A stretch of 64,000 nucleotides of DNA, taken from NCBI RefSeq assembly GCF_947493765.1, contig NZ_CANLSZ010000005.1, positions 124,001 to 188,000 on the forward strand, in the 5' to 3' direction. This document shows positions 1 to 64,000 of this stretch, one piece after another. Below the pieces are notes generated by a model that searched no databases, was not told where the DNA came from, and worked only from the letters and a program-made list of their open reading frames with translations. Origin of the DNA: an uncultured Arthrobacter sp. (GTDB taxonomy: Bacteria > Actinomycetota > Actinomycetes > Actinomycetales > Micrococcaceae). Numbering within the stretch: position 1 is the first letter of the stretch; each line of letters opens with the position of its first letter. The translations under genes were made by a program, and so were the position numbers.

Positions 1-123
1 ACCGCCGGGGTGTTCCTCGTGGCCCTGGCGTACTTCTGGTTCTACAGCCGTCACCACCTGGTGGCGAGCGCACCCGAGGAGGAGTTCGCCCTGCTCCAGG
101 ACTCCGAGAAGTCCCTGAAATAG
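1..123 (+). CDS. C-terminal end of an APC-type amino acid/amine permease (partial)
   Basis: The first 123 bases read as one open frame ending at TAG (121-123). The 40 residues begin with a hydrophobic stretch (GVFLVALAYFWFY), typical of a last membrane helix, followed by a charged cytoplasmic tail containing SRHHLV and APEEEFALL. This resembles the end of ethanolamine/amino acid permeases of the APC superfamily. The next gene, a glutamine-synthetase-like ligase, starts 36 bases later in the same direction, so the permease probably imports the amine that the ligase glutamylates. The start lies outside the window, so the subfamily cannot be fixed. Confidence 0.6.
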   Translation, partial: TAGVFLVALAYFWFYSRHHLVASAPEEEFALLQDSEKSLK

Positions 124-159
124 AGCCTGCGTCCCAGTGCCCCACCCGAGGAGAGAACA

Positions 160-1533
160 ATGACGTCACATCCGCGCAACGAGAAGATGCTCACCGTGGA
201 CCAGCTCCGGCAGTCCATCGACGACGGCGAGATCGACAGTGTGATCCTGGCCTTCACCGATATGCAGGGGCGCCTGCAGGGGAAGGTCATCCACGGCGGT
301 TTCTTCCTCGAGTCCGCCCTGGAGCACGGCTCCGAGGCCTGCAACTACCTCCTGTCCGTCGACACGGAGATGAACACAGTCGCCGGGTACGCCATGTCCA
401 GCTGGGACAAGGGCTACGGGGACATGGAGTTCGATCTGGATCTGGACACCATCCGGCGCGTGCCCTATCTGGAGAAGACGGCCATGATCCAGGCCGATCT
501 CAACTACACCACCGGTGAGCGCGTCTCCGTCTCCCCGAGGAGCCTCCTGCGCTCCCAGCAGGAGAAGGCCGCGGCCCAGGGGTACCGGGCCGTCTCAGGG
601 ACGGAACTGGAGTTCATGATCTACAACACCAGCTACGAGGAGGCGCAGCGCGGCAACTACCTGGAGCTGACACCGGCCAATCTCTACAACGTCGACTACT
701 CGATCCTCGGGTCCATGCGGGTGGAACCGCTGCTGCGCGACATCCGCAACACCATGTTCGAGGCCGGCATGATCGTCGAGTCGGCCAAGGGCGAGTGCAA
801 CTTCGGGCAGCACGAGATCGCCTTCCGGTACGACGACGTCATCACGACGGCGGACAACCACGTCTTCTACAAGCTCTCGGCCAAGCAGATGGCGGCGCAG
901 CGCGGGCAGGCGGTGACCTTCATGGCCAAGCCGAACGCACGCGACGGCTCCTCCTGCCACATCCACATGTCCCTGCGCGGCACCGAGGGCGACCTGGTCT
1001 TCTGGGACGCCGACACGGGGGAGCGCACCGCGCTGTACAACCACTTCATCGCCGGGGTGCTGGCCACCATGCGGGACTTCACCCTCTTCTACGCGCCCAA
1101 CATCAACTCCTACAAGCGCTTCGCGAAGGGCTCCTTCGCCCCCACCGCCGTCGCCTGGGGACTGGACAACCGCAGCTGCTCGGTGCGCCTGGTGGGCAAG
1201 GGGCACTCCGCGCGGATGGAGAACAGGCTGCCCGGCGCGGACGCGAACCCCTATCTCGCGCTGGCCGCGATGCTCGCCGGGGGCCTCTACGGCATCGAGC
1301 ACGAACTGGAACTGCCACCCATGACGGAGGGGAACGCCTACGACTCCGACGCGCAGCACGTGCCCCACACCATGGCGGAGGCCAGGGAGCTCTTCGCCAC
1401 CTCCGCCATCGCCCGGGAGGTCTTCGGGGACGAGGTCGTGGAGCACTACACGCACTACGCGGACATCGAGCTGGAGCAGTTCAACGCGGCCATCACGGAC
1501 TGGGAAGTCCACCGCGGATTCGAGCGCCACTGA
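160..1533 (+). CDS. Glutamine synthetase family protein, probable gamma-glutamylamine ligase
   Basis: A 457-residue protein with the glutamine synthetase beta-grasp N-terminus and catalytic domain. Visible core motifs are GTELEFMI (metal/glutamate site), KGECNFGQHEIAF, the MAKPNARDGSSCHIHMSL block with its ATP-binding histidines, and NRSCSVRL...RMENRLPGADANPYLALAA near the end. The tyrosine adenylylation motif of assimilatory GlnA (NLYxLP) is absent. This suggests a GlnA3/GlnA4/PuuA-type enzyme that joins glutamate to an amine using ATP rather than the housekeeping enzyme. The ATG at 160 has a good GAGGAGAG ribosome site. A permease precedes it, and a PuuD-like hydrolase, aldehyde dehydrogenase and SDR follow in an apparent operon. 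The amine substrate is not visible from sequence; ethanolamine or a polyamine are candidates. Confidence 0.85.
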   Translation: MTSHPRNEKMLTVDQLRQSIDDGEIDSVILAFTDMQGRLQGKVIHGGFFLESALEHGSEACNYLLSVDTEMNTVAGYAMSSWDKGYGDMEFDLDLDTIRRVPYLEKTAMIQADLNYTTGERVSVSPRSLLRSQQEKAAAQGYRAVSGTELEFMIYNTSYEEAQRGNYLELTPANLYNVDYSILGSMRVEPLLRDIRNTMFEAGMIVESAKGECNFGQHEIAFRYDDVITTADNHVFYKLSAKQMAAQRGQAVTFMAKPNARDGSSCHIHMSLRGTEGDLVFWDADTGERTALYNHFIAGVLATMRDFTLFYAPNINSYKRFAKGSFAPTAVAWGLDNRSCSVRLVGKGHSARMENRLPGADANPYLALAAMLAGGLYGIEHELELPPMTEGNAYDSDAQHVPHTMAEARELFATSAIAREVFGDEVVEHYTHYADIELEQFNAAITDWEVHRGFERH

Positions 1534-1544
1534 TGGGGGATGCC

Positions 1545-2270
1545 ATGCAGTCCAGGCCCAGGATCGGTCTCACCACCTACTGGCAGGAGGCGTCGTGGGG
1601 TGTGTGGGAGGATCGCGCCGCCATCGTCCCGGGGAAGTACGTCACCGGGGTCGTGGCCGCGGGCGGTACCCCTCTCCTGCTGCCTCCGGTGGGTACCGAC
1701 GAATCGGTCCTCTCCGTCCTGGACGGCCTGATCGTGATCGGCGGGGTGGACGTGGACCCGGCCAACTACCGGGCCGATCCGCACCCCACCACCGCGGCGC
1801 AGCCCGAACGTGACGACCACGACATCCGGCTCACCCGGGCAGCGCTCGAGACCGGCGTGCCGCTCTTCGCGATCTGCCGTGGCGCGCAGATCCTGAATGT
1901 GGCCCTCGGGGGCACCCTGTTCCAGCATGTGCCCGATCTGCTCCCTGAATCGCGCTACCAGCCCTCCCCGGGGGTGTACGGCACCGTGGAGTTCACCACG
2001 GAGCCGGGGACGCTGACGGCAGAGCTGCTCGGGCACGAGGGCACGGCCCCGTGCTACCACCACCAGTCCGTGGACCGGCTCGGAGCCGGACTCCGCCCCA
2101 CCGCGTGGGCACCCGACGGGACCATCGAGGCCGTCGAGTGCACGGACGCACCCGGCTGGGCGCTGGGCGTGCAGTTCCATCCGGAGGAGAACCCGGCCGA
2201 TGCCCGGCTCTTCACGGGGTTCGTGGACGCCGCCGCCCGCTACCACCAGCGTCAGGAGAGCCTCACGTGA
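1545..2270 (+). CDS. Gamma-glutamyl-gamma-aminobutyrate hydrolase family protein (PuuD-like, class I amidotransferase fold)
   Basis: About 241 residues. The nucleophile elbow is FAICRGAQILNVALGG (catalytic Cys), and the His/Glu pair is in VQFHPEE, the triad of the peptidase C26 family. The family cleaves gamma-glutamyl amides, returning glutamate and a free amine or amino acid. In this operon it would remove the glutamate added by the ligase encoded upstream. I chose the ATG at 1545 because GGGGGA lies 4 bases before it. An in-frame ATG at 1533 overlaps the stop of the preceding gene (TGATG) and is a possible coupled start. The stop overlaps the GTG of the next gene (GTGA). Confidence 0.85.
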   Translation: MQSRPRIGLTTYWQEASWGVWEDRAAIVPGKYVTGVVAAGGTPLLLPPVGTDESVLSVLDGLIVIGGVDVDPANYRADPHPTTAAQPERDDHDIRLTRAALETGVPLFAICRGAQILNVALGGTLFQHVPDLLPESRYQPSPGVYGTVEFTTEPGTLTAELLGHEGTAPCYHHQSVDRLGAGLRPTAWAPDGTIEAVECTDAPGWALGVQFHPEENPADARLFTGFVDAAARYHQRQESLT

Positions 2271-3643
2271 GCAGCTTCACCGTCCTCAACCCCTCCACCG
2301 GTGCCGCGATCCAGGACGTCGCGCTGGCCGACGTCGCTGCGACCGACAGGGCCATCGAGGCAGCCGCCACCGCCTTCCCGGCCTGGCGCGCCGTGGCTCC
2401 GGCCGATCGGGGCCGGCTGCTGCGGCGGTTCGCCGACATGGTGGACTCCGATCTGGAGCACCTCGCCACCCTGGAGGTGGCCAATGCTGGGCACACCATC
2501 GGCAATGCGCTCTGGGAGGCAGGCAATGTGCGGGACGTGCTGACCTACTACGCCGCGGCGCCCGAACGGCACTCCGGCCGGCAGATCCCGGTGGCCGGGG
2601 GAGTGGACATCACCTTCAACGAGCCGCTGGGGGTGGTGGGGGTGATCGTCCCGTGGAACTTCCCCATGCCGATCGCCGGCTGGGGGTTTGCGCCCGCGCT
2701 CGCGGCCGGCAACACCGTGGTTCTCAAGCCCGCCGAGCTGACGCCCCTGACCGCGATCCGGCTCGGTGAACTGGCCCTGCAGGCGGGCATCCCCGAGGGT
2801 GTCTTCACCGTGGTGCCCGGCAAGGGATCGGTGGTCGGCGAGCGCTTCGTCACCCACCCGTCGGTGCGGAAGGTCGTCTTCACCGGATCGACCGCCGTCG
2901 GGAAGCGGGTCATGGCCGGATGCGCCGAGCAGGTCAAGCGCGTCACGCTGGAACTCGGGGGCAAGAGCGCCAACATCATCTTCGGCGACGCCGATCTCGA
3001 CAGAGCCGTCGCCAGCGCACCGGGCGGTGTGTTCGACAACGCCGGGCAGGATTGCTGCGCCCGCTCCCGCATCCTCGTCCAACGCTCCGTCTACGAGAAG
3101 TTCCTCGGTCTGCTCGAGCCCGCGGTGAAGGCCTTCCGGGTCGGTGACCCGTCCGACGAGAGCACGGAGATGGGACCCCTCATCTCGGCGGCCCAGCACG
3201 CCACGGTGTCGTCCTTCGTGTACGACGGCGACGGCCGGCCCAGCGCCGAGGTCGCGTTCCAGGGGACCGCGCCGTCCGGGGACGGCTTCTGGTTCCCGCC
3301 GACGGTCCTCACGCCGTCCGACGCCGGGGCGCGCTCCCTGCGGGAGGAGATCTTCGGACCGGTGGTCGCCGTCGTGCCCTTCGACGACGAGGCCGATGCC
3401 CTGCGCATCGCCAACGACTCGGACTTCGGGCTCTCGGGGTCCATCTGGACGTCCGACGTCGGTAGGGCGCTGCGGGTCTCGCGCGGCGTCGAGGCGGGGA
3501 ACCTGTCGGTGAACTCGCACTCCTCGGTCCGCTACGCCACGCCGTTCGGAGGCTACAAGCAGTCGGGTCTGGGCCGTGAGCTGGGCCCCGATGCCCTCGA
3601 TGCCTTCAGCGAGGTCAAGAACGTGTTCATCTCGACCGACTGA
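2267..3643 (+). CDS. NAD(P)-dependent aldehyde dehydrogenase
   Basis: A 458-residue ALDH superfamily protein starting at GTG 2267, overlapping the previous stop by 4 bases. Expected motifs are present: VIVPWNFPMP, FTGSTAVGKRVM, the general-base glutamate in LELGGKS, the nucleophile in [19 protein letters not shown], and a C-terminal FGGYKQSGLGRE. In this operon it would oxidise a gamma-glutamyl-amino-aldehyde to the acid, the role PuuC plays in the E. coli putrescine route. Translational coupling to the hydrolase supports a shared pathway. Substrate is inferred only. Confidence 0.85.
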   Translation: MSSFTVLNPSTGAAIQDVALADVAATDRAIEAAATAFPAWRAVAPADRGRLLRRFADMVDSDLEHLATLEVANAGHTIGNALWEAGNVRDVLTYYAAAPERHSGRQIPVAGGVDITFNEPLGVVGVIVPWNFPMPIAGWGFAPALAAGNTVVLKPAELTPLTAIRLGELALQAGIPEGVFTVVPGKGSVVGERFVTHPSVRKVVFTGSTAVGKRVMAGCAEQVKRVTLELGGKSANIIFGDADLDRAVASAPGGVFDNAGQDCCARSRILVQRSVYEKFLGLLEPAVKAFRVGDPSDESTEMGPLISAAQHATVSSFVYDGDGRPSAEVAFQGTAPSGDGFWFPPTVLTPSDAGARSLREEIFGPVVAVVPFDDEADALRIANDSDFGLSGSIWTSDVGRALRVSRGVEAGNLSVNSHSSVRYATPFGGYKQSGLGRELGPDALDAFSEVKNVFISTD

Positions 3644-3688
3644 CCGCCGACCACCCATTCGTCACCACGCAAGGAATCAAGGAGTGCC

Positions 3689-4495
3689 ATGGCTGAGGAC
3701 AGCGCCGCCCCCTACAACGGGTTGATCAGCAATCGACTGAAGGACCGCAGTGCGGTGATCACCGGCGGGGCGTCCGGGATCGGGCTGGCGACGGCCCGGC
3801 GCCTCGCCCACGAGGGGGCCCGCGTGGTCATCGCGGACATCTGTTCCGACGAGGCGGGGCAGGAGGCGGCGGACTCGGTGGGAGGGATCTTCGTGCGCAC
3901 CGACGTCACGCAGGAGGACGACGTCGTCAATCTCTTCAGGACCACCGGGGACACCTACGGGCGGGTGGACATCGCGTTCAACAACGCGGGGATCTCGCCA
4001 CCGGAGGACGCCTCGATCCTCGAGACGGGTATCGACGCGTGGAGACGGGTGCAGGAGGTCAATCTGACCAGCGTCTACTACTGCTGCAAGCACGTCATCC
4101 CGTACATGCAGCGCCAGGGCAAGGGCTCGATCATCAACACGGCCTCCTTCGTGGCCGTCATGGGCGCCGCGACCTCGCAGATCTCCTACTCCGCGTCCAA
4201 GGGTGGCGTGCTCTCGATGAGCCGCGAGCTCGGCGTCGAGTTCGCCCGGCAGGGCATCCGCGTCAACGCCCTGTGCCCCGGTCCGGTCAACACACCCCTC
4301 CTGACGGAGCTGTTCGCGAGCGACCCGGAGCGCGCCGCCCGCCGACTGGTCCACGTGCCGCTGGGCCGGTTCGCGGAGCCCGACGAGCTGGCCGCAGCCG
4401 TGGCGTTCCTCGCCTCGGACGACTCCTCCTTCATCACCGCGAGCCAGTTCCTCGTCGACGGGGGGATCGCGGGTGCCTACGTCACACCGCTGTGA
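3689..4495 (+). CDS. Short-chain dehydrogenase/reductase
   Basis: A 268-residue classical SDR. The cofactor motif is TGGASGIG near residue 26, followed by NNAG, a catalytic Ser region (IINTASF) and YSASK (Tyr and Lys). The C-terminal LASDDSSFITASQFLVDGG is typical of 3-oxoacyl-ACP reductase-like members. ATG 3689 follows AAGGAG. It lies 45 bases after the aldehyde dehydrogenase and is probably cotranscribed. In the classical Puu pathway an oxidase occupies this step; an SDR instead fits oxidation of an alcohol group, for example on a glutamylated ethanolamine. That assignment is an inference. Confidence 0.8.
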   Translation: MAEDSAAPYNGLISNRLKDRSAVITGGASGIGLATARRLAHEGARVVIADICSDEAGQEAADSVGGIFVRTDVTQEDDVVNLFRTTGDTYGRVDIAFNNAGISPPEDASILETGIDAWRRVQEVNLTSVYYCCKHVIPYMQRQGKGSIINTASFVAVMGAATSQISYSASKGGVLSMSRELGVEFARQGIRVNALCPGPVNTPLLTELFASDPERAARRLVHVPLGRFAEPDELAAAVAFLASDDSSFITASQFLVDGGIAGAYVTPL

Positions 4496-4579
4496 CGCTG
4501 TGACGCCCGTACGCCTCGAACCGGTGCGGCTCCCGCGCGGGGAGTCGCTCACGGATCGGTGACCCTTCACACTGAGGGC

Positions 4580-5266
4580 ATGGAGTGGACGCGTGCGAAG
4601 GACTGGCTCATCGGAGCCGCCGGCCTGCTGGTCGTGCTGGTGGTGGTGCTGACCGTCGCCTGGTTCGTGATCAGCGACCCCGTCGGACGGAGCGGGCCGG
4701 GGGCCACTCCGTCGCCGAGCAGCGAGGGACCGGTCGATGCGGGGCCGCCCGACGGGCTCGCGGAGGACGACGTGTGGCTGGCCGACGTCGTGCTGGAGGT
4801 GGGGACAGCAGTGAGCGGGGGCACCACGCTGCGGGACATCGACGCCGTGGGGCGGGATGTGCTCACCGGGCCTGACGGGCTCGTCGCGGGCGGGCTCGAG
4901 CTGGACGCCACGGTGCCGTTCGACGTCGTCGCCGAGGAACTCGGTGGCGGGGCGCTGGTCCGGGCCGGGGACGACGGCGAGGCCGAGGTGGTGCGGGGCG
5001 TCGAGGTGCTGGGCCGGGAGGTGCGCGTGGTCGCGTCCGGCACGGTGGAGGTCGACGCCGGTCGGCTCGTCGTCGAACCCCGCTCCATCGACCTCGGCGG
5101 GCCCGGCTTCCTCTCGGACGCCCTGGCCGCCGTCGCGCGCCGCGCCGTGACCATCGAGCACGACATCGAGGGTCTGCCCGAGGGCCTGGTGCTGCAGGAT
5201 GTGAGCGTCGGGGACGACGGCTTCCGCGCGACCTTCCGCGGTGAGGACGTGGTGCTCACCCGCTAG
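4580..5266 (+). CDS. LmeA/DUF2993-like membrane-anchored envelope protein
   Basis: About 228 residues: one N-terminal membrane helix (LIGAAGLLVVLVVVLTVAWFVI), a short Pro/Ser/Gly linker, then a domain with alternating beta-strand patterns (VEVDAGRLVVEPRSIDL, GLVLQDVSVGDDGFRATFRGEDVVL). This matches the phospholipid-binding-like DUF2993/LmeA family of actinobacterial envelopes. The ATG at 4580 has no ribosome site at proper distance, but CACACT sits exactly six bases upstream, the spacing of other probable leaderless starts here. An in-frame GTG at 4559 is the alternative. No functional partner is evident nearby. Confidence 0.6.
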   Translation: MEWTRAKDWLIGAAGLLVVLVVVLTVAWFVISDPVGRSGPGATPSPSSEGPVDAGPPDGLAEDDVWLADVVLEVGTAVSGGTTLRDIDAVGRDVLTGPDGLVAGGLELDATVPFDVVAEELGGGALVRAGDDGEAEVVRGVEVLGREVRVVASGTVEVDAGRLVVEPRSIDLGGPGFLSDALAAVARRAVTIEHDIEGLPEGLVLQDVSVGDDGFRATFRGEDVVLTR

Positions 5267-5404
5267 CTGTCCTGAGGACACCCGGCTCCGGCATGGGGAC
5301 GCGGTCTCCGCGGGGAGTCTCAGGATCTGCCCAGTTCTTCGCCAGCTTCATGGAACCGTCTCGCGGTACCGGCTATCTTCTGTAGGTCAGGGTCGATACC
5401 GATT

Positions 5405-5424
5405 GCCCGTGGAGGGTCACGGGC
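5405..5424. promoter_or_regulatory. GC-rich hairpin in the leader of the SipW-dependent protein gene
   Basis: GCCCGTG (5405-5411) and CACGGGC (5418-5424) form a perfect 7-bp stem with a 6-base loop. It sits about 60 bases before the ATG at 5483, in the 216-base gap 5267-5482. It could be a leader structure or a binding site. No clear promoter was identified in this gap. Confidence 0.35.
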
Positions 5425-5482
5425 AGGGGTGGGGTACTGACGCATCCATCATCGCGTCGGTCCATGACCCGAGGTCTCACTC

Positions 5483-6151
5483 ATGAAAACTCCTTCCCTC
5501 CGCATGCGCAGAACCGTCTCCCTGAGTGCCGTCCCGCTGGCCGTCCTCCTCGCCGGCGGACTCGTGTGGCAGGGATCCCAGGCTGCATTCACCGACGACA
5601 CCAGCAACGACAACAACGTCTGGAGTGCGGGCAGCATGGACCTGATTGACGACGACAACGGTGTCGCCGCCTTCAACATCTACAGCATCGTCCCGACCCA
5701 GCGGGGTCAGCGATGCATCGTCGTCACCTCGTACGCTAATCATCCCAGCGAAGTGCGCCCCTATGTCCGGAACTTGACGAGTACCAAGAACGAACCGACC
5801 GACACGGCGCTCGAGGACCACCTCTTCCTCGACCTCGTACAGGGCGACGGTGGCTCATTCGGCGACTGCGAGGGTTTCGCGGCCGATGCCGCAACCGCCA
5901 CGGGCTTCGGCGCTGCGGGTAGGCAGCCGATCTCCGTCCTGAACCGGGATCACAGCAGCTTCGACAGTGGCGGTGCCGTCTGGCAGACCACGGGTGATAT
6001 CCAGACGACCGGTGAGAAGCGGACGTACAAGATCACCTGGGAATTCGACACCGACGGTCTGACCCAGGAGCAGGTCAACAGTCTGCAGAAGGGTACGGTC
6101 GGGGCCGAGCTGGTGTGGGAGATCCACTCGAGTGACCACCCCAACCCCTAG
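5483..6151 (+). CDS. SipW-dependent-type secreted protein (TasA/camelysin-like)
   Basis: A 222-residue protein. The N-terminus is basic (MKTPSLRMRRTVS), then a hydrophobic segment (LAVLLAGGLVWQG) and SQAAFTDDTSNDNNVWSAG, the AFTD-T-N pattern around the cleavage site of SipW-processed proteins such as TasA and camelysin. Two cysteines (in RCIVV and GDCEG) could form a disulfide. The mature part is mostly predicted beta-rich. ATG 5483 has GAGG 8 bases upstream. A signal peptidase of the matching type is the next gene, as in tasA-sipW pairs. It may be a fibre or surface protein; this is by family resemblance only. Confidence 0.75.
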   Translation: MKTPSLRMRRTVSLSAVPLAVLLAGGLVWQGSQAAFTDDTSNDNNVWSAGSMDLIDDDNGVAAFNIYSIVPTQRGQRCIVVTSYANHPSEVRPYVRNLTSTKNEPTDTALEDHLFLDLVQGDGGSFGDCEGFAADAATATGFGAAGRQPISVLNRDHSSFDSGGAVWQTTGDIQTTGEKRTYKITWEFDTDGLTQEQVNSLQKGTVGAELVWEIHSSDHPNP

Positions 6152-6244
6152 GCCGGTCCCAGCCACCGGCTCATCCCGCCTGGACAGCGGAACGGTCGGG
6201 GACTCGCTCTGATACTCGCACCAGCTCCCTCGCCCCCGGCCGGA

Positions 6245-7375
6245 TTGTTTCCGGTGCCCGCTTCCGCCGTCGAATGGTTCCGGACTATCTTCGGCGCCGA
6301 GGGCTGGGTCCTGTTGATCGCGGGGTTCGTCTCCCGCTTCTACCTCATCCTCACCGTCAGTCTCGCCCTGATCGGGGTGCTGCCCCTGCTGTGGGGTTGG
6401 CACGGCACGGTGGTGCAGAGCGGGTCGATGGAACCCCACATCACAGCCGGGGACGTGGTTCTGACCCAATCCCTGGATCCGGACAAGCCGGTGCCGGTCG
6501 GCCGGGTGGTGCAGTTCCTCGTGCCAGCCTCCGGACCGGCGGCCGAGCAGGAGACCTGGCTCCACAGGATCGTGGCGGACAACCTGGACGGCACCTTCGT
6601 CACCGCCGGTGATGCCAACCCCCAGGCGGACAGCGCCCCCCTGATCCGGGAGCAGATCACCGGGCAGGGCCGGCTCCTCGTGCCGATGATCGGACTCCCC
6701 GGTCTGTGGCTCGCCACCGGAGAGCTGGCCCTGCTCGCGGCGTGGACGGGGTTGTCGGCGCTCGCCGTCGTCGTCGTGCGGGTCGAGGGGCGGGTCGTCG
6801 CCGTGGCGGAGGCCGACGCCGGCCCGGACCAGGCGGATCCGCTGCCGGACGAGGAGCCGTATTCGCCGCTCGCCGTCTTCGACGACGACGCGCCCGGGAT
6901 ACCCCCGTCAGAGATCGACGGCGAGGCCCGCATGCGAGCCCTGCTCCTCCGGCTGGCGGTCGTTGTGGGGGTGGCCGCGATCCTTGCCGCTCTGGTGGCT
7001 GCCAGCGCCTCGGTGCTCTCCTCAGCGGCCTTCACGGCGTCCACCTCCAACACCGGGAACTCCTTCACCGTCGCCTCCGAGTGGCCGGTGCCCTCCGTCA
7101 CGCTCCAGGATTCGGGGCCGGCGGTCGAGGGACGCATCACCCTGAGCGCCGATGCTGCTGAGCCGCGATCCGGGATCCGGAGCGTCAGCATCGAGTACGC
7201 CGAGACCGGAGGCACCGTGTGGACCACCGTGTGCACCACGACGACGGCGCCGTACTCCTGCGTCCTGGACACCAGCGGTGCGCCCGAGGGCGTCTACCGG
7301 GGCCGGGCCATCGCGAGGAGCAACGCCGGTGCCACGGCCGTCTCGGAGGAGGTGGAGGTCCGGATCACCCGCTGA
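6245..7375 (+). CDS. Signal peptidase I (SipW/S26B type) fused to a substrate-like C-terminal domain
   Basis: A 376-residue protein. After an N-terminal membrane helix the catalytic serine is in QSGSMEPHI (Ser61). The base is His in WLHRIVA (His107), not Lys, as in the SipW/ER branch, and GDANPQ supplies the conserved Asp. Two hydrophobic segments follow (about 147-180). An acidic linker (190-226) leads to a third helix (about 233-257) ending in SSAAFTASTSNTGNSF (259-275), which looks like a SipW-type cleavage site. An Ig-like beta domain follows (VSIEYAETGGTVWTTVC...VRITR). The start is uncertain: TTG 6245 or GTG 6254, neither with a strong ribosome site. The upstream gene encodes the likely substrate. 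Confidence 0.8.
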   Translation: MFPVPASAVEWFRTIFGAEGWVLLIAGFVSRFYLILTVSLALIGVLPLLWGWHGTVVQSGSMEPHITAGDVVLTQSLDPDKPVPVGRVVQFLVPASGPAAEQETWLHRIVADNLDGTFVTAGDANPQADSAPLIREQITGQGRLLVPMIGLPGLWLATGELALLAAWTGLSALAVVVVRVEGRVVAVAEADAGPDQADPLPDEEPYSPLAVFDDDAPGIPPSEIDGEARMRALLLRLAVVVGVAAILAALVAASASVLSSAAFTASTSNTGNSFTVASEWPVPSVTLQDSGPAVEGRITLSADAAEPRSGIRSVSIEYAETGGTVWTTVCTTTTAPYSCVLDTSGAPEGVYRGRAIARSNAGATAVSEEVEVRITR

Positions 7376-7402
7376 TTGCACTCGGCCGAACCTCTCGTGT
7401 GC

Positions 7403-7672
7403 TCAGCAGGCTTCCAGAGCGTCCAGGTCATCCAGAGCGTCAGGGCTGAAGAGGTTGTCGAGGAGACACGCCTGTTCGGCGGTCAGCGTCTGCCGTCCGG
7501 CGGCGACGAGCTGGCGGTGCCACCACCTGGCGAGACGTTCCTCGCCGGCGTTCACGGGCCGGATCGAGGACGGGGTCCGCCCGTAGTGGGCGTGAAAGGC
7601 CGCCAGGTCCTCCAGATGACGCTTCCACGAGAGGCCGGCCCGCTGGGCCCGGTCGGTAGGGTCGTCGATCAT
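7403..7672 (-). CDS. Small helicase-associated-domain-like protein
   Basis: 89 residues from ATG 7672. The core SWKRHLEDLAAFHAHYGRTPSSI...ARWWHRQLVAAGRQTLTAEQACLLDNL has the spacing of aromatic and charged residues seen in the helicase-associated (HA) repeat, a small putative nucleic-acid-binding helical domain. The frame stays open to 7873, but the upstream part has poor composition. The ATG at 7672 overlaps the stop of a short upstream frame (TGATG), favouring it. Function unknown; convergent with the signal peptidase gene. Confidence 0.5.
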   Translation of the reverse strand: MIDDPTDRAQRAGLSWKRHLEDLAAFHAHYGRTPSSIRPVNAGEERLARWWHRQLVAAGRQTLTAEQACLLDNLFSPDALDDLDALEAC

Positions 7673-7743
7673 CAGCGGCGCCCTGCCTCGGGGACGATGA
7701 GCTCGTCGGGAGGGGCATTGCAGGGCGAGAAACGGTTCAGCAT
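7672..7743 (-). CDS. Possible 23-residue coupled small ORF
   Basis: A short frame from ATG 7743 to TGA at 7672-7674 encodes MLNRFSPCNAPPDELIVPEAGRR. Its stop overlaps the ATG of the helicase-associated-like gene (TGATG). The frame extends upstream to a GTG near 7824 without a stop, so it could be the end of a roughly 50-residue protein. No family is recognised. The 261 bases 7673-7933 otherwise hold nothing I can identify. Confidence 0.2.
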   Translation of the reverse strand: MLNRFSPCNAPPDELIVPEAGRR

Positions 7744-7933
7744 GGCTACCTGTCCGGTCACGAAGGACGACGCAGTGGTCAAGCTCGCTTCTGAACTTGG
7801 TGCAGGCTTCCCCGGAGTCGGCACGAGAGCCCATCATAAGCACCGCAGCCCCGCCTGCCCGAACGGACGGCATCCTCGCCCGCAGCTGTTGACCGGCAGC
7901 GCCGGGTGTGGATCTTCGGAGCAGCAGCGCCGG

Positions 7934-8533
7934 TCAGGCGTCGGTCGGCGCCGGCGGCATGGTCCCCAGGAACTGATTGGGATCGAGGGGCGGCCGGCTC
8001 GATCCGAGGAGGCGGCTGCGGAACGAGTCGCTGATACTGCCCACGTAGAGCCATCCCATGAGCTGCTCGTGCGTGGCGAGCCCGTGCGCGGTCCGCACCG
8101 CCGGAGCATTTGTCAGCAGGCCCGTCCGCCACATGACGCCCCAGCCGGCTCGCCAGAGCGCCAGCTCCAGCAGGTGCGCGGCACCGGCGGCTGTGGCGTG
8201 CTGTTCCCAGACCGGTACCTTGGGGTGCTCCGTCGGGCTCACGACGACGGCGATCAGCAGTTCTGCGCGGAAAGTCTTCGTGTTGTGCTCACCGGGGCCA
8301 CGGACCGTCCCCGCAGCCTCGTCGAGTGCCTCGCCGAGCCGTCTCCGGTCATCACCGCGCAGGGTGATGAGCCGCCAGGGGCGGAGTGCCTTGTGGTCGG
8401 CCACCGGGGTGACCGCAGCCAGCAGCTCGAGGAGTTCGGCGTCGGAGGGGGTCCCGGGACCCACCTTCGAGACCGAGCGCCTGGTCGCCATGGCGTCGAG
8501 GACCGGGTCGGAGGAGAACGTCATGCCTTCCAT
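7934..8533 (-). CDS. Nitroreductase family protein
   Basis: 199 residues resembling the short YdjA-like nitroreductases (FMN-dependent oxidoreductases acting as dimers). Supporting segments are AMATRRSVSKVGPGTPSDAELLELL (the typical RRS-x-R/K start and helix), HKALRPWRLITLRG, and a C-terminal ELALWRAGWGVMWRTG...LYVGSI. Start is ATG 8533 (MEGM) or 8524. The physiological substrate is unknown; neighbours are unrelated. Confidence 0.75.
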   Translation of the reverse strand: MEGMTFSSDPVLDAMATRRSVSKVGPGTPSDAELLELLAAVTPVADHKALRPWRLITLRGDDRRRLGEALDEAAGTVRGPGEHNTKTFRAELLIAVVVSPTEHPKVPVWEQHATAAGAAHLLELALWRAGWGVMWRTGLLTNAPAVRTAHGLATHEQLMGWLYVGSISDSFRSRLLGSSRPPLDPNQFLGTMPPAPTDA

Positions 8534-8599
8534 TCTCGCCCGTCATCGCCCGAGTCCTCGACGACAAGCCGCACCGGCGGCTCTGCCGGCATGGGCGGA

Positions 8600-8995
8600 T
8601 CAGTGCGAAGGGGCTACTCCGAGCCACCGCAGGGCCTCCAGCCGATCGGAGAAGTACTCCGTCCGGCTGGGGGAGCGCAGGGTGAAACCCGCGATGATCT
8701 CGTCCAGGGGACTGGACCCCACCACCGCGATCGGCGTCGGATGCCTGTAGCGGCTGATGCGTGCCCGGCCCTCGAGACTCACCCCGAGGAGGGACCGCAT
8801 GTGGATCAGCATCGGCTTCGTCTGCCAGTCCGCCACCTCGTGCAGACCTGCTCGGAAGACGAGCAGGTCTGCATCGGTCACGTCATGACCGGGGCTGAGC
8901 ACCACTTCCATCCACGCCCGGTGGTCGAGGATCTCGCAGTGCTCCAGGACATGCCTGATAGGCTCGGGTCGCTTCGTCGTGCTGTCCGCTGTCAT
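8600..8995 (-). CDS. STAS/SpoIIAA-like domain protein (DUF7793-like)
   Basis: 131 residues with the alternating strand/helix pattern of STAS-like proteins of actinobacteria: DADLLVFRAGLHEVADWQTKPMLIHMRSLLGVS, then RYRHPTPIAVVGSSPLDEIIAGF and a C-terminal RTEYFSDRLEALRWLG, which is characteristic of the SpoIIAA-like group (F-x-D-x-x-x-A-x-x-W-L). It is a predicted soluble regulatory or ligand-binding protein. Not obviously in an operon: 66 bases separate it from the nitroreductase gene downstream and 32 from the SLC13 gene upstream. Confidence 0.55.
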   Translation of the reverse strand: MTADSTTKRPEPIRHVLEHCEILDHRAWMEVVLSPGHDVTDADLLVFRAGLHEVADWQTKPMLIHMRSLLGVSLEGRARISRYRHPTPIAVVGSSPLDEIIAGFTLRSPSRTEYFSDRLEALRWLGVAPSH

Positions 8996-9027
8996 CGGGC
9001 GCCCGGTCCGTGTCTCGTGCCGAACCG

Positions 9028-10632
9028 TCAGAGCACGAGGCCCAGGGCGAACGGACCGATGAGGACGGTGAACATGGTGATGAGGATGACCCCGACGATG
9101 TTGAGGACGACCCCACCGCGCACCATCTCCGAGATCTTCACATTCCCGGTCGCGTAGACGATGGCGTTGGGCGGAGTGCCGACGGGGAGCATGAAGGCAC
9201 AGGTGGCGGCCAGGGCCGCAGGGATGAGCAGGGTGGTCGGATCCATCCCGATCCCGATCGCGACGCCGCCGAGGATGGGGATGAAGGTGGCGGCGGTGGC
9301 CGTGTTGCTGGTGATCTCGGTCAGCAGTAGGACGATCGTGACGACGACGGCGAGCAGCAGGACTATCGGCAGGGCCCCGAGGCCGCTCACGCGCTCCCCG
9401 AACCAGGCGTCGAGCCCCGTGGCAGCGACGGCCCCGGCCAGCGAGAGGCCACCACCGAAGAGCAGGAGTACGCCCCAGGGCAGTCCTTCCTCGGCGTCCT
9501 TCCAGACGAGGGTCATACGGCCGGCCTTGTCCGCCGGGATCATGAAGAGAACGATTCCCGCGCCGATGGCGATCACGGTGTCGTTGAACTCTCCGAGCCA
9601 GGGCAACGCCTCACTGACCGCACCGATGTTGGACACGAGTCCGGGGACGATCCAGAGGAAGGCCGCGCTGCAGAAGACCACGAGGGCGGTCTTCTCGCCC
9701 TGGCTCATCCGCCCCAGCTTGCCGATCTCGGTGTCGATCAGTCCCTTGCCACCGGGTATCTCCTCCAGCGAGAACTTGAAGATCACGCGCGTGATGAGCA
9801 GCCAGGCCAGGCCGATGAACACGATCACGATGGGCACGCCGAGCAGCATCCACTGCAGGAATCCGACGTCCTCGCCCAGTTCGGTGCTGATGTAGCCGGC
9901 GACGATCGCGTTCGGGGGACTGCCGAGCAGTGTCCCGAGTCCGCCGATGGTCGCAGCCCAGGCGACCGAGAGGACGAGCGCCACACCGAAGATGCGGATC
10001 TGCTTGTCGTCCACCACGTTGCTGATCGCTTTGCCCGCCTCGAGATCAGCGCCCGTCCTCCCCTCCACGACGTTGGCCCCGCGGCTGTTCTCGACGACGA
10101 GCGTGAGCACGCTGAGGGCGATCGGCAACATCATGAGGGTCGTGGCCGTGTTGGAGACCCACATCGACAGGAACGCCGTGGAGATCATCATGCCGAGGAT
10201 GATCCGGCGCGGATGGGTGCCCACGCGTCGGAGGGTCAGCAGCGCGATACGCCGGTGGAGATTCCACTTCTGCATGGCGATGGCGATCAGGAATCCGCCG
10301 AGGAACAGGAAGACGATCGAGTTCGCGTACGGTGCCGTGGCCTCCGCCACCGTGATGACGGTGAACATCGGCAGGAGCACGATCGGCAGCAGCGACGTGA
10401 CGGACAGGGGTACGGCCTCCGTCATCCACCACACGGCCATGAGACCTGCGATCGCCGCGACGACCCGCCCGTCGTGCGAGAGCTCGGAGCCGCCGAGCAG
10501 GAGGTAGATCGCCACGGCCACGACGACGCCGATCCCGCGGAGCAGCCAGGTGCTGCCGATCGAACGGGCGGACTCGCCGTCCTCCATCACCGCGTTCCCG
10601 CCCGCTGCCACTTGTCCGGACTGATGACTCAT
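9028..10632 (-). CDS. SLC13 (DASS) family anion/dicarboxylate transporter
   Basis: About 534 residues with at least ten hydrophobic segments. Family hallmarks include MAVWWMTEAVPLSVTSLLPIVLLPMF near the N-terminus, SNTATTLMMLPIALSVL (first SNT motif), TEITSNTATAATFIPILGGVA (second SNT motif) and a C-terminal LPVGTPPNAIVYATG. These pairs form the Na+/substrate sites of divalent anion:Na+ symporters (succinate, malate, sulfate). I chose ATG 10632 because GGAGGG precedes it; an in-frame upstream start reaches 10668. Divergent from the crcB pair. Substrate unknown. Confidence 0.85.
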   Translation of the reverse strand: MSHQSGQVAAGGNAVMEDGESARSIGSTWLLRGIGVVVAVAIYLLLGGSELSHDGRVVAAIAGLMAVWWMTEAVPLSVTSLLPIVLLPMFTVITVAEATAPYANSIVFLFLGGFLIAIAMQKWNLHRRIALLTLRRVGTHPRRIILGMMISTAFLSMWVSNTATTLMMLPIALSVLTLVVENSRGANVVEGRTGADLEAGKAISNVVDDKQIRIFGVALVLSVAWAATIGGLGTLLGSPPNAIVAGYISTELGEDVGFLQWMLLGVPIVIVFIGLAWLLITRVIFKFSLEEIPGGKGLIDTEIGKLGRMSQGEKTALVVFCSAAFLWIVPGLVSNIGAVSEALPWLGEFNDTVIAIGAGIVLFMIPADKAGRMTLVWKDAEEGLPWGVLLLFGGGLSLAGAVAATGLDAWFGERVSGLGALPIVLLLAVVVTIVLLLTEITSNTATAATFIPILGGVAIGIGMDPTTLLIPAALAATCAFMLPVGTPPNAIVYATGNVKISEMVRGGVVLNIVGVILITMFTVLIGPFALGLVL

Positions 10633-10751
10633 CTGGTTCCCTCCGCACGCCATTGTGTTCCAGGTCACGATGTTACAGGTCCGTTACTGCCGTGTGCTCG
10701 CCCGGGTGCAGCTTCTTGGCGCGCCGTCGGCCGGCATGCAACTGTAGGTCG

Positions 10752-11198
10752 ATGAGCGAGCTGTCCGACGTCCAGCCGAGCGAGGTGGTACCGGAACGGC
10801 GCCGGATCGTCGACCTCGCCCTCGTGTTCGTCGGCGGCACGGGTGGCACCCTCGCGCGCTTCGGCATCGCCGAGCTCCTCCCCACCCCGACCGGCCTCCC
10901 ACTCGGGATCCTCCTGATCAACATCTCGGGTGCGTTCCTGCTGGGGCTGGTCCTCGAGACCCTGGTGCACCGCGGTCCCGACGAGGGACGCCGCCGCTCC
11001 GTCCGGCTCCTCATCGGTACGGGGTTCCTCGGGGGATTCACCACCTACAGCGCCCTCGCCGTGGATGCGCTGCTGCTGCTCGGTACCGGCCGCGCGCTCG
11101 AGGGCGTCGCCTATCTGGTGGGCTCCGTGGTGCTCGGCCTCGCGGCCGGTGCCCTGGGGGTCCTCCTCGGCACCAGGGCGCGGGGGAGGACCTCGTGA
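10752..11198 (+). CDS. crcB: Fluoride ion channel CrcB/Fluc, first subunit
   Basis: About 148 residues with four membrane segments. Fluc hallmarks are GGTGGTLARFGIAE (N-terminal G-G-x-G-A/T-x-x-R), LINISGAFLLG (the conserved Asn of TM2) and GFLGGFTTYSALAVD (T-x-x-S/T and Phe-box). Fluc channels export fluoride as dual-topology dimers. Two different adjacent genes, as here, usually make an antiparallel heterodimer. ATG 10752 was chosen; the residues preceding it in the open frame are arginine/cysteine-rich and unlikely to be coding. I looked for a fluoride riboswitch in 10633-10751 and did not recognise one. Confidence 0.88.
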   Translation: MSELSDVQPSEVVPERRRIVDLALVFVGGTGGTLARFGIAELLPTPTGLPLGILLINISGAFLLGLVLETLVHRGPDEGRRRSVRLLIGTGFLGGFTTYSALAVDALLLLGTGRALEGVAYLVGSVVLGLAAGALGVLLGTRARGRTS

Positions 11199-11581
11199 GT
11201 GTGCTCCTCGTGTTCGTGCTCGCCGTGGCGGGTGGCCTCGGATCGGTGGCGCGCTTCGTGCTCGACGACGTCGTCGCCTCCCGCTCCTCGAACCGGTTCC
11301 CGACGGGGACCATGACCATCAACATCAGTGGCTCGTTCCTGCTCGGCATCGTCACGAGCCTGGTGCTCGTGGCCGCCGTACCACCGGCCTGGACGCTCGT
11401 GGCCGGTACCGGCTTCCTCGGCGGCTACACCACGTTCAGTACCGCGAGCATCGACACGGTGCGCCTGCTCCAGGCCGGCCGGGTGGGAGCAGCGCTCGTC
11501 TCGGGCGCAGCAACCGCCGTGACGGCGCTGCTCGCCGCGGGTCTCGGACTCACCATCGGCCTCCTGCTCGCCCAGCTCTGA
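11195..11581 (+). CDS. crcB: Fluoride ion channel CrcB/Fluc, second subunit
   Basis: 128 residues, starting at GTG 11195 with a 4-base overlap (GTGA) with the first crcB. It carries the same motifs: GGLGSVARFVLDD, TMTINISGSFLLGI and GFLGGYTTFSTASIDTVRL. Translational coupling supports equal production of the two halves of a heterodimer. The gene ends 47 bases before a convergent small membrane protein gene. Confidence 0.88.
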   Translation: MSVLLVFVLAVAGGLGSVARFVLDDVVASRSSNRFPTGTMTINISGSFLLGIVTSLVLVAAVPPAWTLVAGTGFLGGYTTFSTASIDTVRLLQAGRVGAALVSGAATAVTALLAAGLGLTIGLLLAQL

Positions 11582-11628
11582 CGGGCCGGCCTCGTGGACC
11601 GGGCAACGGTGTGCGCCCGGGAGCGCCC

Positions 11629-11895
11629 CTAGCCGAGGACGAAGCCGAGAAGGACTGTGACGAAGAGGTAGAGCCAGAACAGGACGGCCAGGAGACAGGG
11701 GGCGAGGGGTAGCCAGTAGCGCCTGTTCCCGCGGAGCTGCACGATGCTCCAGGCTCCGACCAGGAGCGGGGTGAGGAGCAGGACCGACGCCCCGGTCACG
11801 GCCAGGAGCACGAACGCCGCGATGAGGGCTCCGACGGAGATCAGGGGGCCGCGCCAGGGGTGGTCGCCGGGCCCGGCTGCGGATGGGGTGCTCAT
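11629..11895 (-). CDS. Small hypothetical membrane protein
   Basis: 88 residues. A hydrophilic N-terminus (MSTPSAAGPGDHPW) is followed by three hydrophobic stretches (LISVGALIAAFVLLAV, ASVLLLTPLLVGAWSIV, and LAPCLLAVLFWLYLFVTVLLGFVLG). No family is recognised. It is convergent with crcB. Confidence 0.5.
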   Translation of the reverse strand: MSTPSAAGPGDHPWRGPLISVGALIAAFVLLAVTGASVLLLTPLLVGAWSIVQLRGNRRYWLPLAPCLLAVLFWLYLFVTVLLGFVLG

Positions 11896-11911
11896 GGGTG
11901 TCCTTCCTCGA

Positions 11912-11935
11912 CAGTGCCAGTGCCAGTGCCAGTGT
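11912..11935. repeat. Short tandem repeat, 6-bp unit CAGTGC x4
   Basis: Three perfect CAGTGC units and a fourth CAGTGT lie directly upstream of the small membrane protein start (11895), inside the 72-base gap before the IclR gene. It could vary promoter or leader spacing by slippage; no function is evident. Confidence 0.7.
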
Positions 11936-11967
11936 CAGCGACACTCTCAGTATCTGTCCGCCGGCGG

Positions 11968-12825
11968 CTAGCTGTTCCTCGTACGGCCGGTCGCTGTGAC
12001 CAGTGGCTGCAGGCCGTTCGCGGCCGTCCCGCCCAGGCGGGCCGAGATCTGACGGGCGGCGGCCGCGCAGGCCTCTCCGAGCTCCTGCAGTCGGTCCGGT
12101 CCGATGCGGAAGCGCGGAGCCGGGATGAGCACCGCGGCCACGAGATCACCCCGGTGGTCGCGGACGGGGGCGGCCACCCCTACCTCGTCGGTGGAGGACT
12201 CGCCGTAGTTGATGGCCCAGCCCCTCACCCGGGCTTCCTCCAGCCGCCGCAGATACGCGTCGACGGCGGCGGCGTCGTCCGGACCGGGATGGGTGATCGA
12301 GCCCTCGCGCAGCATCGACGCGACGTGCTCGTCGGACTCGGCGCTCAGGAAGACCTGCACGGACGCACTCATGGCGTCCCGGTACCTGGCCCCGAGCGGT
12401 GTGGTGTGCTTGATCTGGTGGTGGCTCGCGATCTGCTCCACGCACATCGACTGGCCGTCGCTCCACAGCATGAGCGCGCTCGTCTCGCCCGTCTGCTCCG
12501 CCAGGGAACGCAGCACCGGGTAGGCCACCTGGCGTTCCTCCAGTTCCGCCAACAGCGGGCCGGCGACGGCGATGAGACCGAGGCCGAGCCGGAATCTCCG
12601 GGTCTCGGGATCGCGCTCCACCAGGTGCTCCTGCTCGAAGGTGGCGAGGATCCGCGACACCGTGCTCTTGTGCAGTCCCACCCTGTTGGCGATCTCGGTG
12701 ACACCGAGGAGGGGTTCGTCCGCCGTGAACGAGCGGAGCACCGCGATGGCGTTGATGATGACGGAGGCGTTCTTGGGCTCTGCGGCCCCCGTGGCGTAAT
12801 CAGCTGAAGTCATGATGGGGACCAT
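11968..12825 (-). CDS. IclR family transcriptional regulator, candidate regulator of the creatinine island
   Basis: 285 residues (ATG 12825; ATG 12813 is an alternative). The N-terminal winged helix is NASVIINAIAVLRSFTADEPLLGVTEIANRVGLHKSTVSRILATFEQEHLVERDPETRRFRLG. The C-terminal effector domain (about 95-260) has the GAF-like IclR fold, including IKHTTPLGARYRDAMSAS and GWAINYGESSTDEVGVAAPVRD. IclR proteins bind palindromes of about 15-17 bp and respond to small metabolites. It is the last gene in the leftward run BCCT-creatininase-creatinase-GntR-IclR, so it is a natural candidate to bind the GTTGC-N7-GCAAC sites. That link is inferred. Confidence 0.85.
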   Translation of the reverse strand: MVPIMTSADYATGAAEPKNASVIINAIAVLRSFTADEPLLGVTEIANRVGLHKSTVSRILATFEQEHLVERDPETRRFRLGLGLIAVAGPLLAELEERQVAYPVLRSLAEQTGETSALMLWSDGQSMCVEQIASHHQIKHTTPLGARYRDAMSASVQVFLSAESDEHVASMLREGSITHPGPDDAAAVDAYLRRLEEARVRGWAINYGESSTDEVGVAAPVRDHRGDLVAAVLIPAPRFRIGPDRLQELGEACAAAARQISARLGGTAANGLQPLVTATGRTRNS

Positions 12826-12924
12826 CCTTGCGTATCCGGCGGCAGATCGGCGGCATATGTCCGTTTCGGTCCACGCCCCGTCCGGCGCGGAGCCCTCGGC
12901 GGGGCCGGAGGCGGGTCCGGCCGG

Positions 12925-13593
12925 TCAGAGGATGGTGCGGACGGTCCGTTCGAAGTGCGTGACGTGGGCGGCGGACAGCGCCGCGGCCGTGTCCGCATCG
13001 CCGGCGAGGATGGCGTGGAGGAGCTCGACGTGTTCGGTGATGTGCCCGGAGATCGAGGGCAACCGGTTCAGCACCAGGCACCAGATGCGCGTGGCGAGGT
13101 TGTCGAGCCTGATGAGCGACTCCTCGAGGTGGTGATTGCCGGCCGCGCGGTAGATCAGGCGATGCACCTCGAGGTCGTACTGCATGAGCTCATGGCGCCC
13201 CTGGTGGGCGTCCATCGACGTGATCGCCGCAACCACCTGCTCCAGCTCGAGCCGGATGCCGGGATCGGTGTTCAGCGCGGCGCGGCGGGCAGCCAGCGGT
13301 TCCAGCACCTGGCGCACCTCGGAGATCGCGGCGAGTTCGGTGATGTCGACGATGGTCGCGAAGGTCCCCCGCCGGGGGTAGGAGACCACCAGATGATCCG
13401 TCTCCAGGCGCTTGAGGGCCTCGCGCAGGGGTGTCCTGCCGAATCCCAGCTCCGCTGCCACGCGGGCCTCGTTGATGGGGTCACCGGGTGCGATGTCCAG
13501 CATGATGAGCCGGTCGCGGAGGATCCCGTAGGCGCGCTCGGCCAGGGAGACGTCCTCCGTCGTCATCATGCTGGTACTGCCCATGGTCCCCAT
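12925..13593 (-). CDS. GntR family regulator, FCD/FadR subfamily
   Basis: 222 residues. The N-terminal winged helix is LAERAYGILRDRLIMLDIAPGDPINEARVAAELGFGRTPLREALKRLETDHLVVSYPRRGTFA. The all-helical FCD ligand domain follows, with metal-site residues in YDLEVHRLIYRAAGNHHLEE and a C-terminal HVELLHAILAGDADTAAALSAAHVTHFE. It sits between creatinase and the IclR gene on the same strand. It is a second candidate regulator of the sarcosine/creatinine genes. Start could be 13593, 13584 or a few codons inside. Confidence 0.85.
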   Translation of the reverse strand: MGTMGSTSMMTTEDVSLAERAYGILRDRLIMLDIAPGDPINEARVAAELGFGRTPLREALKRLETDHLVVSYPRRGTFATIVDITELAAISEVRQVLEPLAARRAALNTDPGIRLELEQVVAAITSMDAHQGRHELMQYDLEVHRLIYRAAGNHHLEESLIRLDNLATRIWCLVLNRLPSISGHITEHVELLHAILAGDADTAAALSAAHVTHFERTVRTIL

Positions 13594-13714
13594 CCCTCAC
13601 CGATAGTCCGAGGCCCCAGGTCCTGGCCACCGGTGTGCCTATTTTACCGTGTGATCGGGCGGGTCCGTCCCACGAGGACGTGAAGCGGATGCCCCTGCAG
13701 CACCCGCTCCGGAC

Positions 13715-13763
13715 GGACGGGAAGGGCGGTGCGGCAACCTCTGCCGCACCGCCCTTCCCGTCC
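13715..13763 (-). terminator. Terminator hairpin after creatinase
   Basis: A perfect 22-bp inverted repeat (13715-13736 and 13742-13763) with a 5-base loop begins 14 bases after the creatinase stop. It is very GC-rich and has no T-run. It should separate creatinase from the GntR and IclR genes. Confidence 0.75.
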
Positions 13764-13776
13764 TGCTACGCCGGTA

Positions 13777-15033
13777 TCAGGCGCTGATGATGTTGTGCTC
13801 GGGTCCGAACGGGAACTTGGTGATGTTCTCCGCGCCGTTCTCCCCGACCACCAGGATGTCGTGCTCGCGGTAGCCGCCGGCGCCGGGCTGGCCGTCGAGG
13901 ACGGTGATCATCGGCTCCATGGAGACCACCATGTCCTTCTCCAGGACCGTGTCGATGTCCTCGCGGAGCTCCAGGCCCGCCTCGCGTCCGTAGTAGTGGC
14001 TCAGCACACCGAAGGAGTGCCCGTACCCGAAGGTGCGGTTGGCCAGGAGGCCGTGCCCGATGTAGATCTCGTTCAGCTCGGCGGCGATGTCCTTGCAGAC
14101 GGCTCCGGGCTTGATGAGTTCCAGGCCACGCTCGTGGACCTCGACGTTGATGTTCCACAGTTCGAGGGAACGCTCGTCCGGCTCGCCGAAGAACAGGGTG
14201 CGCTCCAGGGCCGTGTAGTAGCCGGAGGTCATCGGGAAGCAGTTCAGCGACAGGATGTCGTGTTCCTGGATCTTGCGGGTGGTGGCCCAGTTGTGCGCTC
14301 CGTCGGTGTTGATGCCCGACTGGAACCACACCCAGGTGTCGCGGATCTCGGAGTCGGGGAACGTCCGGGCGATCTCGTGCACCATGGCCTCGGTGCCGAT
14401 CAGTGCCACCTCGTACTCGGTGATGCCGGCCTTGATGGCCCCGCGGATGGCCTCGCCTCCGAGGTCGCCGATCCGCGCACCGTGCTTGATGACCTCGATC
14501 TCCTCCGCGGACTTGATCATGCGCTGGCGCATGGCCGCCTGGGCCACGTCCACGAGGGTCGCACTCTCGAAGGCCGCCTGGATCTTGTTGCGGTTGTCCA
14601 GCGGCAGCGAGTCGTCCTCGACGCCGAGGCGCTTCGCGTTGATACCGCGGGTCCGCAGCGCCTCCTGGATGGCGAAGATGTAGTTGTCGCGGCGCCAGTC
14701 CGTGTAGACGATGTTGTCGCCGTAGCTGCGACGCCACGGCATGCCGGCGTCGATGTTCGCGGTGATGGTGACGGTGTCGTCCGCCGTGACCACCATGGCG
14801 TAGGAGCGCCCGAAGTAGGTGAAGAGGAAGTCGGAGTAGTACTTGATCGACTGGTAGCTCGTCAGGATCACGGCGTCGAGGTCCTTCTCCGCCATGATGC
14901 GGCGGAGGCCGGCGAGGCGCCGCTCGAACTCGGCGTCGGAGAAGGTGAGGGAGACCTTCTGGCCGTTGTTGAGCGTCTTGAGGCGGTCGAGCTTCGCGAC
15001 GTCGGTGACGGCGTGATCATTGGTGGTTGTCAT
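13777..15033 (-). CDS. Creatinase (creatine amidinohydrolase)
   Basis: 418 residues of the M24 'pita-bread' fold, closely resembling pseudomonad creatinase along its full length. It hydrolyses creatine to sarcosine and urea. Diagnostic stretches are TSYQSIKYYSDFLF, FGRSYAMVVT, NIVYTDWRRDNY, WFQSGINTDGAHN (the catalytic histidine region), SLNCFPMTSGYYTALERTLF, FGYGHSFGVLSHYYGREAG, SMEPMI and GGYREHDILVV. The metal ligands of M24 aminopeptidases are replaced, as expected for creatinase. ATG 15033 has AAAGG about 10 bases upstream. Creatininase lies upstream on the same strand, and a separate promoter with operator precedes this gene. The product feeds the sarcosine oxidase operon. Confidence 0.93.
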   Translation of the reverse strand: MTTTNDHAVTDVAKLDRLKTLNNGQKVSLTFSDAEFERRLAGLRRIMAEKDLDAVILTSYQSIKYYSDFLFTYFGRSYAMVVTADDTVTITANIDAGMPWRRSYGDNIVYTDWRRDNYIFAIQEALRTRGINAKRLGVEDDSLPLDNRNKIQAAFESATLVDVAQAAMRQRMIKSAEEIEVIKHGARIGDLGGEAIRGAIKAGITEYEVALIGTEAMVHEIARTFPDSEIRDTWVWFQSGINTDGAHNWATTRKIQEHDILSLNCFPMTSGYYTALERTLFFGEPDERSLELWNINVEVHERGLELIKPGAVCKDIAAELNEIYIGHGLLANRTFGYGHSFGVLSHYYGREAGLELREDIDTVLEKDMVVSMEPMITVLDGQPGAGGYREHDILVVGENGAENITKFPFGPEHNIISA

Positions 15034-15087
15034 GGGAGGGCCTTTCCTGGGTCGTGCGAGCCGCGGGGAGTGCGACTCGGGGTGCAT

Positions 15088-15145
15088 GTTGCGTGACGTG
15101 CAACACTGTTGTTTGGAGTATTGAGCGTTGCCCGACCGAAGTCAA
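15088..15145 (-). promoter_or_regulatory. Creatinase promoter with GTTGC-N7-GCAAC operator
   Basis: Read on the minus strand: TTGACT (15145-15140), 17 nt, AATACT (15122-15117), 12 nt, then the inverted repeat GTTGC-N7-GCAAC (15104-15088). The operator would lie just downstream of the transcription start, a repressor position. The -35 box overlaps the creatininase stop codon. The same arrangement occurs at the BCCT and MHS transporter genes. Confidence 0.65.
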
Positions 15146-15927
15146 GCCCCTGCGGCATGTTCCACCGGGTCGAGGCCGAACTCGGTCGTGATGTCTGCCG
15201 AGAGGTCCTCCACCACCTGGTCGAAGAGCAGTCTTCCCTTGTCGGCGTCGGATCCGGCGGGCGCCGACAGGCAGCCGGAACCCGGGGTGCGGTCCGCGAC
15301 GACGGGCAACCGGTCGAATCGCGGGAGGGATGCCGCCGGATGCTGCATGGCGCGGTCCAGCGACACCAGCGAGGGTTCGAGGTGCAGCATGAGGGACGTC
15401 TCGAGGACACCACCGTGCTCGATCGCCCAGCCCGGGAATCCGTCGGGGTAGACCTGCGCGAGCGTGGGCTCCGAGACGTAGTCCCAGTAGGAGAGCAGCA
15501 GAACGCTCCGCTCGTCGCCGCTGCCGATGCCGAGCTCGTCGAGCGCCAGATCGATGCCCTCGTAGAGGAACTGGTAGTTCTCGAAGTGCCCGTTGACGAA
15601 CACGATCCGGCGGACGTCCTGTTTCAGGAGCGACACCGTCACCGATCGCGTCAGGGCGATGAGGGCTGCGGCATCGAGGCTCGTGGTGCCCGGGAGGTGA
15701 TTGCCGCCCCCGGACTTCTGCTGCGATTTGTAGCCGTAGGTGAACGGCTGGGCCACCAGGCCCGCGGTCCGCCGGGCCACCGCCGCGGCGATGCTCGTGG
15801 ACAGGACGGCGTCCGTGCCCAGCGGGAGATGGGGGCCGTGCTGCTCCAGGGCGCCGACCGGCACCAGGATCGGGCCCGGCTGTTCCTCCAGCCAGGCACT
15901 GAAGGTGTGGGCGTCCATCTCGGACAT
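15142..15927 (-). CDS. Creatininase (creatinine amidohydrolase)
   Basis: 261 residues. It interconverts creatinine and creatine, the entry step. Metal-ligand motifs of true creatininases are all present: PVGALEQHGPHLPLGTDA (Glu28, His30, Asp39) and NGHFEN (His114, Glu116). Also present are YGYKSQQKSGGGNHLPGTTSLD, LSYWDYV and IEHGGVLETSLMLHL, which distinguish creatininase from the broader MftE-like family. ATG 15927. It lies between the BCCT gene and creatinase on the same strand; a hairpin at 15994-16027 separates it from BCCT. I saw no strong promoter of its own, so it may depend on readthrough from the BCCT promoter. Confidence 0.92.
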   Translation of the reverse strand: MSEMDAHTFSAWLEEQPGPILVPVGALEQHGPHLPLGTDAVLSTSIAAAVARRTAGLVAQPFTYGYKSQQKSGGGNHLPGTTSLDAAALIALTRSVTVSLLKQDVRRIVFVNGHFENYQFLYEGIDLALDELGIGSGDERSVLLLSYWDYVSEPTLAQVYPDGFPGWAIEHGGVLETSLMLHLEPSLVSLDRAMQHPAASLPRFDRLPVVADRTPGSGCLSAPAGSDADKGRLLFDQVVEDLSADITTEFGLDPVEHAAGA

Positions 15928-15993
15928 CAGGACACTGTTTCCTGCGACAGCTGGTTCCGCGTGTATGACGTGCTCCTTGAAGTTGGGTCAGGG

Positions 15994-16027
15994 CGAGCAC
16001 GCAGCGCCGCGAGGCGCTGCGTGCTCG
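15994..16027 (-). terminator. Hairpin downstream of the BCCT gene
   Basis: A 15-bp perfect stem (15994-16008 and 16013-16027) closes a 4-base loop (GCGA on the plus strand). No T-run. It lies between the BCCT stop and the creatininase start and may be an attenuator or terminator. The right arm overlaps the first unit of the 15-bp tandem repeat. Confidence 0.65.
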
Positions 16028-16065
16028 GGGGACTAGTGCTCGGGGGACTAGTGCTCGGGGGACTA
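16021..16065. repeat. 15-bp tandem repeat x3 at the BCCT stop codon
   Basis: Three perfect copies of GTGCTCGGGGGACTA (plus strand) at 16021, 16036 and 16051. On the minus strand each carries a TAG; the copy at 16051-16065 supplies the BCCT stop and the others put further in-frame TAGs downstream. The outermost unit starts with the end of the hairpin arm. Confidence 0.9.
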
Positions 16066-17832
16066 GTGCTGTGCGCGATGCGCCAGCGGGAGGCCGTCGG
16101 CATCGAGCTGGTCGTCCTCCGCGCGGTGTGCGGGGTCGTTGACTTCCTTCTCGAGCCTCTTGACCTCCTTGTTGCGCTTCCGCAGCCTCCGGATGAGATT
16201 CGCGATCATCAGGAGGATCACGAAGGAGAAGGGGAAGGCGCCGATGATGGTGCCTGTCTGGACGGTGTCCACCACGGCCGTGCCGCCGATGGAGAGCAGG
16301 ATCATCGCAACAGCAGCGATGCTGACGACGAGGATCACCCTGAACCAGGGACCGGACTTGTTGGGCGCCGAGACGAACTCCGCGAGGGCGTAAGTACCCG
16401 AATCAAGGCTCGTGACGTAGTAGGTGGCCACCAGGATGGTCGCGACGACCAGAAGCAGGCCGCCGACGACAGGAACCATGCCCAGCATCGAGAACAGGCC
16501 GCTGGAGGTGTCGGCCGCGACCCCGTCCGAGATGGAGCGGTCGGTCTGGTCGTCGTAGTAGACGGCGGCCGAGCCGAGGATCCCGATCCAGATCATCACG
16601 ATCAGCGAGGGGATCACGGTGACGCCGATGACGAACTCGCGGATGGTCCTGCCACGGGAGATGCGGGCGATGAAGCCGGCGACGAAGGGCGAGAAGGCGA
16701 TGACCCAGCACCAGATGAAGACCGTCCACCAGCCGTTCCAGCTGTCCTGCCAGCTCTCGATGGGAGCTGCCGCAGTGGGTGAGTCGGTCCAGAAGCTCAT
16801 CGGGATGAAGTTGTAGAAGAACGAGCCGAAGGTCTCGGAGATGTTGGAGATGATGTAGATGGTCGGTCCGAAGACGAACACGGCACCCATGAGGACGATG
16901 CTCAGGATCGAGTTGGCCTCACTGACCCTCTTCATGCCCTTGTTGACTCCGAGGAAGGCCGAGACGGCGGTCAGGCCGCCGAGTCCGATGATCACGGCGA
17001 TCCAGAGGCCGGGACCCGCGCTGAGGCCCGTGAAGGACGAGAGGCCGGAGGTGAACTGCAGGGCGGCGAAGCCGAACGAGGTCGCCAGGCCGAGGACCGT
17101 CGCGATGATCGCGAGCAGCTCGACGATCACGCCGGCACCACGCTGGGTCTTCTTGGGCAGGAAGTCCACGGTGGCTTCCCGGAACGTCAGGGTTTTCCCG
17201 AGGTTGTGGTGCGAGTAGGCGAGGCAGACCGCCACCACGCAGTACATGGCCCAGGCGGTGAGGCCCCAGTGGAAGTAGGACCAGACGATGCCGCCGCCGG
17301 AGGTGTTGGCCTGCGGTGCGATGACCGGGCTCTCGTCGCGCAGCATGATCGGCTCGGCGACCGACCAGAAGATGAGTCCGATGCCCTGGCCGCAGGCGAA
17401 CAGCATGGAGTACCAGGCGAAATTGCCGTGCTCGGGCTTGGCCTGCGGGCCGCCGAGTCGGATCTTCCCCACGCGGCTGAAGGCGAGCCAGCCACAAACG
17501 CCGAGGGCGACGAGGGAGTAGAGGACGAACAGCCAGGTGAAGCCGGAGGTGACGAAGGTGCGCAGCTCGCCGATGACCCCGGCGGCACCCTCGGGGTTGA
17601 GGGTGACTGCGATCACCAGACCGATGATCAGCAGCGGCGGCAGGATCTTGATGATGGCGCGGTCCAGCGGAGGGATGACCCGGCCGCGGAAGCGGGGTAG
17701 CTCGACCTGGCGCGGGGGCTTGCCCCCGTCGCCCCGGGCCGCCTTGGTCGAGGTCGACGTGCTGCCGCCTTCGGCGCCGACCTCGTTCGTGGATGCCGCT
17801 CGGGCGGCATCCAATTGCTCATGATTGGACAT
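16063..17832 (-). CDS. BCCT family transporter, probable creatine/creatinine or betaine-like uptake
   Basis: About 589 residues with twelve hydrophobic segments. BCCT hallmarks are GIGLIFWSVAEPIML, the GGGIVWSYFHWGLTAWAMYCVVAV segment (the WxxxHWGxxxWxxY-type motif), and WTVFIWCWVIAFSPFVAGFIARISRGRTIREFV. The C-terminus is charged (RRLRKRNKEVKRLEKEV), as in regulated BCCT members. These transporters carry trimethylammonium or related compounds with Na+ or H+. Being first of the run BCCT-creatininase-creatinase, it probably imports the pathway substrate. ATG 17832 (MSNHEQ) was chosen; an in-frame start 30 bases earlier exists. Confidence 0.9.
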   Translation of the reverse strand: MSNHEQLDAARAASTNEVGAEGGSTSTSTKAARGDGGKPPRQVELPRFRGRVIPPLDRAIIKILPPLLIIGLVIAVTLNPEGAAGVIGELRTFVTSGFTWLFVLYSLVALGVCGWLAFSRVGKIRLGGPQAKPEHGNFAWYSMLFACGQGIGLIFWSVAEPIMLRDESPVIAPQANTSGGGIVWSYFHWGLTAWAMYCVVAVCLAYSHHNLGKTLTFREATVDFLPKKTQRGAGVIVELLAIIATVLGLATSFGFAALQFTSGLSSFTGLSAGPGLWIAVIIGLGGLTAVSAFLGVNKGMKRVSEANSILSIVLMGAVFVFGPTIYIISNISETFGSFFYNFIPMSFWTDSPTAAAPIESWQDSWNGWWTVFIWCWVIAFSPFVAGFIARISRGRTIREFVIGVTVIPSLIVMIWIGILGSAAVYYDDQTDRSISDGVAADTSSGLFSMLGMVPVVGGLLLVVATILVATYYVTSLDSGTYALAEFVSAPNKSGPWFRVILVVSIAAVAMILLSIGGTAVVDTVQTGTIIGAFPFSFVILLMIANLIRRLRKRNKEVKRLEKEVNDPAHRAEDDQLDADGLPLAHRAQH

Positions 17833-17905
17833 GCCAACGTCTCTTTCGTTGGGCGGCCGCACATCGACGGCTGCGAGATTGCTCGAGGACTCGAGACACT
17901 GAGTT

Positions 17906-17962
17906 GTTGCGGACGTTGCAACGGTGTTCCACAGATCGTACAGTGGTGAGCGTCACAGTCAA
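17906..17962 (-). promoter_or_regulatory. BCCT promoter with GTTGC-N7-GCAAC operator
   Basis: Minus strand: TTGACT (17962-17957), 16 nt, TACGAT (17940-17935), 12 nt, then GTTGC-N7-GCAAC (17922-17906). The operator falls immediately after the expected transcription start, with a leader of about 75 bases to the ATG at 17832. Confidence 0.7.
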
Positions 17963-18030
17963 GAGGTCGAACAGAATGTGATCCGGGAAGTCAATGGCCC
18001 GGCGAGCATCAGCTGGATCGATCCGATGTC

Positions 18031-18080
18031 TTGACCCGATGTGATCTTCATCCTATGGTGGGTGCAATCTGATATATCAG
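18031..18080 (+). promoter_or_regulatory. glyA-sox operon promoter with CTGATATATCAG palindrome
   Basis: TTGACC (18031-18036), 17 nt, TATGGT (18054-18059). Nine bases further is the perfect 12-bp palindrome CTGATATATCAG (18069-18080), which would cover the transcription start region. It is unlike the GTTGC-N7-GCAAC operator, so a different regulator, possibly the FCD GntR protein, is suggested. No glycine riboswitch was recognised in 17963-18107. Confidence 0.6.
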
Positions 18081-18107
18081 TTGTCGACGGAAAGGCAGGG
18101 ACCTTCG

Positions 18108-19505
18108 ATGGTTCAGGAAACGACGATCTCCTCCGAGGAGTCCAGGACGAACCCGACGGCGGCAGTGGAGGGTGCCAACGGGCCGGTCGTCTCGCCGTCG
18201 CTGACCGCTGATCTCGCGGACCTGGATCCCGAGATCGCAACACGCATCGATGCGGAGCTCAGCCGCCAGCGTGAGGGCCTCGAGATGATCGCGTCGGAGA
18301 ACCACACCGCCCAGGCCGTCATGCAGGCACAGGGCTCGGTCCTGACCAACAAGTACGCCGAGGGATATCCCGGAAAGCGCTACTACGGTGGGTGCGAGCA
18401 CGTCGACGTCGTCGAGCAGTTGGCGATCGACCGGGTCAAGGACCTCTTCGGCGCGGGTTTCGCGAATGTGCAGCCCCACTCCGGTGCGCAGGCCAATGCC
18501 TCCGTGATGCACGCCCTGATCCGGCCGGGAGACACCATCCTCGGGCTGAACCTCGCGCACGGCGGGCACCTGACCCACGGGATGAAGATCAACTTCTCCG
18601 GTCGGCTCTACGACGTGGCCGCCTACGGGGTGGACCCCGAGTCGCACCTGGTGGACATGGCCGAGGTGGAGCGACTGGCGGTGGAGCACCAGCCCAAGCT
18701 GATCATCGCCGGCTGGTCCGCGTACCCGCGCCAGCTGGACTTCGCCGCCTTCCGGCGGATCGCCGACAAGGTGGGTGCCTACCTCCTCGTGGACATGGCC
18801 CACTTCGCCGGGCTCGTGGCCGCCGGACTGCACCCCTCCCCGGTTCCGCACGCCCACGTGGTCACGTCCACGACGCACAAGACGCTGGCCGGCCCGCGCG
18901 GCGGGATCATCCTCTCCAACGACGCCGATATCGCCAAGAAGATCAACTCCGCGGTCTTCCCGGGGCAGCAGGGCGGCCCGCTGGAGCACGTCATCGCGGG
19001 GAAGGCCGTCGCCTTCAAGATCGCCGCCACGGAGGAGTTCCGCGAGCGGCAGGAGCGCACCCTCGAAGGAGCCCGCATCCTCGCCGAGCGCCTGGGCCGT
19101 CCGGATGTCGCCGAGCGCGGCATCGGCGTGCTCACCGGAGGCACCGACGTGCACCTCGTCCTCGTGGACCTGCGCAACTCCGAGCTGGACGGCCAGCAGG
19201 GCGAGGATCTCCTGGCCTCGATCGACATCACCGTCAACCGCAACGCCGTCCCGTTCGACCCGCGTCCGCCGATGGTCACCTCGGGTCTGCGCATCGGTAC
19301 GCCGGCGCTCGCCACCCGAGGCTTCAGCACCGAGGCCTTCGTGGAGGTCGCGGACATCATCGCCCTGACCCTCGTGGCCGGCACCCAGCAGGGGCCGGCC
19401 GACACCGCAGTCCTCGACGAGCTGCGGGACCGCGTCCTCGCACTCGCCCGGCAGCACCCGCTCTACCCCGACCTCGCGCCCCTCTCAACCCCGATCGGAG
19501 CCTAA
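18108..19505 (+). CDS. glyA: Serine hydroxymethyltransferase
   Basis: 465 residues. Converts glycine plus 5,10-methylene-THF to serine (PLP-dependent). Motifs: [86 protein letters not shown] (PLP lysine in TTHK), and [15 protein letters not shown]. The N-terminal extension (about 40 residues) is longer than in E. coli. ATG 18108 has GCAGGG 7 bases upstream. It heads the operon glyA-soxBDAG-sdaA-purU. There it combines glycine and the methylene group, both released by sarcosine oxidase, into serine. This is likely a catabolic copy rather than the housekeeping one. Confidence 0.95.
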
Positions 19506-19509
19506 GACC

Positions 19510-20727
19510 ATGGCCGAAAAACTTCCGGAGCACCCGGACTTCCTCTGGCACAACCCCGACCCCAAGCCCTCCTACGACGCGATCATCGTCGGAGGCGGCG
19601 GTCACGGCCTGGCCACCGCGTACTTCCTCGCGAAGAACCACGGGATGACGAACATCGCGGTCCTGGAGAAGGGCTGGCTCGCCGGCGGGAACATGGCGCG
19701 CAACACCACGATCATCCGGTCGAACTACCTGTGGGACGAGAGCGCGGCGATGTACGAGCACGCGCTCAAGCTGTGGGAGACCCTGCCCGAGGAACTCGAG
19801 TACGACTTCCTGTTCAGCCAGCGCGGCGTGATGAACCTCGCCCACACGCTCGGGGACGTCCGGGAGAGCATGCGCCGCGTGGGTGCGAACCAGCTCAACG
19901 GCGTCGACGCGGAGTGGCTCGACCCGAAGCAGGTCAAGGAACTTTGCCCCATCCTGAACATCAGCGACAACATCCGCTACCCGGTCATGGGCGCCACGTA
20001 CCAGCCCCGTGCTGGTATCGCCAAGCACGACCACGTGGCCTGGGCCTTCGCCCGCAAGTGCGACGAGCTCGGCGTGGACATCATCCAGAACTGCGAGGTG
20101 ACCGGGTTCGTCAAGGACGGCAACAGGGTGACCGGCGTCAAGACCACCCGCGGGACCATCAACACCGAGAAGGTGGGTCTGTGCGCAGCAGGTCACAGCT
20201 CGGTCCTGGCGGAGATGGCGGGTTTCCGACTGCCCATCCAGTCCCACCCGCTCCAGGCCCTCGTCTCCGAGCTGCACGAACCCGTCCACCCCACGGTGGT
20301 CATGTCCAACCACGTGCACGTCTACGTCTCCCAGGCCCACAAGGGCGAGCTCGTCATGGGCGCCGGCGTGGACTCCTACAACGGGTACGGCCAGCGCGGC
20401 TCGTTCCACGTCATCGAGCACCAGATGGCGGCCGCCGTCGAGCTCTTCCCCATCTTCGCCCGGGCGCACGTCCTGCGGACCTGGGGCGGGGTGGTGGACA
20501 CCACGCTGGACGCATCGCCGATCGTGGGGACCACGCCCGTGGAGAACATGTTCGTGAACTGCGGCTGGGGCACCGGAGGTTTCAAGGGCACGCCGTCCGC
20601 GGGCTACACCTTCGCCCACACCATCGCGACCGGGACGCCGCACGAGCTCAATGCGCCCTTCGCGCTCGAACGCTTCGAGACCGGCGCCCTGATCGACGAA
20701 CACGGCGCAGCCGCCGTGGCCCACTAG
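19510..20727 (+). CDS. soxB: Sarcosine oxidase, beta subunit
   Basis: 405 residues. The catalytic flavoprotein subunit of heterotetrameric sarcosine oxidase, which oxidatively demethylates sarcosine to glycine with H2O2 and a one-carbon unit passed to THF. The FAD motif is [19 protein letters not shown] (about 24-42). The [12 protein letters not shown] segment places His173/His175 where FMN is covalently attached in characterised corynebacterial/arthrobacterial enzymes. The C-terminal [19 protein letters not shown] is conserved. Starts 4 bases after the glyA stop. Confidence 0.95.
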
Positions 20728-20766
20728 CCGTCGTCCGCGACCTCCGATCCCAGAAAGAAGAAGCAC

Positions 20767-21183
20767 ATGCTGCTCATCTCCTGCCCCAACTGCGGCTCCC
20801 GTGACGAGACCGAGTTCCACTACGGTGGCCAGGCCCACGTGCCCTACCCGGAGAACCCGGACGAACTGACCGACCGGCAGTGGGCCGAGTTCCTGTTCTA
20901 CCGCGACAACACCAAGGGCTCGTTCGCCGAGCGCTGGCTGCACAGTACCGGGTGCCGCCAGTGGTTCAACATGCTCCGCGACACCGTCACCTACGACATC
21001 CAGGCCATCTACCCGATGGGTGCGCCGCGGCCCGTGCCGGACGCCGGTGAGCCGGCCGACTTCGGCACCGCCAGCCTGGCCCCCGACAGCACCACCACGG
21101 GAACCACGGGCCCGAGTGTCGCCTCGACCGACCTCGGCCCCGCGGAACCCGCCGCCACCGCCCCGAAGGGAGCAATGAAGTGA
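20767..21183 (+). CDS. soxD: Sarcosine oxidase, delta subunit
   Basis: 138 residues. The zinc-binding small subunit: ligands Cys6 and Cys9 (ISCPNCG) with His59 and Cys63 (WLHSTGC) match the known SoxD zinc site. The conserved part ends near residue 98. The last 40 or so residues are a Thr/Ser/Ala/Pro-rich tail longer than the usual SoxD. The stop overlaps the GTG of soxA by 4 bases. Confidence 0.93.
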
Positions 21184-24122
21184 CTTCCCAGAATTCCCGC
21201 CTCGCCGAGGGCGGGCGCATCGACCGCACCATCTCCTGGCGTTTCACCGTCGACGGCGAGGAACTCTCCGGGCACCCGGGGGACACCCTCACCTCCGCCC
21301 TGCTGGCCAACGGCCGGATCGCGGCGGGCGACTCGCTCTACGAGAACCGCCCCCGTGGCATCGTCTCCGCCGGCGTGGAGGAACCCAACGCCCTGGTCCG
21401 CATCTCCCCGCGGTTCCCCGGCGATGTCGCCGAGTCCATGCTCCCGGCGCCCACGGTGACCCTCGTGGACGGGTTGAAGACCGAGTTCCTCAACGGCCGC
21501 GGGCGTCTGGACCCGGAGGAGGACCGCGCCGAGTACGACAAGAAGTACATGCACACGGACATCCTGGTGGTGGGCGGCGGACCGGCGGGCCTCATGGCCG
21601 CGCGGGAGGCCATGCGCACCGGCGCCCGCGTGATGCTGCTCGACGACCAGTCCGAGCTGGGCGGATCGCTGCTGTCGGGCTCCACGGCTCCCGAGCTGGC
21701 GGAGACCATCGAGGGCAAGCCCGCGCTGGCCTGGGTGAACGACGTCGAGGCCGAACTGGTCTCGGGTGCAGAGTGCACCGTGCTCAACCGCACCACGGTC
21801 TTCGGAGCGTACGACGCCAACTACATCATCGCGGTCCAGAACCGCACCGACCACCTCTCCAGCCCGGCGCCCCCCGGGGTGTCCCGGCAGCGGATCTGGC
21901 ACATCCGTGCCTCGCAGGTCATCCTCGCCCCCGGCGCGCACGAGCGCCCGCTGGTGTTCGAGAACAACGACCGCCCGGGCATCATGCTCGCCTCCGCGGT
22001 ACGCACGTACCTGAACCGGTACGCCGTCGCGGCCGGGCGCAAGGTCGTCATCAGCACCACCAATGACAGCGCGTACGCCCTCGCCGCGGATCTCACTGCA
22101 GCCGGCATCGAGGTCGCGGCCGTCGTCGACGCCCGTCCCGAGCACTCGGACGTGGCCTCGGCCGCGGCGTCGGCGGGTACCCGGGTGCTCGTCGGCAGCG
22201 CGGTGGCCGACACCTCGGCCTCCGCGGACAATCGGCTCGACGGCGTGACCGTGCGCGGCATCACCGACGACGGTGAGCTCACCGAGACCGTCGAGGAGAT
22301 CGCGTGCGACCTGCTGGCGGTCTCCGGCGGGTGGAGCCCCGTGGTGCACCTCCACTCCCAGCGCCAGGGCAAGCTGCGCTGGGACGACGAGCTCGCGGCC
22401 TTCGTGCCGAGCACCGTGGTGCCCGACCAGCAGTCCATCGGCTCCGGCCGCGGCAGCTTCGCCCTCGAGGACTGCCTCGCCGAAGGTGGCGCCGCGGGCC
22501 TGACGGCCGCGATCGCCGTCGGGTCGAGCGACGCGACGGCGCCCGGCGCGCCGGCGGAGCCGACCGCGTCGGCCCCCACCCGCCAGCTGTGGCTCGTCCC
22601 GGGTCAGACCGGGACGCCGGACGAGTGGTACCACCACTTCGTCGACTTCCAGCGGGACCAGACCGTGGCCGACGTCCTGCGCTCCACGGGCGCGGGCATG
22701 CGGTCCGTGGAGCACATCAAGCGCTACACGTCCATCAGCACGGCCAACGACCAGGGCAAGACCTCGGGCGTGAACGCGATCGGCGTGATCGCCGCGGCCC
22801 TGCGCACGGCGGGCGAGGCCTCCCGCGGTATCGGGGACATCGGTACCACCACGTACCGCGCACCCTTCACCCCGGTGGCCTTCGCGGCACTCGCGGGCCG
22901 CCAGCGCGGGGAGCTGTTCGACCCCGCGCGGAAGACGTCCATCCAGCCCTGGCACGAGGCCCACGGCGCCCTGTTCGAGGACGTTGGGCAGTGGAAGAGG
23001 CCGTGGTACTACCCCCAGGACGGGGAGGACATGGATGCGGCTGTGCTGCGCGAGTGCGCCGCCACCCGCGACTCGGTGGGCTTCATGGACGCCACCACGC
23101 TCGGCAAGATCGAGATCCGCGGCAAGGACGCCGGTGAGTTCCTGAACCGGATCTACACGAACGCGTTCAAGAAGCTCAAGCCCGGCTCGGCACGCTACGG
23201 CGTGATGTGCACCGCGGACGGCATGATCTTCGACGACGGCGTGACCCTGCGCCTCGACGAGGACCGGTACTTCATGACCACGACCACCGGCGGCGCCGCG
23301 AAGGTGCTCGACTGGCTCGAGGAATGGCTGCAGACCGAGTGGCCGGAACTGGATGTGCAGTGCACGTCCGTGACGGAGCAGTGGACCACCATCGCCGTCG
23401 TGGGACCTAAGTCCCGCGCGGTACTCGCGAAGGTGGCCCCCGAGCTCGACGCCGACGGCGGACTGGACGCGGAGGCCTTCCCGTTCATGACGTTCCGGGA
23501 GACCACGCTCGCGTCGGGTGTACGGGCGAGGGTCTGCCGCATCTCCTTCTCCGGTGAGCTGGCCTACGAGATCAACGTGCCGGCCTGGTACGGGCTCAAC
23601 ACCTGGGAGTCCGTCGCGGCCGCCGGGGCCGAGTACGGGATCACGCCGTACGGCACGGAGACCATGCACGTGCTGCGTGCGGAGAAGGGCTACCCGATCG
23701 TGGGCCAGGACACCGACGGCACCGTCACCCCGCAGGACGCGGGCATGGAGTGGGTGGTCTCGAAGGTGAAGTCCTTCATCGGCAAGCGCTCCTACGCCCG
23801 GGCCGACGCCCAGCGCGAGGACCGCAAGCACCTGGTCAGCGTGCTGCCCGCCGACGGCAGCTTCAGGCTGCCGGAGGGGTCGCAGCTCGTGGCGAAGGGC
23901 GCCTCCACCGATCCGGCCGAGGGCCAGGTCTCCATGGAGGGCTTCGTCACCTCCAGCTACCACAGCGCGGCCCTCGGCAGGTCGTTCGCGCTGGCGCTGA
24001 TCAAGAACGGGCGCGGACGGATCGGCGAGACTCTCGTGGCCGTGGCCGGAGACAGAAGCGTCGACGTCGTCGTGTCAGATACCGTGCTATTCGACCCCGA
24101 AGGGACCCGCAAAGATGGCTAA
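21180..24122 (+). CDS. soxA: Sarcosine oxidase, alpha subunit
   Basis: 980 residues from GTG 21180. Order of domains: a ferredoxin-like N-terminal region (about 1-100, [28 protein letters not shown]), a Rossmann flavin/NAD domain beginning [20 protein letters not shown] (about 125-145) with [32 protein letters not shown], and a C-terminal GcvT/aminomethyltransferase-like folate domain (about 590-970, [28 protein letters not shown]). The last domain captures the methyl-derived carbon on THF. It overlaps soxD by 4 bases and soxG by 8. Confidence 0.95.
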
Positions 24123-24750
24123 GACCACAGCTCACACAGTACGAGACAACGATCTCTCCCGCAGGACGAGCCCGGCCGCACCGCTCGCGGACGCCTTCGA
24201 GGCCGGCTCCGTGGCCGGCGTCGTGGAACTGCGCGAGGAGCCCTTCCTGACCATGGTGGGCCTCCGGGTGCAGCGGGGGACGGAGGTCGGCGAGCGCATC
24301 GCCGCGGTCACCGGCGGTCTGCCCGAGGCCTCGGGCGGTGTCAGCGGCAACGAGGACAGCTCCGTGCTCTGGCTCGGCCCCACCGAGTTCCTGGTGGTGG
24401 CTCCGATGGAGGCCCACGAGACGCTCGGCGGCACCCTGATCCAGTCGCTGCGCGACGCGCTCGGCGACGGAGCGGGGCAGGTGGTGGATCTCTCCGCCAA
24501 TCGCACCACGTTCGAACTGACCGGGTCGCGGGCCCGTGCGGTCCTGGAGAAGGGGTGCTCGCTGGACCTGCACCCCCGTGTCCTCGAGGCGGGCACGGCG
24601 CTGTCCACGGAGATCGGCCAGATCCCCGTGGTCCTCTGGAAGACCGGTGACGAGAGCTTCCGGATCTTCCCCCGTGCCTCGTTCGCGGACTTCCTGGGCC
24701 GCTGGCTCCTCGATGCGATGCGCGAGTTCGCCTCGCCCGAGGTGCCCTGA
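24115..24750 (+). CDS. soxG: Sarcosine oxidase, gamma subunit
   Basis: 211 residues with the SoxG/YgfZ-like fold. The segments [82 protein letters not shown] and [21 protein letters not shown] are typical. It is a structural subunit. ATG 24115 lies inside the end of soxA (8-base overlap). The TGA is immediately followed by the sdaA ATG. Confidence 0.93.
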
Positions 24751-26124
24751 ATGGCACTGAGTGTCCTGGATCTGTTCTCCGTCGGCATCGGGCCCTCGTC
24801 CTCCCACACCGTGGGCCCGATGCGGGCGGCCAAGCTGTTCGCCGACGGGCTCGAGGAGGACGGCGTCCTGGGCTCCACCCGGCGGGTCCAGGCCGAACTG
24901 TTCGGCTCCCTCGGCGCCACGGGGCGGGGCCACGGATCGGACAAGGCGGTGGTCCTCGGCTTCAAGGGACTGCTGCCCGAGACGGTCGACACGGCGGCGG
25001 CGGACGATCTCGTGGCAGCCGCGGCCCTCGATGCGGAGCTCTGGGTGGGAGGCAGCCAGCGCGTCGACTTCAACTGGGACGAGGACGTGGTGCTGCACCG
25101 GCGCAAGTCCCTGCCCGCCCACCCCAACGGGATGACCTTCCGCGCGCTGGATCATGCCGGTTCGGTCCTCACCGAACGGAGCTACTACTCGATCGGCGGC
25201 GGCTTCGTGGTGGACGGCGATGCCGACGCCGCCGACCGCGTGGTGGCCGACTCGACCGTACTGCCCTATCCCTTCACCTCCGCCGACGAACTGCTCGAGA
25301 TCTGCAGTCGTGAGGGGATGTCCATCTCGCAGGTGATGCTCGCCAACGAGCTGACCTGGCGCACGGAGGAGGAGCTGCGCGAGGAACTGCTGAGCCTCTG
25401 GGCCGTCATGCGTGAGTGCGTGGACAACGGCTGCGCCGCCGAGGGGATCCTCCCCGGCGGGCTCAAGGTGAAGCGCCGCGCGCCGGCGCTGTACCAGACG
25501 CTGAACGCCGATCTCGGCGTGAGCGATCCGCTGCGAGCCATGGAGTGGGTGAATCTGTTCGCGCTCGCCGTGAACGAGGAGAACGCGGCCGGTGGCCGTA
25601 TCGTCACGGCCCCGACCAACGGCGCCGCGGGCATCATCCCGGCCGTGCTTCACTACTACACGAAGTTCGTCCCGGGCGCCGACGACGACGGCGTGGTCAC
25701 CTTCCTCCTGACGGCGGCCGCCGTCGGGATCCTGTTCAAGCTCAATGCCTCGATCTCCGGGGCCGAGGTGGGCTGCCAGGGAGAGGTCGGATCGGCCTGC
25801 TCCATGGCCGCGGCAGGCCTGTGCGAGGTGCTCGGCGGTACGCCGACGCAGGTGGAGAACGCGGCGGAGGTGGGGATCGAGCACAATCTCGGTCTCACCT
25901 GCGACCCCGTCGGCGGGCTGGTCCAGATCCCGTGCATCGAGCGCAACGCGATCGCCAGCGTGAAGGCGATCAACGCGGCGCGCCTGGCCCTGCACGGCGA
26001 CGGCAGTCATAAGGTGTCTCTGGACAAGGCGATCAAGACCATGCGGGAGACCGGTGCCGATATGAAGTCCAAGTACAAGGAGACCTCCAGGGGTGGCCTC
26101 GCCGTGAACGTCATTGAGTGCTGA
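24751..26124 (+). CDS. sdaA: L-serine ammonia-lyase (iron-sulfur L-serine dehydratase)
   Basis: 457 residues, single-chain type. Deaminates serine to pyruvate using a [4Fe-4S] cluster. Motifs: [27 protein letters not shown] (beta domain start), [15 protein letters not shown], and cluster cysteines in [11 protein letters not shown] and [19 protein letters not shown]. The chain ends in ...VNVIEC, the C-terminal cysteine known to occupy the cluster in resting enzymes. It begins directly at the soxG stop, so it is in the same transcript. It drains the serine formed by GlyA into pyruvate. Confidence 0.95.
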
Positions 26125-26125
26125 G

Positions 26126-26995
26126 ATGGCCCGGAGTGACGAGGCGGCGGACGAGTACGTCCTGACACTGGACTGCCCGGACAGGCCGGGTATAGTCCAC
26201 GCGGTGTCCGGGTTCCTGCTGGAGCACGGGTGCGACATCCTGGACAACAAGCAGTTCGGGGAACGCTCTCAGAGGCACTTCTTCATGCGCCTGCACGTCC
26301 GGGCCGAGGGCGGTCCTTCCGCCGAGGACCTCCGGGAGGCGTTCGGCGCGGTCGCGGAGGAGTTCGGGATGCGGTGGCGGCTGGAGCCGCACAGCGCCCG
26401 ACGTCGCGTGCTCATCATGGTCTCCAAGTTCGGGCACTGCCTCAACGACCTGCTGTTCAGGACGAGGAGTGGTGAACTGAACGTGGAGGTGGTGGCCGTG
26501 GTGTCGAACCACACCGATCACCAGAGGCTCGTGGAGTGGCACGGCATCCCGTTCTTCCACGTGCCGGTGACGGCGGACACCAAGCCGGCCGCGGAGGAAC
26601 GCCTCCTCGAGCTGGTGGAGGAGTTCGAGGTGGAGCTCGTGGTGCTGGCCCGGTACATGCAGGTCCTCAGCGACGGGCTGACCCGGAAGCTGGACGGCCG
26701 GGCGATCAACATCCACCACTCGTTCCTCCCGAGCTTCAAGGGAGCCAAGCCCTACCACCAGGCGTACGAGCGCGGTGTGAAGACGGTCGGGGCCACGGCC
26801 CACTACGTCAACAGCGAGCTGGACGAGGGCCCCATCATCTCCCAGCAGGTGGTGGAGGTCGATCACACCTACGGGCCCGAGGACCTCGTCGCGGCGGGCA
26901 GGGACACCGAGTGCAAGGCGCTCAGCAACGCGGTGCGCTGGCACTGCGAGGGCCGCGTGATCCTGCAGGGCAACAGGACCGTGGTCCTGCGCTAG
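26126..26995 (+). CDS. purU: Formyltetrahydrofolate deformylase
   Basis: 289 residues from ATG 26126, one base after the sdaA stop (an in-frame TTG at 26114 overlaps it). The N-terminal ACT domain is YVLTLDCPDRPGIVHAVSGFLLEHGCDILDNKQF. The C-terminal formyltransferase-fold domain carries the Asn-His of INIHHSFLPSFKGAKPYHQAYERGVK and the Asp in ELDEGPIISQQ. It hydrolyses 10-formyl-THF to formate and THF, regenerating folate while one-carbon units pour in from sarcosine. A strong terminator follows. Confidence 0.95.
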   Translation: MARSDEAADEYVLTLDCPDRPGIVHAVSGFLLEHGCDILDNKQFGERSQRHFFMRLHVRAEGGPSAEDLREAFGAVAEEFGMRWRLEPHSARRRVLIMVSKFGHCLNDLLFRTRSGELNVEVVAVVSNHTDHQRLVEWHGIPFFHVPVTADTKPAAEERLLELVEEFEVELVVLARYMQVLSDGLTRKLDGRAINIHHSFLPSFKGAKPYHQAYERGVKTVGATAHYVNSELDEGPIISQQVVEVDHTYGPEDLVAAGRDTECKALSNAVRWHCEGRVILQGNRTVVLR

Positions 26996-27023
26996 GAGTA
27001 CCACGCGAGCAGTGCGGAGAAGG

Positions 27024-27050
27024 CCGACCGGACCACCGGTCGGTCTTTTT
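27024..27050 (+). terminator. Rho-independent terminator after purU
   Basis: Stem CCGACCGG (27024-27031) and CCGGTCGG (27036-27043), loop ACCA, followed by TCTTTTT. It is the only hairpin I found here with a clear T-run, and it ends the glyA-sox-sdaA-purU operon. Confidence 0.9.
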
Positions 27051-27093
27051 CGTGGCCCGTTCCGGGGATCACGGGATCGGAGTGCCGGAACCC

Positions 27094-27150
27094 TTGACTG
27101 TGATCCTGCCCACTCCTATGGTTGTGCAACAACGTTGCAATACGTGCAAC
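27094..27150 (+). promoter_or_regulatory. MHS transporter promoter with GTTGC-N7-GCAAC operator
   Basis: TTGACT (27094-27099), 17 nt, TATGGT (27117-27122), 11 nt, then GTTGC-N7-GCAAC (27134-27150). A second related element, GTTGTGCAAC (27121-27130), overlaps the -10. The start codon is 19 bases after the operator. Confidence 0.75.
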
Positions 27151-27169
27151 CTGACGAAGGGGTGGGTCC

Positions 27170-28528
27170 ATGCCGCAGCACGACGACGAACGGAGGTCGG
27201 TCCTGATGAGCTCGTCCTCCACCGGCCTGGACGAGCAGTCCGCCCCGGTCACGGTGGATGCCAGCACGCGCCGACGCGTCGTCGCCGCGAGCTTCATCGG
27301 CAATTTCGTGGAGTGGTTCGACTACGCCGTCTACGGCTATCTCGCGGTGACCATCGCCGCGGTGTTCTTCCCCGACTCCGATCCGCAGACGGGCCTCCTG
27401 CTCACATTCGCGCTCTTCGCCATCTCCTTCCTTGTGCGTCCGATCGGCGGCTTCGTGTGGGGCCACATCGGCGACAGGGTGGGACGGCGGACCGCGCTCT
27501 CCCTCTCGATCCTCATCATGTCCGGTGCCACGTTCTGCATCGCGCTCATCCCCAGCTACGCCATCATCGGCATCTGGGCGCCCATCCTCCTCCTGCTCCT
27601 GCGCGTGGTCCAGGGCTTCTCCGCGTCGGGTGAGTACGCCGGGGCGTCCGCGTTCCTCGTCGAGTACGCCCCCGAGAAGAAGCGTGGTCTCTACGCGGCG
27701 GTGGTGCCAGCCAGCACGGCGGCCGGGCTCCTGCTCGGCTCGCTCATCGCGGGTCTCCTGACCACGCTGCTCGACGACGACGCCATGAGCAGCTGGGGCT
27801 GGCGACTGCCCTTCCTCCTCGCGGCACCCATGGGCCTGATCGGGCGCTACATCCGGACAAAGCTCGAGGACACCCCGGTGTTCCGGGAACTCGCGGCGGA
27901 GGACGAGACCATCAAGGCACCCGTTGCCAGCCTGTTCCGGCTCCACTGGCGCCTCCTGGTACGGGCGGGTGGCGCTGTGCTGCTCAACGCCGTCGGCTTC
28001 TACGTGATCCTCAGCTACATGCCCACGTATCTATCCGCGGAGCTGGGCCTGGGTGCCACGGAGTCCTTCCTCGCCACCACCATCGCGCTGATCACCTACA
28101 TCGGCTTCATCTTCCTGACCGGGGCGCTCTCCGACCGTTACGGCAGGAAGAAGGTGCTCATCTCGGCGTCCGTCACCTTCATCCTGCTGACCGTACCGGC
28201 CTTCGCCCTGCTCGGGACGGGGAACTTCCTGATCATCGTCCTCGTGCAGATCCTCCTCGGCGCCATGCTGACGCTCAACGACGGCACCCTGCCGTGCTTC
28301 CTCGCGGAGATGTTCCCCACCCGCGTCCGCTACACCGGGTTCGCGGTCAGCTTCAATCTCTCGAACGCGATCTTCGGCGGTACCGCTCCGTTCGTGGCGA
28401 CGTTCCTCATCGCCACGACGGGAAGCGACCTGGCTCCCGCATGGTATCTCGTGGCCGCAGCGGTCGTCTCCCTGATCGCCGTCGCACTGTCGCGCGAGAC
28501 CTCCGCCGAACCCCTGCGCCACGAGTAG
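27170..28528 (+). CDS. MFS transporter, metabolite:H+ symporter (MHS/ProP-like)
   Basis: 452 residues, twelve predicted helices. MHS features are VVAASFIGNFVEWFDYAVYGYLA at the first helix, FVRPIGG-type FLVRPIGGFVWGHIGDRVGRR, RVVQGFSASGEYAGASAFLVEYAPEKKRG, and GALSDRYGRKKVL in the second half. Family members carry betaine, proline, citrate and similar solutes. A BCCT-like operator precedes it, so it is probably a second uptake system for creatine, creatinine or sarcosine. ATG 27170 has AAGGGG upstream; ATG 27206 is in frame. Confidence 0.88.
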   Translation: MPQHDDERRSVLMSSSSTGLDEQSAPVTVDASTRRRVVAASFIGNFVEWFDYAVYGYLAVTIAAVFFPDSDPQTGLLLTFALFAISFLVRPIGGFVWGHIGDRVGRRTALSLSILIMSGATFCIALIPSYAIIGIWAPILLLLLRVVQGFSASGEYAGASAFLVEYAPEKKRGLYAAVVPASTAAGLLLGSLIAGLLTTLLDDDAMSSWGWRLPFLLAAPMGLIGRYIRTKLEDTPVFRELAAEDETIKAPVASLFRLHWRLLVRAGGAVLLNAVGFYVILSYMPTYLSAELGLGATESFLATTIALITYIGFIFLTGALSDRYGRKKVLISASVTFILLTVPAFALLGTGNFLIIVLVQILLGAMLTLNDGTLPCFLAEMFPTRVRYTGFAVSFNLSNAIFGGTAPFVATFLIATTGSDLAPAWYLVAAAVVSLIAVALSRETSAEPLRHE

Positions 28529-28535
28529 CCGGAGG

Positions 28536-29465
28536 TCACCGCGGGGCGGACCCGTCGGAGCGGTGGGGAGTTCGCCCTGCCGGCCGGCGGGTCCGCGCCA
28601 TGAACAGCGAGGCCGTCACGGCGGCGAGGACGAAGCCGACGCCGATGATCCACAACAGGCCCCACCAGAAGTAGAGCGGACGACCGGCGTCCGCTACCGA
28701 CACCAGGACGCCGGCCCGGACCGCGAGGTAGAGCAGGGCGGAGGCCAGCAGGCTGCCGACACCCAGCGTCCAGCAGAGCACGAGCCAGCGGCGTGAGGAG
28801 CCCCAGCCGGCGTGCGGCGCCTGCCGGCCTGGGCTTCCCGGGGCGTCCGTCAGCAGGATCACCGGTCCGGCGAGGAGCACCCAGCCGCCGACCACGAGCA
28901 GGGCAGCCACGACGTCCGCCGGACGGTGCCAGAGGTTGACGAAGGTGGCAGCGCCCGCGAGCACCGCGTACGCCCCGCCCAGCACCGCGGTGACGGGACG
29001 CCACCTCGGTGTCACGATCAGGAAGACGGCGGCCGCCGTGGAGGCGGCGAGGGCCGTGTGCCCGGACGGCAGGGAATTGAAGTCCAGCGTCTGGACGCCC
29101 CGGTCGGGCCGGTCGAGGACCACGTTCTTCAGCACCTGCGTGGTGATGTTCGAGGCGACGATGACGAGGCTCACCACGACCGCAGCAGCGTAGCGGCGGC
29201 GCAGTACCGCGACGAACAGGATGGCCGCGGCCGCGAGGACGAGCGAGATGGTGGGGAGCGTGTCCAGGAACTGCAGGAACGGACCCTTCGTCTCCGGTGC
29301 GAGCAGCCCCGCCTCGCGCCACGCCGACTCGTCGGCGAACTGTCCCCGCGTGGTCCGGACGAAGGCCCAGTAGGTCCCACCGAGGGCGGCGGCGCAGGTC
29401 AGCGCGGCGAGGACGAAGGGGAGTGGGGACCCGGATCGGCCTGCGGGGCTAGTCGTCGACGGCAT
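28536..29465 (-). CDS. PAP2 superfamily phosphatase
   Basis: About 309 residues with six hydrophobic segments. Phosphatase motifs: KNVVLDRPD (motif 1), LPSGHT (motif 2) and NLWHRPADV (motif 3). Motif 3 lacks the usual SR preceding the His by about five residues, so activity should not be assumed. The family dephosphorylates lipid or isoprenoid phosphates in the membrane. ATG 29465 chosen; the open frame extends to 29531. Convergent with the MHS transporter. Confidence 0.8.
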   Translation of the reverse strand: MPSTTSPAGRSGSPLPFVLAALTCAAALGGTYWAFVRTTRGQFADESAWREAGLLAPETKGPFLQFLDTLPTISLVLAAAAILFVAVLRRRYAAAVVVSLVIVASNITTQVLKNVVLDRPDRGVQTLDFNSLPSGHTALAASTAAAVFLIVTPRWRPVTAVLGGAYAVLAGAATFVNLWHRPADVVAALLVVGGWVLLAGPVILLTDAPGSPGRQAPHAGWGSSRRWLVLCWTLGVGSLLASALLYLAVRAGVLVSVADAGRPLYFWWGLLWIIGVGFVLAAVTASLFMARTRRPAGRTPHRSDGSAPR

Positions 29466-29617
29466 CCCACCGATCGTTCCACATGCAGCTGTGAGTTCCT
29501 GCAGGCGGCTGTGGGACCAGGCGGCAGCCATCGGCCTGTCAGGGCCGTGTTCTACGCTTCGTAGTGGTCTCCTGTCCCAGGTGTCCGTCGTGCCCGTCCT
29601 ACCGTCGTTGGAGCATC

Positions 29618-30562
29618 ATGCCTCTCAGCTCGATCCCGCGCCCCGCCGATCTGGGCCACCGCGTCCGCAACGCGTTTCGTGCCCGGGTCTCCGGTGATCC
29701 CACCGGGGCACCCGACTGGGTGCGCGACATCGCCCTGGTGGGGGAGGGCCCGGGCTTGTTCGAACCCGAGGGCGTCGTCTGGCAGGTCCACGGTGGTCTT
29801 TCCACCCTGGTCGGCGGCGTCGCGGCCCTCCTCGGCCAGGGTGCACACCCGCTGGCGATGGCCGGGGTCGCACGGCACTCCTCCTACCGCAGCGACCCCT
29901 GGGCCCGCCTGGCCGGGACCGCGCGCTGGCTCACCATCACCACCTTCGGCTCCGCGGAACTCGCCGAGCGGGACTCGGCACGGGTCCGCCGCATGCACGG
30001 GCGGGTCCAAGGCACCACGGACGACGGCCGCGACTACTCCGCCTCCGACCCCGCACTGCTCCGCTGGGTGCACCTGGCCTTCACCGATGCCTTCCTCGGG
30101 GCCCACGAGGCCGTCGGCCACGACCTGGCCCCACGGTTCGGCCGCAACTGGGCCGACACCTACGTCGCCGACTGGTCCCGCAGCGCCCGGACCCTCGGAG
30201 CCGAGGACCTCCCGCTCAACCGCCGGGAACTCGCCGAGGCACTGCGCGCGCTGGAGCCCGAACTCGAACCCGTCCCCGCCGAGCTCCTGACCTTCCTCTC
30301 CGCCCCGGACGGGCTGAACCGGGCCGAACGGATCTTCTACAGCGGCATCGCAAGCGCAGGAGCGCTGGTCATCTCCCCGTCCGTGGCCCCCCTCGCCGGG
30401 GTGCCCGGCCGCGGCGACCGTTCACTCGCACGTCGCCTCCGGTTGCAGCGCACCCGCCTGCAGTTGCGAACCTTCCAGCTGGCCCTCGGCCCGCACAGTC
30501 CCTCCGTGGACGCGGCGCGCTACCGGCTCGGCCTCGCCGGCCGCCCGGACTGGCTCAACTGA
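29618..30562 (+). CDS. Oxygenase MpaB family protein (DUF2236)
   Basis: 314 residues from ATG 29618 (TTGGAG upstream). Family features: an early PEGVVWQVHGGLSTLVGGVAALLGQGAHPLAMAGVARHSSYRSDPWARLAGTARWLTITTFG block, RVRRMHGRVQG, and LRWVHLAFTDAFLGAHEAVG. DUF2236/MpaB members include latex-clearing and mycophenolate-pathway oxygenases that may bind haem; the substrate here is unknown. It stands alone between divergent and convergent neighbours. Confidence 0.75.
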   Translation: MPLSSIPRPADLGHRVRNAFRARVSGDPTGAPDWVRDIALVGEGPGLFEPEGVVWQVHGGLSTLVGGVAALLGQGAHPLAMAGVARHSSYRSDPWARLAGTARWLTITTFGSAELAERDSARVRRMHGRVQGTTDDGRDYSASDPALLRWVHLAFTDAFLGAHEAVGHDLAPRFGRNWADTYVADWSRSARTLGAEDLPLNRRELAEALRALEPELEPVPAELLTFLSAPDGLNRAERIFYSGIASAGALVISPSVAPLAGVPGRGDRSLARRLRLQRTRLQLRTFQLALGPHSPSVDAARYRLGLAGRPDWLN

Positions 30563-30581
30563 ACCCCGCCCGCACCGGCAC

Positions 30582-30800
30582 TCACCCAGGCAGCCCGGCG
30601 TCCTGGTCCTCGACACTGCCGATCGCTGAACGCTCACGCCGGTGGTCGATGATGGAGCGGATCAGGAACGCGGCTGCAGCCAGAACCATGGCAAGGAGCG
30701 ACGCGGGCCCCCATCCTGCCGGTAACCGCTCGGCGAGGATCGTCACGCCGATCCCGAAGACGAGTGAGGCCCCGAACAGATAGCGGCTCCAGAGACTCAT
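30582..30800 (-). CDS. Small hypothetical membrane protein
   Basis: 72 residues. Two hydrophobic segments (YLFGASLVFGIGVTILA, PASLLAMVLAAAAFLIRSII) and a basic/acidic tail. Its ATG overlaps the stop of the gene upstream on the same strand (ATGA), so the two are translated together. No family recognised. Confidence 0.55.
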   Translation of the reverse strand: MSLWSRYLFGASLVFGIGVTILAERLPAGWGPASLLAMVLAAAAFLIRSIIDHRRERSAIGSVEDQDAGLPG

Positions 30801-31030
30801 GACCAGTCGTTCTGGCGGCGGAGCGCGATGATCGCCTTGGCGACGTACACGACGGCCAGGACCGCGATCAGGCCGAAGCCGATCATCAGGTACCAGGCGT
30901 TGACCCTCGAGAAGGTCATCACGGTGATCAGCGCGAGCATCGTACCCGCGAACCCATGGATCACCGCGTCGCGCTTCGAGTTGTGTGATCGTGGTGGTGT
31001 CTGTGCTTGTTCGTTCGTCCCCATGGTCAT
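30797..31030 (-). CDS. Small hypothetical membrane protein
   Basis: 77 residues from ATG 31030 (ATG 31024 also possible). A polar N-terminus (TNEQAQTPPRSHNSKRDAV) is followed by two membrane segments (IHGFAGTMLALITVMTFS and YLMIGFGLIAVLAVVYVAKAIIAL). Overlaps the next small membrane gene by 4 bases; the pair may form a complex. Divergent from menC. No family recognised. Confidence 0.55.
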   Translation of the reverse strand: MTMGTNEQAQTPPRSHNSKRDAVIHGFAGTMLALITVMTFSRVNAWYLMIGFGLIAVLAVVYVAKAIIALRRQNDWS

Positions 31031-31113
31031 GGTCACAACTCTACGGAGGTGTCGTAGCCGGCGCCCGTAGGTGTTCGACGTTCTCGTGCGCCCGACGGCC
31101 CGCCGCGCTCCCG

Positions 31114-31119
31114 TACCCT
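31114..31119 (+). promoter_or_regulatory. Probable -10 box for leaderless menC transcript
   Basis: TACCCT ends six bases before GTG 31126, so transcription would begin at the start codon. The same spacing is seen before the polyprenyl synthase and hydrolase genes. No convincing -35. Confidence 0.45.
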
Positions 31120-31125
31120 GAGGGC

Positions 31126-32160
31126 GTGAGTTCCCACCCTGACGCCCGGCCCGGCTCCGGCATGGACGACGACACCCCCGTGCCCGCCCTCGAGGAGGTG
31201 ACCGCCTCCGCGCGCGTGGTCGCGATCCCCATGCGCGTGAAGTTCCGCGGGGTCCTCGAGCGCGAGGCCCTCCTGGTCCGCGGACCTGCCGGCTGGGGGG
31301 AGTTCTGCCCGTTCCCCGAGTACGACGACGCCGAGGCCGCACCGTGGCTCGCATCGGCGCTGGAGGCCGCGTGGCAGGGGTTGCCCGCGCCTGTGCGCTC
31401 GTCCGTCCCCGTGAATGCGACGGTGCCCGCCGTCGGGCCGGACCGGGTGGAAGCCGTCCTGTCCCGCTTCGGAAGGGTCTCCGCGGTCAAGATCAAGGTC
31501 GCCGAGCGCGGCCAGCGCCTCGCCGACGACGTCGCCCGGGTCGCGGAGGTACGTCGCCTCCTCCCCGACGCCGGCATCAAGCTCGACGCGAACGGCGGCT
31601 GGACCGTGGACGAGGCACTCCGGGCCGTCGAGGCGCTGGACCGTTTCGGGCTGCAGTACGTGGAGCAGCCGGTGGCGGACATCCCGGGCCTGCGCTCGGT
31701 GCGCCTCGAACTGAGGCGCCGCGGGAACGGGGTGCTCGTCGCCGCCGACGAGAGCGTGCGGCGCCAGGAGGACCCGCTGCTCGTGGCACGCGAGGACGCG
31801 GCCGATCTGCTGGTCATCAAGGCGCCACCCCTCGGAGGTGTCCGGCGGGCCCTCGACATCATCGCGCAGGCGGGTCTCCCCGCCGTCGTCAGCTCGGCGC
31901 TGGACACGTCCGTGGGCATCCGCTCCGGGGTGGCACTCGCCGCAGCGCTGCCGGAGCTGCCCTACGCGTGCGGTCTCGCCACGGTCTCGCTCATGGCCGG
32001 CGACGTGACGGAGTCCTCGCTGGTCCCGGAGGGCGGCGCCCTACCGGTCCGCGAGGTCGAGGTGTCGGAGGCACTCCTGGACCGCTTCGCTGCAGCGCCG
32101 GAACGCAGGCGATGGTGGCTGGACCGGCTCCGCCGCACGCACGCCGTCCTGTCGGGATGA
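31126..32160 (+). CDS. menC: o-Succinylbenzoate synthase
   Basis: About 344 residues of the enolase superfamily. Dehydrates SHCHC to o-succinylbenzoate in menaquinone synthesis. Motifs: the catalytic KIK of AVKIKVAERG, LDANGGW (metal Asp), YVEQP (metal Glu), AADES (metal Asp) and VIKAPPLGG (second Lys). RVKFRGVLEREALLVRGPAGWGEFCPF is typical of actinobacterial MenC. GTG 31126 is preferred because of the -10 spacing; ATG 31162 is an alternative. menD follows on the same strand after 159 bases. Confidence 0.9.
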   Translation: MSSHPDARPGSGMDDDTPVPALEEVTASARVVAIPMRVKFRGVLEREALLVRGPAGWGEFCPFPEYDDAEAAPWLASALEAAWQGLPAPVRSSVPVNATVPAVGPDRVEAVLSRFGRVSAVKIKVAERGQRLADDVARVAEVRRLLPDAGIKLDANGGWTVDEALRAVEALDRFGLQYVEQPVADIPGLRSVRLELRRRGNGVLVAADESVRRQEDPLLVAREDAADLLVIKAPPLGGVRRALDIIAQAGLPAVVSSALDTSVGIRSGVALAAALPELPYACGLATVSLMAGDVTESSLVPEGGALPVREVEVSEALLDRFAAAPERRRWWLDRLRRTHAVLSG

Positions 32161-32242
32161 CGGCTGGGAGGACGGCTCGGGTGGTGACGGTCGGGGTGAT
32201 GACGGTCGGACGATAACAGCTGGGGTGCTGACGGCTGGGACG

Positions 32243-32262
32243 ACGCCGACCGGGGTCGGCGT
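32243..32262. terminator. Hairpin between menC and menD
   Basis: ACGCCGAC (32243-32250) and GTCGGCGT (32255-32262) form an 8-bp stem with loop CGGG. It lies in a degenerate stretch of GACGG-T-GGG repeats (32161-32240). It is a possible weak terminator for menC. Confidence 0.4.
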
Positions 32263-32319
32263 TCCGCCGCGGCCGAGCGACACCCCTCGGACCACCCCGC
32301 AGGGTGTGAGGATGGGAGC

Positions 32320-34173
32320 GTGACCGAATCAGCGACCCGCCCCGATGCTCCCCTCGATTCCGCGACGGCGGCGGCCCGGGCGGTCGCCGCTCTGATCGCG
32401 GGCGGCGTCACCGACGTCGTCGTCGCCCCGGGGTCCCGCAGCGCGCCGCTGGCCTACGCGCTCGCCGACGCCGAGGCCGCCGGGCACGTGCGCCTGCACG
32501 TGCGTATCGACGAACGTTCCGGATGCTTCACGGCACTGGGGCTCGCGCTCGGAGCGGATCACCCCGCGGCCATCGTGACGACGTCGGGCACCGCCGTGGG
32601 CGAACTGCTACCCGCCGTCATGGAGGCCAATCACGCGGCGGTGCCCCTCGTGGTGGTGTCGGCCGACCGGCCCGCCGAACTGCGGGGAACCGGGGCCAAC
32701 CAGACCACCGTGCAGCCGCAGCTGTTCGGCGTGCACGTACGCGCGGACTTCGACGTCGCCGCCGGGGACGACCCGACCGGTCCCGTCACGGCGGCACTCC
32801 GGGCCGCACTCGGCGGCGACACGGGTGACACCCCGCGTGGCCCCGTGCACCTGAATCTCGCGTTCCGGGATCCGCTGGTCCCCGACGGCCGAGCCGCGCC
32901 CGACGCCGACACCGCCACCGATGCCGACACCGCCACCGACACCGACACCGATGCCGACATCGCCAGCGTCACCGACACCGCCAGCGTCACCGGCACCGGC
33001 AAGGTCACCGTGTCACCGGCGGCGTCGCCCGTGCGGGCCACGATCGGGACGACGTCGGCGGACGCTGCCGTGTCGGCTGCGGCTGGGCGGAGTTCGCTCC
33101 CGCAGGCGCGCGACGACGCGCGCACGGTGGTCGTCGCGGGGCACGACGCCGGCGGGGTCGCGGCTGCGTTCGCCGCCCATCTGGAGCTCCCGCTGCTCGC
33201 CGAACCGTCGTCGAACGCCCGCTCCGGCAGCAGCGCCGTCGCCGCCTACCGCCTGCTCCTCGAGCAGCTCGGGCCGAGCATCACGCGGGTGGTCGTCTTC
33301 GGGCGGCCCACCCTCTCCCGGCCCGTCGCAGCACTCCTGGCGCGGTCCGACGTGGAGCACGCGCTTTACCTGCCCGGCCCCGTCGCCTGGTTCGAGGAGG
33401 GTCGCCGCCCCGAGCGGATCATCGACGAGCTGTCGGAGCTGCTCCTCTTCGCCGGACGCGGCGCGGCTGGCTGGCTACGGACCTGGCAGGACGCCGGAGC
33501 ACGGGCGCAGGCGGCCGTCCGTGCCGTGCTCGACGGCGAGCAGGAGCTCACGGGACTGCAGGTCGCCGAGATGGTGTGGGCGGGTACTGCGGGCAATCTG
33601 GTGCTCGGCTCCTCGAATCCCATCCGGGACGTGGACCTCATGGCAGCCACGGACCACCATCCACTGGAGGTCTTCGCCAACCGCGGGCTCGCGGGCATCG
33701 ACGGCACGGTCTCGACGGCCACGGGCATCGCGCTCGCGACGGGCGTCCCCACGCGTGTGCTGCTCGGGGACCTGACCTTCCTGCACGATGTCGGCGGGCT
33801 GCTGATCGGCACCGGGGAAGTGCGGCCGGAGCTGCAGCTGGTAGTGCTCAACGACGGCGGAGGCGGGATCTTCGGTCTGCTCGAGCACGGCGCGGAGTCG
33901 ACGACGGACCGCTACGGCGCTGCCGTCGAGCGACTCTTCGGCACTCCGCACGCCGTCGACGTCGCCGCACTGGCCGCCGCCCATGAATTGCGATACGAGC
34001 GGGCGACGAGCACCGGAGAGCTGGAGGTGGCGCTGGAACGGCCCATCCGGGGCCGCTCCCTCCTCGAGATCCGGACGCAGCGCAGCTCGCTCCGCGATCT
34101 CCATGCACGCATCCGCCGCGCCGTGCTGGACGCTGCGGCCGACGTGGATGCGGCGGCGGAGCTGGACGGCTAG
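32320..34173 (+). CDS. menD: SEPHCHC synthase (MenD)
   Basis: 617 residues from GTG 32320. ThDP-dependent condensation of 2-oxoglutarate with isochorismate, the first committed menaquinone step. Motifs: [33 protein letters not shown] (activating Glu region), [31 protein letters not shown], and the C-terminal [22 protein letters not shown]...[14 protein letters not shown] and LNDGGGGIF (ThDP/Mg). An unusual Asp/Ala/Thr/Val repeat (about residues 192-232) sits between the N-terminal and central domains, encoded by an intragenic repeat. Its stop overlaps the stop of the convergent ABC ATPase gene. Confidence 0.93.
32896..33012 (+). repeat. Intragenic repeat in menD encoding an Asp-Ala-Thr linker
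   Basis: Units of GCCGAC-ACC-GCC-ACC-GA type recur (18-bp period at first, then degenerate). They encode an acidic, probably disordered segment of about 40 residues. It lies at a domain boundary, so it is likely tolerated rather than functional. Confidence 0.7.
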
Positions 34174-34955
34174 AGCACCTTCGAGAGGAACGACTGCGTC
34201 CGCTCGTGCTGCGGGTTCCCGAGGACGTCCTCGGGCACGCCCTGCTCCACCACCACGCCGCCGTCCATGAAGACCACGCGGTCGCCCACCTCCCGGGCGA
34301 AGCCCATCTCGTGCGTGACGACCATCATGGTCATCCCCTCACGGGCCAGCTGCTTCATGACCTCCAGCACATCGCCCACGAGCTCAGGATCCAGGGCGCT
34401 GGTCGGCTCGTCGAAGAGCATCATGTCCGGGTCCATGGACAGTGCCCGGGCGATGGCGACGCGCTGCTGCTGACCACCCGAGAGCTGCGTGGGGAAGGCG
34501 TCCGCCTTCTCGGACAGACCCACTTTCTCCAGGTTCTTCCGGGCGATCTCGGCCGCCTCCTTCTTGCCCCGCTTCTTGGCCCGCCGCTGCGCGAGCGTCA
34601 GATTCTGCAGGACCGTCAGGTGCGGGAAGAGATTGAACTGCTGGAAGACGATGCCGATGCGCGTCCGGACGGCGTCGAGATCCGTCTCGCTGTCGGTGAT
34701 GTCGATGCCCTCCACCACGATGGTGCCGCTGGTGGGCTCCTCGAGCCGGTTGACGCAGCGCAGCAGCGTCGACTTGCCGGAGCCGGAGGGACCGATCACG
34801 CAGACCACCTCGCCCTGGTCCACGTGGAAGTCGATGCCCTTGAGCACCGCGTTGCTGCCGAACGTCTTGCACAGCTCGCGTACCTCGATGGCGGGTGCAG
34901 CTGCTGCCGATCCGCGCCCTGTCTCCTCCGATGCTGTGTGGGACATCGGGATCAC
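34170..34955 (-). CDS. Polar amino acid ABC transporter, ATP-binding protein
   Basis: 261 residues. Walker [11 protein letters not shown]-loop [13 protein letters not shown], signature LSGGQQQR, Walker [15 protein letters not shown], and switch VTHEMGFA are all intact. Closest in pattern to GlnQ/ArtP-type polar amino acid importers. Starts at GTG 34955, overlapping the permease stop by 4 bases (GTGA); ATG 34946 is an alternative. Last gene of the operon; convergent and stop-overlapping with menD. Confidence 0.92.
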
Positions 34956-35737
34956 CGGCCTCTCTTGTTGTGTCGTTCGAGCTTCGCCACCAGCTGTGTG
35001 AGCGGCAGGGTGATGACCAGGTACAGGAGGGCCGCGACCACGAGCGGGGTCGCGTTGGCCGTGCTCGAGAGCCCGTCACGCGCGAACGTGGTCAGTTCCC
35101 GCTGGTCCAGGGCCATGCCGACGATGAACAGCAGCGAGGTGTCCTTGATGATGATCACGAGCTCGTTGGTCAGCGGCGGGGTGATGATGCGGAAGGCCTG
35201 CGGCAGGACCACCGTGATCATGGTCCACAGCGGATTCAGGCCGAGCGATCGTGCGGCCTCCGTCTGCCCCTTCGGAACCGCCTCGATGCCGGCGCGGATG
35301 GTCTCGGCGATGTAGGCGGAGGAGACGATGACGAGGCCGATCAGACCGGCACCCGTGCTGCCCCCGGGCGGCTGCCAGGAGAGGGCGATGGGGACCGCGA
35401 AGGCGAAGGCGAAGATCACCAGCAGTGCCGGGAGCCCGCGGAACAGTTCGATGAAGCCGGTGGCGAACCACCGGTACGGCAGCACGGGCGAGAGCTTCAT
35501 GAGGGCGAGCAGGAGTCCGAGGAGGACGCCGCCCACGAAGGCGATCAGGGTATAGATGACGCTGTTCTTCGCGGCCGTGAGCACGATCTCGGGGAACAGC
35601 GAGGCAGCGACGTCGGGGTTGAAGAAGTAGGGCTGGATCCGCTCCCAGTCGGCGGCCAGCACGACGAAGAGGACCACTGCGACGAACACGACGTAGAGGA
35701 GGCCCTGGATGAGCCGCCTGCGGGTTGAACGTTTCAC
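34952..35737 (-). CDS. Polar amino acid ABC transporter, permease
   Basis: 261 residues. N-terminal helix [22 protein letters not shown], then [26 protein letters not shown]. The EAA loop [43 protein letters not shown] is diagnostic of HEQRo-type polar amino acid permeases (GlnP/HisM). One permease gene is present, so it probably works as a homodimer. Confidence 0.92.
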
Positions 35738-35773
35738 GCGCGGGGCACGCCTTCCTTCGGTGGGGATGCCCGC

Positions 35774-35797
35774 GCGGCCGGAGATCGCCCCGGCCGC
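35774..35797 (-). terminator. Intra-operon hairpin between binding protein and permease genes
   Basis: GCGGCCGG (35774-35781) and CCGGCCGC (35790-35797) with an 8-base loop lie in the 75-base gap. Such hairpins usually stabilise the upstream mRNA or attenuate, giving more binding protein than permease. Confidence 0.5.
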
Positions 35798-35812
35798 ACG
35801 GGCGGGGCCGGG

Positions 35813-36613
35813 CTACTCCGAGAAGTAGGAGTCGTAGATCTCCTGGTACCTGCCGTCGTCCCGCATCGCGGTGAGCTGCTCGTTCACCGCGGCGACGAGA
35901 TCCTCGGTGCCCTCCTTCGACATCGCGAAGCCGTACTGCTCGTCCGTCTCGTACTCCTCGGCGATGGTGAAGGCGCCGTCCTCGGTGTGCCCGATGTTGA
36001 CGGGCAGGTCCTGCAGCAGCGCGTCCACGCCGCCGGCCTGGATGGACGCGTACATCTCGGCGTCGGAGGGGAAGGAGATGATCTCCGTGTCCTCCGGCGC
36101 GTTCTCTTTCGTGTAGTTCTCACCGGTGGTGCCCTGCTGTACGCCGACCCGCATCCCACCCAGGTCGTCTATCGCGGCGATGTCGGAGCCCTCGGGGACC
36201 AGCAGGGACTGCAGCGAGTCGTAGTAGGGGTCGGAGAAGGCGAGATTGGCCTTGCGATCCTCGGTGATGGTCATGGCACTGGCGCCCACGTCGCACTGGC
36301 CCGCACCGAACGCGACGCCACTCTGCAGGCCGTCGAACCCGACGTCCTGCACGGTGAACTCGAGGTCCATCCCCGTGGCGATCTCGCGCATGATGTCCAT
36401 GTCGAAGCCGGTGTACTCGCCGTCCTCCTCGAACTCGAAGGGCGGGTAGGGGACGTCCGAGCAGACGGTGAGCGATCCTTCGGAGACGAGGTCGAGGCCG
36501 CCGGCCCCGGCGCTGGGGTCGGAGCCGGCGTCGTCGGAACCTCCGCCGCACGCGCTGAGGAGGAGGGTACCGGTGGCGAGTGCCGCCAGCATTGCGCTTC
36601 TGCTGCGATTCAT
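35813..36613 (-). CDS. Polar amino acid ABC transporter, substrate-binding lipoprotein
   Basis: 266 residues. Signal peptide with lipobox LLSACGGG (Cys22), a Gly/Ser/Asp linker, then a family-3 solute-binding domain: GSLTVCSDVPYPPFEFEEDGEYTGFDMDIMREIATGM, ITEDRKANLAFSDPYYDS and VGVQQGTTGENY. The pocket pattern suggests an amino acid ligand; which one is not clear. First gene of the transporter operon, preceded by about 108 bases of non-coding DNA shared with the menF end. Confidence 0.9.
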   Translation of the reverse strand: MNRSRSAMLAALATGTLLLSACGGGSDDAGSDPSAGAGGLDLVSEGSLTVCSDVPYPPFEFEEDGEYTGFDMDIMREIATGMDLEFTVQDVGFDGLQSGVAFGAGQCDVGASAMTITEDRKANLAFSDPYYDSLQSLLVPEGSDIAAIDDLGGMRVGVQQGTTGENYTKENAPEDTEIISFPSDAEMYASIQAGGVDALLQDLPVNIGHTEDGAFTIAEEYETDEQYGFAMSKEGTEDLVAAVNEQLTAMRDDGRYQEIYDSYFSE

Positions 36614-36721
36614 GAATGCCTCACTTGGACGGGAGCGGAGAATGTCCTGCTGATTGTAGCGACGATCGTTGAGATGTGCGTCACAGGCTACAGGTTTTGC
36701 CTATTGGTAACCAGATCGAGA

Positions 36722-38062
36722 TCAGCGACGGATGCCGAGGGCCTCGATCATGGGCCGGAACTTGCTCCAGGTCTCCGCCAGTTCGGCCTCGGGGGTGGAG
36801 CCCTCCACGATGCCGCAGCCGGCGTAGAGCCGCACGCGGGTGGGCGTCTCGATCACGGCGCCCCGCAGCGCGATACCCCACTCACCGTTGCCGGCGGCAT
36901 CGATCCAGCCCACGGGACCGGCGTAGGGCCCGCGCTGCAGGTGCTCGAGTTCGCGGATGAGCGCACCCGCGACGGTGGTCGGCGTACCGCAGACCGCCGC
37001 CGTCGGGTGCAGCGCCTGTACGAGCGCCAGCGAGGTCGGCACGTGTCCGTCGTCGTCCGCCGTCAGGCTGGCGGTCACGTCCGAAGCCAGGTGCCACACG
37101 TTGGGCAGCTGCAGGACGAACGGTGCGCTGTGGGAGGTCATGGAACTCGTGAACGGAGCGAGGGTCTCGGTGAGCGAGTCGATGGCGATCTGGTGCTCGT
37201 GCAGCTGCTTCTCGGACCCGGCGAGGACCCTCTCGGCGTAACCGGGATCGTCGGCCGGCGCGTCGGCCCGATCCAGCGTCCCGGCCAGCACCCGCGCCTC
37301 GGCCGCGTTGTTCTCCACCTTGATGAGCATCTCCGGCGTCGAGCCGATCAGGCTGTCGACGGCGTAGGTCCAGCAGTCCTCGTAGCGCACGGCGAGCTCA
37401 CGCAGAACGCGTGCCGTCGCCACCGGCTGCTCCAGCTCGGCGACGATGTCGCGCGCGAGCACGAGCTTGCTGAGCTCGCCCCTCCGGACGTGCTCGACCC
37501 CCTCGGCGACGGCCCGCGTGTACTGGTCCTCGGTCAGGACGCCGGGAGCCAGGCGGTCACCCGGGCTGGGGGAGCGGTCGATGGCCGGCTCCAGGAGCCA
37601 GGCGGCCAGGGCTGCCTCCGCGGCCGCCGCACTCAGGTCCGCCTCGGGATCGCGGGTGATGTAGGTCAGCCAGCTGCGACCCTCGGTGCACCCGACCACC
37701 ACCTCGGGGACGATCAGGCGCGAGGCGTGCGGGGAGGTCTTGGAGAACGCGAACGAGCCGAAGGCGATCAGGCCGGAACCGGGGATACCGAGCTCGTCGA
37801 CCACCTGGGCGCCGGCCAGCTCGCGCCGCCACCAGTCCTGCGCCCGCGTGAAACGGTCCGGTCCGGTCACCGTGAACCGGGTGATCTCCCCGTATGCCAC
37901 CAATCCGCCACCTCGCCGGATCCAGGTGTGCGCGTCGTCGCGCACCACGTACTCGAGGAGGCCTGTCCGTGGGTCCAGGTCCTCACGAGCCACCGTGATA
38001 CTGCGGAGCCCGCTGGACTGTCCGGGCGCAGGCGTCAGCGCGGTGAGGGACGGAGTGCTCAT
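36722..38062 (-). CDS. menF: Isochorismate synthase
   Basis: 446 residues from ATG 38062. Converts chorismate to isochorismate for menaquinone. Chorismate-binding enzyme motifs: RGELSKLVLARD, IGSTPEMLIKVENNAAEARVLAGTLDR, SEKQLHEHQIAIDSLTETL, LHPTAAVCGTPTTVAGALIRELE, and YAGPVGWIDAAGNGEWGIALRGAVI...YAGCGIVEGSTPEAELAETWSKFRPM. TACGCT lies eight bases before the ATG, suggesting a very short or absent leader. Divergent from menG. Confidence 0.92.
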   Translation of the reverse strand: MSTPSLTALTPAPGQSSGLRSITVAREDLDPRTGLLEYVVRDDAHTWIRRGGGLVAYGEITRFTVTGPDRFTRAQDWWRRELAGAQVVDELGIPGSGLIAFGSFAFSKTSPHASRLIVPEVVVGCTEGRSWLTYITRDPEADLSAAAAEAALAAWLLEPAIDRSPSPGDRLAPGVLTEDQYTRAVAEGVEHVRRGELSKLVLARDIVAELEQPVATARVLRELAVRYEDCWTYAVDSLIGSTPEMLIKVENNAAEARVLAGTLDRADAPADDPGYAERVLAGSEKQLHEHQIAIDSLTETLAPFTSSMTSHSAPFVLQLPNVWHLASDVTASLTADDDGHVPTSLALVQALHPTAAVCGTPTTVAGALIRELEHLQRGPYAGPVGWIDAAGNGEWGIALRGAVIETPTRVRLYAGCGIVEGSTPEAELAETWSKFRPMIEALGIRR

Positions 38063-38201
38063 GATTCCCCAGCGTACTCCGGGGCGCTGATCCGGACCGC
38101 CCGCTGCCGTGCCGGGACCGGGGTGGAGGCCGGCGCCGGCCTCCACGGCGACCGGGGTGATCGTGATTGGGTCACCCGGGTTTGTTTGAGATGATGGACA
38201 G

Positions 38202-38963
38202 GTGAATCGTGCATCCCTGGAGAAGCGCCCTGACGAAGTGGCGGCCATGTTCGACGACGTTGCGCCCAAGTACGACGTCGTCAACGACGTCCTGTCCGTG
38301 GGACAGGCCCGCCGGTGGCGTCGGATCGTCGTGGACGCCGTGGGCGCCGAACCCGGGGAGCGCGTGCTCGATCTCGCGGCCGGCACGGGAACCTCGAGCG
38401 AACCGTACGCCGACGCCGGGATCGACGTCGTGGCGTGCGACTTCTCCCTCGGCATGCTGAAGGTGGGCAAGCGCAGGCGCCCCGACATCGACTTCGTGGC
38501 CGGGGACGCCACCGCGCTGCCCTTCGCGGACAACTCCTTCGACGCCTCGACCATCTCCTTCGGCCTGCGCAACGTCAACGAGCCGAGGAAGGCCCTCGAG
38601 GAGCTGCTGCGCGTCACCAGACCCGGCGGGCGGCTCGTCATCGCCGAGTTCTCCCAGCCCACGGCCGCGCTCTGGCGCACCGCCTACACCGAGTACCTCA
38701 TGCGAGCACTGCCCGCGATCGCGCGCAGGGTCAGCTCCAACCCGGACGCCTACGTGTACCTCGCGGAGTCCATCCGGGCCTGGCCGGACCAGGACGCGCT
38801 CGCGGCGTGGCTGACCGGGAGCGGCTGGGAGGACGTCGAGTACCGGAATCTCAACGGGGGCATCGTCGCCGTCCACCGTGCCTTCAAGGCCCCTGCCGCG
38901 CCCGGTGAGGAACCGCTGCGGCCCGGTCAGGTCCGCCTGACCCGCCAGACGACGGCCGTCTAG
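38202..38963 (+). CDS. menG: Demethylmenaquinone methyltransferase
   Basis: 253 residues from GTG 38202. SAM-dependent C-methylation of demethylmenaquinone. MenG/UbiE motifs: [46 protein letters not shown] (SAM site), [27 protein letters not shown] and [16 protein letters not shown] ends six bases before the GTG, again fitting a leaderless transcript. The TAG is directly followed by the ATG of the reductase gene. Confidence 0.93.
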
Positions 38964-40280
38964 ATGACGGTCCTCATCGTCGGTGCCGGCCCGGCCGGAT
39001 CCACCGCCGCCTACTATCTCGCGAGCGCCGGCATCGAGGTCACCGTCCTGGAGAAGACCTTCTTCCCCCGGGAGAAGGTGTGCGGGGACGGGCTGACACC
39101 CCGTGCCACGCGGGAGGTGCAGCTGCTCGGCCTGCCGCACGACGAGAGCGCGGGATGGCGCCGGAACAAGGGCCTGCGCCTCATCGCGGGCACCCGCACC
39201 GTCGAGGTGCCCTGGCCCGAGCTCAGCGACTTCCCCGACTACGGCCTGGTCCGCACCCGGCTCGGTTTCGACGAGGCCCTGGCACTGCATGCCCGCACCG
39301 CCGGCGCCACCATCCTCGAGGGCCATGCGGTGTCCTCCGCGGTGCGCGACGACGCCGGGCGCGTCACCGGCGTCACGGTGAACCTGCTCGACGCCGACGG
39401 CCGCAGGACCGGCGAGACGCGCTCCTTCTCGGCCGACGTCGTCCTGGCCGCCGACGGCAACTCCACCCGCACGGCCGTCAGCCTCGGCATGCAGAAGCGG
39501 GACGACCGTCCCCTCGGCGTCGCCGTGCGCACCTACTTCACCAGTCCGCGGACCGACGACGAGTGGATGGAGGGCTGGCTGGAACTCCCCGACGCCACCG
39601 GCAAGCCCCTGCCCGGCTACGGATGGGTCTTCGGCGTGGGCGACGGCACCTCCAACGTGGGCCTCGGGATCCTCAACTCCTCCGCGGAGTTCGGCAAGCT
39701 CGACTACAAGCAGGTGTTGCGCGACTGGACCGCGGCCATGCCGACCGAGTGGGGTTTCACGCCGGAGAACCAGGTGGGCGAGATCCGCGGCGCGGCGCTG
39801 CCCATGGGCTTCAACAGGACGCCGCACTACAGCCCCGGACTGCTGCTCCTCGGGGACGCCGGCGGCATGGTGTCACCGTTCAACGGCGAGGGGATCTCCT
39901 ACGCCATGGAGTCCGCACGGTACGCGGCCGAGTTCATCGAGCGCGCACAGGGCATCTCCTCCCCGCCGGGCCGGGACCAGGTCATGTCCGGCTACGCTCC
40001 CTACGTGCGCAGCCGCTGGGGCAGCCACTTCACGCTCGGGCGGGTCTTCGCGCAGCTGATCGGGAAGCCCGCCGTGATGTCCCTGGCACTGCGGACCGGC
40101 ATGCCGATCCCGCTGCTCATGCGCTTCGTGGTGCGCATGCTCGCCAATCTCACCGATGCCGGTGGCAGGGGATTCGAGGACCGCGTCATCCGCCTGCTCG
40201 AATCGCTCGTTCCCGCCACCACCAACCAGCCGCCCGCGGCGCAGCTGCTGCGTGCGCAGGGAGCAGGCGCACGTGGTTAG
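38964..40280 (+). CDS. Geranylgeranyl reductase family FAD-dependent protein, probable menaquinone side-chain reductase (MenJ-like)
   Basis: 438 residues. N-terminal FAD motif VLIVGAGPAGSTAAYYLASAGIEVTVLEK, PREKVCGDGLTPRAT, and GDAGGMVSPFNGEGISYAMESARYAAEF near 300. The family reduces isoprenoid double bonds. Position between menG and a polyprenyl synthase suggests it saturates a unit of the menaquinone chain, as mycobacterial MenJ does. Starts at the base after the menG stop. Confidence 0.85.
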   Translation: MTVLIVGAGPAGSTAAYYLASAGIEVTVLEKTFFPREKVCGDGLTPRATREVQLLGLPHDESAGWRRNKGLRLIAGTRTVEVPWPELSDFPDYGLVRTRLGFDEALALHARTAGATILEGHAVSSAVRDDAGRVTGVTVNLLDADGRRTGETRSFSADVVLAADGNSTRTAVSLGMQKRDDRPLGVAVRTYFTSPRTDDEWMEGWLELPDATGKPLPGYGWVFGVGDGTSNVGLGILNSSAEFGKLDYKQVLRDWTAAMPTEWGFTPENQVGEIRGAALPMGFNRTPHYSPGLLLLGDAGGMVSPFNGEGISYAMESARYAAEFIERAQGISSPPGRDQVMSGYAPYVRSRWGSHFTLGRVFAQLIGKPAVMSLALRTGMPIPLLMRFVVRMLANLTDAGGRGFEDRVIRLLESLVPATTNQPPAAQLLRAQGAGARG

Positions 40281-40283
40281 GCT
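40278..40283 (+). promoter_or_regulatory. Probable -10 box for leaderless polyprenyl synthase transcript
   Basis: TAGGCT ends six bases before GTG 40290. The identical hexamer at the same distance precedes the hydrolase gene at 43166. Confidence 0.5.
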
Positions 40284-40289
40284 TAGACG

Positions 40290-41384
40290 GTGACGCACTC
40301 CTTCAGCCCCGGCTGGACCAACGTGGGCCCGGGCAGCGCCCCGGACGCGGCGGACCCCCGGGACGAGGCGGACACCCTGCGCCTGCCGCCGGGCTTCGCC
40401 CTGATCGCCGAGGACCCCCAGCTGGGGCCCTCCGTGTCGTCCTGCCTCGCGGAGGTCGAGACGCAGCTCCGCCACGCCATCTCCAACTCCGATCCCCTGG
40501 CCGACGCCACGAGCCGGCACCTCGTGGAGGCCGGCGGCAAGCGCATCAGGCCGCTGCTCACCATCCTCGCGTCCCATCTGGGCACACCGGCCACGCCGCA
40601 GGTGGTCCAGGCGGCCGTCGTCGTCGAACTGACCCATCTGGCCACCCTCTACCATGACGACGTCATGGACTCGGCCCCGTACCGCCGCGGCGGACCCACG
40701 GCACACGAGGTGTGGGGCAACTCCGTGGCCATCCTCACCGGCGATCTCATCTTCGCCCGGGCCTCGATCCTCGTGTCCGAGCTGGGCGGGGAGGCGCTCG
40801 GCATCCAGGCGCGGACCTTCGAGCGACTGTGCCTGGGCCAGCTGCACGAGACCGTCGGACCCCGCGAGGGCCAGGACGACCTCGAGCACTATCTCTCCGT
40901 GATCGCCGACAAGACCGGCTCGCTCGTCGCCGCCTCCGGCCAGCTGGGCGCCATCTTCGCCGATGCACCCCGCGAGGTCGTGGACGTCATGGTCTCCTAC
41001 GGCGAGAAGGTGGGCGTGGCCTTCCAGCTGGCCGACGACGTCATCGACGTCACCGGGCTCAAGGTCACCTCCGGCAAGGCGCCGGGCACCGATCTGCGTG
41101 AGGCGGTGCCGACGCTGCCGGTGATCCTGCTGCGCCGCGCCGCGGCCGCAGGGGACCGCTCCGCCGCCGACGTCCTCGCGCTGGTCGACGGCGACCTCTC
41201 CTCGGACGAGGCCCTCGCCGCGGCCGTCGCCGCCCTGCGGGGACACCCGCAGACGCAGGAGGCGTGGGCGGTGGCCCAGCGGTGGGCGGACTCCGCCGTC
41301 GCCGCCCTGGAGCCCCTGCCCGACAGCGTGGTGAAACAGGCCCTGACGAGTTTCGCGCAGGCCGTGGTCAGCCGGGACGTGTAG
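40290..41384 (+). CDS. Polyprenyl diphosphate synthase
   Basis: 364 residues from GTG 40290. Trans-prenyltransferase with the first Asp-rich motif in LYHDDVMD, GGKRIRPLLTIL, and the second in QLADDVIDVTG. Adjacent menaquinone genes suggest it makes the isoprenoid chain, as the GrcC/HepT-type synthase does. Product length cannot be fixed from sequence. The N-terminus (about 50 residues) is low-complexity and longer than usual. Confidence 0.9.
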   Translation: MTHSFSPGWTNVGPGSAPDAADPRDEADTLRLPPGFALIAEDPQLGPSVSSCLAEVETQLRHAISNSDPLADATSRHLVEAGGKRIRPLLTILASHLGTPATPQVVQAAVVVELTHLATLYHDDVMDSAPYRRGGPTAHEVWGNSVAILTGDLIFARASILVSELGGEALGIQARTFERLCLGQLHETVGPREGQDDLEHYLSVIADKTGSLVAASGQLGAIFADAPREVVDVMVSYGEKVGVAFQLADDVIDVTGLKVTSGKAPGTDLREAVPTLPVILLRRAAAAGDRSAADVLALVDGDLSSDEALAAAVAALRGHPQTQEAWAVAQRWADSAVAALEPLPDSVVKQALTSFAQAVVSRDV

Positions 41385-41418
41385 ACGGCGTCGTCCCGTG
41401 CGGATTTCTTCCCGGCGC

Positions 41419-41895
41419 CTACTGCGGCGGGAGGAAGGCGCGCAGTTCGTCGGCCTTCCGGGCGCGGATCCCCGGGTCCACCACGGGCCGCTTCGGCGTG
41501 AAGTAGAAGCCGTCGTCCTCCCAGCGCGGCAGCACGTGCTGGTGGTAGTGCCACACGTGCTGGCTCCCCGCGGGCTCGTTGTGCTGCCGGGTGGAGATGC
41601 CGTCGGGGGTCCATGCCCGCTTGATCGCGATCGCGATGTCGCGCGTGAGCGTCATGATGCGGGCCGCGACGTCGTCGGGCAGTTCGTAGAGCAGTTCGAC
41701 GTGGTCGCGGGGCGTGATGAGCACGTGGCCGGGATTCGGTTCGAAACCGTGCGAGGCGATGAACGCCAGGGCGAGATCGTCGGAGTGGATGACGTCGCCC
41801 GGTCGACACAGATTACCGGGATTGCTGAAGTCCCCGCGCGCCAGGTCGCAGAACGGGCACCGGTAGCCCGCGGGCGCGTGGTGGGTGAAGTCCAT
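41419..41895 (-). CDS. HIT family hydrolase
   Basis: 158 residues from ATG 41895. The histidine triad is HYHQHVLPRW, preceded by GHVLITPRDHVELLYELPDD. A CPFC motif near residue 13 is a probable zinc knuckle. HIT proteins hydrolyse or transfer nucleotide phosphates. The ATG overlaps the upstream gene's stop (TGATG), so they are coupled. Confidence 0.85.
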   Translation of the reverse strand: MDFTHHAPAGYRCPFCDLARGDFSNPGNLCRPGDVIHSDDLALAFIASHGFEPNPGHVLITPRDHVELLYELPDDVAARIMTLTRDIAIAIKRAWTPDGISTRQHNEPAGSQHVWHYHQHVLPRWEDDGFYFTPKRPVVDPGIRARKADELRAFLPPQ

Positions 41896-42320
41896 CAGTC
41901 GTCGTCCCCTTCCTCGAAGACCCACTCGAACAGGTCCAGGACGTACTCGCTGAACGTGCCCTCCTCGCTCTGCCATTCGCCGCGGGCGTTGTTGCGCCGC
42001 CAGACGATGGGATCGGGGACGTCGAGCTGGTCGGCCCTCATGCCCCAGGCGTACTGCTCGTCCTCGTCCTCGAGGAAGAGCAGGAAGCCGTCCTCGATCT
42101 CGAGCTCGTCCGGGTCCCAGAAGAAGTGGAACGCCTCCATGATGTCCTCGGTGGCGCCCACCGCACGGTAGAACTCCCACAGCGCGAGCGGCAGGTCGAT
42201 CCCCTTGCCGTGGAGCATCTCGGAGAGTTCGAGCTCGGACAGGCCGTCCTCCTCGACCCACTCGTCCTCGAAGTACTGGGGCACGAGGCCACGGAATTTG
42301 TCGGCGAAAAGCTCGGTCAC
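41895..42320 (-). CDS. Hypothetical acidic protein
   Basis: 141 residues, rich in Asp, Glu and aromatic residues (LALWEFYRAVGATEDIMEAFHFFWDPDELEIEDGFLLFLEDEDEQYAWGM). The pattern faintly recalls SMI1/KNR4-like immunity or scaffold proteins, but I cannot confirm this. It ends in EEGDDD and is coupled to the HIT gene by a one-base stop/start overlap. Confidence 0.6.
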   Translation of the reverse strand: MTELFADKFRGLVPQYFEDEWVEEDGLSELELSEMLHGKGIDLPLALWEFYRAVGATEDIMEAFHFFWDPDELEIEDGFLLFLEDEDEQYAWGMRADQLDVPDPIVWRRNNARGEWQSEEGTFSEYVLDLFEWVFEEGDDD

Positions 42321-42378
42321 AGGTACTCCAGGAGAGGTGGCGGGCCTCCCATCCTAGCCGCCGCCGACACGGCCGGAG

Positions 42379-43014
42379 CTACGGACGTGTACTCCAGGTC
42401 CTCGCGGCCAGCGGTGCGTGCCAGCCGTAGCGCCAGGCGAGGACGCGCAGAGAGAACACGAGGCAGGCCGCGAGGATCCCGGTGACGATCGTGAAGGTCT
42501 CCGTCAGGTACAGGACGGTGACGATGGTGGCCCCGAGCAGGGCGGGCAGGGCATAGATGTCGCGCGGGTCGAACAGCTGCGGGATCTCGTTGGCGACGAC
42601 GTCGCGCAGCAGACCGCCGCCCACCGCCGTGGTGACCCCGAGCAGGGCTGCCGAGACGGGGTGCTGTCCCAGCTCCAGGGCTTTGACGGTCCCGGTGATG
42701 CAGAAGAGCGCGAGCCCCGCGGCGTCGAACAGGACCAGCACCTGCCGCACGCGCTCCACACCGGAGAAGACGAAGTACACCAGCACCGTGGCGAGCAGCG
42801 GCGGTACGAGGTAGGCGGGATTGTTGAAGGCAGCCGGGGGCACGTCGAGGATGACGTCGCGGACCACGCCGCCGCCGAGCGAGGCGAGGGACGCGAGCAG
42901 GAGCGATCCCACGAGGTCGAAGCTCTTCCGCGCAGCGAGCAGCGAGCCGGAGACCGCGAAGAAGAGGACGCCGAGGAGATCGGCGGCGAGGGCTATCTGT
43001 GACGCGGTGTCCAT
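42379..43014 (-). CDS. TRIC-family cation channel protein (UPF0126)
   Basis: About 211 residues, seven hydrophobic segments in two homologous halves. Each half has the glycine-rich kink: LASLGGGVVRDVILD and TTAVGGGLLRDVVANEIP. Prokaryotic TRIC channels are K+-permeable homotrimers. Start MDTASQ (43014) follows AAGGAGG closely; MPKEDM (43029) is equally possible. Confidence 0.85.
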   Translation of the reverse strand: MDTASQIALAADLLGVLFFAVSGSLLAARKSFDLVGSLLLASLASLGGGVVRDVILDVPPAAFNNPAYLVPPLLATVLVYFVFSGVERVRQVLVLFDAAGLALFCITGTVKALELGQHPVSAALLGVTTAVGGGLLRDVVANEIPQLFDPRDIYALPALLGATIVTVLYLTETFTIVTGILAACLVFSLRVLAWRYGWHAPLAARTWSTRP

Positions 43015-43153
43015 GTCCTCCTTCGGCATGCCGGGCGCTGCGGTCGCAGCCGGTGGATCGACTCGCCCCGGCAGCAGGCGGTCGGAGTCGACGGGCACGG
43101 CCGGCGCGCCCTGACCAGCATGACAGAGGCGGCGGCGTGGGAGGCGTCAGCAC

Positions 43154-43159
43154 TAGGCT
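43154..43159 (+). promoter_or_regulatory. Probable -10 box for leaderless hydrolase transcript
   Basis: TAGGCT ends six bases before ATG 43166, identical in sequence and spacing to the element before the polyprenyl synthase gene. Confidence 0.5.
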
Positions 43160-43165
43160 GGGCCG

Positions 43166-44131
43166 ATGACGCACGGATCCGCACCCTCCGAGAGTATCGA
43201 ACCGAGCGCGCAGGACGGTTCCCGGGCGATGCGCCTCGTATCCCGCCTGATCGGTCTCCTGCCCACGAAGAAGCAGCTCGCCGACACCGACTGGGTGAGG
43301 CGCACCTATGAGGGCCGCAGCTACCCGGCGGCGGCGGCGATCCCCTGGACGTTCAGGCAGAAGCACACCATCCAGGAGACGACGATCGACGGCGTGCGCA
43401 CCATCACGGTGCGTCCGGTCCTCGGAGCCACCCGCTCGCACATCATCTACACGCACGGCGGCATCTACATCAACGAGCTGGGCCGTCCGCACTGGTGGAT
43501 CATCGCGGAGCTGACCCGGCGCACGGGCGCAGCCGTCACCGTTCCCCTCTACCGCCTCGCGCCGGAGAGCACCTACCGCGAGGCGTTCGGCTATCTGGTC
43601 TCCGTGTACCGCGAGGTGCTGCGCACGGTTGCTCCCGGCGACGTCACCCTGATGGGGGACTCGGCGGGCGGCGGTCTCGCGATCGCCCAGCCGTGGGCCT
43701 TCCGTGAGGCCGGGCTGCCGGCACCCGGCCGGATCGTCGCCTTCTCGCCCTGGCTCGACGTCACGGGGACGAACCCGCGGATCCCCGAATACGACGCCGT
43801 GGACCCCATGCTCTCCGTGGCCGGCGGCGTCCAGGCCGGGCTGTGGTGGGCCGCCGGGGACGATCCGCGTACTCCGCTGATCAGTCCGGCGTGCGCGCCG
43901 GACACGCTGCTGGGAATGGTGCCGACAACACGGATCTACCAGGGCACACGCGATATCTGCATGGCCGACGCCGCGGTGTTCCGGGACCGCGCCGTGGCAG
44001 CAGGCGCGCGCGTCACCATGAGGGTCTACCCGGGCGGCTTCCACGTCTTCCCGGCGTTCCCCCGCCTGCCGGAGTCGAAGAAGGTCTACGCGGACATCGC
44101 CGACTTCCTCGGCCGGCCCATGCTGCCCTGA
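43166..44131 (+). CDS. Alpha/beta hydrolase, hormone-sensitive-lipase family
   Basis: 321 residues. Oxyanion-hole motif YTHGGIYINE, nucleophile elbow LMGDSAGGGLA, a catalytic Asp region (GTRDI) and His in GGFHVFPAF. These define the HSL-type esterase family, acting on acyl esters. The oxyanion motif is HGG as expected. Substrate unknown; convergent with the PucR gene. Confidence 0.85.
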   Translation: MTHGSAPSESIEPSAQDGSRAMRLVSRLIGLLPTKKQLADTDWVRRTYEGRSYPAAAAIPWTFRQKHTIQETTIDGVRTITVRPVLGATRSHIIYTHGGIYINELGRPHWWIIAELTRRTGAAVTVPLYRLAPESTYREAFGYLVSVYREVLRTVAPGDVTLMGDSAGGGLAIAQPWAFREAGLPAPGRIVAFSPWLDVTGTNPRIPEYDAVDPMLSVAGGVQAGLWWAAGDDPRTPLISPACAPDTLLGMVPTTRIYQGTRDICMADAAVFRDRAVAAGARVTMRVYPGGFHVFPAFPRLPESKKVYADIADFLGRPMLP

Positions 44132-44155
44132 CCCGGACGGCGTGCTCTGCGGCGG

Positions 44156-45616
44156 TCAGCGATCGTTGCGGTCGAGGGCCCGCACCCGCAGGGCGAGGTA
44201 GAGGTGCACCCGATCCGCCGTGACGGCCGGGTCGTAGCCGGAGAGTGTGACGACCTGCTGGAGACGGTAGCGGATGGTGTTGCGGTGCAGGTCCAGGTCC
44301 GCGGCCACGGCGGCCACCGAACCGTCGAGGTCGAGGTACCGCTGGAGCGTGAGGGTGAGCCCCGCCCCATGGGCGTCGTCGAAGGCCTCCAGGGGCTGCA
44401 GGGTCTCCGCGGCCAGGTCGGCCAGGGGTACGTCGGCGCTGGACAGCAGCAGCGAGGTGAGGCTGAGGCGGTCCGCGACATTGAGGCTCTGCCCGCGCAG
44501 GAGGGCCTCGCGGGCCTCGTAGTAGCTCCAGCGCAGGCCGTTCGGCTGGGTGTAGGTGCCGCCCACGCCGATGCGCGCGGTCAGTCCGGCGCCGTGCAGA
44601 TACCGGGTGAGGTCCATCGGCTCGGGGGTGCCCGACGACGGCAGGACCAGCACGAGCTGATCGTCGACGAGCCCGGACGAGACGCCGTCCCACCCGTCCG
44701 GCAGCGGGAGGGTGCGCAGGGCCCGACGCTGCCCCGAGGCCACGTCGACGATCAGCACGCTGTGGCGTCCCGTCGTGTCCATGCCGGAGCCGGCGAGTCT
44801 CGCGGCGGCGTCCGGCCCGGCCAGGGTGCCCCGGACCACGTCCTCGAGCAGCTGACCGAGCGCCATCCGTGCTCCCGTGCGGTTGCGCGCCTGGTTGGTG
44901 AGCTCCACCGAGATGAGGCTCTGCGCGTAGTCCACCACGGCGGCGCGGACGTAGGGTTCACCGATCGCCAGCGTGCACCGGTCCTTGAGCCCCGTGGCGA
45001 TCGGCAGGCGGTGCCAGGCCGGATCGGCGGCCCCCTCGACCGCGTCCGGACCCCGTGCCCCGGCGCGTCGGGGTGCGGCTGCACCGGCGATCCGCGCGCC
45101 GTACTGGAACAGCGCCACCTCGGTGCCGAGCATGCGCGCCAGCTGGTCGAGGAGGGCGCCGAGTCCTCCGGCCCCGAGCAGGGCCGAGGCCAGGACGGCG
45201 TGCCCCTCGAGCAGCTCCTCCAGCCCGGCGTAGTGGTCCGCCGACAGGGCATCGGAGACCTTCTTCCCGATGGCGATGAACGGCACCTCGTACGGGACGA
45301 GGAAGACGGGCAGGCCGACGGCGTCGGCCGCCGAGACCAGGGCGGCAGGGACCCGGTCGTGGGCGAAACCCACCCCGAAGCCGATGGCGAGCGCTCCGGC
45401 AGCATGGGTCCGCCGGACGAAGCGGCGCTGGGCGGCCTCCGTGAGCAGCCGCACCCCGGTGGTCAGCACCACCTCGGCGCCGTTGAGGAAGGGCGCCGGA
45501 TCCTCCAGTTCTGTCATGGCGACCCACTGGATGGGGAGCGAGGAGGCCTCGGTATGCCCCTCCGACGCCAGCTCGAGGGCGGGATCGGCAAGGAGATCGG
45601 GGAGCGAGAGGGCCAT
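44156..45616 (-). CDS. PucR family transcriptional regulator of GABA/putrescine genes
   Basis: 486 residues. An N-terminal PucR domain (MALSLPDLLADPALELASEG...VLTTGVRLL), a central region, and a C-terminal helix-turn-helix: LQRYLDLDGSVAAVAADLDLHRNTIRYRLQQVVTLSGYD. PucR proteins usually activate purine, GABA or polyamine genes. It is divergent from aminobutyraldehyde dehydrogenase and gabT across a 163-base gap, so it is the likely local regulator (GabR/PauR-like role inferred). Confidence 0.85.
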   Translation of the reverse strand: MALSLPDLLADPALELASEGHTEASSLPIQWVAMTELEDPAPFLNGAEVVLTTGVRLLTEAAQRRFVRRTHAAGALAIGFGVGFAHDRVPAALVSAADAVGLPVFLVPYEVPFIAIGKKVSDALSADHYAGLEELLEGHAVLASALLGAGGLGALLDQLARMLGTEVALFQYGARIAGAAAPRRAGARGPDAVEGAADPAWHRLPIATGLKDRCTLAIGEPYVRAAVVDYAQSLISVELTNQARNRTGARMALGQLLEDVVRGTLAGPDAAARLAGSGMDTTGRHSVLIVDVASGQRRALRTLPLPDGWDGVSSGLVDDQLVLVLPSSGTPEPMDLTRYLHGAGLTARIGVGGTYTQPNGLRWSYYEAREALLRGQSLNVADRLSLTSLLLSSADVPLADLAAETLQPLEAFDDAHGAGLTLTLQRYLDLDGSVAAVAADLDLHRNTIRYRLQQVVTLSGYDPAVTADRVHLYLALRVRALDRNDR

Positions 45617-45779
45617 GGCACCATGCTAGGAGAACCCTGTGCCGCTGCACCACTGGCGAGCCCGCCGCCTGTGCAAGTAGCCGTGGCGAGAGCGTGTGGG
45701 CGTCGGTACCGTTACCACAACAGACGTGACCGGATGCACCATGATGCCGTGTCACCACCCTCGTGAAAGGCAGAGCAGC

Positions 45780-47210
45780 GTGGCCGAGACCCTTCAGAAC
45801 TTCATCGACGGCACCTTCGTGACGCCGGCCGGAACAGACCTCCTGGACATCGTGAATCCCACCAACGGCGAGGTCGTGGCGCAGTCGCCCGTCTCGTCGG
45901 CCGCCGATGTGGACGACGCCATGCAGGCGGCCGCCCGGGCGTTCCGCACCTGGAAGCGGACCACACCCGGGCAGCGCCAGCTCATGCTGCTCCGGCTCGC
46001 CGATGCCGTCGAGGCCGCGGCGGAGGAGCTCGTCGAGGCACAGCACCGCAATACGGGCCAGGTCCGCGAGATGATCGCCGCGGAGGAGGTCGCCGCCGGG
46101 GCCGACCAGCTGCGGTTCTTCGCCGGAGCGGCCCGCATCCTCGAGGGCAAGTCCGCGGGGGAGTACATGGAGGGCCACACCTCCTACGTGCGGCGGGAAC
46201 CGATCGGCGTCGTCGCGCAGGTGGCGCCGTGGAACTACCCGTTCCTCATGGCCGTCTGGAAGATCGGCCCGGCGCTCGCCGCGGGCAACACCGTGGTGCT
46301 CAAGCCCAGTGACACCACCCCGGAATCGACCCTCGTCCTCGCCCGGCTGACGCAGGGCATCCTTCCCGACGGCGTCCTGAACGTGGTGCTCGGCACGGGG
46401 GAGACAGGAGCGGCCATGGTGGAGCACCCCGTACCCGGGCTGGTGTCCATCACCGGGTCGGTACGCGCGGGCATCGCCGTCGCCTCCGGCGCGGCCAAGG
46501 GACTCAAGCGTGCCCACCTCGAGCTGGGCGGCAAGGCCCCCGCCGTCGTGTTCGCCGACGCGGACCTGCAGAGGACGGCGCAGCAGATCACGGAGTTCGC
46601 CTTCTTCAACGCCGGGCAGGACTGCACCGCGATCACACGGATCCTCGTCCACGAGGATGCCCACGACGAGCTCGTCGGGGCGATGGTCGAGCACACGAAG
46701 ACCCTGACGACGGGCAGCGCCGACGATTCCGAGAACTACTTCGGACCGCTCAACAACATCAACCACTTCAACGCGGTCAATGCCGTGATCGATGCGCTGC
46801 CGGCCCACTGCAGCATCGCCACGGGCGGCAGGCGTGCGGGGGAGAAGGGCTACTTCTTCGAGCCCACCATCGTCACCGGGGCCAGGCAGGACGATCCAGT
46901 GGTGCAGCAGGAGACCTTCGGCCCGGTCCTGACCGTGCAGACGTTCAGGACGGAGGAGGAGGCCGTGGAGATGGCGAACGGGGTCGACTACGCCCTGGCC
47001 TCCAGCGTCTGGACCACCGACCACGGCACGGCGATGCGCGTCTCCCGCGACCTCGACTTCGGAGCGGTCTGGATCAACACGCACATCATGCTCACCGCCG
47101 AGATGCCGCACGGCGGCTTCAAGAGTTCCGGCTACGGCAAGGATCTCTCCATGTACGGCGTGGAGGACTACACCCGCATCAAGCACGTCATGAGCGTGCT
47201 GGACGCCTGA
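45780..47210 (+). CDS. Gamma-aminobutyraldehyde dehydrogenase
   Basis: 476 residues from GTG 45780. ALDH motifs: VAPWNYPFLMAVWKIGPALAAGNTVVLKPSDTTPEST, ITGSVRAG, LELGGKAP (Glu), FFNAGQDCTAITR (Cys), and MPHGGFKSSGYGKDLSMYGVEDYTRIKHVM. The overall pattern, including NFIDGTF and the C-terminus, matches bacterial aminobutyraldehyde dehydrogenases (PatD/Prr). It would oxidise the 4-aminobutanal made by the putrescine oxidase encoded about 3 kb downstream. gabT follows after 26 bases. Confidence 0.82.
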   Translation: MAETLQNFIDGTFVTPAGTDLLDIVNPTNGEVVAQSPVSSAADVDDAMQAAARAFRTWKRTTPGQRQLMLLRLADAVEAAAEELVEAQHRNTGQVREMIAAEEVAAGADQLRFFAGAARILEGKSAGEYMEGHTSYVRREPIGVVAQVAPWNYPFLMAVWKIGPALAAGNTVVLKPSDTTPESTLVLARLTQGILPDGVLNVVLGTGETGAAMVEHPVPGLVSITGSVRAGIAVASGAAKGLKRAHLELGGKAPAVVFADADLQRTAQQITEFAFFNAGQDCTAITRILVHEDAHDELVGAMVEHTKTLTTGSADDSENYFGPLNNINHFNAVNAVIDALPAHCSIATGGRRAGEKGYFFEPTIVTGARQDDPVVQQETFGPVLTVQTFRTEEEAVEMANGVDYALASSVWTTDHGTAMRVSRDLDFGAVWINTHIMLTAEMPHGGFKSSGYGKDLSMYGVEDYTRIKHVMSVLDA

Positions 47211-47236
47211 GAAGGTCCACGAGGAAAGGAACTCGC

Positions 47237-48622
47237 ATGACAACGTATGCAACAACGCCGGGGGCCACGGCTCCGGCTGCCAGGATCGAGCAGAAGCGCC
47301 ACATCAGGGGCACCTTCCCCGGCCCGAAGTCCGCGGCCCTGGCCGAGCGCCGCGCGCAGGTCGTCGCCAGGGGTGCCGTCTCGGGTGTGCCCGTCTACGC
47401 TGCGGACGCGGACGGCGGCATCGTCGTCGATGTCGACGGCAACTCGTTCATCGATCTCGGCGCAGGCATCGCCGTGACGAGCGTGGGAGCCTCTGCCCCC
47501 GCGGTCGTCGACGCGGTCAAGGAACAGGTGGAGCACTTCACGCACACCTGCTTCATGGTGACGCCCTACGAGGGCTACATCGCCGTCGCGGAGCAGCTCG
47601 CCGAGCTCACACCCGGTGACTTCGAGAAGCGCACCGTCCTGTTCAACTCCGGTGCCGAAGCCGTGGAGAACGCGGTCAAGGTGGCGCGCCTGGCCACCGG
47701 CCGGAACGCCGTCGTCGCCTTCGACCATGCCTACCACGGCCGCACCAACCTGACGATGGCCCTCACCGCCAAGTCGATGCCCTACAAGACCGATTTCGGT
47801 CCGTTCGCGCCCGAGATCTACCGCGTGCCGATGAGCTACCCCTTCCGCGAGGAGAACCCGGAGATCACGGGCCCCGAAGCGGCGCAGCGCGCCATCACGA
47901 TGATCGAGAAGCAGATCGGTGCGGGATCGGTGGCCGCGATCATCATCGAACCGGTGCAGGGCGAGGGCGGTTTCATCGTGCCGGCACCCGGGTTCCTCCC
48001 GGCCCTGGCCGAGTGGGCGACGGCGAACGGCGTCGTCCTCATCGCGGACGAGGTGCAGTCGGGGTTCTGCCGCACGGGCGAGTGGTTCGCGGTGAACCAC
48101 GAGGGCGTGGTCCCGGACATCATCACCATGGCGAAGGGGATCGCCGCCGGCATGCCGCTCTCGGCGATCACGGGCCGGGCGGATCTGCTCGACGCGGTCC
48201 ATGCCGGCGGCCTCGGCGGGACCTACGGAGGTAACCCCGTCGCGTGCGCGGCCGCGCTGGGCGCCATCCGGACCATGAAGGACCAGGACCTGGTGGGCAG
48301 GGCCCGCTCCATCGAGGCGCAGGTCATGGAGCGATTCGCCGCGCTGCAGTCCGAGCTCGGGGAGCACAGCATCATCGGTGAGATCCGCGGCCGTGGAGCC
48401 ATGCTGGCCATCGAGTTCGTGGAGCCCGGTGGCAAGGTCCCCGACCCGGAGGCCACGAAGGCCATCGCTGCGCAGTGCCTGCGGGAGGGCGTGATCATCC
48501 TGACCTGCGGGACCTACGGGAACGTGATCCGGCTGCTCCCGCCGCTCGTGATCGGCGACGAGCTGCTCGCCGACGGACTCGATGTGCTCACGCACGCGAT
48601 CCGGAGCGTCCAGCCCGGCTGA
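47237..48622 (+). CDS. gabT: 4-Aminobutyrate aminotransferase
   Basis: 461 residues, class III PLP aminotransferase. Converts GABA and 2-oxoglutarate to succinate semialdehyde and glutamate. Motifs: NSGAEAVENAVKVAR, AFDHAYHGRT, EPVQGEGGF, LIADEVQSGFCRTGEWFA and the PLP lysine in TMAKGIAAG. The GLGGTYGGNPVACAAALG block fits GabT. ATG 47237 follows AGGAAAGGA. A hairpin terminator follows. Confidence 0.92.
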   Translation: MTTYATTPGATAPAARIEQKRHIRGTFPGPKSAALAERRAQVVARGAVSGVPVYAADADGGIVVDVDGNSFIDLGAGIAVTSVGASAPAVVDAVKEQVEHFTHTCFMVTPYEGYIAVAEQLAELTPGDFEKRTVLFNSGAEAVENAVKVARLATGRNAVVAFDHAYHGRTNLTMALTAKSMPYKTDFGPFAPEIYRVPMSYPFREENPEITGPEAAQRAITMIEKQIGAGSVAAIIIEPVQGEGGFIVPAPGFLPALAEWATANGVVLIADEVQSGFCRTGEWFAVNHEGVVPDIITMAKGIAAGMPLSAITGRADLLDAVHAGGLGGTYGGNPVACAAALGAIRTMKDQDLVGRARSIEAQVMERFAALQSELGEHSIIGEIRGRGAMLAIEFVEPGGKVPDPEATKAIAAQCLREGVIILTCGTYGNVIRLLPPLVIGDELLADGLDVLTHAIRSVQPG

Positions 48623-48654
48623 GCACCCGCCCGCGCGCTCGGCGCCACCGGGTC

Positions 48655-48702
48655 GGAAGACCCCGGACCAGGAAGACCCCGGACCAGGAAGACGCCGGAC
48701 CA
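48655..48702. repeat. 16-bp tandem repeat x3 next to the gabT terminator
   Basis: Unit GGAAGACCCCGGACCA at 48655 and 48671 (perfect) and 48687 (one change). The first ten bases recur as the left arm of the terminator at 48703. The terminator arm appears to have been duplicated. Confidence 0.9.
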
Positions 48703-48735
48703 GGAAGACCCCGCAGCCCGGCTGCGGGGTCTTCC
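48703..48735. terminator. Terminator hairpin between gabT and the GNAT gene
   Basis: A 14-bp stem (48703-48716 and 48722-48735) with a 5-base loop lies between convergent genes and could serve both. No T-run beyond TCTTCCT. Confidence 0.75.
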
Positions 48736-48813
48736 TGCTGCTGCACCGGCCCGCGCGTTCTGCGGGAGCGGGCGCTATTCCGGTCCGGGCGTGAGTTCGG
48801 CCCGGTCGAGGGG

Positions 48814-49407
48814 TCAGCCCAGGGGGATGAGGGCCCGGAAGTGCGGGTTACCGGCCAGGAACGCCTGCGCATGGCGGCAGTAGGGGATCGGGGCGAGCCG
48901 CCGGCGGTGCGCGTCGAGGAGCGCCTCGCGGACGAGGACCGCTTCGAGCCCGGAGCCCTGGTGGTCCGTACCCACGATGGTCTCCAACAGGCGCAGGCGC
49001 CCGGCGCGCAGATCGTATTTCACGTAGCCCACCATCACGCCGTCGTGGAAGAGCTCGAAGCGCGAGGTGACGGGATTGTCGCGGAACTTCTCCCGCACGC
49101 GTTCGGCCTCGACGCGCTGTGCTGCATGCGCCGCGCGCTCGTCGAGCTCCTCGATCACGGCCTCGTAGTCCTCGAGTGCCCCGAACGGCGCGTTGTCGGT
49201 GTCGAGCACACGGTAGAGCTGATTGCTGAGGGACCAGAGTTCACGGTCGGGGGTCGCGGAGAGATCGCGCGGTACCACCGGTGCGGACCGGCTCGGACGA
49301 CCGGGCAGCTCCCGCACGACGAGGCCGAGGCCGTCCTCGCTGATCCACGGGCCGTCATCGAGACCGTCGGGAGGCAGGGGGATCGGGGTAAGGGGTGTAA
49401 CGGACAC
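48814..49407 (-). CDS. GNAT family N-acetyltransferase
   Basis: About 197 residues from GTG 49407. The C-terminal half has the GNAT pattern: FELFHDGVMVGYVKYDLRAGRLRLLETIVGTDHQGSGLEAVLVREALLDAHRRRLAPIPYCRHAQAFLAGNPHFRALIP, with an acetyl-CoA loop like HQGSGL and the C-terminal PxCP-like cysteine seen in YjdJ-type members. Substrate unknown. A 12-bp duplication upstream creates three possible GTG starts (49407, 49419, 49431), two of which repeat the GAGG site. Confidence 0.7.
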   Translation of the reverse strand: MSVTPLTPIPLPPDGLDDGPWISEDGLGLVVRELPGRPSRSAPVVPRDLSATPDRELWSLSNQLYRVLDTDNAPFGALEDYEAVIEELDERAAHAAQRVEAERVREKFRDNPVTSRFELFHDGVMVGYVKYDLRAGRLRLLETIVGTDHQGSGLEAVLVREALLDAHRRRLAPIPYCRHAQAFLAGNPHFRALIPLG

Positions 49408-49408
49408 T

Positions 49409-49432
49409 GTGGACCTCACTGTGGACCTCACT
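49409..49432. repeat. 12-bp tandem duplication over the GNAT start region
   Basis: Two copies of GTGGACCTCACT (plus strand). On the minus strand each copy carries a GAGG ribosome site and a GTG in the same frame, so it duplicates a translation start. Confidence 0.85.
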
Positions 49433-49505
49433 GAGCCAGAAGTGCCGGCCGCTACTTGACCGTGACGCGATCGTAACAGTGTTGCGGAGGGGGGTAAAGG
49501 CGCCG

Positions 49506-50177
49506 TCAGCCGCGGAGGGCCGCCAACTGGGCACGGAGGCCGTCGAGCATGGCCTCGAGACCGGTGTCGAAAGCGGCATCGGCCGCTCCGAGGGCGCCGT
49601 CGGACTCCCTGGCGGTCCGTACGGCGGAGGTGAAGACCGGGAAGTGCGGTCCCAGGCTGCCCGAGTCGAAGATGTCGCTGGGCGCGGCGACGTCGAGGGC
49701 GGATCCGAAGATGAAGGACTCGAGGGCCACGATCGAGGGCACGATCCGGTCCTCGGGCCATCCGGCAGCGAGGAAGCCACGGGCCACCTCCTCGTACATG
49801 CGCAGTGTCTCGGCCGCGTCGGTGACCGGCATGACGGCGATCACCGGCACGAGGGGGCCGTGGCGGGCCAGCACCGTCCGGTAGGACCGGGCCCAGTGCC
49901 GGACGGCGTCCTCCCACGGCTCACGGGCGAACGCGCTGTAGTCGACCATCGTCATGACGTGGTCCTGCACCCAGCCGAGCACCTCACGCTTGGAGGCCGC
50001 GTGGTTGTAGAGCGCCGACGGGGCGACCCGGAGCCGGCGTGCCAGGGCCGACATCGTCAGTCCCTCGTAGCCCTCGTCCTCGATCAGGCCGAGGGCGGCC
50101 GCGGTGATGCTGTCGCGGGAGAGCACGCCGCGGGGTGGTCGCCCGGCGCGGCGCGGGGCCGCTGGTCCTGCACTCAT
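49506..50177 (-). CDS. TetR family transcriptional regulator
   Basis: 223 residues. N-terminal helix-turn-helix: RDSITAAALGLIEDEGYEGLTMSALARRLRVAPSALYNHAASKREVLGWVQDHVM. The C-terminal ligand domain (about 85-215) resembles the TetR_C_1 type. Divergent from the putrescine oxidase gene, with a palindrome between them. Probably represses the puo operon and responds to a polyamine or product; this is inferred from position. Confidence 0.85.
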   Translation of the reverse strand: MSAGPAAPRRAGRPPRGVLSRDSITAAALGLIEDEGYEGLTMSALARRLRVAPSALYNHAASKREVLGWVQDHVMTMVDYSAFAREPWEDAVRHWARSYRTVLARHGPLVPVIAVMPVTDAAETLRMYEEVARGFLAAGWPEDRIVPSIVALESFIFGSALDVAAPSDIFDSGSLGPHFPVFTSAVRTARESDGALGAADAAFDTGLEAMLDGLRAQLAALRG

Positions 50178-50241
50178 GGCTCGCCCCCTGCTGCGATCGA
50201 CGGATTCCGGCTCGACTCTTCCCCCGGAGAAGCCTCAAGGC

Positions 50242-50274
50242 TATAGTAGGCCGAAATAATGAACGCCATTCATT
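50242..50274. promoter_or_regulatory. Divergent tetR/puo promoter with candidate TetR operator
   Basis: TATAGT (50242-50247) is a good -10 for puo; its complement contains TACTAT for the opposite direction. AATGAA-N5-TTCATT (50258-50274), an imperfect palindrome, follows where a repressor would block puo. No clear -35. Confidence 0.55.
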
Positions 50275-50307
50275 TTGTGGTCCGCATCATGCGGCCGGGA
50301 GGATCAA

Positions 50308-51711
50308 ATGCGAACCATCGAACGCGACGTCGTCATTATCGGAGCAGGCCCCTCCGGCCTGACCGCCGCACGGGACCTGACGAAGGCCGGACACTCGGTC
50401 GCCGTCGTGGAGGCCCGGGACCGGGTGGGAGGCCGCACCCATACCGACATCGTCGACGGGGCGATGCTCGAGGTGGGGGGCCAGTGGGTCTCACCCGACC
50501 AGACCGAGCTCATCGGCCTGCTCGACGAGCTGGGCCTGGGGACGTTCTCCCGCTACCGCGAGGGTGAGTCCGTCTACATCGGCCCGGCCGGCGGGCCCGT
50601 CCGCTACACGGGGGAGATGTTCCCGGTGGGCGAGCACACCCGTGAGGAGATGGAGCGGCTGATCGCCCTCCTGGACCGGCTCGTCGCCGAGGCGGGTCCC
50701 GAGGAGCCCTGGAACCACCCGGACGCCCGCGCGCTCGACACCGTCTCCTTCCACCACTGGCTGCGTCAGCAGTCGGACGACGAGGAGGCCTGCAACAACA
50801 TCGGGCTCTTCATCGCGGGAGGCATGCTGACCAAACCCGCACACGCGTTCTCGACGCTGCAGGCCATCCTCATGGCCGCCACGGCCGGATCCTTCTCCAA
50901 CCTCGTCGACGAGGACTTCATCCTCGACAAGCGCGTCATCGGCGGCATGCAGTCCGTCTCCGAGCGGATGGCCGAGGAGCTCGGGGAGGACGTGATCCTC
51001 GGCAGCCCGGTACGCACCCTGCGCCGGAACGGGACTGACGGGGGCGACGGCGTCACGGTGGTCTCCGACACGGTCACGGTCCATGCGCGTTACGCGGTCG
51101 TCGCCGTGCCGCCCAATCTCTACTCGCGCATCAGCTACGACCCGCCCCTGCCGCGGCGCCAGCACCAGATGCACCAGCACCAGTCGCTCGGCCTCGTCAT
51201 CAAGGTCCACGCCGTCTACGCCACACCGTTCTGGCGGGAGGACGGACTCTCCGGCACCGGTTTCAGCGCCGGCTCGATCGTGCAGGAGATCTACGACAAC
51301 TCGAACCACGAGGACCCGCGCGGCACGCTCGTCGGCTTCGTGTCCGACGAGAAGGCCGACGCGATGTTCGAGCTCCCCGAACCCGAGCGGCGCACGCGCA
51401 TCCTGGAGTCGATCGCCGGTTTCCTCGGCCCCCAGGCCCTCGAACCGGAGGTCTACTACGAATCGGACTGGGCCTCGGAGGAGTGGACCCGCGGCGCCTA
51501 CGCCTCGAGCTACGACCTCGGCGGCCTCCATCGCTACGGACGGGACCAGCGCACTCCGGTGGGCCCCATCCACTGGTCCTGCTCGGACATCGCGGCGGAG
51601 GGGTACCAGCACGTGGACGGCGCCATCCGGATGGGTAGGCGCACGGCCGCGGCGATCCACGAGGCGCTCGTGTCCGGACTGCAGCCAGCCGGTTCCGTGA
51701 AGGAGGCCTGA
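50308..51711 (+). CDS. puo: Putrescine oxidase
   Basis: 467 residues of the flavin amine oxidase family, with long identity to characterised Rhodococcus/Kocuria putrescine oxidases. FAD motif VVIIGAGPSGLTAARDL, VVEARDRVGGRTHTDIVDGAMLEVGGQWVSPDQTELI, and the substrate-region block SFHHWLRQQSDDEEACNNIGLFIAGGMLTKPAHAFSTLQA. Also RRQHQMHQHQSLGLVIKVHAVYATPFWRE and GYQHVDGAIRMGRR. It oxidises putrescine to 4-aminobutanal with H2O2 and ammonia. ATG 50308 has GGGAGGA 7 bases upstream. Two universal stress proteins and an APC permease follow in the operon. Confidence 0.93.
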   Translation: MRTIERDVVIIGAGPSGLTAARDLTKAGHSVAVVEARDRVGGRTHTDIVDGAMLEVGGQWVSPDQTELIGLLDELGLGTFSRYREGESVYIGPAGGPVRYTGEMFPVGEHTREEMERLIALLDRLVAEAGPEEPWNHPDARALDTVSFHHWLRQQSDDEEACNNIGLFIAGGMLTKPAHAFSTLQAILMAATAGSFSNLVDEDFILDKRVIGGMQSVSERMAEELGEDVILGSPVRTLRRNGTDGGDGVTVVSDTVTVHARYAVVAVPPNLYSRISYDPPLPRRQHQMHQHQSLGLVIKVHAVYATPFWREDGLSGTGFSAGSIVQEIYDNSNHEDPRGTLVGFVSDEKADAMFELPEPERRTRILESIAGFLGPQALEPEVYYESDWASEEWTRGAYASSYDLGGLHRYGRDQRTPVGPIHWSCSDIAAEGYQHVDGAIRMGRRTAAAIHEALVSGLQPAGSVKEA

Positions 51712-51713
51712 TC

Positions 51714-52601
51714 ATGCGCTACGTCGTCGGATACACCGCTGACGCACGCGGGCACGACGCCGTGTGCCTCGCCGTCGCGCTGGCGCGCCGCCAGGAGGCC
51801 ACCCTCGATCTCGTGCTCGTGACCCCCGAGCACTCCCTGTACGCCGGGACGTACCCGCCGGCCAGGAACTTCGACGGGGTCCTCTCGGACCAGATGAAGG
51901 AGTGGATGGACGAGGGGCTCGCCCTCGTCCCCGCGGACGTCGCGGCCCGCGGCGTGGTGCTGCGGGCGGAATCGAACGCCGAGGGACTCATGAGGGCCGC
52001 CGCCGAGCCGGACGTGGCGCTGATCGTCATCGGTGCCAGCTCGCGCGGGCTGGGCGCCCGGTTCAACGTGGGCAACGTGGCACGCAGCCTGCTCCACGCC
52101 GCCGAGGTCCCCGTGGCGCTCGCGCCGAAGGGCTACCGGCGCATGGAGCCGGTGACCCGCCTGACGTGCGCCGTGGGACGGCGCGCGGGCGCCGGGGACG
52201 TCGTGGAGGTCGCCGTGTCCTCGGCACGCCGTCGTGATCTTCCCCTGCGGCTGGTGTCCCTCGTCCCGCTCGACGCCGGCCGGCCCGACCCGGACGGGGC
52301 CGAGGACGCCGCGGAGCTCCGGCTCCGGGAGGCGGCCGCCTCGATCGGCGGCCAGGTGAGCGTGGAGACGGCGCACGGTACCTCCGTCGAGGAGGCCATC
52401 GAGTCCATGGAGTGGGACGACGGGGAGATCCTGCTGGTCGGCTCCAGCCGGCTCGCCCAGCACCTGAGGATCTTCCTCGGCACCACGGCCAACAAGATCC
52501 TGCGCACGCTGACCATCCCCATGGTGGTCGTCCCGCGCAGCTACACCTCACCCCGCAGCACGCCCGGACAGGGCGCCCCGACCACGGAGACGGACGCATG
52601 A
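51714..52601 (+). CDS. Universal stress protein, two-domain
   Basis: 295 residues with two Usp domains (about 1-140 and 145-285). Each has the nucleotide-loop pattern G-2x-G-9x-G-S/T: IGASSRGLGARFNVGNVARSLL and VGSSRLAQHLRIFLGTTANKIL. Such proteins bind ATP or AMP. Starts 2 bases after the puo stop with AAGGAGG upstream; its stop overlaps the permease start by 4 bases. It may modulate the permease or respond to H2O2 from the oxidase. Confidence 0.88.
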   Translation: MRYVVGYTADARGHDAVCLAVALARRQEATLDLVLVTPEHSLYAGTYPPARNFDGVLSDQMKEWMDEGLALVPADVAARGVVLRAESNAEGLMRAAAEPDVALIVIGASSRGLGARFNVGNVARSLLHAAEVPVALAPKGYRRMEPVTRLTCAVGRRAGAGDVVEVAVSSARRRDLPLRLVSLVPLDAGRPDPDGAEDAAELRLREAAASIGGQVSVETAHGTSVEEAIESMEWDDGEILLVGSSRLAQHLRIFLGTTANKILRTLTIPMVVVPRSYTSPRSTPGQGAPTTETDA

Positions 52602-54118
52602 GCATCGAGGAGACCACCAGGACCGAGGGCGGACTGAGCAGGAAGGGCCTGGCCTCCGGGAAGGTGGGACTGGTGGGGGCCGTCGTGATCGGCGTGTCCT
52701 GCGTGGCCCCTGCCTACACACTCACCGCAGCGCTCGGCCCCACCGTGGCGGAGGTAGGCGTGAATCTGCCCGCCATCTTCCTCGTGGGGTTCATCCCCAT
52801 GCTGCTCGTGGCGCTGGGCTACCGTGAGCTGAACAACTCCATGCCGGACTCGGGGACCTCCTTCACCTGGGCCACCCGCGCCTTCGGGCCCTGGGTCGGC
52901 TGGATGGGCGGATGGGGGCTGATCGCGGCCACGATCATCGTGCTGTCCAATCTCGCCGCCGTCGCCGTGGACTTCTTCTACCTGCTGCTCTCGCAGCTCC
53001 TGGGTGATCCGGCCGTCGCCGATCTCACCCTGAATCTTCCGCTCAACATCGCGACGACCCTCGTGTTCATCGCCCTCGCGTGCTACGTCTCCTACCGCGG
53101 GATGGAGACCACCAAGACCGTCCAGTACGTCCTGGTCACCTTCCAGCTGATCGTGCTGGGCTGGTTCGCCGTGGCGGCCTTCGTCCACGTGGCCAACGGC
53201 ACCGCCTTCGACGCCACCGGTATCAGCGCCGAGTGGTTCAATCCCTTCGCCGTCGGCTCCTTCTCCGCCTTCGCGGCCGGGGTGTCCCTGTCGATCTTCA
53301 TCTACTGGGGCTGGGACGTCACCCTGACCATGAACGAGGAGACCAGGAATCCGGAGAAGACACCGGGCCGGGCCGGTGCGCTCACCGTCGTCGTCATCGT
53401 GGTCATCTACCTCACCGTCGCACTCGCGACGCTCGCCTATGCGGGTATCGGTGACGGCGAGCTCGGTGCCGGCAATCCCGACAACCAGGCGAGCATCTTC
53501 GCGGCCCTGGCCGGGCCCGTGATGGGTCCCTTCGCCATCCTGATGTCCATGGCGGTCCTGAGCTCCTCGGCCGCCTCGCTCCAGTCGACCTTCGTCTCCC
53601 CGGCGCGCACCCTCCTGGCCATGGGGCACTACACGGCGCTGCCCACGAGCTACGGGCGCATCAGTCCGCAGTACAAGTCCCCGAGTGTCGCCACCGTGGC
53701 TGCGGCCGTCGCCGCGGCGGGCTTCTACGTGTTCACCCGCCTCGTGTCGGAGAACGCGCTGTGGGACACCATCACGGCCCTCGGGCTCATGATCTGCTTC
53801 TACTACGGCATCACGGCGCTCGCCTGCGTCTGGTACTTCCGCGCGCAGGCCTTCACCAGCGGCCGGAACCTGGTCTTCAAGTTCCTGGCTCCGCTGCTGG
53901 GCGGGGTGATCCTCCTGGTCATGTTCGTGAAGACGGCGATGGACTCCATGGATCCCGCCTACGGTTCGGGCTCGGAGCTGTTCGGCATCGGCATGGTCTT
54001 CATCCTCGGCATCGGCGTGATCCTCCTCGGGGCCGTCCTCATGCTCGTCTGGGCCCGGATCAACCCGGCCTTCTTCCGGCAGGAGATCCTCACGAAGGGC
54101 TCGGCACCGAGGCAGTAG
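52598..54118 (+). CDS. APC family permease, probable putrescine/amine transporter
   Basis: 506 residues, twelve hydrophobic segments. APC features: GLVGAVVIGVSCVAPAYTLTAALGPTVAEVG at helix 1, NNSMPDSGTSFTWATRAFGPWVGWMGGW, and FIYWGWDVTLTMNEETRNPEKTPGRAG. The family imports amino acids and polyamines. Coupling to uspA and puo points to putrescine or a related amine. ATG 52598. Confidence 0.85.
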   Translation: MSIEETTRTEGGLSRKGLASGKVGLVGAVVIGVSCVAPAYTLTAALGPTVAEVGVNLPAIFLVGFIPMLLVALGYRELNNSMPDSGTSFTWATRAFGPWVGWMGGWGLIAATIIVLSNLAAVAVDFFYLLLSQLLGDPAVADLTLNLPLNIATTLVFIALACYVSYRGMETTKTVQYVLVTFQLIVLGWFAVAAFVHVANGTAFDATGISAEWFNPFAVGSFSAFAAGVSLSIFIYWGWDVTLTMNEETRNPEKTPGRAGALTVVVIVVIYLTVALATLAYAGIGDGELGAGNPDNQASIFAALAGPVMGPFAILMSMAVLSSSAASLQSTFVSPARTLLAMGHYTALPTSYGRISPQYKSPSVATVAAAVAAAGFYVFTRLVSENALWDTITALGLMICFYYGITALACVWYFRAQAFTSGRNLVFKFLAPLLGGVILLVMFVKTAMDSMDPAYGSGSELFGIGMVFILGIGVILLGAVLMLVWARINPAFFRQEILTKGSAPRQ

Positions 54119-54243
54119 CCGCCGGCCGTGGCAGCCGCCCCGATCAACGGTGCACGGGCCGGCCGCTGCGCTAGAGTGAACCGACTCTGCGGCGCGGCAT
54201 CGTCGTGCCGCGGCCGCCACTGATCGAGGAAGAGGAAGTCGCC

Positions 54244-55086
54244 GTGCGCTACGTCGTTGGCTATACCGAGAATGATCGCGGCAGGGATGCCCTGGAGCTG
54301 GCGACCTCCCTGGCCGTCACCCAGGCGGCCGGCATCGATCTGGTCACCGTTCTCGACTGGCCCCAGGACGGCAGTGTGGCCCCGGGCGGCGTCCGCGCGC
54401 AGGAGGCGCTGGACCGCGCGAGCGAGAACGTGCCCGACGGCGTCGAGGTCTCCACGCACGTGCGCCTCGCCGACTCCTTCGCCGCAGGACTGGTGGAGCT
54501 CGCGAACGACATCGATGCCGGCCTGATCGTGATCGGGGCCTCCAGCAACGGACTGCTCCGGCGCTTCACCGTGGGCAGCGTGGCGAACGCCGTGCTGCAC
54601 AGCTCCAGCGTCCCGGTGGCCCTCGCGCCGCGCGGCTACCGGCACCGCGCGGCGTTCACCCGCATGACCTGCGCGGTGGGAACGCGCGCCGGGGCGGAGT
54701 CGGTGCTGGAGGTCTCCGTCGAGTCGGCCGCCCGGCGCGGCCTGCCACTGCGGCTGATCTCGCTCGTGGCGCTCGACGTGCACGAGGCCTCCGACTCGGG
54801 TGAGGCCATCAACAGGGCGCACCAGCATGCCGAGTCGGTGCTGGCCCGCGCCGTCGAGCAGCTCCCCGAGGGCCACGAGGCATCCATCACGGTGGCGCAC
54901 GGCCGCACCATCGAGGAGGCCATCGACGACATCGAATGGGATGCGGGCGAACTCGTGATCGTGGGCTCCAGCCGGCTGGCCCAGAATCGCCAGATCTTCC
55001 TGGGCTCCACCGCCAACAAGATGCTGCGGGCCCTGCCCGTCCCCATGGTCGTGGTCCCCCGGGACTGGGTGCGCACCCCCCGCTGA
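54244..55086 (+). CDS. Universal stress protein, two-domain
   Basis: 280 residues from GTG 54244. Same two-domain plan as the USP gene 2.5 kb upstream, opening with the nearly identical RYVVGYT. The loops are IGASSNGLLRRFTVGSVANAVL and VGSSRLAQNRQIFLGSTANKML. The pair are diverged paralogues flanking the permease. A 125-base gap precedes it, with TAGAGT at 54172, so it may also have its own promoter. Confidence 0.88.
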   Translation: MRYVVGYTENDRGRDALELATSLAVTQAAGIDLVTVLDWPQDGSVAPGGVRAQEALDRASENVPDGVEVSTHVRLADSFAAGLVELANDIDAGLIVIGASSNGLLRRFTVGSVANAVLHSSSVPVALAPRGYRHRAAFTRMTCAVGTRAGAESVLEVSVESAARRGLPLRLISLVALDVHEASDSGEAINRAHQHAESVLARAVEQLPEGHEASITVAHGRTIEEAIDDIEWDAGELVIVGSSRLAQNRQIFLGSTANKMLRALPVPMVVVPRDWVRTPR

Positions 55087-55102
55087 CGGGTGATCCGGCC
55101 CT

Positions 55103-55126
55103 GCGCGTGGGTCAGCGCGTGGGTCA
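55103..55126. repeat. 12-bp tandem duplication at the rarD stop codon
   Basis: GCGCGTGGGTCA occurs twice (55103 and 55115). The second copy ends at the rarD stop (TCA on the plus strand, TGA on the minus). The first copy places another in-frame TGA 12 bases downstream of it. Confidence 0.85.
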
Positions 55127-56089
55127 GGAAGTGGCGGCCGGGGCCGCGACGGGCTTCCCCGCCGGTCGGGGCTGCCGGCGCACGGTCCGCACCATGTCGA
55201 TCGTCAGGAGTACCAGGCCCACCCACACCAGTCCGAACCCGACCCAGCGCTCGAACGGCATCTCCTCGTGGAGGACCAGCAGGGCGAGGAGGAACTGGAG
55301 CACGGGGGCGAGGTACTGGAGCATCCCGATGGTGGTCAGGGGCAACCGGCGTGCCGCGGCCCCGAAGAAGATCAGCGGGACGGCGGTGATCACGCCCGAG
55401 GCGGCCATGATCCAGAAATGCCCCGGACCCTCGCTCGTGAGGGTCGCGGCACCGCTCGAGGAGAGCCAGAGCATGACGACGGCGGCGATGGGGGCGAGGA
55501 CCACGGTCTCGATGCTCAGGCTCGAGACGGCGTCCACCCTCGAGCCCACCTTCTTCTTCACGAAGCCGTACGTGCCGAAGGAGAACGCCAGGGTCAGCGC
55601 GATCCAGGGGACGGATCCATAGCCGACCGCGAGGACGATCACCGCGAGGACGCCCATCCCGATGGCGGTCCACTGCAGGGGCCGCAGCCGCTCGTGGAGC
55701 ACGAGGACGCCCAGCAGGACGGAGACGATCGGATTGATGAAGTAGCCCAGCGAGGCCTCGATCGCCTGGCCCGAGGTGACACCGTACGTGTAGACGAGCC
55801 AGTTGACCGCGATCAGCAGGGCCGCGAGGGTGAGCGGCCCGACGATCTGCGGTGTCCGCAGTGCGGTCAGGACCGGCCGCCACGAACGCATCGCGGTGAG
55901 GAGGAGGGCACAGAAGATCAGCGACCACAGCACGCGGTTCGCCACGATCTCCACGGGCCCCGCCGGCGCCAGGATGATGAAGTAGAGGGGGAGCAGACCC
56001 CAGAGACCGTAGGCGCTGACCCCGAAGAGGATGCCCAGGGAATTCTCGCTTCTCACCGGGCGTGGGGATCTTGCCTCTGTTCTGCTCAC
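55124..56089 (-). CDS. rarD: EamA family transporter RarD
   Basis: 321 residues, about ten hydrophobic segments in two EamA repeats. RarD hallmarks: GILFGVSAYGLWGLLPLYFIIL, EIVANRVLWSLIFC, LLIAVNWLVYTYGVTSGQAIEASLGYFINPIVSVLLGV, and LSIETVVLAPIAAVVMLW. DMT-superfamily exporter of unknown natural substrate. ATG 56089. Confidence 0.9.
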   Translation of the reverse strand: MSRTEARSPRPVRSENSLGILFGVSAYGLWGLLPLYFIILAPAGPVEIVANRVLWSLIFCALLLTAMRSWRPVLTALRTPQIVGPLTLAALLIAVNWLVYTYGVTSGQAIEASLGYFINPIVSVLLGVLVLHERLRPLQWTAIGMGVLAVIVLAVGYGSVPWIALTLAFSFGTYGFVKKKVGSRVDAVSSLSIETVVLAPIAAVVMLWLSSSGAATLTSEGPGHFWIMAASGVITAVPLIFFGAAARRLPLTTIGMLQYLAPVLQFLLALLVLHEEMPFERWVGFGLVWVGLVLLTIDMVRTVRRQPRPAGKPVAAPAATS

Positions 56090-56119
56090 GAGGGCTGAAC
56101 CATCGGCGTCGCCGTTCTA

Positions 56120-56179
56120 TTCCCGCGGATGTTCCCGACGCTCATTCCCGCGGCTTGTTCCCGCGGCTTGTTCCCGCGG
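56120..56179. repeat. 13-bp tandem array with TTCCCGCGG core upstream of fprA
   Basis: TTCCCGCGG at 56120, 56145, 56158 and 56171, plus a variant TTCCCGACG at 56132, at intervals of 12 or 13 bases. The last units are perfect CTTGTTCCCGCGG. It lies in the 250-base gap between rarD and fprA, ending about 85 bases before the fprA -10. Confidence 0.85.
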
Positions 56180-56263
56180 CGTCGGGGTGTGGTGGCGGGG
56201 TGTGGTGTGCTGGATCGCAGGAGACACCGGCCACTATTTTGGCGGGTGTCACCGCGCGGCAAT

Positions 56264-56269
56264 TAGAAT
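56264..56269 (+). promoter_or_regulatory. -10 box of fprA
   Basis: TAGAAT is a near-consensus -10 with a leader of about 65 bases to GTG 56340. No recognisable -35, so an activator or the repeat array upstream may matter. Confidence 0.5.
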
Positions 56270-56339
56270 GGGTGACTGTGCGCCTGGTACGCGTCACGGT
56301 ATCCATCGGGAGCAGTTCCACCGGGAAGAAGGCTATTCA

Positions 56340-57761
56340 GTGTCTACCTCAGCTGCGGGACGACCGCTGCGGGTCGCGATCATCGGCGCAGGACCGGCCG
56401 GCGTCTACGCTGCCGACATCCTGACGAAGTCGAACGAGGTGCAGGGGGGCGACTTCGCCGTCAGCATCGACCTGTTCGATCAGTACCCGGCCCCCTACGG
56501 CCTTATCCGCTACGGGGTGGCTCCCGACCACCCGCGGATCAAGGGCATCGTGAACGCACTCCACAAGGTCCTGGACCGGGGGGACATCCGCTTCCTGGGC
56601 AACGTGAACTACGGGCGCGATCTCACCCTCTCCGATCTCCGCCGCTGCTACGACGCGGTGATCTTCGCGACCGGCGCCATCAAGGACGCCGATCTTCCCA
56701 TTCCCGGCGTGGAGCTGGAGGGCTCCTTCGGCGCCGCCGACTTCGTGTCCTGGTACGACGGCCACCCCGATGTGAGCCGGGACTGGCCGCTGGACGCCAC
56801 CGAGATCGCGGTGATCGGGAACGGCAACGTGGCGCTCGACACTGCGCGCATCCTCTCCAAGCACGCCGACGATCTCCTCTCGACGGAGATCCCGGACAAC
56901 GTCTACGCCGGGCTGCAGGCTTCCCCCGTCACGGATGTGCACGTCTTCGGACGGCGCGGTCCCGCGCAGATCAAGTTCACCCCGCTGGAACTGCGGGAAC
57001 TGTCCCACTCCCGCGACGTCGACATCGTCCTCTACCCGGAGGACTTCGACTTCGACGCCGGTTCGGAGCAGCAGATCGCCTCGAACAACCAGACCAAGAC
57101 GATGGTCAAGACACTGACGAACTGGCTCGTCGAGGATGAGCCGACCGGTGCCTCGCGTCGGCTGCACCTGCACTTCCTCCACTCGCCGGTCGAGATCCAC
57201 GACTCGCCGGAGACACCCGGCAGGGTCGCCGGCATGAGGTTCGAACGCACCGAACTGACCGGTGACGGCAGCGTGCGCGGCACCGGGGAGATGCTCGACT
57301 ACCCCGTCCAGGCCGTCTACCGCGCCATCGGGTACTTCGGCTCCGAGCTCCCGGAGGTCGGGTTCGACGCCGAGCGCGGTGTCATCCCCAACGCAGGGGG
57401 GCGGGTGATCGACGAGTCCGGCGACCCCGTGCCCGGTCTCTACGCCACCGGATGGATCAAGCGCGGACCGGTGGGGCTGATCGGCCACACGAAGGGCGAC
57501 GCACTCGAGACCATCGGCTTCCTGCTCGAGGACCGGCTCAACCTGCCCGCCGCCGAGAACCCGTCCGAAGCAGCCGTGACAGCGCTGCTGGAGGAGCGCG
57601 GCGTGCGCTACACCACCTGGGACGGATGGCTGAAGCTCGACGGCCACGAGATGAAGCTCGGCGCGAACTTCGTCAACACCTCGGGTAACGCCGAGGTCGT
57701 CCGCGAGCGCGTCAAGCTCGTACCGCGCGAGGACATGGTGGCCATTTCCCGCGGCGAGTAG
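56340..57761 (+). CDS. fprA: Ferredoxin-NADP+ reductase, FprA/adrenodoxin-reductase type
   Basis: 473 residues from GTG 56340 (GAAGAAGG upstream). FAD motif VAIIGAGPAGVYAADIL, DQYPAPYGLIRYGVAPDHPRIKGI, NADP motif AVIGNGNVALDTARILSK with HVFGRRGPAQIKFTPLELREL, and YATGWIKRGPVGLIGHTKGDALETI. It transfers electrons between NADPH and ferredoxins. Monocistronic or read into the GAF regulator gene 62 bases later. Confidence 0.92.
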   Translation: MSTSAAGRPLRVAIIGAGPAGVYAADILTKSNEVQGGDFAVSIDLFDQYPAPYGLIRYGVAPDHPRIKGIVNALHKVLDRGDIRFLGNVNYGRDLTLSDLRRCYDAVIFATGAIKDADLPIPGVELEGSFGAADFVSWYDGHPDVSRDWPLDATEIAVIGNGNVALDTARILSKHADDLLSTEIPDNVYAGLQASPVTDVHVFGRRGPAQIKFTPLELRELSHSRDVDIVLYPEDFDFDAGSEQQIASNNQTKTMVKTLTNWLVEDEPTGASRRLHLHFLHSPVEIHDSPETPGRVAGMRFERTELTGDGSVRGTGEMLDYPVQAVYRAIGYFGSELPEVGFDAERGVIPNAGGRVIDESGDPVPGLYATGWIKRGPVGLIGHTKGDALETIGFLLEDRLNLPAAENPSEAAVTALLEERGVRYTTWDGWLKLDGHEMKLGANFVNTSGNAEVVRERVKLVPREDMVAISRGE

Positions 57762-57823
57762 CCCCGCTAGACTGTGACCTGCCCCACGCCGTCCCGTGGA
57801 GCAGGTCATGAAGCGGAGTGTCG

Positions 57824-59185
57824 ATGTCGCCGTCCCGTTCAGTCGCCGCAGCGGCGCTGTCCTCCGAGGCGCTGCAGCGCACGGCGCTCGCCGCCCATGA
57901 AGCCCTCTGGCAGGGGCGGGTGGAGGGTGATCTCCGCAGCGTCGTCCAGCAGTCCTGGCTGCGATCGCTGTCCTTCCTCCCGGATCCCTCGACCGCCCAG
58001 GCTCACCTCTTCTGCGCGGACGACGAACTCGAGTCCTACCGCCAGTCCCATCCGCTGACCGCGGTCATGCCGGTGATCGACCGGCTGCTGGTCCAGCCGA
58101 GCCTCCGCGCGGGTCTCCTCGTGGCGGTGGGCGACGAGAACGGCCGGTTGCTCTGGGTCGAGGGCGACCGTGAGCTGCGCCGGCGGGCCGAGGGCATGCT
58201 GTTCGTGGCGGGAGCCGACTGGTCGGAGGCCACGGTGGGCACCAGTGCTCCGGGGACAGCCCTGGCGCTCGGGCGCAGTGTCCAGATCGCGGGTGCCGAG
58301 CACTTCAGTCCCGATGCCCGGCCCTGGAGCTGCACGGCCGTTCCGCTGCACGACCCCGACTCGGGGACGGTGCTCGGGGTCGTCGACATCACCGGGTCCT
58401 CCGATGCCGTGGCTCCGCAGACCCTCTCGCTCGTGGAGGCGGCGGTCGCGGCAGCAGAGGCGCAGCTGAAGATCCACCGCCTCACGAGCCGCGAGCCCGC
58501 GGGTCGGCGGTCGTCCCGGCGGGGCCGCTCCTCGACCGCGCTGTACCGGAACAGTCTGCAGATCCTGGGGAGTGATCGCGGTGTGCTGCACGTCGGTGGT
58601 GCCTCCCTGGAGCTCAGCCTGCGGCACGCCGAACTCCTCACGCTCCTGGCACTGCACCCCGAGGGCCTCACGGCGGAGCAGCTGGCCGCCATGGTCTACC
58701 CCGATGAGGCAGCGGGCGTGACCGTCCGCGCGGAGATGCTCCGACTGCGGAAGGCGCTGGTGCCCTGCGGTGCCGCGATGGTCACCCAGTCCAGGCCGTA
58801 CAGGTTGCCGGGCGAACTCGTCGTCGATGCGGTGCAGGTGCTCGGCTATCTGCGGCGGGGAGCCCACCGGACGGCACTCGGCATCTACCGGGGGCCCGTC
58901 CTGCCGCGGTCCCAGGCCCCGGCGATCGTGCGCCTGCGCAGCGAGGTGTCCACGCTGCTGCGCGATGCGGTCCTCAGTGACGGCGCGCCGGACGCCGTGA
59001 TGCAGTACCTGGCACTTCCCGAGGCCGAGGACGACACCGAGGCCTGGGAACTGGCCCTGAGGGTCCTGCCTCCGCGGTCCCCGAGGAGGGGCGCCGTCGT
59101 CGCCCATGTGGAACGGCTGACGGCGGAGCTGGCCGCGCCCCGGCAGGCTCAGGATTCACTGAAGTTTGTCACCGAATCGCAATAG
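57824..59185 (+). CDS. GAF-domain transcriptional regulator, probable regulator of the aldehyde dehydrogenase
   Basis: About 453 residues. A sigma-54-activator-like N-terminal GAF region: VEGDLRSVVQQSWLRSL, then LLVAVGDENGRLLWVEGDRELRRRAEGMLFVAGADWSEATVGTSAPGTALALGRSVQIAGAEHFSPDARPWSCTAVPLHDPDSGTVLGVVDITG, as in AcoR. The AAA+ domain is absent. Instead the C-terminal part (about 240-340) is a winged-helix-like segment (LSLRHAELLTLLALHPEGLTAEQLAAMVYPDEAAGVTVRAEMLRLRKAL). The aldehyde dehydrogenase and DUF779 genes lie one gene downstream. ATG 57824 has AGCGGAG at good distance; GTG 57818 is possible. Confidence 0.8.
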   Translation: MSPSRSVAAAALSSEALQRTALAAHEALWQGRVEGDLRSVVQQSWLRSLSFLPDPSTAQAHLFCADDELESYRQSHPLTAVMPVIDRLLVQPSLRAGLLVAVGDENGRLLWVEGDRELRRRAEGMLFVAGADWSEATVGTSAPGTALALGRSVQIAGAEHFSPDARPWSCTAVPLHDPDSGTVLGVVDITGSSDAVAPQTLSLVEAAVAAAEAQLKIHRLTSREPAGRRSSRRGRSSTALYRNSLQILGSDRGVLHVGGASLELSLRHAELLTLLALHPEGLTAEQLAAMVYPDEAAGVTVRAEMLRLRKALVPCGAAMVTQSRPYRLPGELVVDAVQVLGYLRRGAHRTALGIYRGPVLPRSQAPAIVRLRSEVSTLLRDAVLSDGAPDAVMQYLALPEAEDDTEAWELALRVLPPRSPRRGAVVAHVERLTAELAAPRQAQDSLKFVTESQ

Positions 59186-59304
59186 AGCATCGCAATCCGG
59201 GCCACCTTGCAGCTACCGTTGTATCCGGTGGCCGACGTGCCCGGCGGGCAATGCTGCCTGCTGGTCCGGATCACCGCAGAATGCACTTCCAAAAGGGGAT
59301 CTTC

Positions 59305-61215
59305 GTGACGCAGGCTGGAAAGCACCGGAGCATGGCGAGGGTGCCAGGGCGCAGTCGGGGCGTACGTCGTACGAAGATGAACGCGAGCCTCGCGATGGTG
59401 GTCTGCTTCGTCGGCTTCCAGGGCGTCGTCCCGCAGTCGTGGGAGTCCGCCGATGCCATGGCGCGGGCTTCCGTGCAGACGGACTCCTCCCTTCTCCGGC
59501 TCGACGACGCACTGTCGGCCACGGGGTCGGTCGGTTCCTCCCTGCTGGTTCCCCTCCGCTACGCCGATGCCCTCGACGCGACGAAGCCGCGGGAGCAGGC
59601 GCCGTCGTCGGGCACCTCCGCTGCTGCCGGTGCGCTCCTCACCGATCTCTCCGCTGCCGTCCAGCGGCCCGTCGCGGGCACGCTGTTCGCCCCCCTCGGC
59701 GAACTCACCCCCACCTCGCCCTTCGGACCGCGGACGAGCCCCGTCACGGCGGAGGAGGGAGAGCTCCACACCGGCCAGGACTTCGCAGCACCCTGCGGCA
59801 CCCCGGTGTACGCGGCGGATGCCGGGGTGGTCCGCGGTGTCGGTTGGCATCAGTGGGGTGGCGGGAACCGTGTCGAGGTGGACCACGGCAACGGCCTCAT
59901 CACCACGTACAACCATCTCCAGGGAATCTCCGTGGAGACGGGGGATGTGGTCGACGGCGGTGATCGAATCGCGGAGGTGGGCAGCAGCGGGTCGTCCACA
60001 GGCTGCCACCTGCATCTCGAGACGATCCTCGACGGCGGGCACGTGGACCCGGAGCGCTGGACGTACGTCCCCACGACGCATCGCGACCGTCCCGGCGTGA
60101 TGAAGGACTACACGCCCGGCGGTGCCGCCGCGTCCGCCGTCCCGGCCTGGGCGCAGTCGAGCACCCGGTCCGATCAGGTGTTCGCCACCGATCCGGGCGT
60201 CGTGCCGCCGCTCCTCGATCTTCAGCCGGTTCTCGGCGCAAGTCCCGGTGAGTTGCGCAGGCTGCTCCCGACCCCACCGCCCCGTGTCGCGGCCACGACG
60301 CCGCCGAGTGGCTCCCGCGGAGCATCGGCGTCCACCACCCCACCGGCGTCGAAGCCCGGCGCGAGAGTGAAAGCGTCGCCGGAGCAGTCGAAGCTCGTCG
60401 TGAAGAGGGAGGAGGCGCTCGCGCAGTCCAGGCCGACCACGACCTTGAAGCCGAAACCGTCCACGACGACGGAATCGACGACGCAGTCCAGGCCGTCGAG
60501 GACCACCAAGCCGACGGAGACCGCGAAACCCGAGGCGACGAAGCCGCCGGTGACGTCGGAGCCGACGAGGACCACCAAGCCGAAGCCGGTGAGGACCACC
60601 GAGCCGAAGCCCGTGAAGACGACTGCGCCCAAGCCGACCGAGACGGCGAAGACCCCCGAGCCGAAGCCGGTGGAGCCGACCAAGACGAGTACGCCCGAGC
60701 CCATCAAGACCACCGGGCAGAAGCCGGTGGAGACGACCGAGCCCGAGCCGACCAAGACGACGAAGCCCGAACCGACCAAGACGACCGAGCCCGAGCCGAC
60801 GAAGACGACCGAGCCCGCCGAGACCACGACGCCGGCAGAGCCGGTGGTCCAGCCGGAGGTCGTTCCCGAGGCGGGGACGGACTCGTCGTGCAGCCCCGAT
60901 GCCGCGGCGAAGACGGCGGCACAGTCAGCGGCAGGGGCAGAGCCAGAGCCAGCAGCAGGGGCAGAGCCCGCGGCAGGTACCGGGCCGTTGGCAGCAGCCC
61001 CTGCGCCCGGCGCAGGTCCCGGACATGTCGCGGGAGCACCGGGGGCAGAGCAGCCGGCGGATGCCGACGGCGCTGAGGAGACGGCCTGCGACGACGCGGC
61101 GCCGGGCGACGCGTCGGGCAATCCCGATCCGGCGCAGGACCCGGCGCAGGACCCCGCGCCGGTCACCCCGGCCATGCCGGGAGCGCCGGCAGCGGCACCC
61201 CGCAACGAGGGCTGA
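59305..61215 (+). CDS. M23 family metallopeptidase with long Thr/Pro/Lys/Glu-rich tail
   Basis: 636 residues from GTG 59305 (AAGGGG upstream). An N-terminal hydrophobic signal/anchor segment ([17 protein letters not shown], about 34-50). LytM/M23 domain at about 130-255: [31 protein letters not shown] (H-x3-D zinc ligands), [20 protein letters not shown] and GCHLHLE (HxH). The second half is a low-complexity tail of TTKP, PKPVKTT and EPEPTKTT units, then an Ala/Pro/Gly-rich end. Likely a secreted peptidoglycan endopeptidase with a wall-spanning region. Confidence 0.85.
60400..60870 (+). repeat. Intragenic repeats encoding the TKP/EPT tail of the M23 protein
   Basis: Degenerate units of roughly 24 bases (ACCGAGCCCGAGCCGACGAAG-like) encode EPEPTKTT and KPKPVKTT. 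Such arrays often vary in copy number. Coordinates are approximate. Confidence 0.7.
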
Positions 61216-61231
61216 GCGGAGCCCTCCTCCC

Positions 61232-61261
61232 GCGCCGGACCGGGATCGCCCGGTCCGGCGC
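61232..61261. terminator. Terminator hairpin after the M23 gene
   Basis: A 13-bp perfect stem (61232-61244 and 61249-61261), loop ATCG, begins 16 bases after the stop codon. No T-run. The exaC promoter starts directly after it. Confidence 0.75.
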
Positions 61262-61263
61262 CC

Positions 61264-61298
61264 ATGCAACGTCGATGCAACCATCCGGCTCCTACGCT
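61264..61298 (+). promoter_or_regulatory. Aldehyde dehydrogenase promoter with direct repeats
   Basis: ATGCAAC at 61264-61270 and 61275-61281 are direct repeats 11 bases apart, one helical turn, lying over the -35 region. TACGCT (61293-61298) is a candidate -10. The layout fits an activator site, possibly for the GAF regulator. Confidence 0.45.
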
Positions 61299-61351
61299 GT
61301 GGTCAGTGGACCGTACAGGTCCCTCACCCGCGGAATCCGAGGAGTTCGACA

Positions 61352-62875
61352 ATGACTGTTTATGCCCAGCCCGGCCAGGACGGATCGAAGGTCTCTTTCA
61401 AGCCCAGGTACGAGAACTGGATCGGCGGTGAATGGGTGCCGCCGGCGAAGGGCCAGTACTTCGAGAACATCTCGCCCGTGACCGGCAAGGTCTTCTGCGA
61501 GGTGGCCAGGGGCACCGCCGAGGACATCGACCTGGCCCTCGACGCAGCCCACAAGGCGGCTCCGGGATGGGGGAAGACCTCCGTCGCGGAACGGGCCTCC
61601 GTCCTGAACCGCATCGCGGACCGTATGGAGGAGAACCTGGAGATGCTCGCGGTCGCGGACTCCTGGGACAACGGCAAGCCGGTCCGGGAGGCCCTGGCCG
61701 CCGACATCCCGCTCGCCATCGACCACTTCCGCTATTTCGCGAGTGCCATCCGTGCCCAGGAGGGGCGCCTGTCGCAGCTCGACGAGGACATGACGGCGTA
61801 CCACTACCACGAGCCCCTCGGCGTCGTCGGGCAGATCATCCCCTGGAACTTCCCGATCCTCATGGCCACCTGGAAGCTGGCGCCCGCGATCGCCGCAGGA
61901 AACGCCGTCGTGCTCAAGCCCGCCGAGCAGACCCCGGCGTCGATCCTCGTCCTCATGGAGCTGGTGAGCGACATCCTCCCCGCGGGCGTGCTGAACGTGG
62001 TCAACGGCTTCGGCGTGGAGGCGGGGAAGCCGCTCGCCTCGAGCAAGCGGATCCGGAAGATCGCCTTCACCGGCGAGACGACCACCGGCAGGCTCATCAG
62101 CCAGTACGCCAGCCAGAATCTGATCCCCGTCACGCTGGAACTCGGCGGGAAGAGCCCGAACATCTTCTTCGCGGACGTCGCGGAGACCAACGACTCCTTC
62201 TACGACAAGGCCCTCGAGGGTTTCGCGCTCTTCGCGCTGAACCAGGGTGAGGTGTGCACCTGCCCGTCCCGCGCGCTCGTCCAGGGCTCCATCTACGACT
62301 CCTTCATGTCGGACGCGATCGCCCGGGTGGAGAAGATGGTGCAGGGGAATCCGCTGGACACGGAGACCCAGGTGGGCGCACAGGCCTCCAACGACCAGCT
62401 GGAGAAGATCCTCTCCTACATGGACATCGGCCGGGAGGAGGGCGCCAAGGTGCTCATCGGCGGTGAACGGAACATGCTCGACGGCGATCTCGCCGAGGGG
62501 TACTACGTGCAACCCACGGTGTTCGAGGGTACGAACAGGATGCGGGTGTTCCAGGAGGAGATCTTCGGTCCGGTGGTGTCGGTGGCGCGGTTCGACGACT
62601 ACGCGGAGGCCATGGAGATCGCCAACGACACCCTCTACGGCCTCGGTGCCGGCGTCTGGTCCCGGAACGGCAATGTCGCCTACCGGGCCGGCCGCGAGAT
62701 CCAGGCGGGCCGGGTGTGGGTGAACAACTACCACGCCTACCCGGCGGGAGCTGCGTTCGGAGGGTACAAGTCCTCCGGTATCGGCCGGGAGAACCACGCC
62801 ATGATGCTCGATCACTACCAGCAGACCAAGAACCTCCTGGTCAGCTACTCGGAATCCAAGCTCGGGTTCTTCTAG
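61352..62875 (+). CDS. Acetaldehyde-type aldehyde dehydrogenase (ExaC-like)
   Basis: 507 residues from ATG 61352 (GAGGAG upstream). Motifs: [62 protein letters not shown] (Glu), [16 protein letters not shown] (Cys, the [10 protein letters not shown] form characteristic of ExaC/AldA-type enzymes), and the C-terminal [17 protein letters not shown]. These oxidise acetaldehyde or chloroacetaldehyde. The DUF779 gene follows 14 bases later, a frequent pairing. Confidence 0.9.
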
Positions 62876-62889
62876 GTGATGGGGACACC

Positions 62890-63288
62890 ATGACCGTCGA
62901 GGCATCGGTGACCATCCCGGGGGAGACCTTCTCCCGGGTGGCGCTCACCAGGAGCGCCGTCGGGTTGCTGGACAAGCTGTGGCTCCTCCACGGACCCCTG
63001 ATGTTTCACCAGTCCGGCGGCTGCTGCGACGGCTCGTCGCCGATGTGCTATCCGGCGGGCGAGTTCATCACGGCCGAGGCCGACGTGCTCCTCGGCGTCC
63101 TCGACATCTCCGCGGGGACGCCCGGCGCCGATCCCCGGCCGATCGAGTTCTGGATGTCGCGGGAGCAGTTCGAGTACTGGCGCCACACGCATCTGACGGT
63201 CGACGTGGTGCCGGGGCGGGGGAGCGGGTTCTCCGTCGAGGCGCCGGAGGGGAAGAGATTCCTCATCCGGTCCCGGCTGATGGACTGA
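62890..63288 (+). CDS. DUF779 domain protein
   Basis: 132 residues. Conserved GPLMFHQSGGCCDGSSPMCYPAGEF with three cysteines, and EFWMSREQFEYWRHTHLTVDVVPGRGSGFSVEAPEGKRFLIRSRL. The family is almost always next to an acetaldehyde dehydrogenase gene, as here; its role is unknown, perhaps a metal-binding accessory. Its last 26 bases overlap the end of the antisense ArsR-like gene. Confidence 0.88.
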   Translation: MTVEASVTIPGETFSRVALTRSAVGLLDKLWLLHGPLMFHQSGGCCDGSSPMCYPAGEFITAEADVLLGVLDISAGTPGADPRPIEFWMSREQFEYWRHTHLTVDVVPGRGSGFSVEAPEGKRFLIRSRLMD

Positions 63289-63698
63289 CCGGCTTCCGCA
63301 CAGGCATCGTCTCCGCGGGATCGCGGACGGCAGGGCCCCGGCGGATCGTCGTATCCGCCGGGGCCCTGCCGTCCCCGTGTTCCGTCGGGCCGGCGTCATG
63401 CTCCGGATCCACGGCGAGCACGACGCCGAGCAGATCGGTGATCGCGTGGCCGAGTCTCGGGTCCACGAGCTCGTAGCGGGAGCGCCGGCCCTCGGGTACG
63501 AAGACCACGAGGCCGCACCCGCGCAGGCAGGAGAGGTGGTTGGACAGGCTCTGCCTGCTGACACCGAGGAGGGCGGCGAGCTCGCTGGGGTACGCCGGGG
63601 CATCCCGCAAGGGCCACCAGGATGCGGACCCGCGTCGGATCCGACAGGGCCGTCCCCACGCGCTCCAGGACCGACGTCGAGGTCAGGGCATGCAGCAT
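63263..63698 (-). pseudogene. ArsR family metalloregulator gene with a +1 frameshift
   Basis: From ATG 63698 the frame reads MLHALTSTSVLERVGTALSDPTRVRILVALAG, a normal ArsR start, then loses sense. From about 63605 another frame continues DAPAYPSELAALLGVSRQSLSNHLSCLRGCGLVVFVPEGRRSRYELVDPRLGHAITDLLGVVL, the rest of the winged helix. Removing one C from the CCC at 63604-63606 (plus strand) joins both. It is either a broken gene or a sequencing error. The ATG overlaps the cation-efflux stop (TGATG), so the two were coupled. The tail beyond VDPEH reads through a hairpin and is probably not native. Confidence 0.8.
63325..63374. terminator. Large hairpin after DUF779, inside the arsR-like frame
   Basis: A 22-bp perfect stem (63325-63346 and 63353-63374) with a 6-base loop, 37 bases after the DUF779 stop. 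It looks like a bidirectional terminator between convergent genes, although the arsR-like frame stays open through it. Confidence 0.75.
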
Positions 63699-64000
63699 CA
63701 GTGTGCGAGTTCCGTCTCGTGGGGGACATGCCCCAGGGGCTCGATCTGGAAGGTGCAGTGATCGATGCCCACCTCGAAGTGCTCGCTCACGCACTCCTGG
63801 AGCTGATCGAGCACGGTGTGGGCGGAGCCGTCCCGATAGCACTCGTCGTCCACCACCACGTGCGCCGTGAGGACCGGAAGTCCGGTGGCAATCTGGGTGA
63901 TGTGCAGGTCATGGACGTCGCGGACCCGGGGCAGGCGCGCGAGATGCGCCCGGACGGCATCGAGATCGATGCCCACCGGAGTGGACTCGAGCAGGACGTC
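63698..64000 (-). CDS. Cation diffusion facilitator transporter, C-terminal end (partial)
   Basis: The frame is open to the window edge and gives about 100 C-terminal residues: DVLLESTPVGIDLDAVRAHLARLPRVRDVHDLHITQIATGLPVLTAHVVVDD...HCTFQIEP. The LLESTP-x-x-ID and VHDLHI motifs are characteristic of the cytoplasmic domain of CDF (CzcD/ZitB) Zn/Co/Cd exporters. The stop overlaps the arsR-like start. The pair forms a typical metal-efflux operon. Confidence 0.88.
   Translation of the reverse strand, partial: DVLLESTPVGIDLDAVRAHLARLPRVRDVHDLHITQIATGLPVLTAHVVVDDECYRDGSAHTVLDQLQECVSEHFEVGIDHCTFQIEPLGHVPHETELAH

Follow-up and report, generated by a model that had tools for sequence, protein, structure and literature searches.

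What is a signal peptidase doing with the signal of a secreted protein inside its own polypeptide chain? The question is raised by a locus at which a SipW-like peptidase runs on, in a single reading frame, into a third membrane helix, a motif like that of the secreted protein encoded just upstream, and an Ig-like domain. The locus lies in a window of 64,000 nucleotides, the whole stretch of DNA that was analyzed (G000:C5:124001-188000 of a 2.99 Mb genome), and its closest named relatives at this position are Arthrobacter and other Micrococcaceae. A preliminary description had proposed that the peptidase is fused to its own type of substrate, and that it either cuts itself to release a surface domain or holds the substrate-like part as a tethered pseudosubstrate regulator. 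The parts of the fusion and of its upstream partner are as follows.

5483..6151, plus strand: free TasA-like (camelysin-type) substrate, 222 aa, with a SipW-type signal (P1 A34, followed by A35 and F36); ORF, model and VIA-align.
5585..5632, plus strand: putative donor strand of the substrate, A35-G50 (F36 = P2', W47 = P13'); pattern in 29 free substrates and the reported TasA strand (PMC9674648).
6245..7375, plus strand: peptidase-signal-Ig fusion, 376 aa; ORF, TIGR02228, Pfam and codon bias.
6296..6391, plus strand: transmembrane helix 1, residues 18-49; structure model and hydropathy.
6425..6427, plus strand: catalytic Ser61, in SGSMEP; invariant in 42 of 42 rows of fusion alignment A2.
6563..6565, plus strand: catalytic His107, in WLHRI; invariant in 42 of 42 rows of fusion alignment A2.
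6725..6814, plus strand: transmembrane helix 2, residues 161-190; structure model and hydropathy.
6815..6919, plus strand: acidic, variable cytoplasmic linker, residues 191-225; alignment and low-confidence model.
6920..7012, plus strand: helix 3, read as an internal signal peptide, residues 226-256; model, free-substrate profile and a separate-gene cargo with the same signal in L042.
7025..7030, plus strand: predicted scissile bond between A261 and A262; analogy with the reported TasA site (F at P2', PMC10269814) and a small P1 in 41 of 42 fusions.
7028..7066, plus strand: putative donor strand A262-F274 (F263 = P2', F274 = P13'); position counts and the TasA/TapA literature, as cited below.
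7094..7366, plus strand: cargo, a single Ig (Big_7) domain, residues 284-374; Pfam and model.

Judged by its sequence, the enzyme is an S26B (ER/archaeal-type) signal peptidase with predicted activity. The fusion narrowly passes the TIGR02228 model for S26B signal peptidases (52.6 bits, cut-off 51.85) and is below the cut-off of Pfam S26 (PF10502; 15.8 against 22.9). The peptidase would work like SipW, yet lies outside the SipW equivalog family, scoring 29.8 against 190 bits with the Bacillus model NF046067. Its sequence matches among solved structures were human SEC11C (E = 7.6e-4) and two SEC11A chains (E = 0.008 and 0.017), and a Foldseek search with the fusion model also listed the SipA (E = 8.9e-5) and SPC-C (E = 2.1e-4) peptidases. 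The TIGR02228 match, the structure model and a catalytic dyad that is invariant in all 42 aligned fusions bear out the earlier claim of a Ser61/His107 peptidase running on into a third helix. The start codon is uncertain, with TTG at 6245 or GTG at 6254 in frame and no in-frame ATG. A second S26B-type peptidase is encoded in the same genome (G000:C2:345609-346016; L051, 1033-2187, minus strand; TIGR02228, 57.9 bits). It has a long C-terminal region that by eye is histidine-phosphotransfer-like, and it adjoins an ORF that by eye is response-regulator-like.

Behind helix 3, the window fusion reads SSA, then the predicted cut, then AFTASTSNTGNSF. The third helix had been said to end in the motif; both are present, but the helix stops at residue 256 and the motif SSAAFTASTSNTGNSF starts at residue 259. 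The parallel drawn with the upstream protein is confirmed by three approaches. The alignment score of SSAAFTASTSNTGNSF with SQAAFTDDTSNDNNVW of the upstream protein was above all 2000 of 2000 segment shuffles. A 17-column position matrix, built from 20 unique motifs of free substrates without the window's own, scored the internal site at 32.4 and the runner-up position in the fusion at -1.6. A search of the whole genome with A3, a free-substrate profile headed by the window's upstream protein, found two places: the upstream gene (1.9e-78, expected since this gene is a member of the profile) and the internal site of the fusion (window 6926-7072, E = 9.9e-6). Together, the shuffles, the matrix and the genome-wide match rule out a chance motif. 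Among 763 ORFs from 80 loci, matrix scores above 8 fell, by our judgment, on peptidase ORFs or on motifs directly behind a helix, and many ORFs of the latter kind are known by the motif alone. We also rejected a plain type I signal, given the report that E. coli LepB cuts poorly where P2' is aromatic (PMC10269814).

The Ig-like beta domain that had been described behind the motif is present. Big_7 narrowly passes its Pfam cut-off over residues 284-351 (25.0 against 24.1 bits), and single-chain structure prediction models an Ig-like sheet after helix 3. Between the two, residues 256-279 have pLDDT values below 50; this stretch without confident structure fits a flexible, reachable cleavage site and does not imply access in cis. 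Third-position G+C is 0.90 in the peptidase, the linker and helix 3 and 0.91 in the Ig part, and this evenness leaves a frameshift junction unsupported. Leftover Ig repeats past the stop codon were considered and rejected, as all four tblastn matches at E < 1 lie on the single Ig domain.

The upstream partner resembles TasA in the fold of its predicted structure but not in sequence. VIA-align placed its model (mean pLDDT 78.6) with TasA 5of2 (Z 10.2, rmsd 3.2, 143 residues aligned), TasA 5of1 (Z 9.8), the TasA fibre 8aur (Z 7.7) and the archaeal bundling pilus 7ueg (Z 6.3), so that the top four rows are TasA entries and this pilus; the fifth row had a Z of 5.9. Foldseek alone also ranked TasA first but weakly (E = 4.7e-3), with no match at 0.001. 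The sequence scored 13.6 against 450 bits with the TasA model of NCBIfam and 12.9 against 22.5 bits with Pfam Peptidase_M73, and profile A3 retrieved no TasA chain from the PDB sequences at E 1. The cleavage site of the protein reads SQA before the cut and AF after it, and F36 is invariant across the 28 rows of A3.

A search for this domain order in actinobacteria, which the preliminary description had recommended, recovered the fusion both among related genomes and in public collections, with many soil actinobacteria among its carriers. Of 147 related genomes, at least 15 contain it (G000, G006, G011, G016, G018, G021, G029, G030, G042, G045, G062, G065, G067, G099 and G108), with one decayed copy in G016; the count is a minimum, as 69 of the 147 gave a match and part of these were opened. 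The substrate gene family is found in 22 of the 147 genomes, including all 15 with the fusion, as a remnant only in G016 and split across two frames in G011. This co-occurrence has a Fisher value of 1.4e-15, in which kinship is ignored and unopened genomes count as fusion-less. From the public named collection, 80 loci were kept, 52 of them opened individually and 28 covered by the ORF scan alone. A third helix with a site behind it was present at 41 of the 52 opened loci, a number that takes in L073 and L074 (short cargo frames), L089 (contig end) and L106 (bare tail); the sites are the best-scoring matrix positions, hand-set in six rows. Nearly all 41 belong to Actinomycetota and one is labeled as an Acidobacteria MAG, and the peptidase is unfused in the Bacillota rows L099, L103 and L104. 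Within the order, profile A1 matches 188 of 396 genomes. Its best 30 loci, which include the window and three genomes already counted, comprise 16 that by eye have a third helix and a site-like end. In the open-licence PMC literature, we found no description of a signal peptidase fused to a substrate signal, and the fusion is a variant of the SipW/TasA/TapA kind for which no earlier account was found there.

The G016 locus (L036, about 6996-7610, minus strand) has a peptidase frame without helix 1 and cargo, together with the substrate remnant. Its neighbors are similar to those in the window, and the cassette appears to be decaying. An ORF near this locus resembles the upstream gene at 4559-5266 of the window, which itself matches an LmeA-like phospholipid-binding family (35.5 bits, cut-off 27.3).

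What follows the cleavage site varies among the fusions: Ig, LamG, ice-binding-like and RCC1 cargo, a bare tail of 17-20 residues, or the substrate family itself. Pfam cut-offs were passed by Big_7 in L057, L058 and L066, by Ice_binding in L069, L070, L071, L072, L075 and L076, by Laminin_G_3 in L035, L043, L078, L079, L082, L084, L086, L101, L142, L145 and L147, and by RCC1 in L096. No Pfam cargo family was above its cut-off in L073, L080, L081, L090, L097, L105, L110 or L148, and the remaining cargo was labeled by eye, as was the ice-binding type of L073, L074 and L077. The proposal that the peptidase is fused to its own type of substrate thus stands for the export signal and falls short for the window cargo, which is an Ig protein and not a substrate. 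In Actinoplanes L105 (2975-4135), the cargo is indeed substrate-related, being matched by most free TasA-like substrates (BLAST E values of 3e-5 to 4e-24), and the fused cargo of the Streptomyces MAG L110 is substrate-like by eye. The opened Ig-type relatives mostly carry about 575 aa of cargo with several Ig repeats, and the window copy has one Ig domain. With this single domain, no ATG start and a decayed cassette in G016, the window copy may be a reduced form, and the long Arthrobacter fusions would suit experiments better.

At the other extreme, five fusions (L149, L151, L155, L156 and L106) stop 17-20 residues past the site, and each adjoins a TasA-like gene. The first four are natural bare-tail forms with 20 residues after the site. 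Their matrix scores are below zero (about zero in L106), and P2' and P12' are aromatic in all four, as is P8' in three of them. A further difference among cargo classes lies before helix 3, where twin arginines occur in 8 of 9 ice-binding-labeled fusions (L069-L077) versus 1 of 11 Ig forms. These stretches resemble Tat signals, and the ice-binding-type fusions may undergo Sec/Tat dual targeting of the kind reported for actinobacterial Rieske proteins (PMC5449189); basic pairs before helix 3 in several other cargo classes weaken this idea.

The same parts also occur as separate genes. In G008 (L042), a TasA-like gene comes first, then a gene for a 192-aa peptidase that has both the serine and the histidine box, and last a gene of its own for a 596-aa Ig protein, with STAAFTSKTTNTG at the end of its N-terminal signal. 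Against the fused cargo of relatives, this Ig protein reaches as much as 57% identity over 575 aa. The substrate-peptidase-Ig order is repeated in G078 (L046), with an Ig protein up to 49% identical to fused cargo over 572 aa; the peptidase frame is broken there (about 5750-6500) and split over two reading frames, through either decay or sequence error. Likewise, a separate LamG protein of Actinoplanes shares 34% identity over 722 aa with the fused cargo of Actinokineospora. Helix 3 and the motif behind it thus correspond to the N-terminal signal on a homologous protein that is secreted by itself, and helix 3 is most simply a signal peptide. The G008 peptidase is at most 29% identical to the other rows and groups with ordinary unfused peptidases, and the adjoining TasA-like gene is a weak match to the substrate family (2.6e-13). 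What G008 shares is therefore the cargo rather than the whole cassette. Its peptidase does not represent an ancestor of the fused one, and the G008 and G078 forms do not distinguish fusion from fission as the direction of change.

Cargo has been exchanged on the peptidase. In the peptidase tree, which left out L079 (domain pattern), L065, L092, L085 and L046 (broken peptidase frame), a single clade (SH-aLRT 98) holds 12 Ig, 9 ice-binding and 1 LamG fusion, so that cargo differs on closely related peptidases. The tree needs seven changes between the fused and unfused states, two of them forced by well-supported branches, and the number of fusion events is unsure since 33 of the 82 inner branches have values below 80. 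Large ORFs adjoin unfused peptidases at L091 (6567-10928, 1454 aa), L102 (6224-9619, 1132 aa) and L098 (6315-8138, 608 aa); these have a SipW-type motif behind a helix and are possible separate cargo.

Within a TasA fibre, each subunit is reported to donate residues 28-38, the stretch directly behind the signal, as a strand to its neighbor, with F29, I32 and F39 as named contacts (PMC9674648); in cleavage-site numbering, F29 is P2' and F39 is P12'. TapA is described as a complete Ig domain that donates its N-terminus, and residues 44-57 of the B. subtilis protein alone as enough for biofilm (PMC10151520). Among the 42 fused tails, P1 is small in 41, P2' is aromatic in 38 (with 3 more one residue later), and P12'/P13' is aromatic in 30 and aromatic or large hydrophobic in 40; aromatics are absent from P4' to P11'. 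The 29 free substrates (20 unique) have an aromatic residue at P12'/P13' in 28 cases and none from P3' to P11'. The P2' counts arise partly by construction: F at P2' was part of the pattern that selected the free substrates, and the fused-tail sites were assigned with a matrix that takes in P13' or, in six rows, manually. Under a matrix-free rule that still requires an aromatic P2', position +10/+11 is aromatic in 24 of 40 rows, 7 of the rows being mis-registered. The correspondence with TasA is partial: the second aromatic lies mostly at P13', not at P12', and contact I32 has no counterpart, with a hydrophobic P5'/P6' in 5 of 42 fused tails and 0 of 29 free substrates. Curtobacterium-type and Glycomyces tails fit the pattern more poorly. 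The window tail matches two of the three named TasA contact positions (F263 and F274) and leaves P5' unmatched. The window cargo probably carries part of the polymerization strand of the substrate. It is also a complete Ig domain (Big_7 and model), as would be expected of a TapA-like initiator; other fusions carry other cargo.

We favor, with a probability of about 0.5, a self-processing polyprotein in which a TapA-like strand donor is fused to its own SipW-like peptidase and starts a TasA-like filament. The locus would be a two-gene filament cassette. Gene 1 would encode the TasA-like fibre subunit with its SipW-type signal, and gene 2 a SipW-like peptidase joined by a cytoplasmic linker to another secreted protein, whose own SipW-type signal is retained as helix 3. 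The first two helices would place the Ser/His domain outside, and helix 3 would exit again; from these helices and the arginines before helix 3, we infer that both the active site and the cleavage site face outward. The enzyme would act on the upstream subunit in trans, and its own A261-A262 bond would be cut in cis or between neighboring copies, freeing an Ig cargo whose new N-terminal strand, AFTASTSNTGNSF, resembles the donor strand of TasA. As TapA does in Bacillus, the cargo would offer this strand to the TasA-like subunit that comes first, and since its complete Ig fold could not accept a strand in turn, it would start, and perhaps anchor, the filament. Self-cleavage with release of a surface domain, as raised in the preliminary description, is the reading that agrees best with the conserved site, with the predicted topology and with cargo encoded by genes of its own, the cut itself being predicted. 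As a tentative generalization, possible but short of probable, such polyproteins would be widespread in actinobacteria, with the peptidase making a donor-strand initiator by cutting its own C-terminal signal and also processing the subunits.

Self-cutting could also release an ordinary matrix or adhesion cargo, the conserved residues satisfying the peptidase only and no strand being donated. The cargo kinds (Big_7, Laminin_G_3, Ice_binding and RCC1) are typical binding domains, homologous cargo is encoded by separate genes with the same signal, and TasA contact I32 is unmatched. However, the aromatic or large hydrophobic residue kept at P12'/P13', with none of the aromatics between P4' and P11', lies beyond the expected reach of the peptidase, and the bare-tail forms have nothing to release; we regard this explanation as unlikely, if still credible. 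A doubtful variant dispenses with the cut: the intact fusion would offer its strand to the first TasA-like subunit while the peptidase helices anchor the filament. The fusion would then be a direct membrane anchor, and a role in anchoring or assembly has been described for TapA (PMC10151520). An uncut tether would have no need, though, of the small P1 and aromatic P2' that are kept across divergent fusions, and the donor strand of TasA is reported to start at the new N-terminus (PMC9674648).

The remaining explanations fare worse. A pseudosubstrate tail seated in the active site to regulate the peptidase would agree with the reported inhibition of E. coli LepB by TasA-derived peptides (PMC10269814) and with the occurrence of short-tail forms. 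The model, however, gives no confident placement of the tail in the active site, with pLDDT below 50 over residues 256-279, and the conserved pattern extends out to P13', farther than cleavage alone would call for. Moreover, large cargo domains stand behind the tail in most opened members, and the same signal is found on separate secreted proteins. The tethered regulator of the preliminary description is therefore very improbable. To a chance resemblance, or an assembly error that joined two neighboring genes, we give practically no credence. Peptidase and Ig protein are in fact neighboring genes in G008 and G078, but fusions recur at 41 of 52 opened public loci, coding bias is continuous in the window and the profile match holds genome-wide; conservation excludes such a merger for the family.

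If the self-processing reading is true, export, maturation and nucleation are combined in one molecule, lineage-swapped cargo decides what the filament base binds, and some lineages have been reduced to a bare strand. The natural fusions also suggest that TasA-type donor-strand filaments extend into Actinomycetota. In Bacillus, overlapping genes are said only to hint at an association of TapA, SipW and TasA, a link described as otherwise open (PMC10151520); natural fusions, together with separate-gene, cargo-swapped and bare-strand forms, make this hint testable. A peptidase with a built-in substrate would further be useful to catch a SipW-type enzyme bound to its substrate.

Several known systems share parts of this arrangement. 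Actinobacterial Rieske proteins are reported to have two Sec helices, a cytoplasmic loop and a third helix that exports a domain (PMC5449189). The likeness extends to twin arginines before helix 3 in the ice-binding-type fusions, which the window fusion lacks. The Rieske proteins have no peptidase and are not known to undergo natural cleavage behind helix 3. Archaeal bundling pili (Pyrobaculum, 7ueg) resemble the upstream protein in subunit fold, with a Z of 6.3 that is in the range possible from shared arrangement only; no fusion was archaeal among the rows examined. The sipW-tasA, calY and capP genes of Bacillus cereus likewise provide a SipW-like peptidase, camelysin-type subunits and a separate, reportedly SipW-processed assembly factor, but all as separate genes, and CapP is described with DUF4047 and repeats and without an Ig domain (PMC13082335). 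The tapA-sipW-tasA system of Bacillus subtilis also has an S26B-type peptidase adjoining a TasA-fold subunit and a second SipW-signal protein with an Ig domain. The window's peptidase and subunit miss the NCBIfam SipW and TasA models (29.8 of 190 and 13.6 of 450 bits), and, in contrast to B. subtilis, the peptidase and the second protein form one three-helix polypeptide with exchangeable cargo.
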